Shown here piece by piece: positions 1 through 28,238 of a stretch of DNA of 28,238 nucleotides (position 1 is the first letter of the stretch; every line of letters starts with the position of its first letter). The stretch spans positions 1-28,238 of the IMG/VR virus record IMGVR_UViG_3300030116_000781, one strand, 5' to 3'. Below the pieces are notes generated by a model that was given only the letters and a program-made list of their open reading frames with translations, searched no databases and was not told where the DNA came from. This DNA is from a virus. Made by a program: the position numbers and the translations under genes.

Positions 1-662
1 GTTCCAGCCTTTCCAGTACTAACGTCTTCTTCTACTACTTCTTCTTCATCATCTATTGTTACACCTTTAGATTTAAGCCATGCTATATAATCAGGATCAT
101 TTCTATAATCTTGTGGGGCTTGTTGTGTTTGTTGAAAACCGGTATCATTACCTAAATCAAGTGTTCTACCATAAGCATCTACCTCCCCCGCAAGTCTGTC
201 TTCCATGTAGGCATCATACATATCTTGTAGTTGCTTAATATTATCAAAATCCTTTCGTAAATAGTCTGGTACATTTTCTCTTTTTTTTCTGTCTTTTAAA
301 ACTTTGTTTAAAAAAAATTTTCTATTAGGTATCCTGTTAATATTTAATGGAACTTGCGCCCATGCGGGAAGAAATGATAATGGTGGTGCCGGGTCAAGAA
401 ATGTATCTAATCCTATGTCTACTTCTCTGTTTATGTGTCCTTTAGGTGCTGCATAAGGTCCAGTTACAGGATACTCAGGACCTTTCCACTCTCCTATTTC
501 AGTGCCTGTGCCAGCACGAGGACCCTCTACACTTTTACCTGTACCTGCAAACTCGTATGTAGGGCCTGTGCCTCCCGGTTGTGGTCCAGGACTAATATCC
601 TGAGCTTGTGCACTATCTGCTAAATTTCCTCCGGAAGAGTCATACTTAGATCTTCTAGACAT
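1..662 (-). CDS. Partial hypothetical phage protein (N-terminal 220 aa)
   Basis: An ATG at 662 opens a frame that I read codon by codon to base 3 without meeting a stop, so the 3' end lies beyond the window. The N-terminal third is rich in Gly, Pro and Thr and looks disordered. The middle holds a basic stretch around residues 115-130 (KVLKDRKKRENVPDYLRK). The visible end is strongly acidic (IDDEEEVVEEDVSTGK). It starts two bases after the stop of the 117-aa gene and is probably in the same transcript. I do not recognise the family. Its position after the tail-nozzle gene suggests a virion or internal protein, which is inference. Confidence 0.75.
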   Translation of the reverse strand, partial: MSRRSKYDSSGGNLADSAQAQDISPGPQPGGTGPTYEFAGTGKSVEGPRAGTGTEIGEWKGPEYPVTGPYAAPKGHINREVDIGLDTFLDPAPPLSFLPAWAQVPLNINRIPNRKFFLNKVLKDRKKRENVPDYLRKDFDNIKQLQDMYDAYMEDRLAGEVDAYGRTLDLGNDTGFQQTQQAPQDYRNDPDYIAWLKSKGVTIDDEEEVVEEDVSTGKAG

Positions 663-664
663 AG

Positions 665-1018
665 TTAACCTCTTCTGTTTACCATATCGGCACTTAAAGT
701 TTCGATACCTGAAGGTGTTCTTTCACTCATGCTGACTTGTTCTTCCATCATGCCTCTAGGCATTTGTGAAGCAATACCTTCTTCTTGTTGGTCTTCTTGC
801 ATTTGAGCTAGAATCTGTCTCCAAATTCCACTTTGAAAAAACTTTTCAAAATTTCCAAATTGCATTTTTTGTTGAGGTTCCATTTGCTCCCATATTTCAG
901 CCGCTATTTGCATGGATCTTCGGTCTTGTTGACCTCTACCCATTCTTACATCACCTCTATTGTACTTAATACTAGGTGCGCCGGCTTCTATGGATTCTGT
1001 GATTTTTTCTTCAAACAT
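665..1018 (-). CDS. Hypothetical protein, 117 aa, Gln/Met-rich helical
   Basis: ATG start at 1018, 25 bases after the stop of the 56-aa gene and two bases before the next gene. The protein is highly charged and rich in Gln, Met and Glu, with a predicted helical centre (MQIAAEIWEQMEPQQKMQFG) and no membrane segment or known motif that I can see. Codon pattern and tight spacing match its neighbours, so it is probably real. A structural or assembly role would fit the tail cluster, but no function can be assigned. Confidence 0.7.
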   Translation of the reverse strand: MFEEKITESIEAGAPSIKYNRGDVRMGRGQQDRRSMQIAAEIWEQMEPQQKMQFGNFEKFFQSGIWRQILAQMQEDQQEEGIASQMPRGMMEEQVSMSERTPSGIETLSADMVNRRG

Positions 1019-1042
1019 ATTAAATCTCCTGAGTTTACTAGT

Positions 1043-1213
1043 TTACTTGGTTTTAGCAAATAAATCAAGGGCTGGCATAATGACCTTAACATCTCTTCTG
1101 ATGTCTTTTTCATCAATACCTTTAGCCTTCCATTCTTCTTCTGTCTTGTATATTTCTCCTGTTTTTAGGTTAGAAATAGTAGTTATTATTTCTTTTGGTT
1201 CTATTGTTAGCAT
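1043..1213 (-). CDS. Small conserved-looking phage protein, 56 aa
   Basis: Found by hand translation. ATG at 1213 overlaps the stop of the 111-aa gene (TAATG), and the frame runs to TAA at 1043. The product begins MLTIEPKEIITTISNLKTG and ends IMPALDLFAKTK. The middle has an EEEW segment followed by DEKDIRRDVKVI. It is soluble and charged, with no catalytic motif. The stop/start overlap implies translational coupling to the upstream structural gene. Small proteins with this type of sequence occur near tail genes in marine phages as far as I recall, but the function is unknown. Confidence 0.65.
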   Translation of the reverse strand: MLTIEPKEIITTISNLKTGEIYKTEEEWKAKGIDEKDIRRDVKVIMPALDLFAKTK

Positions 1214-1548
1214 TATGTTGTTACCTCTTTCTTAATGTTTAGATAGCTAATAGCTACATCAAACGAATCTGATGTGCTTGATTGTACTGTAAAGGTTTTA
1301 CCACCTTCTACTATTAACGGTTGGGTTAATAATTCTGTTGTAACATTGGCAGATAAAGCTGATGATTTAATAGCTGTAATACTATTATTTGTAATAGTTA
1401 CGCTAGGTGTGCCAGCTGATGTAACAAGTATAGATTTAATAACATAAGTTTCACTTACTAAAGGATTACCTGATCCAAATGGAGTTAATGCAGCACCACT
1501 TGTACTGTCATCAACACCTACAAATTTATACTGATTTACTACTGCCAT
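1213..1548 (-). CDS. Small beta-rich virion protein, 111 aa
   Basis: ATG at 1548 overlaps the stop of the preceding 54-aa gene, and its own stop overlaps the next start, both as TAATG. The sequence is rich in Ser, Thr, Val and Ile, with alternating hydrophobic strands (YVIKSILVTSAGTP, FDVAISYLNIKK) and almost no Cys or His. This is typical of a small beta-sandwich phage structural protein. It resembles in size and style the 109-aa protein at 15618-15947, though I cannot prove homology by eye. A decoration or tail accessory role is inferred from composition and position. Confidence 0.7.
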   Translation of the reverse strand: MAVVNQYKFVGVDDSTSGAALTPFGSGNPLVSETYVIKSILVTSAGTPSVTITNNSITAIKSSALSANVTTELLTQPLIVEGGKTFTVQSSTSDSFDVAISYLNIKKEVTT

Positions 1549-1712
1549 TAATCTAAAAAGAAACTTCTAGCTTCTATCTCCTGTTTTAATTCTTGTTGAA
1601 ACGATGTATTTAATTTTTCTAACACAGCATCTAAATCTCTAATTAAAGATGATGCTACATCTTCTTGGTATTCTTTACTAGCTCGTGTTAAAGTTTGTAC
1701 TATTTTAGCCAT
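1548..1712 (-). CDS. Small helical protein, 54 aa
   Basis: Found by hand translation. ATG at 1712 overlaps the TAA of the 739-aa tail gene, and the TAA at 1548 overlaps the next ATG, both TAATG. The product begins MAKIVQTLTRASKEYQED and continues as an amphipathic helix with a heptad-like pattern (LIRDLDAVLEKLNTSF, then QQELKQEIEARSFFLD). It is probably a coiled-coil tail accessory or assembly protein translated by coupling to the tail gene. No enzymatic motif is visible. Confidence 0.7.
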   Translation of the reverse strand: MAKIVQTLTRASKEYQEDVASSLIRDLDAVLEKLNTSFQQELKQEIEARSFFLD

Positions 1713-3931
1713 TATCTTCTTCCTCCTGAATGTATGTCTAATCTAAAAGTTCCTAGTTTCCAATTAGCATCAACTGCAGTATTAGAAACAGTAAGCGCAA
1801 CAGCTCTAGCCCTAGCTCTAGTATCAATTTTTGTAGTGCTTGATGTAATTGTAAAAGGACCTAGTGATGAACTTGCAGAACTATCATTTGGATAATTTCT
1901 TAAATCTAATTGAACAATAGTATCGCCAGTTTGAGAAATAAAATCAGGAACAACTCTACTAACTCTCATTATAAATTCTCCATCTCCTCTAAGATCCGCA
2001 AGACTAGTAGCTGCTCCTCTAATTGTTTTTTGAGTTATGTCATAATCTCCAGAAGTTATGTTAGCAGGAATAGCACTTGTAGTTCCTATTTTAACTTGGT
2101 TAACTCCTGTTTCATGTTCATAATAATACGTAACTCCTTCAGTGTTTCCAGTAACATCAAAAGATGAATCAGTACCAGCATCATAATAGGTTGCATGAGG
2201 AAGACCAAATACAGCAGAATCTATCCATGTAGTTCGTGGAAATAATGAATTTGCATTTGTATACCAAATTGGTCTTTGAGGTGTAGAATCTAAATAACTA
2301 TATAAAACACATCTATTAATTACATTAGAATTAGCTTGTGGATAAAACCACATAACTTCACCAAACAAATTATTAATTCCACAATATATTAATGCACCAG
2401 ATGTTGTATTTAAATCATCATAAACATAGTCTTCTACTAAACAATCCATAGATTCTAGTTTACCAGTGTATCTAAAGAAACCATTTTCTGACATCCAATA
2501 CGCAGCACCATCAACTTCAGCTGCTGCATTTTTACCAATAAGTCCGCAGTTAGTTCCTACTTGTTCATAAGCAAAAACAAAATCTCCACCCACAAAACGC
2601 ATAGTAAATAAGGAGGTGTCCGTCCAAACATATATTGCATTTCTACCTAGTTTAGCTCCAATGATCCGTGATCCGGCGGCCAGTCTTTGTGTACCAGCTG
2701 TATTAGTTATTGTTGGTGCCCAAGTATTTATATCTTCTTGATTTGAAAATCTTAAAAACATATCATCTTGACTTGTTGTATCACCTATTGTTGTTTCTGT
2801 TCCAAATAAAACTAAGTGACGATCGGGAGTTGATACTAACATTTCACGTGACGCTGTTGGTGCGCCAGTTATAATAGTTGCTCTAGTAGCCGTAGCATTA
2901 GCAGCATTTGAATCCCATTCAAAAACAGGTCCATTACAAATTAAAGCAATTAAATTAGAACCTAAATTATCTAATGACCATAAACCAGGTTCAGCTACTT
3001 TATCAGATGTAGACGCAGCTTGGCCCCATGCAGCATAACTACTAGTATTAGTTACTGTTGCTCCGTCACTGTGCGAAGCATTTGTAGTTCCTCTAACATT
3101 TCTAGTTATTCCAGTAAAACTTGTAGACGTTATTCCTGTGTAAGAAATTTCTTCAGTTCCTACTTGAATATAATTTGTTCCTGTGCTTGGAAAACCTGTA
3201 GTGCTAGCTACATTAATTGTAGTTCCTGAACCACCAGTTCCATATGCGTCAGCACCTAATGCTCCATTTAAAGTTGTTGTTTGTGGGTTAGTAACTGTAC
3301 CACCCCATTGAGATATACCATAACCATAAACTCCGACTTGTTCAGCGGGTCCTACGTGGTAGTATCTAAAATAAGTAATACCTCCAGAAGTTGATGCTCC
3401 AGCTCCACCTTCATTACTGTCCATTGTAATAGTAATAGTGGTTGTTGTTGGAACAGTAGTAACCATAAATTTTTTATCACAAAAATCTGAAGCGCCAAAA
3501 TTAGATCCTGTAATTGAACTAAACGTAGATGTGTCTCCGAATAAAATAATATCTCCCGCTTGAAAATTGTGGGCCGAAGGAAAAGTTATTGTAACAGTTG
3601 GTTGTCCATTAGTTGTGCTAAATGCATTTGTAAGAGCTGTACCTGATGGATTTACTAAAGGATGAATATCGTAATAAACACCTCCTGAGTATGCATATAA
3701 AATTCTATTAGTACCTAGAATAGCATACTTAATACCTTCTTTGTTAACCATGTGGTGTAAAGCTCTTGTAGCTCCTGTAAGTTTTTTGTCTCCTAAAGAA
3801 GCCCAACCACCTATCTTTTCAGGTGTTCCATATCTAAATCGAACGTTTTCTCCGCCAGTCCATTGTGACTCAGCACCCGTAGGGGTTACTTGTTTATTGA
3901 AGCCAGGTAGAAACGCAATCTTCTGTAGCAT
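1712..3931 (-). CDS. Tail nozzle / packaged-DNA stabilisation-like protein, 739 aa
   Basis: The N-terminus (FLPGFNKQVTPTGAESQW, then NVRFRYGTPEKIGGW) matches the style of large podovirus tail-tube or nozzle proteins related in role to P22 gp10. These plug the connector and stabilise packaged DNA. It is longer than P22 gp10 (about 470 aa). Roughly residues 215-300 carry an extra Thr/Gly-rich beta segment with EEISYTG and NVRGTTNASH that resembles a segment of the 267-aa virion protein at 13873-14676. The remainder is beta-rich with many aromatic residues, as expected for a propeller-like tail protein. It follows the oxygenase island across a strong hairpin. The SD-like AAGGAT lies at the hairpin edge. 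The broad role is fairly secure; the exact position in the tail is not. Confidence 0.75.
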   Translation of the reverse strand: MLQKIAFLPGFNKQVTPTGAESQWTGGENVRFRYGTPEKIGGWASLGDKKLTGATRALHHMVNKEGIKYAILGTNRILYAYSGGVYYDIHPLVNPSGTALTNAFSTTNGQPTVTITFPSAHNFQAGDIILFGDTSTFSSITGSNFGASDFCDKKFMVTTVPTTTTITITMDSNEGGAGASTSGGITYFRYYHVGPAEQVGVYGYGISQWGGTVTNPQTTTLNGALGADAYGTGGSGTTINVASTTGFPSTGTNYIQVGTEEISYTGITSTSFTGITRNVRGTTNASHSDGATVTNTSSYAAWGQAASTSDKVAEPGLWSLDNLGSNLIALICNGPVFEWDSNAANATATRATIITGAPTASREMLVSTPDRHLVLFGTETTIGDTTSQDDMFLRFSNQEDINTWAPTITNTAGTQRLAAGSRIIGAKLGRNAIYVWTDTSLFTMRFVGGDFVFAYEQVGTNCGLIGKNAAAEVDGAAYWMSENGFFRYTGKLESMDCLVEDYVYDDLNTTSGALIYCGINNLFGEVMWFYPQANSNVINRCVLYSYLDSTPQRPIWYTNANSLFPRTTWIDSAVFGLPHATYYDAGTDSSFDVTGNTEGVTYYYEHETGVNQVKIGTTSAIPANITSGDYDITQKTIRGAATSLADLRGDGEFIMRVSRVVPDFISQTGDTIVQLDLRNYPNDSSASSSLGPFTITSSTTKIDTRARARAVALTVSNTAVDANWKLGTFRLDIHSGGRR

Positions 3932-3944
3932 AAAATGTTAAATC

Positions 3945-3997
3945 CTTATAAAGGACGCAGTGGGTGGTATGGTGGTATCCACTGCATCCATTATAAG
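3945..3997 (-). promoter_or_regulatory. Imperfect 19-bp stem-loop before the tail-nozzle gene
   Basis: The two arms (3945-3963 and 3979-3997) pair as 7 bp, a mismatch, 3 bp, a wobble and 7 bp, around a 15-base loop. The loop carries the direct repeat GGTGGTAT. There is no T-run after the stem in the reading direction, so it is not a classical intrinsic terminator. The stem ends next to the SD-like AAGGAT of the 739-aa gene, so it could mask the ribosome binding site or be an RNA processing site at the island boundary. Confidence 0.6.
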
Positions 3998-4003
3998 AAT
4001 ATA

Positions 4004-4627
4004 TCATCGTTTAAAGAAAGATGGAAGACCTAAATGAAGACGCTTATCGAAAATATTATCCTTAGCTCCAAGGGTTTTACTATCATTATAATGAAGAAAT
4101 ACTTGAACGCATTCTTTACCTTTAAATTTTTCTCTCCAATGCTCTAATTCTATGCCTCTATAGATTAACATATCTCCTGGTTTTAAATCTATTTTAACAC
4201 CCTTCATACCTTTTTTTCCAGATGGTTCTAAATATATAGGCCACTCATCACCACCAAGATTCATAGTGGTAGATATTTCACAACTAAATCTATCTTTATG
4301 TCGTCTTAATGCGTCATCTTTTTTGTATATTCTTGCATAAGTATAAGCTGGATACAATTTTAATCCTGTTGCTTTTTCCATAACTGGTTTACATTTTAAC
4401 ATTAAAGTTTCCATAGCTATATTAGCATAGTGAGCATAACTGTTTGGAATTAAATCTTTTTCGGTTTCATAAAAACCTATGAGTTCTTCAAAAGGTGAAA
4501 TATATCTTTCCTTACGACAAGTATCATAAACTTGTTTTTGCATACGGAAATAATCTGCAATAAAACTAGCTAGTTCTAATGATATAGCTTGTTTAATAAC
4601 GGCATATTTATTTTTTTTAAATGACAT
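4004..4627 (-). CDS. 2OG-Fe(II) oxygenase-like protein, 207 aa
   Basis: Double-stranded beta-helix dioxygenase family: uses Fe(II), O2 and 2-oxoglutarate, usually to hydroxylate a substrate. The proximal metal motif is RRHKDRFSCEIS (His110, Asp112), and the distal His is in IELEHWREKF (His163). The usual 2OG-binding Arg is not obvious; the matching strand reads ECVQVFLHYND. Before the distal His, the segment LKPGDMLIYRG is the typical gly-loop/strand. I chose ATG at 4627 instead of the in-frame TTG one codon earlier. The start overlaps the sulfotransferase stop. It is the last gene of the oxygenase island. The substrate is unknown. Confidence 0.8.
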   Translation of the reverse strand: MSFKKNKYAVIKQAISLELASFIADYFRMQKQVYDTCRKERYISPFEELIGFYETEKDLIPNSYAHYANIAMETLMLKCKPVMEKATGLKLYPAYTYARIYKKDDALRRHKDRFSCEISTTMNLGGDEWPIYLEPSGKKGMKGVKIDLKPGDMLIYRGIELEHWREKFKGKECVQVFLHYNDSKTLGAKDNIFDKRLHLGLPSFFKR

Positions 4628-5369
4628 CAAATCCTTTATATTTATTTATTGTATACTCTGGTAAAATTTTTTTTATATCACATTCTTTTCTTTTAATACT
4701 TTTTGTATCTATTGTGTGAAAAATTCCTTTTCTGTGTCTAATAGCAGAATCATTGTAATAAACGTTATTAATATTAAATTGCTGTATGTTTTTAAAATCA
4801 GGTTTTTTAAAAGGAGCGTTTATATATTTACATATTTTTTGTATAGTTTTAGAAAAATCTTTAATTAATTCATCATATGTTATTAATAAATAGTCTTTCT
4901 TACTTACTAATATATTTCTTATTGAGTTTAAGTTCTCAGTTATAATGCTATCTTTCATCATCATATCATCGCAATATTCTTCTACGTAACGGGGCTTATG
5001 TACTTTAACAAATGAAGCGAGCACCTCTAATATAGGTCTATAAAGAATAATATATTTTTTGCTTTGAAGAGGAAGCCTTTCTATTATTTTCCAATAATGA
5101 CCCCAGGCTCCACGATCAATTATATTTTTGCATTTATAATGTTCATAATAATTTTTAAAAACATTGTTTAATATATTATCTAATCCTGTAGAGTCAGGAA
5201 AATTTAAAAATCTTTCTTCTAATTTTATATTATTAATAGAATCTATTAATAAGGGAACAACACTATTAGCAGAAACTTTAACATATGGGTTTTGATTTAA
5301 TACACTAGATAAAATAGTGTTTCCTGCTCTTGGTAAGCTTACTAAAAAATTTATATTTATATCGCTCAT
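4617..5369 (-). CDS. Sulfotransferase-family protein, 250 aa
   Basis: Residues 10-25 (VSLPRAGNTILSSVLNQ) match the 5'-phosphosulfate-binding loop of PAPS-dependent sulfotransferases. Residues 107-121 (IILYRPILEVLASFV) match the 3'-phosphate motif, with Arg111 and Ser119 in the expected places. The C-terminal half is basic and Ile/Asn-rich. Such enzymes transfer sulfate from PAPS to sugars, lipids or tyrosine. The product has no signal peptide, so it acts in the cytoplasm. It sits inside a run of 2OG-Fe(II) oxygenases and overlaps the next start by 11 bases, so both are probably translated together. Base composition is markedly more AT-rich than the structural genes around it. The acceptor is unknown. 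Confidence 0.82.
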   Translation of the reverse strand: MSDININFLVSLPRAGNTILSSVLNQNPYVKVSANSVVPLLIDSINNIKLEERFLNFPDSTGLDNILNNVFKNYYEHYKCKNIIDRGAWGHYWKIIERLPLQSKKYIILYRPILEVLASFVKVHKPRYVEEYCDDMMMKDSIITENLNSIRNILVSKKDYLLITYDELIKDFSKTIQKICKYINAPFKKPDFKNIQQFNINNVYYNDSAIRHRKGIFHTIDTKSIKRKECDIKKILPEYTINKYKGFDVI

Positions 5370-5381
5370 GTTAAAAATAAT

Positions 5382-6014
5382 TTAAACATCTTTAGCCATT
5401 TCTTTTGGCACTGCTTGTATGTTCCAATGTATAAATCTAAATGGTTCTTTGCCATGGTCTACTGCAAATTCGTGTTCTAAGTATCCTGGAAATATAAGTA
5501 AGGTGCCTGGTTTAGGATTAAAATGTACGGTGCTTGTACCTGGCAATATTTCAGAAGATTTCATTTTTAATGCGGTTGCTCTAGCTCCTGTTCTTGGTTC
5601 ATGAAATATTGGAAAGGATGTCTTAGGGCTACACTTTAAAAAATAAAACCCTGATACATGTTGATTACAGTGCACGTGTGCAGAATGATGCCCTCCTCCT
5701 TTTTTAGAAAATTCTTGTACCCACATTTCAGAAAACATAGTTTGATATTGAGACATGTCGTAACCCATAGCATCTAAAAATTCCCAAGACTTGTGACCTA
5801 CATATTGTTTCATATCTAAAAAATCATTATCTTGTAACAATGGAGTTGAATGATAACTTAGTCCAAACTCCCCATGTTTTTTTATATAGTCTTTCATTTC
5901 TTTTCTTTTACGTGCTTCATTAATATATTTATTAGAAGCTTTGTTTAAGGATGTAACAAAATCAAATTTTTGTTCAACCCAAATTGGAGTAGTAAAAAAA
6001 TTAGCTTGATCCAT
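5382..6014 (-). CDS. 2OG-Fe(II) oxygenase, PF13759-like, 210 aa
   Basis: The centre reads HVHCNQHVSGFYFLK, the HxH...SGxYYL signature of the putative 2OG-Fe(II) oxygenase group that I associate with PF13759. Ligands would be His113 and His115 (in the place of the more common Asp), and distal His181 in FPGYLEHEFAVD. Arg193 in PFRFIHWNI would bind 2-oxoglutarate. The N-terminus (FFTTPIWVEQ) is also typical, where members often begin with a 'PIW' strand. Length is normal for the family. It is separated by one base from the 222-aa oxygenase upstream and by 12 bases from the sulfotransferase downstream. The substrate is unknown. Confidence 0.88.
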   Translation of the reverse strand: MDQANFFTTPIWVEQKFDFVTSLNKASNKYINEARKRKEMKDYIKKHGEFGLSYHSTPLLQDNDFLDMKQYVGHKSWEFLDAMGYDMSQYQTMFSEMWVQEFSKKGGGHHSAHVHCNQHVSGFYFLKCSPKTSFPIFHEPRTGARATALKMKSSEILPGTSTVHFNPKPGTLLIFPGYLEHEFAVDHGKEPFRFIHWNIQAVPKEMAKDV

Positions 6015-6015
6015 A

Positions 6016-6684
6016 TTATTTAAATGGATATCCTAAATGCCACACAACAAGTGAATATCTTATTCCTTTCGTTACCGGTTTAACTCTATGCCATACAAAA
6101 CTAGGAAATACAATAATAGAACCTTTTGGCAATATCTCTTTACATTGTACTCTATGTTTTGATTCGTCTCTCATGTTTGGTTCATAACCTCTAAAATCAA
6201 ATTCTAATTCTCCACCAGTGTACTCTGAACCATCTGTTAATTGACACGTCATAGAAAGTTTTCTAATTTTGCCATGGTCACGTGCAGTCTTATCTTTTCT
6301 TTCATAAGGTCTATCCCAACCATCTACATGCCAATCATAATACTGACCTAACTTGTATTTAGTAAACTGACAGTTTTCCGAACTATCCCATTCAAAATTC
6401 CAACCTGCGTTTTCATTTGCCATAGTAACATATGGATGTATTTCTTTATATATCCAAGTATCATTAAGCCATACTACGTTAGAATTTCTTTTTCTTTTAA
6501 TATCTTTAATTTCTTCTTTTGTTAATTTGCCACTGTCAAAATTTTCTATGATTGGGCTTTCTGGTTTGTAACCACCTGTTCTTGCAAAAGAGTCTTGTTG
6601 AGAATTAGCATGTTTTATTACTTCATCACAAAACTTTGGCGTTAATGCAGATTCAAAATACCAATAATAATTAGCTAGGTTCAT
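6016..6684 (-). CDS. Prolyl 4-hydroxylase-like 2OG-Fe(II) oxygenase, 222 aa
   Basis: The complete metal and cosubstrate set is visible: YYDWHVDGWD (His119, Asp121), FPSFVWHRVKPVTKGIRYSL (His199, Arg209), and a TGGELEFDF strand between them. This layout matches P4H/PKHD-type hydroxylases, which hydroxylate prolyl or related side chains. The N-terminal YYWYFESALTPKFCDEVIKH is the family's usual entry helix. It overlaps the 181-aa oxygenase by four bases (ATGA). Its C-terminal block strongly resembles that neighbour (WHRVKPVTKG versus PHKVTPVIKG), so the two are probably paralogues. The protein substrate is unknown. Confidence 0.9.
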   Translation of the reverse strand: MNLANYYWYFESALTPKFCDEVIKHANSQQDSFARTGGYKPESPIIENFDSGKLTKEEIKDIKRKRNSNVVWLNDTWIYKEIHPYVTMANENAGWNFEWDSSENCQFTKYKLGQYYDWHVDGWDRPYERKDKTARDHGKIRKLSMTCQLTDGSEYTGGELEFDFRGYEPNMRDESKHRVQCKEILPKGSIIVFPSFVWHRVKPVTKGIRYSLVVWHLGYPFK

Positions 6685-7226
6685 ATAAGTTTAGGTCCAT
6701 TTAAAAATACTGTTAATGTTTTTCTTACTCCCTTAATAACCGGTGTAACTTTATGAGGCAAGTAAGAATGAAATAAAATCATGTCTCCTGCTTTTTTAAA
6801 CTCTGGAGTAGTTCCAGTTCCATAAATTTGAAAGTCTCCTCCTTCATATTTTTGGTCAGATATGTTTAAAATTAAAGTTAGTTTAGTATCGTATACATTA
6901 GAATTAGAAGAATCTACATGCCAATCATACTCTCCTTTATTCTTGCTATCGTATTTATTAAAGTTCCAGCATCTAAAAATTGGAGGATAAAGGTTATATC
7001 CAAAATTTTCAAAGTTAGATAAATAAGCTTGCTCTATAAAACGATTCATACTTTCTTGTAAAGCTTTGGCTTCAACTATTTTAACATAAGAAGTCTTTGT
7101 AACATTTTCTGCAGGAACATCTAATCCCTCACATTTATTTTTTTCAATTTTTTGATTAAGGGTTTTTATTTCTTTCGGCGAAATTTCTTTTTTCCAAAAC
7201 CAATAATTAGGGGGCTGGGTTAACAT
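6681..7226 (-). CDS. Prolyl 4-hydroxylase-like 2OG-Fe(II) oxygenase, 181 aa
   Basis: Ligands are visible in GEYDWHVDSSN (His103, Asp105) and SYLPHKVTPVIKGVRKTLTV (His158, Arg168), with YEGGDFQIYG as the central strand. The N-terminus PPNYWFWKKEISPKEI parallels the YYWYFESALTPKF start of the next gene. The motif set and spacing match the PKHD/P4H type and indicate an active enzyme. It overlaps the degenerate 169-aa gene by 20 bases upstream and the 222-aa paralogue by four bases downstream, so all three are probably co-translated. Likely a product of tandem duplication followed by divergence. Confidence 0.9.
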   Translation of the reverse strand: MLTQPPNYWFWKKEISPKEIKTLNQKIEKNKCEGLDVPAENVTKTSYVKIVEAKALQESMNRFIEQAYLSNFENFGYNLYPPIFRCWNFNKYDSKNKGEYDWHVDSSNSNVYDTKLTLILNISDQKYEGGDFQIYGTGTTPEFKKAGDMILFHSYLPHKVTPVIKGVRKTLTVFLNGPKLI

Positions 7227-7716
7227 AAGTAATGGTCTGTATAAAATTTAAAATATCTTTTTGTTTGTTTGTAATATAATACGTGTTGGTAGAGGGAAAC
7301 ATTATAAATTTATTATTAGTTAATGGTTCGCTCCAACTTCTTCCTTTTCTTCTATTATCGTCATATTTTATTGTAACAGTGCAATCTTCCACAGCCACTC
7401 CATATAATAAAGTGTAGTCCGGGGAATCCATAAGATTATTATAATTTACATTTATTAAAGGAGGTGTAGTCTCATTAGGTTTGTAAAAATTTCCCCATGT
7501 GTTTTTGTTGTAAAAAATAAGATTATGTTTAACGCGTAGATGTTCAATTATGTAAGTGCTTAACTTACCAAAAGTAGGAGAGTATTCAAAGTCTGCGTTT
7601 TTTATTTTTGATACAAACGTATCAAGAGTTAATACATCTCTTTCTATTTCAAAGCCTTTAGGCATTTTAACATCGCCTGAATATATAGCTTGTTCTGTCA
7701 ATAATTCTTTATGCAT
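7207..7716 (-). CDS. Degenerate DSBH (2OG oxygenase-like) protein without metal ligands, 169 aa
   Basis: The C-terminal third keeps the shape of the neighbouring oxygenases: a strand with LLYGVAVEDCTVTIKYDD, then NNKFIMFPSTNTYYITNKQ, aligning with the FPS..WH and YLPH segments of its neighbours. The expected HxD/HxH position appears to read Asn89-Val-Asn91, and the distal His position reads Tyr-Tyr (146-147). No HxD is present anywhere. The gene is intact and tightly coupled to the next one, so it is not decaying by frameshift. If the alignment is right, it is a non-catalytic subunit, binding protein or scaffold for the active enzymes. Family membership is inferred from faint similarity and context. 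Confidence 0.6.
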   Translation of the reverse strand: MHKELLTEQAIYSGDVKMPKGFEIERDVLTLDTFVSKIKNADFEYSPTFGKLSTYIIEHLRVKHNLIFYNKNTWGNFYKPNETTPPLINVNYNNLMDSPDYTLLYGVAVEDCTVTIKYDDNRRKGRSWSEPLTNNKFIMFPSTNTYYITNKQKDILNFIQTITYVNPAP

Positions 7717-7754
7717 ACCTATTTCTTTTATACAGAAAGTTTTTATAATGTCAA

Positions 7755-8369
7755 TTAATGTGTGTACTCAAACCAACCTGTAATAATGTATTTACTGTGT
7801 TTTTTAGAAATTTGACTTTTGTGTGTATGTGTCCAATCAGGTGGCCATAATGTAGTTAATCCTTTTTTAGCTGGCACAATAAGATTTTGATATTTAAATT
7901 GAGTCCCTCCATTAGGAACATCGTTTAAATACGTCATAAAAACTAAATGCCTTGAAGAATTTTTTATACAATTTCTTTCAGCATGATAGTTTTTAAAACC
8001 ACCGTTTGCTTTGTAAAATTGAATATTAAAAAATTTACATTTAAACGAAGCAATTTCTTTGGTGCTTTCAGGGTATTTTTTAAAATATTGATTTAATACT
8101 AATTGTAATTCTTTAAAGTACTTACTAATAATATTATTGGATGAGTCTGTAAAATCTATTTTATCTATTTCAAAACCTAACTCTACACTGTCTTTAACAT
8201 TTGGATTTATAGTTCGTGTGGTGTCATCTAAAACATATCCTTTAACATGTTCTTGTTTTTTAGATTTAAAATAATTAATAAGTTCATCACAAGTTTTACT
8301 TGAAATAAACCAACCACCAATAAAGGTTTCTTTTTTTATATTAAATTGTTTCAGAAAAAATTTACTTAA
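7755..8369 (-). CDS. 2OG-Fe(II) oxygenase, HxE type, about 204 aa, no ATG start
   Basis: The frame is open from just after the TAG at 8370-8372 down to TAA at 7755. Its first ATG (7937) lies deep inside the domain, so translation must begin at a non-ATG codon near 8369-8337 (TTA, CTG or ATA are available) or a base is missing. Family marks are clear: ETFIGGWFIS near the N-terminus, GGFKNYHAERN (His129, Glu131 as HxE), RHLVFMTYLNDVPNGGT, LTTLWPPDWTHTHK (distal His181) and KYIITGWFEY. In this group Lys or Arg ends the core. It is first in the oxygenase island and overlaps the stop of the MAHF-type gene. The HxE triad still binds iron in known relatives. Confidence 0.8.
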   Translation of the reverse strand, partial: LSKFFLKQFNIKKETFIGGWFISSKTCDELINYFKSKKQEHVKGYVLDDTTRTINPNVKDSVELGFEIDKIDFTDSSNNIISKYFKELQLVLNQYFKKYPESTKEIASFKCKFFNIQFYKANGGFKNYHAERNCIKNSSRHLVFMTYLNDVPNGGTQFKYQNLIVPAKKGLTTLWPPDWTHTHKSQISKKHSKYIITGWFEYTH

Positions 8370-8871
8370 CTACCCAAGCAGTGCCATTCCATTCATGAAC
8401 AGTTTTTTCACTGTCATTAGATTTTGTAGCTTCCCAACCTTTTGAGTTATCTGATTGATGTACTGCTTCGTTCCACACAATATCCCAATTCCATACTAAA
8501 GGATCACTACCGTTATTATCGTTTATTTCAGTAGGGGCTGCTATTGGAGCGTCCCAAACAGCGTGAGTAGTGTTTTTTACCCAAGATGGGTAGGGTTGTG
8601 GATTCCAAAATATTTGATTAACTGGGTCCCAAATAGAACCTACAGCTGCAAAGTTTCCTCTAAAGGGTGTTCCATCTAATCTATGAGTATTATTAAAAGT
8701 GTTGCATGAAGTTTGAATCCATTTATTAGCAGGCCAATTACTATGTGTTTCTAAATATTGTTGTCCTACTGATTCTTCTTCTTCATTTGAATCGTTTAAT
8801 ACATCTTTATTATCTACGACTACTACACTAAGAACTTCATTATCGTCTGATATTTTTGCAAAATGTGCCAT
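8362..8871 (-). CDS. Conserved 'MAHF' phage protein, fibre-associated, 169 aa
   Basis: I place the start at ATG 8871, giving MAHFAKISDDNEVLSVVVVD, because phage proteins of this type begin MAHFA(K/E)I. The longer frame from 8934 adds a Trp-rich leader copied from the end of the preceding gene. Other family-like segments are VGQQYLETHSNWPANKWIQT, RLDGTPFRGNFAAVGSIWDP and PQPYPSW. The C-terminus ends in a strand (VHEWNGTAWVVK). Such proteins are frequent beside tail fibre genes in marine phages, but their function is not established to my knowledge. It starts two bases after the Gly-rich gene and ends overlapping the first oxygenase. Confidence 0.75.
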   Translation of the reverse strand: MAHFAKISDDNEVLSVVVVDNKDVLNDSNEEEESVGQQYLETHSNWPANKWIQTSCNTFNNTHRLDGTPFRGNFAAVGSIWDPVNQIFWNPQPYPSWVKNTTHAVWDAPIAAPTEINDNNGSDPLVWNWDIVWNEAVHQSDNSKGWEATKSNDSEKTVHEWNGTAWVVK

Positions 8872-8873
8872 AC

Positions 8874-9875
8874 TTATTGATACCTGTACCTTATAACAAC
8901 TATTCCAGAACCACCAGGTCCACCGGCTACCCAATTGTTTGGTCCAGCTGCAGCACCGCCACCGCCACCAGTATTTGCTGATGCAGTTCCGCCACCACCT
9001 CCTGGAAAACCACCACCATTAGCTCCACCACCGTTTCCACTACCAGCACCAGTATTTTGTGTAGCACCAGATCCACCGCCACCACCTTTTGTAATTGGAG
9101 ATGCGGGAATATGAGTTGTTCCACCTTGACCACCAGGTCCATTGTTAGCTCCTTGAGAACCTGCACCACCGCCACCAGGTCCACCTATAACTCCTTGACC
9201 TTGAGATCTTGGAGAACCACCATTATTTCCTTGGTTGGGACTAACTGGAGGTGTGTTACCTGTACCACCAGGACCATTAGATCCACCACCATAGTGTGAA
9301 CCGCCACCGCCACCACCAGAGCCACCAGAGCCACCTCCGCCGGCAGGCCATTTAGCGCCACCGCCACCACCAGCTGATGTTATATTTGAAAAAACTGAAT
9401 TACTACCACTAGATCCTGCAGGACCTTTTTGATAAGGGTGTCCAGGTCCTCCTCCACCGCCGCCTCCGACAGTTATAGAATAAGATCCTGGTGAACATGA
9501 AACCGGTAAACCAGCTGGAGCATTTAAAGGACTTGCAGTGTAACAATCACTAGAAGCTTTACCTTCTCGGAAGCCGCCTCCGCCGCCTCCGCCGCCCCAT
9601 GCAGCTCCACCACCTCCGCCGCCTGCAACGACTAAATAAGAAACTGTATTTGAACCTCCAACACTTCCTGCGCACGTAACTGTAAAAGTTCCATTACCAG
9701 TAAATGTATGAATTTTATAATCTCCAGAAGTAGTTACAGTTCCACCGCATGCTGCTACAAATTTAGGACCTGCTCCACCTGAACCAAAACCTAAAATTTG
9801 ATAACCAAAAGATTTCTTTTTTGGTCCTTTATCTTTTTTAAAACCTTTAGATTTTTCAGTTTGTAAATCTTTCAT
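8874..9875 (-). CDS. Glycine-rich adhesin-like tail fibre protein, 333 aa
   Basis: A basic N-terminus (about 1-25) leads to a beta segment DYKIHTFTGNGTFTVTC and then SYLVVAGGGGGG. About 230 residues dominated by Gly, Pro, Asn and Ser follow, with long polyglycine runs. The protein ends SGIVVIRYRYQ. This 'YLVVAGGGG ... GIVVIRY' architecture is a recognised phage/bacterial Gly-rich domain, and polyglycine sandwiches form the host-binding tip of T4-type gp38 adhesins. It probably forms the distal receptor-binding part of a tail fibre. The DNA is locally GC-rich (GGT/GGA repeats), unlike its neighbours. Overlapping frames in the same stretch are composition artefacts. Confidence 0.75.
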   Translation of the reverse strand: MKDLQTEKSKGFKKDKGPKKKSFGYQILGFGSGGAGPKFVAACGGTVTTSGDYKIHTFTGNGTFTVTCAGSVGGSNTVSYLVVAGGGGGGAAWGGGGGGGGFREGKASSDCYTASPLNAPAGLPVSCSPGSYSITVGGGGGGGPGHPYQKGPAGSSGSNSVFSNITSAGGGGGAKWPAGGGGSGGSGGGGGGSHYGGGSNGPGGTGNTPPVSPNQGNNGGSPRSQGQGVIGGPGGGGAGSQGANNGPGGQGGTTHIPASPITKGGGGGSGATQNTGAGSGNGGGANGGGFPGGGGGTASANTGGGGGAAAGPNNWVAGGPGGSGIVVIRYRYQ

Positions 9876-9884
9876 TAACTAATC

Positions 9885-11120
9885 CTATACGTCGTTTGCA
9901 GCGTCTGTAGTATAAAAAAGTTTAAGACCTACTAAACGTGCATCTGAAGTTTGATCGTCTGCAGAAACATCTCTAAATATATTAAAGAAACACTCATCGC
10001 CTGCTGCTGGAGAACCTCCAATAGTTACCGCACCACTTTCTGCATTAACCATTAAATCATTAGCTGTTCCAGAAGCTGCTAAAGCAGTATTTGGTACCGC
10101 AGTTCCCATGGCAACATCTAACGTATCATCACTTGATACAGCTACACCTTGCAATGCAAAACATACTGTTCCTGTATTAGTACCGCCAACACTCCAATAA
10201 GTTTGAAAAGTAACTGTGCCTTCATTCCAAGATTTTGGAAAAGCCACTCCAAATTGTGCATATTCATCTGATGAAGCATCAAAGTCTAAAGATTTTACTT
10301 CAGGTCTTTGAGCGGTTAATTCTACTTGAGCTAAGTCAGCACATCCATTTGAAGTTGCTGGATACATTGCTGAAGCTGGCACCCATATAGTTTCTTTTCC
10401 TGCAATTTTAACTGCAGCAACAGTTCCACCACCATCTTCTGCTTTAATAACTCCAGTACCTTTTGTTTTAAATTCAATACCAACATTAGCGTCTCCACCC
10501 GATGCTGTAATAGTAGGATCGTCTCCTGTAGCTCCGTTTGCTAATGTTATTTCATTAACTGCAGAACCTGTTGCAGTTAATAAAGCTAATTCATTTCCAT
10601 TAGTATCTAAAATAGAAGTTCCTATTTTAGGGGAAGTTAAAGTTTTGTTTGTTAAAGTTTGTGTTCCACCAGTTGTAACATTACCATTAGGTAAAGTATC
10701 AATGTCAGGGTTAGTTCCATCATTTGCCGTAGCAAAAACAACAGCATCACCTTTGTCAGTTGCTCCAAAAGTAAAACTATCTCCTGATCCAGTTACATAT
10801 TTAAATTCAACTGTATATGCTCCTGATGTTGAGTTTCTTAAATAATAAAAAGTTTGAACATCAAGTGGTATAGTTACAATTCTGTTTCCTGTAATTGAAC
10901 CTGTAAATTCTATCATTCTGTGAGAAAGAGTTGCCCCAGTTGATCCATCAGAAACTGATAATGTAGTAGTTCCAGCTCCGCCAGCTATATCTTGTGTTGT
11001 ATAGCCACCTACTATTTGTTCAACTATCTCTAAGTTTGTATTAGTTTTTGTTCCCCATGTACCGGCGTTTTCACCAGTTGCCATTAGCTCGACACCGAGA
11101 GGCGTGTATGTTGATGCCAT
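9885..11120 (-). CDS. Tail fibre-like structural protein, 411 aa
   Basis: The N-terminus MASTYTPLGVELMATGENAG followed by TWGTKTNTNL is a common opening of marine phage fibre-like proteins. Around residues 148-170 is TTGGTQTLTNKTLTSPKIGT, the TLTNKTL motif often repeated in fibre shafts. The C-terminal half is beta-rich and contains AEDGGGTVAAVKIAG and a probable jelly-roll-like region around 240-410. ATG 11120 has AGGAG upstream. It lies between the repeat protein and the Gly-rich adhesin, so it probably forms or anchors the fibre. Assignment rests on motifs and context. Confidence 0.7.
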   Translation of the reverse strand: MASTYTPLGVELMATGENAGTWGTKTNTNLEIVEQIVGGYTTQDIAGGAGTTTLSVSDGSTGATLSHRMIEFTGSITGNRIVTIPLDVQTFYYLRNSTSGAYTVEFKYVTGSGDSFTFGATDKGDAVVFATANDGTNPDIDTLPNGNVTTGGTQTLTNKTLTSPKIGTSILDTNGNELALLTATGSAVNEITLANGATGDDPTITASGGDANVGIEFKTKGTGVIKAEDGGGTVAAVKIAGKETIWVPASAMYPATSNGCADLAQVELTAQRPEVKSLDFDASSDEYAQFGVAFPKSWNEGTVTFQTYWSVGGTNTGTVCFALQGVAVSSDDTLDVAMGTAVPNTALAASGTANDLMVNAESGAVTIGGSPAAGDECFFNIFRDVSADDQTSDARLVGLKLFYTTDAANDV

Positions 11121-11145
11121 AATTTTGTTCTCCTACTTGTTAGTA

Positions 11146-11174
11146 TTAATAATATGTTTTAAAAAGCAAGTCAA
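11146..11174 (-). promoter_or_regulatory. Candidate sigma70-like promoter before the fibre gene
   Basis: On the minus strand TTGACT (11174-11169) is followed after 17 bases by TATTAA (11151-11146), in an AT-rich 59-base gap upstream of ATG 11120. The -35 match is good, the -10 match is moderate (4 of 6). In such AT-rich DNA chance matches are common, so this is tentative. Confidence 0.35.
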
Positions 11175-11179
11175 CCTAT

Positions 11180-12667
11180 TTATCCAGCATGTTTTTTCTC
11201 TGTATAAGTTGCACTTGTATTGTAATCTTCTATTGTATAATTTCCGCTTGTATTATACTCTAAAATTCTAGTATATAAAGGTGAAACTTCACCAAGAGAA
11301 ATAGTCCCTGTAACTCCTGTTAATCCCACTGCCATCTCTGTAGGAGCAATTGAGCCTACACCGGTTGTTGCAACTCCAGCCGTGGATAATCCTATTGCCA
11401 TTTCTGTAGGAGAAATTGATCCTACTGAAGACGTTGCTCCAATTCCAGTTATATTAAATATTTGAGCATCACTAACATCAGGTGATCCTATTGAAGATGT
11501 AGCTCCTAATCCTGTTAAACCAACCACGTCTGCAGGCGAAATTGATCCTACTGAAGCTGTTGCACCAACTCCGGCTATTTGAATTTCGTTACCTATTATT
11601 AGTGTTCCAACACTTATTGTACCGACACCCGCTGAAGAAATTGGTTCTGTGCTTACACCAAACGATAAACCTGGAGTTCCTACTGAAGATGTTGCAGATT
11701 GACCTGTTAAGCCAATAGACATTTCAGTTGGTGATATAGCACCTACACTAGAACCTAAAGAAACACCAGATACATCAACAACAACTGTCATTGCTGACTC
11801 ACCCCAGTTTTCATAACCCCAAGGATCTCTACCCCATCCTTGTTCATTGAAAGCTGTAACACTTCCAATTGAAGTTGATAAGCTTGAAGGCGCTGTTAAA
11901 CTTATAACCGCGTCGTCTGAACTACCCCATGGCTCTTGACCATAAGCATCTCTACCCCAACCAATAGCATATACGTCTTCACTAATTTCTCCAACTGAGG
12001 CAGTTAAACCCGCCGGAGCAGTGATTGGAACTGTAAGACTAATACTTACTGAACCTAATGAAGATGTTAAACCTAATCCTGTAAGGTCAACAGGAATTTC
12101 TTGTTCTGCAGTTAATGTTCCAAGTGATGATGTTAAACCTAATCCTGACAGTCCAACTGAATAGTCTACGTTCCAACCAGAATTTCCCCATTCTTGTCGA
12201 CCCCAACCTTCTTCATTAGATGCTTCTACGTCACCTACTGCAGATGTTAAAGTTGATGGAGCTGTTACACTTACGTCAACTGCATCTTGGTCTCCCCATT
12301 GATTATTATTCCAAGGAAAAATTCCCCATGTATTGGCCGTAGGAGTATCAGCTTGGCCGCCCATACCCGAATGGTTAGAACAATAATAATATAAAGTTGG
12401 CGCGCTAGCGGCAACAGTTATTTGAGTGTAAGCTCCTGAACCTCCGGGTGTGCCATAAGTGGTTACACCAGTGGTATATTCACTTCCACCATCATGTGTG
12501 CCGTCGCTAGTTGTTGAAAATCTTAATGGGTGACTACCGTTAGTGCTATCGGATTGGTCAAATTTATATGTTCCAGTTTCAGCGATATTTATAGTAGCTT
12601 GGGAAGTTCCATCTATTACAAACTTACCGCCAGCTACCGTAACTGTAAAAGTTCTGGTTATGGACAT
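11180..12667 (-). CDS. Virion protein: cupredoxin-like N-domain plus WG-rich repeats, 495 aa
   Basis: Residues 1-105 form a beta-rich domain with GSHPLRFST (His46) and LYYYCSNHSGMGGQ (Cys96, His99, Met102). This is the C-x2-H-x2-M loop of blue-copper proteins such as amicyanin, with the upstream His also present. From about residue 110 come two repeat types: GWGRxxWGxxxWG blocks (about 4, near residues 113-128, 153-166, 234-250 and 275-290) and LTGxGATSSVGSISPTEM-like units of about 20-35 aa (about 10). The end is Tyr/Thr-rich and closes TYTEKKHAG. It is probably a fibre or tail-surface protein. Copper binding is inferred; the fold could be kept without metal. Confidence 0.7.
   Translation of the reverse strand: MSITRTFTVTVAGGKFVIDGTSQATINIAETGTYKFDQSDSTNGSHPLRFSTTSDGTHDGGSEYTTGVTTYGTPGGSGAYTQITVAASAPTLYYYCSNHSGMGGQADTPTANTWGIFPWNNNQWGDQDAVDVSVTAPSTLTSAVGDVEASNEEGWGRQEWGNSGWNVDYSVGLSGLGLTSSLGTLTAEQEIPVDLTGLGLTSSLGSVSISLTVPITAPAGLTASVGEISEDVYAIGWGRDAYGQEPWGSSDDAVISLTAPSSLSTSIGSVTAFNEQGWGRDPWGYENWGESAMTVVVDVSGVSLGSSVGAISPTEMSIGLTGQSATSSVGTPGLSFGVSTEPISSAGVGTISVGTLIIGNEIQIAGVGATASVGSISPADVVGLTGLGATSSIGSPDVSDAQIFNITGIGATSSVGSISPTEMAIGLSTAGVATTGVGSIAPTEMAVGLTGVTGTISLGEVSPLYTRILEYNTSGNYTIEDYNTSATYTEKKHAG
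11290..12330 (-). repeat. Degenerate coding repeats in the 495-aa virion protein
   Basis: The encoded protein alternates short beta units ending TSSVGS or TSSLGS with Trp-rich blocks such as GWGRDPWGYENWGE and GWGRDAYGQEPWGS. Recurrent DNA words include those encoding SPTEMAIGL (near 11320, 11395 and 11715) and TSS(V/L)G. Units differ by point changes and length, consistent with old tandem duplication inside a fibre gene. Confidence 0.7.
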
Positions 12668-12680
12668 AAGGACTTACTCC

Positions 12681-13121
12681 TTATGCTATACGAATTATCG
12701 CCGTAGTAGCTGCTGCCGCAGGAAACTGAATTGTAAAAGTTCCAGAAGAAACTGTTTTATCTCCACCAAATGCTACTGCACAAACAGCTGCATCTGTTGA
12801 ATGTGAATCATTAAAAATTAAACATCCATTAGCTGTGAATGAAGCTGATGTCCAAGAGACATCTGCAAAATCACAAACTGCAGTTGATGAATCAAGAGTT
12901 GGTGTAACACTTGTTAATGCTTTTCCTTTAGCAGTATAAGCAGTTCCTGAAGTATTTGTTATTTCATTAGAAGAAGTGTACGCAGTTGTGCCTGCTCCTA
13001 AAGTTGCTGAACTTGTGTATAAAGCTAAATTAAAAGTGTTTCCAGTAGAAGCCGTAAAATTATGTTCTGCCTCTAAGATTTCTTGTTTAAAGCTATTACA
13101 AATTGCCGATGTTATTGCCAT
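12681..13121 (-). CDS. Small beta-rich tail/virion protein, 146 aa
   Basis: MAITSAICNSFKQEILEAEH, then FNLALYTSSATLGAGTTAYT, is a pattern I recognise from a widespread phage structural protein next to fibre and connector genes. The rest is Ser/Thr/Ala-rich with alternating hydrophobics, ending in AAATTAIIRIA. No enzymatic motif is present. ATG 13121 has GGAG about eight bases upstream. It sits between the 243-aa connector candidate and the 495-aa repeat protein. The precise role is unknown. Confidence 0.72.
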   Translation of the reverse strand: MAITSAICNSFKQEILEAEHNFTASTGNTFNLALYTSSATLGAGTTAYTSSNEITNTSGTAYTAKGKALTSVTPTLDSSTAVCDFADVSWTSASFTANGCLIFNDSHSTDAAVCAVAFGGDKTVSSGTFTIQFPAAAATTAIIRIA

Positions 13122-13135
13122 AATTTATCTCCTAT

Positions 13136-13867
13136 TTACTGAGGCGGTGACTCGATTGGTATACGGACAGTACCATCTGTATAATCGTCTCGTCTTCGTC
13201 TCCCAATTTGCATCGCTGCAAACTTTTGTAGTTCTTGTTTATACTTTTGTTCGTATAATGTCAACATATCTGTTGGACCTTTTAAATAAGAATATGCTTC
13301 TGTCAAACAGCAATATAATAGCCCTTGAGGGAAGTATAAACTGACATAGGTCCCAGACGTATTGCTCTCTAAAGAAGCCGGAATTTTATTATAATGGATA
13401 ATATATTGATAATTTTTATCTGGCGTAGGGGCTATATACATTCCTCCAGAAGTAGTTGAACTTGTTCCTGTAGCTCCTCCAAACATTGAATAATATTTAG
13501 GTAGTCCAGTAGTATCTTGACCACTTTGATCTCCTTCATCTCCTGTTAATTCTCCTACATATTCTTGTATAAAAGTCTGATCTCGTCTTTCCAAGTAAAC
13601 TCCTTGTCCAGTGCTGGCAGTAGTTGAATCAAATACCTGTACGGCTCTAACAAACAAACATCCTGCTGGAACATTTATTGAATTATTGTCTGTTGCAAAT
13701 TGTGCTTGAGCCTGAACTCTGTCTGAATCCATAGGAAGGTCATATGCAATTCTATATTCTGCATTTTCTATAAATCTATTTAACACGGCAGCAGTAAAAA
13801 CATTACTATCTACTTCAGTGTAGTTTCTAATATCTGTTTGTAAATTTGATAAATTGTATCCAGCCAT
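13136..13867 (-). CDS. Head-tail adaptor-like structural protein, 243 aa
   Basis: The N-terminal helices (NLQTDIRNYTEVDSNVFTAA and LNRFIENAEYRIAYDLPMDS) are typical of gp6/adaptor-like phage connector proteins that bind under the portal. A central beta segment contains VPAGCLFVRAVQVFD. The C-terminus is helical and basic (LYEQKYKQELQKFAAMQIGR). Such proteins are common in marine phages as unnamed virion or adaptor proteins. The gene lies 14 bases from the 146-aa gene and five from the 267-aa gene. The adaptor role is inferred from helix pattern and position. Confidence 0.65.
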   Translation of the reverse strand: MAGYNLSNLQTDIRNYTEVDSNVFTAAVLNRFIENAEYRIAYDLPMDSDRVQAQAQFATDNNSINVPAGCLFVRAVQVFDSTTASTGQGVYLERRDQTFIQEYVGELTGDEGDQSGQDTTGLPKYYSMFGGATGTSSTTSGGMYIAPTPDKNYQYIIHYNKIPASLESNTSGTYVSLYFPQGLLYCCLTEAYSYLKGPTDMLTLYEQKYKQELQKFAAMQIGRRRRDDYTDGTVRIPIESPPQ

Positions 13868-13872
13868 AATAA

Positions 13873-14676
13873 TTAACCTCTATCATTAACCGGTCCAATT
13901 GTACATTGAAAACCGCCCCCTGTTGCTGTGCTTGTAGCATTAGATACTAATGGCACTGTTAGCGAATTATAGTGAGTTTCTGTTTGTGATGTTTTAGGAC
14001 CAACTATAACAGTTGTTCCAATAGCTGTTGCTAAATAAGACCCATATACTTTAGCACCAGAAGAATGAGTTCCTGCAGTTGTGCCAGTAGGAGTAACTCC
14101 TCTGTATGGAGCTGAAGATCCACGAGTACATCCTGTTAATGTATGAGTGCTTCTTCCAGTATATTTAATAGTTTCATTTTCATAAGCTCCTGTGTCACTA
14201 TTTACTTTTTCAATAACAATATATCCTGCAGTTGGAAATTCAGATCCATCAGTCAATACAATAGACGTAGCTGAATCAGTTAAAGCTCCATTTAGCGTTG
14301 TAGATAACTCTAAAGTTGAGACTACTACACCACCAACTGGTTGTTTAACATCACTAAATCTTACATATGATGTGCCAGCATTTAAACCATTATTTGGAAA
14401 AGACACACTTAAAGTTCCAGAAGCAGCTGTTGTTGTAAAAGGATTTTCAGGTAAAATATCTTGAACCGGGAATTCTATTCTCGCTGGTTTTGCATGTTGC
14501 AAAGCTTGTGGATCAGCGCCCACGGGCCTTGGATCTATTTGCGGTTGTTTAGGTTCAAATTCAGATATGTGTACCCAAAGACCATTCCATTCTTGCACCA
14601 TTTCTCTGTAGGGAAATGCCGCACCAGAACGGTCAGAAATCATTAACGCATTTCTACCTTTTGCAAATCGTGCCAT
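13873..14676 (-). CDS. Virion protein with Thr/Gly-rich beta domain, 267 aa
   Basis: The N-terminal 50 residues (MARFAKGRNALMISDRSGAA, then FPYREMVQEWNGLWV) are distinctive for a phage structural protein group of unknown role. They include a DPRPVGADPQAL linker. From about residue 120, TTLNGALTDSATSIVLTDGS, ETIKYTGR and GCTRG resemble a module in the 739-aa tail protein. ATG 14676 overlaps the stop of the 59-aa gene (TAATG). Most likely a tail or connector-associated protein. Confidence 0.68.
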   Translation of the reverse strand: MARFAKGRNALMISDRSGAAFPYREMVQEWNGLWVHISEFEPKQPQIDPRPVGADPQALQHAKPARIEFPVQDILPENPFTTTAASGTLSVSFPNNGLNAGTSYVRFSDVKQPVGGVVVSTLELSTTLNGALTDSATSIVLTDGSEFPTAGYIVIEKVNSDTGAYENETIKYTGRSTHTLTGCTRGSSAPYRGVTPTGTTAGTHSSGAKVYGSYLATAIGTTVIVGPKTSQTETHYNSLTVPLVSNATSTATGGGFQCTIGPVNDRG

Positions 14677-14855
14677 TATTTTTTCGTAAAGATTTTAGCA
14701 GATGCTTTTACATCATCCCAATCTAATTCTTTACCCTTCTTTTTATCTAGGTGTTTTCTAAATTTTTCTTTTGCTTCTTGTTGTTCAGGAGTTAGTTTTT
14801 TTCTAGTAAACTTTGACTTTAAAACAACACCCATTCCTTTAGTCCATATTGCCAT
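14676..14855 (-). CDS. Small basic phage protein, 59 aa
   Basis: Found by hand translation. ATG 14855 overlaps the stop of the gp4-like gene and TAA at 14676 overlaps the next ATG, both TAATG. The product starts MAIWTKGMGVVLKSKFTRKK and contains LTPEQQEAKEKFRKHLDKKK, then ELDWDDVKASAKIFTKK. It is strongly basic and helical, without Cys. Coupling on both sides supports expression. Function unknown; an assembly or nucleic-acid contact role is only a guess. Confidence 0.72.
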   Translation of the reverse strand: MAIWTKGMGVVLKSKFTRKKLTPEQQEAKEKFRKHLDKKKGKELDWDDVKASAKIFTKK

Positions 14856-15607
14856 TATATATTTGGATAATAAGTCTTAGGCGTTATGTACGCGCTAGCT
14901 GATGATCCATCCTCCTGTAAAGCTCTTGCTAATTCATCTTCGTATAATAATTTCATTTCTTGAACTCTTTGTGGCGCATATTTTTGAGATAAGTAATATG
15001 CAAGTCCTGAAATCATGCATGGTATAAATCGATAAGGAGCGTCAGATGCATTTGTATAAGCTCCTGCGTCTTGAATTCTTTTTACATAATAAATGTTTAT
15101 GTAGTTATCTGCTTGTGTAGAACCTGCAGTTGGATAAATTGTAATAGTAGTTTTATCTATAAATCTTTGAACCCAAAATTGACTTGGAGTTCCTTTAACT
15201 AATTTATTAGAAAAAGCAGCATAAGTGTCTCTACTTACTTTTGTTAAAGGTAAATCCGTTTGTTCTGTTGTATCGTAATCAATTCTATAAGAAGCCGACA
15301 TAACATCACTTATGCCATATATACCATTAGTTGGGGCTGTTGTGTGGCTGGTTCCGTCTGAACTGTTTCTATAAAAGGTATAAGTTGTTGCACCTTCAGT
15401 TAAATCAATATTAGTTTCACCCACTTCCCAAAAATGAAGTCCTCTGTTTCCCCATTCTTGAAAAAGAATATTTAAAGATCTTCTAGCACTTCTAATTTGA
15501 TGACCAGAAGTACCGACTAATCCTAGTCTTTCATAAGCCTCTGCAATAATATCATCAATTGCAAGGTTCTGATCAAATCCATAAGCGCCAGATGTAGTAT
15601 TTGCCAT
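14855..15607 (-). CDS. P22 gp4-like head-tail connector / tail tubular protein, 250 aa
   Basis: Residues 15-55 hold DDIIAEAYERLGLVGTSGHQ, ARRSLNILFQEWGNRG and LHFWEVGE. This is the helical signature of P22 tail accessory factor gp4 and related podovirus connectors, which attach to the portal and extend the tail channel. The C-terminus keeps YAPQRVQEMKLLYEDELARA. Length is somewhat above P22 gp4 (about 166 aa), as seen in marine relatives. It is coupled to the 59-aa gene by TAATG. This is one of the better indicators of a short-tailed virion. Confidence 0.75.
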   Translation of the reverse strand: MANTTSGAYGFDQNLAIDDIIAEAYERLGLVGTSGHQIRSARRSLNILFQEWGNRGLHFWEVGETNIDLTEGATTYTFYRNSSDGTSHTTAPTNGIYGISDVMSASYRIDYDTTEQTDLPLTKVSRDTYAAFSNKLVKGTPSQFWVQRFIDKTTITIYPTAGSTQADNYINIYYVKRIQDAGAYTNASDAPYRFIPCMISGLAYYLSQKYAPQRVQEMKLLYEDELARALQEDGSSASAYITPKTYYPNI

Positions 15608-15617
15608 CGGCTACTCC

Positions 15618-15947
15618 TTAAAAAGTTCCGACTACATAAAAAAAGTCTATATTAGCTAAAACCGCGTACATTCCTGTATCAGCATAAATACCAGCTCCTG
15701 GTAATTTAAACTCGTGAACAGCATCAGCAGCTGAACCAAACTTACCATGATAAATTAATTTAGAAGCAGTAGCACTACTTCCTATTTCATTATAAATTTT
15801 AATTTCAGCATTTGCTGCACTTGACATTGCATATATATTCATAATATTTGCTTTAGTAATATCAGTTGCAGTTCCACTAATTAATTTTTGTATTTGTCCA
15901 CTTGCAGTTAGTACTACGCTTTGTCTAACTTTTGATGTTATTGACAT
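15618..15947 (-). CDS. Small beta-rich virion protein, 109 aa
   Basis: The protein is rich in Ala, Ser, Ile and Thr with a beta-sandwich pattern: MSITSKVRQSVVLTASGQIQ, IMNIYAMSSAANAEIKIYNE and a C-terminal strand ANIDFFYVVGTF. There are no Cys, catalytic or membrane motifs. It is preceded by a UUCG hairpin and has AAGGAG about ten bases before ATG 15947. Probably a decoration or tail accessory protein. It resembles in size and composition the 111-aa protein at 1213-1548. Confidence 0.68.
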   Translation of the reverse strand: MSITSKVRQSVVLTASGQIQKLISGTATDITKANIMNIYAMSSAANAEIKIYNEIGSSATASKLIYHGKFGSAADAVHEFKLPGAGIYADTGMYAVLANIDFFYVVGTF

Positions 15948-15963
15948 GTTGTTCTCCTTAATA

Positions 15964-15985
15964 GTGAGCTCCCGAAGGAGCCCAC
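15964..15985 (-). promoter_or_regulatory. UUCG-tetraloop hairpin between two structural genes
   Basis: On the minus strand GTGGGCTCC and GGAGCTCAC pair over 9 bp (one G-U wobble) around TTCG, an exceptionally stable tetraloop. It lies between the 184-aa and 109-aa genes, just upstream of the AAGGAG of the latter. No T-run follows in the gene direction, so it is more likely an mRNA stabiliser, processing or attenuation element than a full terminator. Confidence 0.65.
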
Positions 15986-16002
15986 ATTATTTTAGTTAGC
16001 TA

Positions 16003-16557
16003 TTAACTCCAAGCAGCTGCGCCTGTATCCGCAGTATTACCTGTTGCTAAATCATGAGCAAAATTCCAAATGCCTTTTTCAAAACAAGTGAAATATAGGT
16101 AAGTACCGTGAGTTAAACTATTCGTTGCTGCATTGGCAGGTGTATACGTCAATATAGTTTCATTTGCCGCAGACGTATCTATAGTTGATGCTGATCCCGA
16201 AGTTCTACTTTCAACTTTTGATCCTGTTCTGTAGACATCATTACCCGCACAAGTAAATGTAAGAGTGTTTGTTCCACCAGTTGTGTCATCAGATTGATAA
16301 TGAACTACGTAAGTTCCAACTGTTGCTGCTGGTAATGTTACCGCTTGAGCAGCAGCTCCTGTGTAGTTGTTAACCGTAATTACATTAGCTGTGTAAGTTA
16401 ATGCAGCTGCAGTTGCTACTACTGTTGCAGTTAAGCTAGTTAAATCAGGTTTCGTTCCTAAAAATCTTGAAGTTATAACTCCTGTACTAGCTGCTTTATT
16501 GATCTGTTGAAATCCTTTTTCGGACCTAACTGGACCATTAAACGATGTGTTTGCCAT
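16003..16557 (-). CDS. Beta-rich virion protein, 184 aa
   Basis: MANTSFNGPVRSEKGFQQIN is an opening I associate with marine phage structural proteins of unknown role. The rest is Thr/Ala-rich with repeated strands (ALTYTANVITVNNYTG, YVVHYQSDD, TLTFTCAGND), typical of a decoration, spike or fibre-base protein. ATG 16557 is preceded by a strong AGGAGG and by a 165-base gap holding a promoter candidate and an inverted repeat. It therefore probably leads its own transcript for the connector and fibre genes. Confidence 0.7.
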   Translation of the reverse strand: MANTSFNGPVRSEKGFQQINKAASTGVITSRFLGTKPDLTSLTATVVATAAALTYTANVITVNNYTGAAAQAVTLPAATVGTYVVHYQSDDTTGGTNTLTFTCAGNDVYRTGSKVESRTSGSASTIDTSAANETILTYTPANAATNSLTHGTYLYFTCFEKGIWNFAHDLATGNTADTGAAAWS

Positions 16558-16577
16558 AATATTCCTCCTAGAATATC

Positions 16578-16623
16578 TTAAATGTAGTCCCTAGGGAAGT
16601 CGACTATACGCGTCTACATTTAA
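16578..16623 (-). promoter_or_regulatory. 10-bp inverted repeat in the leader of the 184-aa gene
   Basis: TTAAATGTAG (16614-16623 on the minus strand) and CTACATTTAA (16578-16587) are perfect 10-bp arms around a 26-base loop. The loop itself holds the palindromes ACGCGT, GTCGAC and TCCCTAGGGA. It lies between the promoter candidate and the AGGAGG. In DNA it could be a protein-binding site; in RNA it would form a leader stem-loop next to the ribosome binding site. Confidence 0.6.
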
Positions 16624-16648
16624 TAATTATTAATTGTATAGTAATTAT

Positions 16649-16677
16649 TTTATATAATAGATTTTAATAGAGTGCAA
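16649..16677 (-). promoter_or_regulatory. Candidate sigma70-like promoter for the tail/fibre block
   Basis: On the minus strand TTGCAC (16677-16672), a 17-base spacer and TATAAA (16654-16649) lie in the largest non-coding gap of the window. The gene of the 184-aa virion protein begins about 90 bases downstream. Spacing is ideal and both hexamers are close to consensus. The rest of the gap is AT-rich, so chance similarity is possible. The gap also contains a weak 6-bp hairpin (GTGGCT/AGCCAC, 16711-16733) at the end of the preceding gene. Confidence 0.5.
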
Positions 16678-16721
16678 GAGAGCCTTAAAAGAAAGTGCGA
16701 TTTCAGCGATGTGGCTTTTAT

Positions 16722-16931
16722 CTAAGTAGCCACAGAAACTTGTGGAGCAGCGTTTTCAACGCTATTTTGCCTGTGGGCAATTTTAGCTTCTTCAAGCTTG
16801 ATCTCAGTAATGACTTCTCTAACTTTGTCATCAATCCGGACCATGTCAAGAGTGTATCTACCATTAGACAGCCACTCCTGCTCCCACTTCAACTCCAAGG
16901 ACCTTTTTTGTTTGTAAAGGTCTTGTATCAT
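16722..16931 (-). CDS. Small helical protein, 69 aa
   Basis: I chose ATG 16931 because AGGAGG lies six bases upstream; the in-frame ATG at 16946 lacks a site. The product begins MIQDLYKQKRSLELKWEQEW and is charged and helical (DKVREVITEIKLEEAKIAHR). It is soluble and has no Cys. It overlaps the 3' end of the 85-aa gene by 68 bases. The last gene before the promoter gap, it may end the capsid transcript. The family is not recognised. Confidence 0.65.
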   Translation of the reverse strand: MIQDLYKQKRSLELKWEQEWLSNGRYTLDMVRIDDKVREVITEIKLEEAKIAHRQNSVENAAPQVSVAT

Positions 16932-17121
16932 CAATAACCTCCTCATAAGTTATTCGATTTATCTTGGGATCATTCATTTCTCCAAGATACTCCCACTTTA
17001 TACTCTTATCTCCCAATTTGTCAACTATTGAATCTTCAATAGATTTAACATCATCTTCAGCCAGAACTTCAAATTCTGCGCCGTATTGATAAGCATATAT
17101 TTTTACTAGGAATTTCTTCAT
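16864..17121 (-). CDS. Small alpha/beta protein, 85 aa
   Basis: MKKFLVKIYAYQYGAEFEVL looks like an N-terminal beta-hairpin, followed by acidic helices (AEDDVKSIEDSIVDKLGDKS) and IKWEYLGEMND. The last about 20 residues lie in the overlap with the 69-aa gene, whose ribosome binding site is inside this frame. It has no catalytic motif. It follows the repeat-flanked oxygenase gene. Function unknown. Its 'K-x-YLGE' style recalls small phage proteins of early or accessory type, but I cannot name a family. Confidence 0.65.
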   Translation of the reverse strand: MKKFLVKIYAYQYGAEFEVLAEDDVKSIEDSIVDKLGDKSIKWEYLGEMNDPKINRITYEEVIDDTRPLQTKKVLGVEVGAGVAV

Positions 17122-17135
17122 ATTTTTAGTGTATT

Positions 17136-17699
17136 TTTAAATTGTGGCAAAACTTTGTTTTCCTTAAAACGTTATTATTTTTTCAATAAATATATTCATA
17201 GTTAATCTTTCTTCATCTACATTTAAAATTGTTGGACCATGATATTTAGAACCTTCATAGCATACAAGTGTGTTTAAGTCATTACTAATTATTATTTGTT
17301 TTTCCTTATTTTTATTAAAAATTGTAGTTCCATTTTTCATATTTCCATTACTTAAATACACTATTCCAGCTAAATGAACATTATGGTCAACATGATAATG
17401 ATTTCTTCCTTCAGTTTCTTTACATCCTGGCATTAATTTATGAAAATAAACAAAACTATTTCCATATGTAGTATGAGTATAAGGAAAATAACATTTTAAA
17501 ATTTTTAAAATAACTGAATTAAATAATTCATAATTGTTAATATGTAGGGATTCAGTTCGAAGACCTATCCATTTATCGTTTTTTGTAGGAGGGAAATATT
17601 TAAATTTTTTTGATAACTTTATTATTTCATCTACATTGTCAAAAAAATTATCAACAACAATTGTTGGCAGCATTTTTCTTTCTAAATTTAAATTGTGGC
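17136..17699 (-). repeat. 13-bp direct repeats flanking the capsid-side oxygenase gene
   Basis: TTTAAATTGTGGC occurs at 17136-17148 and 17687-17699 on the plus strand. Extending the comparison gives 16 of 18 matching bases. The copies lie immediately outside the oxygenase gene. The 17687 copy is part of the capsid gene terminator (its second arm and T-rich tail), and the 17136 copy looks like a duplicated piece of it. This is what insertion of a one-gene cassette by recombination could leave. Confidence 0.6.
17164..17673 (-). CDS. 2OG-Fe(II) oxygenase-like protein (DUF6445-like), 169 aa
   Basis: Complete DSBH ligand set: GRNHYHVDHNVHLAGIVYLS gives His94 and Asp96, and CYEGSKYHGPTIL gives His145. 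EERLTMNIFI gives Arg156 for 2-oxoglutarate. The order PTIVVDNFFDNVDEII at the N-terminus and the HVDHN...AGIVYL core resemble the group named DUF6445, as I recall it. I prefer ATG 17673 because the longer frame's ATG (17706) lies within the terminator hairpin. The gene sits alone between capsid and tail genes, flanked by 13-bp direct repeats, unlike the clustered oxygenases at 4004-8369. More AT-rich than the capsid gene, consistent with acquisition. Substrate unknown. Confidence 0.8.
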   Translation of the reverse strand: MLPTIVVDNFFDNVDEIIKLSKKFKYFPPTKNDKWIGLRTESLHINNYELFNSVILKILKCYFPYTHTTYGNSFVYFHKLMPGCKETEGRNHYHVDHNVHLAGIVYLSNGNMKNGTTIFNKNKEKQIIISNDLNTLVCYEGSKYHGPTILNVDEERLTMNIFIEKIITF

Positions 17700-17719
17700 G
17701 GAACAATGTCCCGCCACAA
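17693..17719 (-). terminator. Hairpin terminator after the major capsid gene
   Basis: On the minus strand TTGTGGCGGGA and TTCCGCCACAA form an 11-bp stem (one G-U pair) with loop CATTG, followed by TTTAAATTTAG. It begins 13 bases after the capsid stop codon at 17732. The stem is GC-rich against an AT-rich background, but the T-tract is interrupted, so termination may be partial. Confidence 0.72.
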
Positions 17720-17731
17720 AATGATTATTGA

Positions 17732-18652
17732 TTACGCACCTTCAACGCCGAAGATACCTCTATAGTCAGATGCGCCAAAAGCGTATCTTTCTCTAGCTTT
17801 GTATCTAACGTTACCAGTATCAAAGTCTCCTTCCATTGAAGTTGTCAATGGAGTTCTTGAGAACATTTTCATACCGTTAGGAACGTCCGTGATAATGTAG
17901 AATGAATCAGCATCAGTTAAAAAGTTATTAACTCTGTAACCTTGTGGGATCATTCCCATGCTGTTGATTGCATTGATGTCATTATCAGCTGTCTGAGTTC
18001 TACCTTGAGATTTCATCAATCTCTCAGCATTGAACTGATTTGCAGAAGGAACGATCATTTTCACTCCTTTAGCTGCAATTCTCAAACCTCTTTCATCAGT
18101 CATCGCAGCGATGTCGATTAGCGATTGCTCTAATGAAGTTTCGTTCAAGTCAGCTTGTGTGCTAAGTGTGTTAGAAACTGTACCTGCTATAGTCGCGTGA
18201 CTAGTTGCAAATAAGTTTGAACCATCACCTGTTTGGAACGCAGATGCTGCCGCTATTGACGGTAGACCATTGTTCAAAGGTGCTGCTCCTTTAACTTCCT
18301 TAGCATTGGACATAGATCTTGCTAGTGCTTTTGTGTATCTAGAAGAAAGTCTGTCATAAAGGTTGTCCTCTATTGCTTCTTCTGTGATAGCAAAAGCTAG
18401 CGCGATCGTTTCCATAGTGTAACGAGCAGTGTAAGTCTCTTGCGCTTCGTCGTACGAAATGCCTTGACCTTCTGCTTTTACATCAGCGTTAGCGAATCCA
18501 GATAACATTACTTCCTCTTCGAAAGCTCTGTCACTTGATTCAGTTGTGTATATTTCAGCGTGTTGATTTTCGTAACGCTTGTACTCCAGCCCAAATAGTG
18601 CATTTAGGCCTGGTTCTAGTTCTTTGACTAGCTGTGCTCTTGATATTGCCAT
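17732..18652 (-). CDS. Major capsid protein, 306 aa (HK97-fold type)
   Basis: The sequence has the hallmarks of a phage major head protein. The N-terminal helix ELEPGLNALFGLEYKRYENQ is followed by YTTESSDRAFEEEVMLSGFA and DEAQETYTARYTMETIALAF. A long spine-like region with VKMIVPSANQFNAERLMKSQ follows, and the C-terminal segment KARERYAFGASDYRGIFG. It resembles the Mu gpT-like / HK97-fold coat proteins common in marine phages. Length is normal. Codon use is richer in G+C than the surrounding accessory genes. It follows the scaffold and decoration genes in the usual order and is followed by a terminator, as expected for the most highly expressed gene. Confidence 0.88.
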   Translation of the reverse strand: MAISRAQLVKELEPGLNALFGLEYKRYENQHAEIYTTESSDRAFEEEVMLSGFANADVKAEGQGISYDEAQETYTARYTMETIALAFAITEEAIEDNLYDRLSSRYTKALARSMSNAKEVKGAAPLNNGLPSIAAASAFQTGDGSNLFATSHATIAGTVSNTLSTQADLNETSLEQSLIDIAAMTDERGLRIAAKGVKMIVPSANQFNAERLMKSQGRTQTADNDINAINSMGMIPQGYRVNNFLTDADSFYIITDVPNGMKMFSRTPLTTSMEGDFDTGNVRYKARERYAFGASDYRGIFGVEGA

Positions 18653-18668
18653 GATCTATATGCTCCTA

Positions 18669-19277
18669 TTAGATTGTCCAGTCGTTACCAGCAGTAGCTG
18701 AGTTACATAAGTATTGTCCAAGGTTCTGAGCAAAAACCATTGAGCAGTAAGCTGCTGTTTGGTCATTGTTCTCAGGGTCCTCAGCGTTTCTTATGATTCT
18801 CCACTGATTGTTGGTATCGTGGATGTTACCAATATCCATTGTATTAGTACATTGTCCAGAAGTTTCACTTCCTGTTGGAACAGCTGCTGCGAAAGATACA
18901 GTTCTACCGACATTTGCCTGTGTAACTGCTGCAGAAGTTGAACCCACAAAAAGTTGAAATGGATTGTCTATTACAAAACATGTAACATCTTCACTGTTTG
19001 CTGGAGTAATAGGTTGGTTATACCAGTTCGCCCACGTCGGCTTCTTTGTAGTTGCCGCATTGTAGTAGATACCGTTAAACACACCTATAGTTAAGAATGT
19101 ACGAGTACTAGACGCTTCCACGATATAACCGTCTTTCATTCTGACAGTTGCACCTTGGAATAAATCTTGAGCGTACCCGGCATCTATGTAGTATTTGCCT
19201 TGACCTTGCGTAGCTGGTGTTGAACCAACAGTACCCGCAGCAATCAAACCAAATCCGGCTGTGTTTCTATTTGCCAT
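18669..19277 (-). CDS. Head decoration-like protein, 202 aa
   Basis: MANRNTAGFGLIAAGTVGST, a central PFQLFVGSTSAAV and the Gln/Asn-rich end match the type of protein that lies just upstream of the capsid gene in many marine phages. It is beta-rich with several Cys (positions near 101, 142, 177, 190) and no catalytic motif. ATG 19277 has AAAGGAG about nine bases upstream, and the 17-base gap to the capsid gene suggests matched high expression. A decoration or capsid-associated role is inferred from position. Confidence 0.72.
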   Translation of the reverse strand: MANRNTAGFGLIAAGTVGSTPATQGQGKYYIDAGYAQDLFQGATVRMKDGYIVEASSTRTFLTIGVFNGIYYNAATTKKPTWANWYNQPITPANSEDVTCFVIDNPFQLFVGSTSAAVTQANVGRTVSFAAAVPTGSETSGQCTNTMDIGNIHDTNNQWRIIRNAEDPENNDQTAAYCSMVFAQNLGQYLCNSATAGNDWTI

Positions 19278-19293
19278 AGTTATTACTCCTTTT

Positions 19294-19324
19294 GAACCTG
19301 CCGTCCGAAAACGGCCTCCAGTTC
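19294..19324 (-). promoter_or_regulatory. Leader hairpin before the decoration gene
   Basis: On the minus strand GCCGT/ACGGC (loop TTTCGG) is nested within outer GAAC/GTTC pairs in a 79-base gap upstream of AAAGGAG and ATG 19277. It has no T-tract in the gene direction. It may stabilise or process the abundant capsid transcript. Confidence 0.45.
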
Positions 19325-19356
19325 GGGTTAATTTAATTCCGATAGTTTAAGAAATA

Positions 19357-19812
19357 TTATTTCTTTGTACCACCGAAGGTTTGCTTCGAATTCCTATCAA
19401 TTTTGATAGGCATTCTTTTGTCCTGATCCCTAAGTAAGTCGGTTTCAACTGACTCGTCTTGACCTTCAGTAAGTTTCCTTTGATAGTCAATACGCGCCTT
19501 CGCGAGTTCTTCGGGTATCCTTGCCAGGAGAAGGCCTCCTACTCCTATGACTCCAGCGTATTTACCGTCTGTTACAATTGGATAATCTGAATCTTTATAT
19601 TCGTCAGCTCTCACTAACTCATATCCAGACCTCAATCTACCATGAATATTTTTCTGGTCATTGAAACCTAGTGATTCAGCTCTGATCCATCTGTGCCTAT
19701 AGCCGTCTGGCGCTGGTGGTGCATCAAGAGATGAAGGGGGCTTGTACTCTTTTGGACGTTCAGTTTTTGTCCGAGTCTCAGCCGCACGTGAAGTTTTTTT
19801 GTCTTTTGTCAT
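19357..19812 (-). CDS. Head-region phage protein, 151 aa
   Basis: The basic disordered N-terminus (about 1-30, Lys/Arg/Thr-rich) leads to PDGYRHRWIRAESLGFNDQK and GRLRSGYELVRADEYKD. These are followed by KYAGVIGVGGLLLARIPEEL and a charged C-terminus (LRDQDKRMPIKI). Proteins with this W-I-R and 'GGLLLA' pattern appear between scaffold and capsid genes of related marine phages, as far as I recall. It starts one base after the scaffold stop. Probably a capsid assembly or minor head protein. Confidence 0.65.
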   Translation of the reverse strand: MTKDKKTSRAAETRTKTERPKEYKPPSSLDAPPAPDGYRHRWIRAESLGFNDQKNIHGRLRSGYELVRADEYKDSDYPIVTDGKYAGVIGVGGLLLARIPEELAKARIDYQRKLTEGQDESVETDLLRDQDKRMPIKIDRNSKQTFGGTKK

Positions 19813-19813
19813 A

Positions 19814-20764
19814 TTATGCTCCTTCCGTGAGTTTTAATTGTTTAGCATATTCTTCTAGTGGCACACCTAATTTTTTAGCGATTGCTACTTGAGACGATGT
19901 GAGTCTCACTTGTTTGCGACCAGTTTTTGTTGTGCGTTTCGCAGAAGCCACTGACTGAACAGTTTTGGTCGTAGGCTTATCTTCATTATTACCAAATTTA
20001 TGTGGAAAGTCAACTCTCATTCGTTTATCGACTTCCGCATAATATTCGTCTGAGTGAGGATCAAAACCTTCTTTTTCCGTCAAATCCTTATGGATTTCAA
20101 AAGCAGTATAAGTCATAGCTTTGTCACTTCCAAACCATGAGTTTTTAGCTGCCCATTGTTCCGCTTTAGGATCTGGTGGAATGTCTGGTTCTGCTCTTCG
20201 AGGTATAGGTCTATCTATATCTCCACCTTGGGATGCTCTTACCGGTACTTCATCCGGCGTTGTTGTTTTTTGCTGTTCTAGTCTTGCATTTTCAAGAGCT
20301 AGTGCAGCAATTCTTTTGTTTGCTGTAACTTGAGCTGCAGCGTCTCCAGCTTCTATTGCCATCGCTAATTCTTTTTGCGCTGACTCCATTCCGCTTTTAA
20401 CGTTTTCTTCAAATCGTTTCGTGTAATCAGAATCAATTCTTTGAAATCTCTCGTTATCAAGTCTTCTTTTTTTCTCTAACGCATTAGCATATTCTACAGC
20501 AGCAGCTTCTCTACGTTCTGCTTCTCTCATCTTACGAGTAAGTTTTGCAATACGTGATTGAACACCTTTACTGTATTCTTCTAATTTAGAGTCTTCCTTT
20601 TTTTCTTCCGTTGGTTCTTCTGTTTTTGTTTCTTGTTCCGTGGGTTGTGCTTCTTCTTTCGGAGCAGTATCTACTACTGCTTCATCTTTTTCTACAGGAA
20701 TATCAACTTCGGTTTCTGGACCTGAAGTGTCGATATCAACTGTTTTCTTTTCTTCCTCTGGCAT
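19814..20764 (-). CDS. Putative scaffolding protein, 316 aa
   Basis: The N-terminal 70 residues are very acidic and low-complexity (Glu/Thr/Pro), followed by coiled-coil helices from about 75 to 165 (IAKLTRKMREAERREAAAVE, AVTANKRIAALALENARLEQ-type heptads). The C-terminus is basic (KTGRKQVRLTSSQVAIAKKL) and could contact the capsid protein. This acid-coil-base layout and the position directly before the head genes are typical of phage scaffolds. There is no protease motif. It begins 15 bases after the GroES-like gene stop. Confidence 0.78.
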   Translation of the reverse strand: MPEEEKKTVDIDTSGPETEVDIPVEKDEAVVDTAPKEEAQPTEQETKTEEPTEEKKEDSKLEEYSKGVQSRIAKLTRKMREAERREAAAVEYANALEKKRRLDNERFQRIDSDYTKRFEENVKSGMESAQKELAMAIEAGDAAAQVTANKRIAALALENARLEQQKTTTPDEVPVRASQGGDIDRPIPRRAEPDIPPDPKAEQWAAKNSWFGSDKAMTYTAFEIHKDLTEKEGFDPHSDEYYAEVDKRMRVDFPHKFGNNEDKPTTKTVQSVASAKRTTKTGRKQVRLTSSQVAIAKKLGVPLEEYAKQLKLTEGA

Positions 20765-20778
20765 AGTTCCTTCCTATG

Positions 20779-21228
20779 TTAAAATTTATGCAAGATATCT
20801 GTTGGATCTTGCACAGTTGCTAATACTTCGTCATCATTTAGAAGACGAACTTCCCCACCCTCAATTTCTATTCTAGATCCTGCGTAACGTGCAAAGATTA
20901 TCCAATCTCCGACCTTGCACCATGGACCTTCTGAAAATCTTTCTTTATCCCCATAACAATCAGGACCCATGGCTAACACGTTTCCGCATTGCGATCCTAC
21001 TTGTTGTCTTTCAATTGTTTCTTGTCCAAAATAAACTCCACCTTTAGATTTTTCATCCATTCTAAATGGCAGAACTAAAAGTCTCCAACCAGTTGGTTGT
21101 GGTAGTTTTGCTTTTTCTTTTGTAACTTCTTTTTTTTCTGATTTCTTTACACCAACTAATTCTTTATTTGGTGTTATTATTTTTGGGCTTTGTGCTGTTG
21201 ATATTGATGACTGTGCCTTTTGACTCAT
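20779..21228 (-). CDS. GroES-like co-chaperonin (Cpn10 fold), 149 aa
   Basis: Residues about 46-142 match Cpn10: PTGWRLLVLPFRMDEKSKGG, VYFGQETIERQQVGSQCGNV, LAMGPDCYG and CKVGDWIIFARYAGSRIEIE, then EVRLLNDDEVLATV. The mobile-loop region (KSKGGVYFGQETIE) and the final 'DDEVLAT' strand are both present. A 45-residue Lys/Ser-rich N-terminal extension is unusual, since GroES is about 97 aa. In known phages such proteins replace GroES to fold the capsid protein. No GroEL gene is visible, so it would act with host GroEL. ATG 21228 has AAGGAG four bases upstream. Confidence 0.88.
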   Translation of the reverse strand: MSQKAQSSISTAQSPKIITPNKELVGVKKSEKKEVTKEKAKLPQPTGWRLLVLPFRMDEKSKGGVYFGQETIERQQVGSQCGNVLAMGPDCYGDKERFSEGPWCKVGDWIIFARYAGSRIEIEGGEVRLLNDDEVLATVQDPTDILHKF

Positions 21229-21415
21229 TTTGCTCCTTATCGTTTAGCAGGTTAGAGATTTCCTGTTGCACTGATTCCAATGCATTTATTTGTCCTATTA
21301 TATACTTGTATGTTTCCATACTGTCAACCCCTCCGGACGTTACAGAGATTGATAACTGTTCTGTTCTTCTTCTAATTGCTCTTCTTAAACTATTAAGTAT
21401 TTGTTCTGGTTCCAC
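21164..21415 (-). CDS. Small phage protein, 83 aa, GTG start
   Basis: GTG at 21415 is preceded by AAAGGAG with six-base spacing, which decides the start. The sequence has a basic N-terminal helix (ILNSLRRAIRRRTEQLSISV), TSGGVDSMETYKYIIGQINA and an acidic helix. The last about 20 residues (KGTVININSTKPKNNNTK) lie in a 65-base overlap with the GroES-like gene and look like a fortuitous extension. No membrane or catalytic motif is seen. Function unknown. Confidence 0.65.
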   Translation of the reverse strand: MEPEQILNSLRRAIRRRTEQLSISVTSGGVDSMETYKYIIGQINALESVQQEISNLLNDKEQNESKGTVININSTKPKNNNTK

Positions 21416-21521
21416 GAATAACTCCTTTTAATGTTTTAGCTTGACCGGCATGTAATTTAGAAGCTTTTTTTAAAGCTTTAATTACTTTTTTTACTTTTTT
21501 CTTTTTGCCGTTTTTTAACAT
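21393..21521 (-). CDS. Tiny Lys-rich protein, 42 aa
   Basis: Found by hand translation. ATG 21521 has AAGGAG six bases upstream; another in-frame ATG lies two codons earlier, inside the spacer. The product is MLKNGKKKKVKKVIKALKKA followed by SKLHAGQAKTLKGVIRGTRT and ends with NT. It is very basic and helical, so nucleic acid or capsid binding is likely but unproven. It overlaps the genes on both sides. Confidence 0.65.
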   Translation of the reverse strand: MLKNGKKKKVKKVIKALKKASKLHAGQAKTLKGVIRGTRTNT

Positions 21522-21808
21522 TTCCATCTCCTTCTAGCTTGACGGATACGTGAGTTAGGATCGTTTCGTGTTTTTGCTGATGATCTTTTTAATTGTCCTA
21601 GTGATCTAGCGCAGTATGATTTTCTACGATTAGCAGCTTTTGATCCAGGCTTCACTTTTCCTGTCACGGCTGTTTTTAGTTTACTTCCAGGGTTTGCTCT
21701 TCTATATGCAGCAACTCCCTTTCTAGTCATGCCCGCTCCAGACTTTGTAGGTCTGTAGTTTGCACCTTTACCTGTGGTGGTTTTTCTTATAGGATTTTCT
21801 CTACTCAT
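21515..21808 (-). CDS. DUF6321-like basic phage protein, 97 aa
   Basis: The pattern AGMTRKGVAAYRRANPGSKL, then RRKSYCARSLGQLKR, then NDPNSRIRQARRRWKC closely follows the phage domain I recall as DUF6321 (KSFCAR...DPxSRIxxxxRxW). The protein is extremely basic with two Cys. Related genes lie in structural clusters of many marine phages; the function is not established. ATG 21808 overlaps the stop of the 55-aa gene (TAATG), so translation is coupled. Confidence 0.75.
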   Translation of the reverse strand: MSRENPIRKTTTGKGANYRPTKSGAGMTRKGVAAYRRANPGSKLKTAVTGKVKPGSKAANRRKSYCARSLGQLKRSSAKTRNDPNSRIRQARRRWKC

Positions 21809-21975
21809 TAACTTTTACTTGTTTTTTGACTTCTTCTAAAAGCTTTAGCAGTAGGAGCTCCTTTAGCACCTTTTTTTCTCATTTTTTCACCACGTTTTTT
21901 TTTCTGGTGAATGTTGTACCAAAGACCTTTTTTAGCTGTACGCCCGTCTTTAGTTTTGTGTGTTCCTTTTGACAT
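21808..21975 (-). CDS. Small conserved phage protein, 55 aa (KGLWYNIH type)
   Basis: MSKGTHKTKDGRTAKKGLWY, then NIHQKKKRGEKMRKKGAKGA and PTAKAFRRSQ, is a pattern widespread in phages (KKGLWxNIHxKxKRxxxGEKMRKxGxKGxPT). ATG 21975 with AAAGGAG is chosen over the upstream ATG at 22011, which has no ribosome site. It is basic, soluble and lacks Cys. Known examples have no assigned function. It overlaps the next gene by TAATG. Confidence 0.78.
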   Translation of the reverse strand: MSKGTHKTKDGRTAKKGLWYNIHQKKKRGEKMRKKGAKGAPTAKAFRRSQKTSKS

Positions 21976-21986
21976 ATTCTCTCCTT

Positions 21987-22196
21987 TTATGCACGAACTA
22001 TGTCTTGGCATTGAGGACAGCTCATTTTAAATCTAGTGTGAACTCTACAATGCTTGACCGAACTTGGTGTATGAACCGGAATTTCTGGTTCTGGTACATC
22101 AAGATAATATTCTTCGTGTGGATCTTTTTCATCATCGCATTGACATGCTTTAATGTTAAAGATTTTACATATTATTTTCTTAATTTTTTTAAACAT
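21987..22196 (-). CDS. Small Cys-rich protein, 69 aa, possible zinc binder
   Basis: Cys and His spacing is suggestive: CKIFNIKACQCDDE near the N-terminus and KHCRVHTRFKMSCPQCQDIV near the C-terminus. The CxxxH...CPQC part resembles half of a zinc ribbon. The rest is acidic (EKDPHEEYYLDVPEPEIPVH), unlike the basic neighbours. ATG 22196 overlaps the stop of the 85-aa gene (TAATG). Function unknown; metal binding is an inference from Cys spacing. Confidence 0.65.
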   Translation of the reverse strand: MFKKIKKIICKIFNIKACQCDDEKDPHEEYYLDVPEPEIPVHTPSSVKHCRVHTRFKMSCPQCQDIVRA

Positions 22197-22453
22197 TATT
22201 TTCTTTTCTTAGCCATTTTTTTAAAAGTCTTAGCTAAAGCTTTTGCTCTGCCTGTGCAACCTTTTTTAGTAATCGGTGTACACTTGCCTTTGGTTCCTCT
22301 TTTCTTGATGGATTTATTTACGTCTTGTATCCATCCACCTTTTTTCATACCAACTCTAATGCCACCTGTTGGATAACCATCAGAGTTGTTTCCTTCTTGA
22401 ATCTTATAACCACTAACCCAAGATTTAGGTTTGTATGAATAGTTTGGTTTCAC
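22196..22453 (-). CDS. Small basic phage protein, 85 aa, GTG start
   Basis: The first codon is GTG at 22453, only five bases after the preceding TAA. There is no good SD, so coupled reinitiation is likely, or the true start is a later ATG. The C-terminal half (WIQDVNKSIKKRGTKGKCTP, then ITKKGCTGRAKALAKTFKKM) carries two Cys within basic sequence and looks like a nucleic acid or capsid-binding type. Phage proteins with 'WIQxVxKSIKKRGTxG' occur in structural clusters, as I recall. Function unknown. Confidence 0.68.
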   Translation of the reverse strand: MKPNYSYKPKSWVSGYKIQEGNNSDGYPTGGIRVGMKKGGWIQDVNKSIKKRGTKGKCTPITKKGCTGRAKALAKTFKKMAKKRK

Positions 22454-22458
22454 AGTTG

Positions 22459-22677
22459 TTATCTGTTTATTTTACCAGACTTCTTCGCTTTAGAACCAAA
22501 CTTACCATAAGACTCATCTCTGCTAGCTTTTAACTGTGCAGGAGTTCTTTTCTTTTTGATTCTCATAGCGATAGATTCATCTTTTCTATCTTTGTATCCT
22601 TGTTTCTTTTTCTTACCAACGGATTTTCCGCCTTTGTAAGGAAATCTAACATTTGATCTTACGCCATTTTGTCTCAT
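22459..22677 (-). CDS. Small basic phage protein, 72 aa
   Basis: The sequence is Lys/Arg/Ser-rich: QGYKDRKDESIAMRIKKKRT, then PAQLKASRDESYGKFGSKAK. The RxDES pattern recurs twice (RKDESIAMR and SRDESYGKF), which may be a short internal repeat. ATG 22677 has AAGGAG about ten bases upstream. It has no Cys or membrane segment. It belongs to the run of tiny basic genes between portal and capsid blocks. Function unknown. Confidence 0.68.
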   Translation of the reverse strand: MRQNGVRSNVRFPYKGGKSVGKKKKQGYKDRKDESIAMRIKKKRTPAQLKASRDESYGKFGSKAKKSGKINR

Positions 22678-22686
22678 ATTTACTCC

Positions 22687-23070
22687 TTATTTTTTTCCAT
22701 TTCTGAAAATTTGTGTTCCCTTTATACCAAAAATACTCGCGCAAACAAGTATCCATAAATTAGTGAACCATGACGGCAGTGCCTGGAAATGCTCGAAGAA
22801 AATTTTTATTTTCTCCATAGCCATCGGATCGTCCGACCAGACTCCATATGCGAGCACCAAAATTGGAAGTGTGAGGATCAATAAAACCACCTCGTCCTTG
22901 TAGTCGTTTTGACGGGCTTCTAAAAGTTTGCCTTGGTATTCCGTCTCACCTCGAGCCATCTTAGTAGCTGCCATGTGCTGTGCATCAGCCATAGCCATCT
23001 TTGTCTCTTGACGCTTTTTATAAATATGCGTCCCTGCGTTTAAAGCAAGTTTAACTGCTGATAACCACAT
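22687..23070 (-). CDS. Two-helix membrane protein, holin candidate, 127 aa
   Basis: An N-terminal amphipathic segment with MWLSAVKLALNAGTHIYKKR is followed by a charged helix. Two hydrophobic stretches follow, around residues 61-76 (EVVLLILTLPILVLAY) and 103-117 (NLWILVCASIFGIKG), joined by a charged loop with PSW. This resembles small phage membrane proteins of the 3TM/GTA-type holin group, which have a W-K-D-E start to the first helix; here QNDYKDEVVLL. No endolysin gene is visible nearby. A holin role is a good guess only; it could also be a minor head membrane factor. Confidence 0.6.
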   Translation of the reverse strand: MWLSAVKLALNAGTHIYKKRQETKMAMADAQHMAATKMARGETEYQGKLLEARQNDYKDEVVLLILTLPILVLAYGVWSDDPMAMEKIKIFFEHFQALPSWFTNLWILVCASIFGIKGTQIFRNGKK

Positions 23071-23071
23071 A

Positions 23072-23299
23072 CTAGTACCAAGTTGCTTTAACTGGCTTCT
23101 TGTCGGCTCTTAAAGCTTTTGTTCCTCTAACGTTAGCGCTATCGCCTTGAGCAATATAATTTCTTCCTCTGATACTTGTTTTAGATCTTGGATCTAAATG
23201 TTCGTTCTGAGAAGGAATTTCTACTGCAACTCCGCCTTTAGCATAACCGTCTTTGTTAACAAATTGTTTAAAGTTAACGCCTTTGCCTTCTTTTGTCAT
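23072..23299 (-). CDS. Small hypothetical phage protein, 75 aa
   Basis: Basic, Gly/Lys-rich protein (FVNKDGYAKGGVAVEIPSQN, then TSIRGRNYIAQGDSANVRGT) with no Cys, catalytic or membrane motif. It has AGGAG before ATG 23299 and ends one base before the membrane protein start (TAGTATG), suggesting coupled translation. The segment KGGVAV with RGRN may contact the head, but there is no firm evidence. Family not recognised. Confidence 0.65.
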   Translation of the reverse strand: MTKEGKGVNFKQFVNKDGYAKGGVAVEIPSQNEHLDPRSKTSIRGRNYIAQGDSANVRGTKALRADKKPVKATWY

Positions 23300-23324
23300 A
23301 GTTTTCTCCTATTGTTTCTATATA

Positions 23325-25814
23325 CTAAGATCTAGGACCTTTCAAGGTCTTTACATCTTTAGCCTTCATTTTATCAGAAGTTAGTTTAACATCAGCAGAT
23401 ATCATAGATTTAGCTATAGCAGTATCTGCTCTTAAGTCAGCTAAATCTTCATTCTGCTCTAGTTTCTCATCATTAATCTGTCTTGCTTGCATCATTTTCA
23501 TGGTATCAAGATTAATTCTTGCTTCGTCTTCTTTCATCTTACGTTCTGTTTCCATAGCTTTTAAATCAACTTCTCTTTGTTTTAATTTAAGTAATGGATC
23601 GTGGTCGAACTGAGACGTAATATTTTTTTCTTCTACCATAAACTCATTCATCATTTCAGCAATCAACACAGCTTTTCTAGCTTCTATCTTTTGAGATATT
23701 TGTTGAAACTGTTGTTGCATTTGTGGATTCTGAACTGCAGCCGCTTGTATTTGCGGTAGCATCATTAACTCTTGTTGAAACTCTAATTGTATTTGTTCTT
23801 GTGCCATCAATGATATGTGCTCCATAATATTTTTTTCTAACGCCGCAGTAATGCTAGGATTGTTTCTAACAAAGTTACTAGCCATAAAATTTAAGTGAGC
23901 TGTTACGTGCGCTCTATGGTCTTGTCCTGGAAACGCTTGAAAAGGTTTCATACCCATTGCATCAATATGTTCGATTGCTGGATCTTTTGGTGCATTAGGT
24001 GGAGGAGGTGGTAGTATTCTATCAATATCCTTTACACCGATTGCATTATACATATTCCTATATGCATTATACAAATTATGCATTTGTGGGTTAGACATTG
24101 CTAATTGTAATTGTGTTTGAGCCATAGAAATTCTTTGACTCATTGAAAATATATTTGGATCAGCAACAGGTAGAATATCTACTCTGTCATCAAAGTCTGC
24201 TTGTTTAATATTTCTTTGTGCACCTACAACATCATAAGGATATTCAGGCGGTAAATATTTTCCAAACAACTGAGATAATAATTTAAACTCTTGTTTTAAA
24301 GACACATAAAGTCTTTTATGGATTGCTGACATTACTCTTGAACCACGTTCTAAAAGAGCTACGGTTGTACCAACAGCGGCCTGTTGATTCCCGTCCCCAA
24401 CCTGCATGTCAGCAATGGACGCGAATCTCTGTCCTGCTTGAACTACAATTCCCATCAACTGCAATAATGTAGCTGAAGGTTCTTTGTAAGGTAAGAATAC
24501 AAATGCATCTTTTAGATTACCACCAGGCGTGTCAACATCTTTAAATTCTCCTGGTTGTATGTTTGCCGATTCGTCTTTTACTCTGACTCCTCGTTGCTTA
24601 AATCCTGCCGGAAGGTTTGATAACGTTCCCGCGTCTAATAATTGACGGAGAGCCGCAGTTGCAGTACGGCTCAATCCGCCAATCATATGAATGAGTCCTA
24701 ATCCATAAAATCCTAGTCCTGGCAGAAATTTGAAGTGGACGAAATATTGGACTTTATTTTTCTTAGGGTCATTGGGCGCGAAGTTTCGTCTAATAGACAA
24801 AACTTTCCGACTACCTTCCTCGACTGTAACGATGTAAGGTAATTTTATTCCAGTTGGTTCTCCGTCAGGACCAACATCTTCAAAACCTTCTAAGTCTAGA
24901 TTAACGTGGCATTCTAGAAGTGTGTACAAAGGTTCTGTTCTTTGTGTTTTAGTGATTCCTTCTAACTCTCTTTCTTTTTCTTCAAGTTGATTTGTAACTG
25001 TGCCTGTAGGTTTTGTTAATTCTATATCAGAATAAAAACCATTTACTTGTTGTTTACGCAATTCATTTTCAGACATTTTAATAACATGAATGACCGCTTC
25101 CGCATCATCTAATGAGGTAGCTGTATACGGAACGACCAAATCATCTGCAGGAACAAACTTAGAAACAGCTCTTCCCACTAAATCGTCAAAATAAACTTTT
25201 TTAAATGTAGAACCTGAGAGAGGTAGATAAAATAACATCTGGTCAAATTCGGGTTCGTATTCTTTCATTTGATCCATCAGTTGGTAGTTCATAAAGTTTT
25301 TAACTCTCTGAGCTTGTTGTTCCTTTTGAGGATTACTCGCGCCCATTACTTGAGTTCGTACCGGCCCATCAGCTGGTAATAATTCTTTATAAGCTAGTGC
25401 TTGAAACTGTGTAACAGCTTCTGCAAGAACTGGGTGAGTAGCACCACTTGCTCCTTGGAAAGGCTCCGTTCTGTTTGTATATTTAAATCCTAAAAGATCT
25501 AAACCAGTAATGTAAGCTTTTTCCCATTCAGCTCTTGAAAATTTGTATTCTTGATAATCGTTTTGTAATTGACCACCAATTGGATCTGTAACATCTTCAG
25601 GAAGAAGATCATTTAAGTTTGCGTAGTGGTCGCCTTGTTCAGGCATCTCCATAGCATTAGGATCGAAGTCAATTGTTGCACCTTCTTCGTCCTCAGTTAT
25701 TTCTACAGGTCCTTTGCCTAATTCTTCCGCAACATCAACTTCTTCCATATTCTCAGTTACAACTTCGTCTTCTGGACGTTTGATGTTCGGGAGACTTTTA
25801 TCGATTTCTGCCAT
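23325..25814 (-). CDS. Portal protein, 829 aa
   Basis: A large protein with portal features. The acidic N-terminal arm (1-85) is followed by SRAEWEKAYITGLDLLGFKY and a core with LLPADGPVRTQVMG and LSGSTFKKVYFDDLVGRAVS. The clip/stem-like region has GLGLIHMIGGLSRTATAALR and LQLMGIVVQAGQRFASIADM. The Gln/Met-rich and charged coiled-coil C-terminus runs from about 680 to 829. Pro-rich PPPPPN at about 610 marks a hinge. This matches portal proteins of marine podovirus-like phages in size and order. SD AGGAG lies six bases before ATG 25814. It forms the dodecameric DNA entry ring at one capsid vertex. The exact family is assigned by pattern only. Confidence 0.85.
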   Translation of the reverse strand: MAEIDKSLPNIKRPEDEVVTENMEEVDVAEELGKGPVEITEDEEGATIDFDPNAMEMPEQGDHYANLNDLLPEDVTDPIGGQLQNDYQEYKFSRAEWEKAYITGLDLLGFKYTNRTEPFQGASGATHPVLAEAVTQFQALAYKELLPADGPVRTQVMGASNPQKEQQAQRVKNFMNYQLMDQMKEYEPEFDQMLFYLPLSGSTFKKVYFDDLVGRAVSKFVPADDLVVPYTATSLDDAEAVIHVIKMSENELRKQQVNGFYSDIELTKPTGTVTNQLEEKERELEGITKTQRTEPLYTLLECHVNLDLEGFEDVGPDGEPTGIKLPYIVTVEEGSRKVLSIRRNFAPNDPKKNKVQYFVHFKFLPGLGFYGLGLIHMIGGLSRTATAALRQLLDAGTLSNLPAGFKQRGVRVKDESANIQPGEFKDVDTPGGNLKDAFVFLPYKEPSATLLQLMGIVVQAGQRFASIADMQVGDGNQQAAVGTTVALLERGSRVMSAIHKRLYVSLKQEFKLLSQLFGKYLPPEYPYDVVGAQRNIKQADFDDRVDILPVADPNIFSMSQRISMAQTQLQLAMSNPQMHNLYNAYRNMYNAIGVKDIDRILPPPPPNAPKDPAIEHIDAMGMKPFQAFPGQDHRAHVTAHLNFMASNFVRNNPSITAALEKNIMEHISLMAQEQIQLEFQQELMMLPQIQAAAVQNPQMQQQFQQISQKIEARKAVLIAEMMNEFMVEEKNITSQFDHDPLLKLKQREVDLKAMETERKMKEDEARINLDTMKMMQARQINDEKLEQNEDLADLRADTAIAKSMISADVKLTSDKMKAKDVKTLKGPRS

Positions 25815-25823
25815 TTAATTCTC

Positions 25824-25973
25824 CTATGCCTTCTTAACTTGTTTTGGTTTAACTTTCAACCCCTGTGATAAAGGCCCTTTTTTAGGTGGAACTGCCCACC
25901 ATTTAAAACCAGGATTAGCTCTCATCTTTTGTGACATGCTTGGTTTTTTCTTTGTTGGTTTATTTTTTATCAT
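25824..25973 (-). CDS. Small basic protein before the portal, 49 aa
   Basis: Found by hand translation. ATG 25973 has AAGGAG six bases upstream and overlaps the end of the upstream large gene by 14 bases. The product begins MIKNKPTKKKPSMSQKMRAN, then PGFKWWAVPPKKGPLS, and ends QVKKA. It is strongly basic with an aromatic FKWW core and no Cys. It is close to the portal start (nine bases), so they are probably co-expressed. Function unknown. Confidence 0.68.
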   Translation of the reverse strand: MIKNKPTKKKPSMSQKMRANPGFKWWAVPPKKGPLSQGLKVKPKQVKKA

Positions 25974-28238
25974 TTTTTCTCCTTAAACTTGCTATACCAC
26001 CGTCTGCCCTATTTATTTTTTTAAATTTTTCCAAATTAACTTGGTATAAAGCTTCTTGATAAGGTATACCTTGTTCCCTAGATATTTTATCCGCTTGATC
26101 ATAAACATCTAACATTGTTGGTAAAACATCTGCTGCTTTTTCTCTTTTATAAAATGTTGGTTCTCCATCAGGACCTATGTAGTAATTAGGTTCAGAATAT
26201 TTTGCTACATTATATACTCCTTCTACACCTAATGCACCAAGTCCAAGTGGTGTTGCAATTCTTGCTGCTTTCAACATATTTGCGGGGCTAATTCCAGGTA
26301 GTCTTATTCCTGATGCATACTCAACTGCTTTTTTAAAAAGTGGATTTTTTATTTTATCTGTTACACTTTTTGTACCTTCTACTAAAGGTTTAGCAAATGC
26401 AGCTTCTGCTTCAAAACCTATTCTATCTCCAGTTCTACTTAAATCATATCCACCTTCAGGTTTAAGCCCATAAGTTAAAGCAGCCATAGCAGTTGGTCCT
26501 GTGCCTAAATTCAATGCTGTACCTAAAAATTTTCCACCTACTTTAGCACCTTTCCCTAAACCTTTTGCTGTGTCTTCTACAAGTTCTCTAGCAATAAACC
26601 CTGCTTCATTGTTACCAACACTTTTTACAAATTTTGCAAAGTTTGCATCTCCTTTAGAAAATAATTTAGCAACTGTTTCTGTATCTACTTTTGAAACGTC
26701 AAATGATACATTACTTAATCCAGCTTTTTTTAATAATTCTTTATCCAAAAGTTTTGCTTTATCGCTGATAGAATTTTGTATGACTAAGTTGTTATAAATA
26801 ACTTGTTTCATGTCTCCAGTTAAATAAGGATTTTTTCCTAGATTGGTAAAGGTGTCTGTTATTTTACCCATCGGTAAATCTATTTTTTCTGCTACTTCTT
26901 CAATTGCTCTCATTGTCTTTTTATCTCCAGCTTTATATGCAGCTGCATAAGCTTTATCAACTTGAGCTTTCAAACCCATGTTTAAAGATTGAGTAATGGG
27001 TTGAACATTTACTCTAAGAGTATTAGCTTCAGTTAGTTGTTCAATTACAGACATAGGAACAGCATGATCTAGATTCAATGCTATTTCTGATGGTAGTGTT
27101 TTTTTTAATTTATAAAACTCATTAACTCTATCAGTCATAGTTTTAAACATTTTAGAACTGGGATGAGAACCATCCTTTCCATAAACTTGTTGTATTCTAG
27201 ATGTAATAAGTCTTTCTCTTGCTTTATCTATTCCATCAATTTTATTTAAGCCTTCTATTAAGTTATTATACTCTTCAAGGGTATTTCCAAGATAAGATGT
27301 TAATTTTTTATTTGGATTCTTATTAAGTTTAGAACGGTTTTCATAACCTTGTTTAAATGCAAGAGTTACCATTTTTTGAAATTCATCATCTGTAACTTTT
27401 AAAGCATCTAACAAATCAGCTTTTTTAGTAACACCTTCATTAACTAAATCTACTAATTCTTTATTTTTAGGATTTAATTTTGGAGAACTTTTTGATGCTG
27501 CCTCTGATCTTATAATTTGTTTTGCTCCTTCTATTTTTTCAAAAGCATTTTGTAAATCTTTTACACTTCTACCTGTAATGCTAGATAAATTGTTTAATGC
27601 ATCTACATCACCTTGAATTGCTTTTGATACGTGTCTACGAAACCAATCGTTAGGAATCTTTCCTCCTGTTTTACCTTTTCTAGATGGATCACTTTTTTTA
27701 ATACCTGCTTTTTCTTCAGCTTTAGTTAAACCTGGTGTATCTCCTTTAATTCCACCCCAATCTTCAGTTTCAAATATTGTATCAAAAATTTCTTTAAGAC
27801 TTTGTTGTTTTCTTTCTTTTTGTGGATATGATCGATTTTTCCATCGTTCTTCCGGTGCTTTTTTAATATATTTCTTACCACCAGACACAGTTTCTGTAAT
27901 TTTAAAATCTTCCCCTTCAGTTAAATATTTTTTAGTAGTTTTATCATCGCTTCCTAAGCCTCTTTTAATATCTATTAATCTTGGTAGCTCACCATCATTA
28001 TCTAATTTATATTGTGCTACAAACTTTTTTAATCTTTTGCTTTTTTCAGCTGCTTGTTTTTTTGCTGTTACTGATCCAGCAAACTCAAACCCAATCCGTC
28101 CTCCACCTGCTTTTTTATTTCTCTCATTCCACTCCATAATAGCTTGTTGATCCGTCATTGGTGGTATAGGTGCCTCAGAAGCAGGGAACACGGTTCCTGG
28201 ACCAAACTTGTCGTCTATAGTTTTAATTGCTTCGTCTA
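25960..28238 (-). CDS. Large phage protein with HNH-like motif, 5' end outside the window
   Basis: The frame is open without a stop from TAA at 25960 to the window edge. The first possible start (GTG 28191) is internal: the upstream codons read AIKTIDDKFGPGTVFPAS, which flows into the protein. About 758 codons are visible. Basic N-terminal part (KKAGGGRIGFEFAGSV, then DDKTTKKYL, DNA-binding-like). A central LNLDHAVPMSVIEQ...ANTLRVNVQPITQSLN segment (near 26990-27085) has the D-H, N and N spacing of an HNH nuclease. The C-terminus is amphipathic and ends ADGGIASLRRKNDKK. It precedes the portal gene, where internal virion or packaging proteins lie. Role unresolved. Confidence 0.72.
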   Translation of the reverse strand, partial: DEAIKTIDDKFGPGTVFPASEAPIPPMTDQQAIMEWNERNKKAGGGRIGFEFAGSVTAKKQAAEKSKRLKKFVAQYKLDNDGELPRLIDIKRGLGSDDKTTKKYLTEGEDFKITETVSGGKKYIKKAPEERWKNRSYPQKERKQQSLKEIFDTIFETEDWGGIKGDTPGLTKAEEKAGIKKSDPSRKGKTGGKIPNDWFRRHVSKAIQGDVDALNNLSSITGRSVKDLQNAFEKIEGAKQIIRSEAASKSSPKLNPKNKELVDLVNEGVTKKADLLDALKVTDDEFQKMVTLAFKQGYENRSKLNKNPNKKLTSYLGNTLEEYNNLIEGLNKIDGIDKARERLITSRIQQVYGKDGSHPSSKMFKTMTDRVNEFYKLKKTLPSEIALNLDHAVPMSVIEQLTEANTLRVNVQPITQSLNMGLKAQVDKAYAAAYKAGDKKTMRAIEEVAEKIDLPMGKITDTFTNLGKNPYLTGDMKQVIYNNLVIQNSISDKAKLLDKELLKKAGLSNVSFDVSKVDTETVAKLFSKGDANFAKFVKSVGNNEAGFIARELVEDTAKGLGKGAKVGGKFLGTALNLGTGPTAMAALTYGLKPEGGYDLSRTGDRIGFEAEAAFAKPLVEGTKSVTDKIKNPLFKKAVEYASGIRLPGISPANMLKAARIATPLGLGALGVEGVYNVAKYSEPNYYIGPDGEPTFYKREKAADVLPTMLDVYDQADKISREQGIPYQEALYQVNLEKFKKINRADGGIASLRRKNDKK

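What the first reader, a model, noticed from the sequence alone, without database searches (positions are those of the whole stretch)
4004..8369. Island of five active-looking 2OG-Fe(II) oxygenases, one dead homologue and a sulfotransferase inside the tail gene cluster
Seven consecutive genes with overlapping starts and stops sit between the adhesin/MAHF genes and the tail-nozzle gene. Six have DSBH character (H-x-D, H-x-H or H-x-E proximal motif, distal His, 2OG Arg or substitute) and the seventh has PAPS-binding motifs. They belong to several subfamilies (P4H/PKHD pair, PF13759-like, HxE type, others), so this is not simple duplication of one enzyme. Placement beside the Gly/Pro-rich fibre suggests a post-translational or surface-modification pathway (hydroxylation followed by sulfation), but this is inference. 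It is AT-richer than the flanks and ends at a strong hairpin. Not a described system that I recognise as a whole.
Basis: partly seen in the sequence, partly recalled or inferred. Interest (0 to 1): 0.78.

Follow-up and report, generated by a model that had tools for sequence, protein, structure and literature searches.

The report
Adhesin-linked hydroxylase cassette in SAR11 phages
A marine virus of the type that infects SAR11 bacteria carries, right beside its host-recognition fibre genes, a swappable set of oxygen-using modifying enzymes that includes one long-dead but strictly preserved enzyme, which suggests that these phages chemically finish their attachment fibres instead of, as usually assumed, rewiring host metabolism.

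Summary
Between the Gly-rich/MAHF fibre genes and the nozzle gene, all seven genes are as described: five 2OG-Fe(II) oxygenases with an intact metal triad, one catalytically dead homologue and one PAPS-type sulfotransferase. The window is an HTVC023P-type SAR11 podovirus fragment. The slot is not unique: all 35 relatives with a complete interval carry 1-12 such enzymes there, in mosaic sets (more oxygenases, halogenases, carbamoyltransferases, methyltransferases, sulfotransferase plus APS-kinase-like genes). New results: (1) the 'ferrochelatase' of these phages (phrog_2954) is a prolyl-hydroxylase-fold oxygenase; (2) the dead protein is a PF13759-derived pseudoenzyme in at least 583 viral contigs, with catalytic H/H/H/R replaced by L/N/Y/N and stronger purifying selection than its active neighbours; (3) its presence follows one clade of the MAHF fibre protein, not the phage backbone; (4) oxygenase G co-varies with MAHF and not with the nozzle beside it; (5) MAHF + oxygenase + 'ferrochelatase' recurs in SAR11 and cyanobacterial myoviruses. 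Best reading: an adhesin-dedicated tailoring cassette. The substrate is not shown. Oxygenase clustering in these phages was already published; the adhesin linkage, pseudoenzyme and re-annotation appear new.

The parts
8874..9875 (-). Y: Gly-rich fibre/adhesin protein, candidate substrate
   Evidence: PF21722 Gly_rich_2 7.4e-9, phrog_2295 1e-43; 117 Gly, 22 Pro in 333 aa
8362..8898 (-). X: MAHF protein, fibre-associated, candidate substrate or adhesin tip
   Evidence: phrog_7759 2e-29; relatives lie next to tail fibre or virion genes in many marine phages
7755..8354 (-). A: 2OG-Fe(II) oxygenase, H-x-E type; no standard start codon (open frame to 8369)
   Evidence: PF13640 5.8e-6, phrog_61 3e-30; H124-A-E126 and distal His; frame
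7207..7716 (-). B: conserved pseudo-2OG-oxygenase (dead PF13759 derivative)
   Evidence: Fold Z 14.6 to 2rg4; B-only HMM finds active PF13759 relatives at 1.4e-11; catalytic residues replaced in 73 members, dN/dS 0.067
6681..7226 (-). C: PKHD/P4H-like 2OG-Fe(II) oxygenase (scores best with profile D_P4Hb in the locus comparisons)
   Evidence: PF13640 3.6e-12; H103-V-D105, distal H158, Arg168; NCBIfam PKHD-type models 7.3e-14
6016..6684 (-). D: PKHD/P4H-like 2OG-Fe(II) oxygenase (family C_P4Ha in the locus comparisons)
   Evidence: PF13640 7.1e-15; H119-V-D121, distal H199, Arg209; 73% to HTVC023P gp65
5382..6014 (-). E: PF13759-type 2OG-Fe(II) oxygenase, H-x-H
   Evidence: PF13759 3.7e-14, TIGR02466 4.7e-15, just under its cut-off
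4617..5369 (-). F: PAPS-dependent sulfotransferase
   Evidence: PF00685 8.5e-9, PF13469 1.5e-6; invariant R14/G16 and R111/S119 of the two PAPS motifs; PDB relatives CurM and TPST1
4004..4627 (-). G: P4H-fold 2OG-Fe(II) oxygenase, annotated 'ferrochelatase' (phrog_2954) in relatives
   Evidence: phrog_2954 6.3e-51; H110-D112-H163 invariant; model pLDDT 95.1, Foldseek 5.7e-9 to P. putida P4H
3945..3990 (-). Hairpin between G and the nozzle gene (approximate bounds)
   Evidence: 11-bp stem, about -22 kcal/mol, no U-tract
1712..3931 (-). N: nozzle-like virion structural protein, downstream border of the slot
   Evidence: phrog_3287 1.9e-94; used as anchor

Best explanation
The island is the enzyme half of an adhesin cassette. 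SHOWN: the genes sit in the fibre slot, the set is mosaic, and B, G and (marginally) the C_P4Ha family travel with the MAHF fibre protein X independently of the phage backbone. INFERRED: late in infection the 2OG-Fe(II) oxygenases hydroxylate residues of the fibre proteins (the Gly-rich Y and/or X) while the tail is built; other tailoring genes that come and go in the same slot (sulfotransferase here; halogenase, carbamoyltransferase, methyltransferase elsewhere) add further groups. Exchanging enzymes would diversify the adhesin surface chemically without changing its sequence. The pseudoenzyme B keeps the oxygenase fold but cannot bind iron and 2OG in the usual way; it most likely acts as a non-catalytic partner dedicated to its clade of X, docking the substrate for the oxygenases or holding the fibre during assembly. 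Which protein and which residues are modified is not shown.
For: Every complete relative interval holds such enzymes; order Gly-rich, X, B, C_P4Ha ... G, nozzle is widely kept. B presence is one clade of the X tree (1 change, SH-aLRT 99, 0 of 500 shuffles) but needs 4 changes on the nozzle tree. G co-varies with X (rho 0.455, p 0.001) and not with the adjacent nozzle (-0.25); C_P4Ha with X 0.275 (p 0.05) and with G 0.54 (p 0.003). D, E and G are 73-78% identical to HTVC023P while the nozzle is 39%. X + oxygenase + G recurs in myoviruses of SAR11 and cyanobacteria. Nearest solved folds of G are protein hydroxylases; sulfotransferase relatives include TPST1. B under strong purifying selection. 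Oxygenases confined to the tail locus in 3 complete genomes.
Against: No modified residue is known. Whole-island content does not co-vary significantly with X. Block recombination of the whole segment could explain the co-inheritance. No X-Pro-Gly enrichment in the fibres; residue correlations inconclusive. Collar-type fibre loci also carry islands, on the other strand. X occurs without nearby oxygenases in six phages. Carbamoyltransferase, methyltransferase and halogenase are also usual in glycan or small-molecule chemistry.
Confidence: 0.48

Rival explanations
1. The enzymes modify the host surface (LPS, capsule or outer-membrane protein) during infection, hiding or altering the receptor; they sit beside the adhesin because they must match its receptor.
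For: Carbamoyltransferases, methyltransferases (TylF-type) and sulfotransferases are usual in surface-glycan chemistry; co-inheritance with X fits equally.
Against: No glycan-building gene was recognised in the slot itself, only tailoring enzymes; nearest folds of G are protein hydroxylases; genes are in the late structural operon.
Confidence: 0.2
2. Passive cargo: the slot is a recombination hot spot that collects unrelated moron genes without a function tied to the fibre.
For: High turnover: mean island similarity 0.19 against nozzle 0.77; island content not significantly tied to X.
Against: Content is almost entirely tailoring enzymes; B under dN/dS 0.067 and clade-locked to X; G tied to X and not to N; the association recurs in unrelated phages.
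Confidence: 0.12
3. Auxiliary metabolism: the oxygenases draw down host 2OG (nitrogen signalling) or, with a ferrochelatase, serve iron/heme metabolism.
For: Published proposals (PMC3037559; PMC9599517; PMC11561400).
Against: The 'ferrochelatase' has an oxygenase fold and no ferrochelatase hit; a dead member is conserved; many diverged subfamilies and tail-locus confinement are not needed for bulk 2OG turnover.
Confidence: 0.08
4. A small-molecule pathway: the enzymes make a halogenated or carbamoylated secondary metabolite, as proposed for a cyanophage gene cluster with the same enzyme classes (PMC7824862).
For: Same enzyme classes recur in these slots (halogenase, carbamoyltransferase, 2OG).
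Against: No scaffold-building enzyme seen; sets differ between close relatives; window has neither halogenase nor carbamoyltransferase.
Confidence: 0.08
5. Nucleic-acid modification: the oxygenases hydroxylate bases of phage DNA or tRNA.
For: Some phages use 2OG oxygenases for DNA hypermodification (general knowledge).
Against: No TET/JBP or AlkB family hit in Pfam; genes sit in the tail locus, co-inherited with a fibre protein.
Confidence: 0.04

Closest known systems
2OG-Fe(II) oxygenase + 'ferrochelatase' gene sets of HTVC023P-type pelagiphages (PMC9599517)
   Same: Same phage group and genes: eight non-orthologous 2OG families, often near one or two 'ferrochelatases'; HTVC023P gp64-gp67 are the homologues of B, D, E and G.
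   Different: Described as auxiliary metabolic genes; position beside the adhesin, the pseudoenzyme (gp64, hypothetical) and the true nature of the 'ferrochelatase' were not recognised in the passages read.
Cyanophage cluster of carbamoyltransferase, halogenase, 2OG oxygenase and cupin (PMC7824862)
   Same: Same classes of tailoring enzyme grouped together.
   Different: Interpreted as secondary-metabolite or capsule synthesis in jumbo cyanophages; not tied to a fibre gene in the passage read.
P. putida prolyl-4-hydroxylase (PPHD) and PHD2-type protein hydroxylases
   Same: Best fold matches of G and high matches of B.
   Different: 13-15% identity; G lacks the usual 2OG-binding Arg; fold similarity does not show a protein substrate.
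Protein-tyrosine sulfotransferase 1 and CurM sulfotransferase
   Same: Best solved relatives of F, matched over about positions 5-192 of the profile.
   Different: Remote similarity; whether the acceptor is protein or small molecule cannot be told.

Membership tests
2OG-Fe(II) oxygenase superfamily (genes A, C, D, E) | Pfam model above curated cut-off | tested here: met
   PF13640 27.6/47.5/56.2 bits and PF13759 53.4 bits, cut-off 27
2OG-Fe(II) oxygenase superfamily (genes A, C, D, E) | HxD/E/H ... distal His metal triad | tested here: met
   HAE in A, HVD in C and D, HVH in E, each with a distal His
2OG-Fe(II) oxygenase superfamily (gene G) | DSBH fold with HxD...H triad | tested here: met
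   Fold match to P4H 5.7e-9; triad invariant in 36
2OG-Fe(II) oxygenase superfamily (gene G) | Arg/Lys 10-12 residues after the distal His for 2OG | tested here: not met
   Cys at +10 and Gln at +12 in the window protein, Gln invariant; another Arg (R165) is invariant, 2OG use unproven
Ferrochelatase (HemH), the PHROG name of G | Ferrochelatase sequence family or fold | tested here: not met
   No Pfam family at E<=1, no NCBIfam hit at E<=0.01; the listed fold matches are 2OG oxygenases
2OG-Fe(II) oxygenase superfamily (gene B) | Same fold and descent from PF13759 | tested here: met
   Z 14.6; HMM 1.4e-11 to active relatives, one of which is PF13759 3.7e-16
2OG-Fe(II) oxygenase superfamily (gene B) | Metal and 2OG ligands (catalytic activity) | tested here: not met
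   L/N/Y/N in place of H/H/H/R in nearly all of 73: a pseudoenzyme
PAPS-dependent sulfotransferase (gene F) | Family model and 5'-PSB and 3'-PB motifs | tested here: met
   PF00685 35.6 bits, cut-off 22; motif residues invariant in 8
Protein-tyrosine sulfotransferase (gene F) | Transfers sulfate to protein Tyr | not testable with these tools
   TPST1 is among the best solved relatives, but CurM is as near
HTVC023P-type pelagiphage (the window's phage) | Backbone similarity | tested here: met
   Portal 67% to HTVC027P, 64.5% to 023Pt_psg01, 52% to HTVC023P
TET/JBP or AlkB DNA/RNA oxygenases | Match to those families | tested here: not met
   No such family at E<=1 in Pfam for any island protein
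Adhesin-tailoring cassette (the model proposed) | Enzymes modify the fibre proteins | not testable with these tools
   Needs virion mass spectrometry

The most novel reading that the evidence does not exclude
A phage adhesin maturation system: fibre proteins are ribosomally made scaffolds that a swappable, adhesin-matched set of hydroxylases, sulfotransferases, halogenases and carbamoyltransferases decorates, guided by a dedicated pseudo-oxygenase, so that receptor binding is diversified chemically and not by sequence alone, across several families of abundant marine phages.
Probability: 0.35. Interest if true: 0.88.

Novelty: new variant of a known kind. Interest (0 to 1): 0.66.

Why it matters
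Marine phages carry many 2OG-Fe(II) oxygenases (24 in one genome, PMC9602691) and their function is unknown; published ideas are host nitrogen signalling, DNA repair or iron metabolism. This work makes a different answer testable. It corrects a widespread annotation: phrog_2954 'ferrochelatase', used as an auxiliary metabolic gene in ecological work (PMC9599517, PMC11561400), has the fold and triad of a 2OG oxygenase. It adds a pseudoenzyme that is common, strongly conserved and locked to one adhesin clade. If the enzymes act on the fibres, SAR11 phages diversify receptor binding by chemistry, and host 2OG, iron and oxygen would bear on virion quality. Cultured hosts exist for HTVC023P and HTVC033P, so virion mass spectrometry could decide it.

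Tried and rejected
1. 'Only Gly-rich-type loci have oxygenases' was my first idea (notebook). Rejected: collar-type loci carry them on the opposite strand. 2. Whole-island content against adhesin similarity: not significant (rho 0.16, p 0.12); only G and B, and marginally C_P4Ha, follow X. 3. X-Pro-Gly (collagen-type) enrichment in Gly-rich fibres: absent, 1302 against 1460 expected. 4. Tyr excess in fibres of sulfotransferase loci, or Trp excess with halogenase: weak, uncorrected or opposite in sign, confounded by relatedness. 5. Foreign origin from base composition: GC3 not distinct. 6. The hairpin as intrinsic terminator: no U-tract, not called by the terminator scan, rarely conserved. 7. 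Rfam elements and tRNAs: none. 8. X as sufficient marker of an oxygenase cassette: rejected, six phages have X without annotated oxygenases nearby, and in Bellamy the nearest annotated one is about 9 kb away. 9. 'DNA endonuclease V' names (phrog_2297/phrog_274): gene A and the DUF6445 gene hit them beside oxygenase families, so the names look doubtful; not pursued. 10. Frameshift from X into A: I saw no slippery site before the X stop, so a non-standard start is likelier. 11. The 97-row FastTree of X printed 1 change for B versus non-B and 2 in the grouped table, where two unlabelled rows count as non-B.
Full report
WHAT IS THERE. The window is a 28,238-base virus record. Its portal is 67% identical to Pelagibacter phage HTVC027P and 64.5% to 023Pt_psg01, so it belongs with the HTVC023P-type SAR11 podoviruses; the host is inferred. 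On the - strand, in transcription order, it has a Gly-rich fibre (Y, 8874-9875), the MAHF protein (X, 8362-8898), seven island genes and the nozzle-like protein (N, 1712-3931). The island is A (HxE oxygenase), B (dead), C and D (PKHD/P4H-like), E (PF13759), F (sulfotransferase) and G (phrog_2954). Gaps run from -20 to +38 bp. In the locus comparisons 'C_P4Ha' is the family of window gene D (6016-6684), and window gene C (6681-7226) scores best with profile D_P4Hb.

ENZYME IDENTITIES. A, C and D match PF13640 and E matches PF13759; F matches PF00685 and PF13469. G has no Pfam hit. PHROG calls it ferrochelatase (6.3e-51), but HxD...H is invariant in 36 sequences, and a model with pLDDT 95.1 best matches the P. 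putida prolyl-4-hydroxylase that was solved with EF-Tu, and PHD2-type enzymes. G lacks the usual 2OG-binding Arg/Lys (an invariant Gln nearby; an Arg two residues after the distal His is invariant), so cosubstrate binding may be unusual. G relatives occur in 154 phage records, many annotated ferrochelatase. Papers have drawn conclusions from that name.

THE PSEUDOENZYME. B has no significant Pfam or PHROG hit. A profile of B sequences alone finds intact oxygenases at 1.4e-11 to 1.4e-9; one of these, L044:5532-6077, is PF13759 at 3.7e-16. A profile-profile comparison also singles out the PF13759-like family (P 1.6e-5; the other four families 0.0097 to 0.43). The model (pLDDT 86.8) aligns to 2rg4 and 3bvc at Z 14.6 and 14.4. 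Two loci carry both B and an intact 184-aa relative. In 73 B proteins the catalytic positions are L (71), N (66), Y (73) and N (73) where active relatives have H, H, H and R. Median dN/dS for close pairs is 0.067, against 0.092 to 0.116 for the active oxygenases and 0.207 for X; pairs are not independent, so this is a comparison, not a test. Of 599 candidate stretches in viral contigs 583 encode it. It is a conserved, selected pseudoenzyme, not debris.

THE SLOT. Eighty viral contigs were gathered by the nozzle alone. Their fibre-to-nozzle interval always holds enzymes where it is complete: 35 relatives and the window, 1 to 12 genes each. With Gly/MAHF fibres 218 enzyme genes are on the structural strand and 2 are not; with collar-type fibres 47 are on the opposite strand and 1 is not. 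Fibre type also changes the set (G 30 of 36 against 2 of 8, p 0.003; one oxygenase group 0 of 36 against 5 of 8, p 5e-5), although these loci are related to one another. Other tailoring genes recur: tryptophan halogenase (PF04820, 1.1e-94), carbamoyltransferase halves (PF02543, PF16861) and TylF-type methyltransferase. In the three complete pelagiphage genomes tested, all PF13640 and PF13759 matches lie in the tail locus.

CO-INHERITANCE WITH THE ADHESIN. In 79 loci chosen for B, the preceding gene is X in 74. In loci chosen by the nozzle, presence of B forms one clade of the X tree (1 change, SH-aLRT 99, 0 of 500 shuffles) but needs 4 changes on the nozzle tree. A tree of 97 X proteins agrees (1 to 2 changes against 24.6 shuffled). 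G, which lies next to the nozzle, co-varies with X (rho 0.46, p 0.001) and not with the nozzle (-0.25); C_P4Ha shows the same trend (0.28, p 0.05) and co-varies with G (0.54, p 0.003). The backbone gene Z on the far side of the fibre follows the nozzle (0.41, p 0.0015). Backbone and cassette therefore have separate histories. Window against HTVC023P makes the point directly: D, E and G are 73-78% identical, the nozzle 39%. The whole island does not co-vary significantly with X, so a core (X, B, C_P4Ha, G) moves together and accessory enzymes come and go. Block transfer alone could produce this pattern; function is an inference.

BEYOND THIS PHAGE GROUP. X relatives are found in podoviruses and myoviruses of SAR11, cyanobacteria, roseobacters and methylotrophs, and where I looked they lie among tail or virion genes. 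In SAR11 myovirus HTVC008M, X is followed by a convergent run that includes 'ferrochelatase' and four oxygenases. In cyanomyoviruses S-SSM5, P-RSM4 and S-MS29 the order is carbamoyltransferase, oxygenase, 'ferrochelatase', X, then more oxygenases, one annotated leprecan-like in the first two; S-CAM8 has the same start with poorer annotation. X also occurs without annotated oxygenases nearby in HTVC025P, Greip, CRP-143, CRP-207, Melnitz and ctn9Y15, so the cassette is optional.

SULFATION. The F profile best matches CurM and protein-tyrosine sulfotransferases. Of 600 candidate stretches in viral contigs 541 encode relatives; of 78 newly fetched loci 70 have oxygenases nearby and 21 an APS-kinase-like gene. 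A third gene, a small nucleotidyltransferase with HxGH and ISATxIR motifs (PF01467, 2.6e-7), was found in 19 loci, all with both others. This looks like a sulfate-activation set, which would make sense because Pelagibacter HTCC1062 lacks cysDNCHIJ and sat (PMC5069961); the activity of both small proteins is inference. The APS-kinase-like proteins score weakly (near the cut-off in two of the three tested) and match generic P-loop kinases as well. The window has no such gene in its island, so how its sulfotransferase obtains PAPS is open.

MECHANISM AND RIVALS. I favour modification of the fibre proteins (0.48) over host-surface modification (0.2), unrelated cargo (0.12), host metabolism (0.08), small-molecule synthesis (0.08) and nucleic-acid modification (0.04). 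For: position, core co-inheritance with X, recurrence in unrelated phages, nearest folds being protein hydroxylases, and only tailoring enzymes in the slot with no scaffold-building gene recognised. Against: no target residue, no X-Pro-Gly enrichment, inconclusive residue correlations, and enzyme types usual in glycan chemistry.

NOVELTY. Clustering of 2OG oxygenases in HTVC023P-type phages is published (PMC9599517), as is a related enzyme set in cyanophages (PMC7824862). The searches I ran found no paper that links them to fibre modification, describes the pseudoenzyme or corrects the ferrochelatase name; the library covers open-access papers only. I rate it a new variant of a known kind.

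Noticed in passing
window 17164-17706 (-): An AT-rich gene (GC 0.236) directly beside the major capsid gene matches DUF6445 (PF20043) and weakly PF13759; the same cluster occurs inside the tail islands of L059, L068 and L074, so a further oxygenase-like gene sits at the capsid locus.
   Followed up: partly
L187:5726-6452, L205:7669-8401, L223 and others: Sulfotransferase, APS-kinase-like and a small HxGH nucleotidyltransferase recur together in 19 loci, a possible phage-borne sulfate-activation set for hosts without one.
   Followed up: partly
L017:2884-4299, L071:326-1702, L016:7910-8794, L068:9456-9980: Tryptophan-halogenase-like and split carbamoyltransferase genes occupy the same fibre-side slot in related contigs.
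   Followed up: partly
PHROG families phrog_2297 and phrog_274: Both are labelled DNA endonuclease V but hit proteins that also match oxygenase or DUF6445 profiles; the labels may be wrong in the same way as phrog_2954.
   Followed up: no
window 20779-21228 (-): GroES-like co-chaperonin gene (phrog_3188, 1.2e-18) in the structural operon.
   Followed up: no
window 8354-8369 (-): Gene A has no ATG/GTG/TTG start; its frame opens inside the end of X, so a CTG or other rare start or a damaged start is likely.
   Followed up: partly
L101:4259-4813 and L102:305-859: An intact PF13759-type relative of B lies upstream of X while B lies downstream, a possible picture of the ancestor of the pseudoenzyme beside it.
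   Followed up: partly
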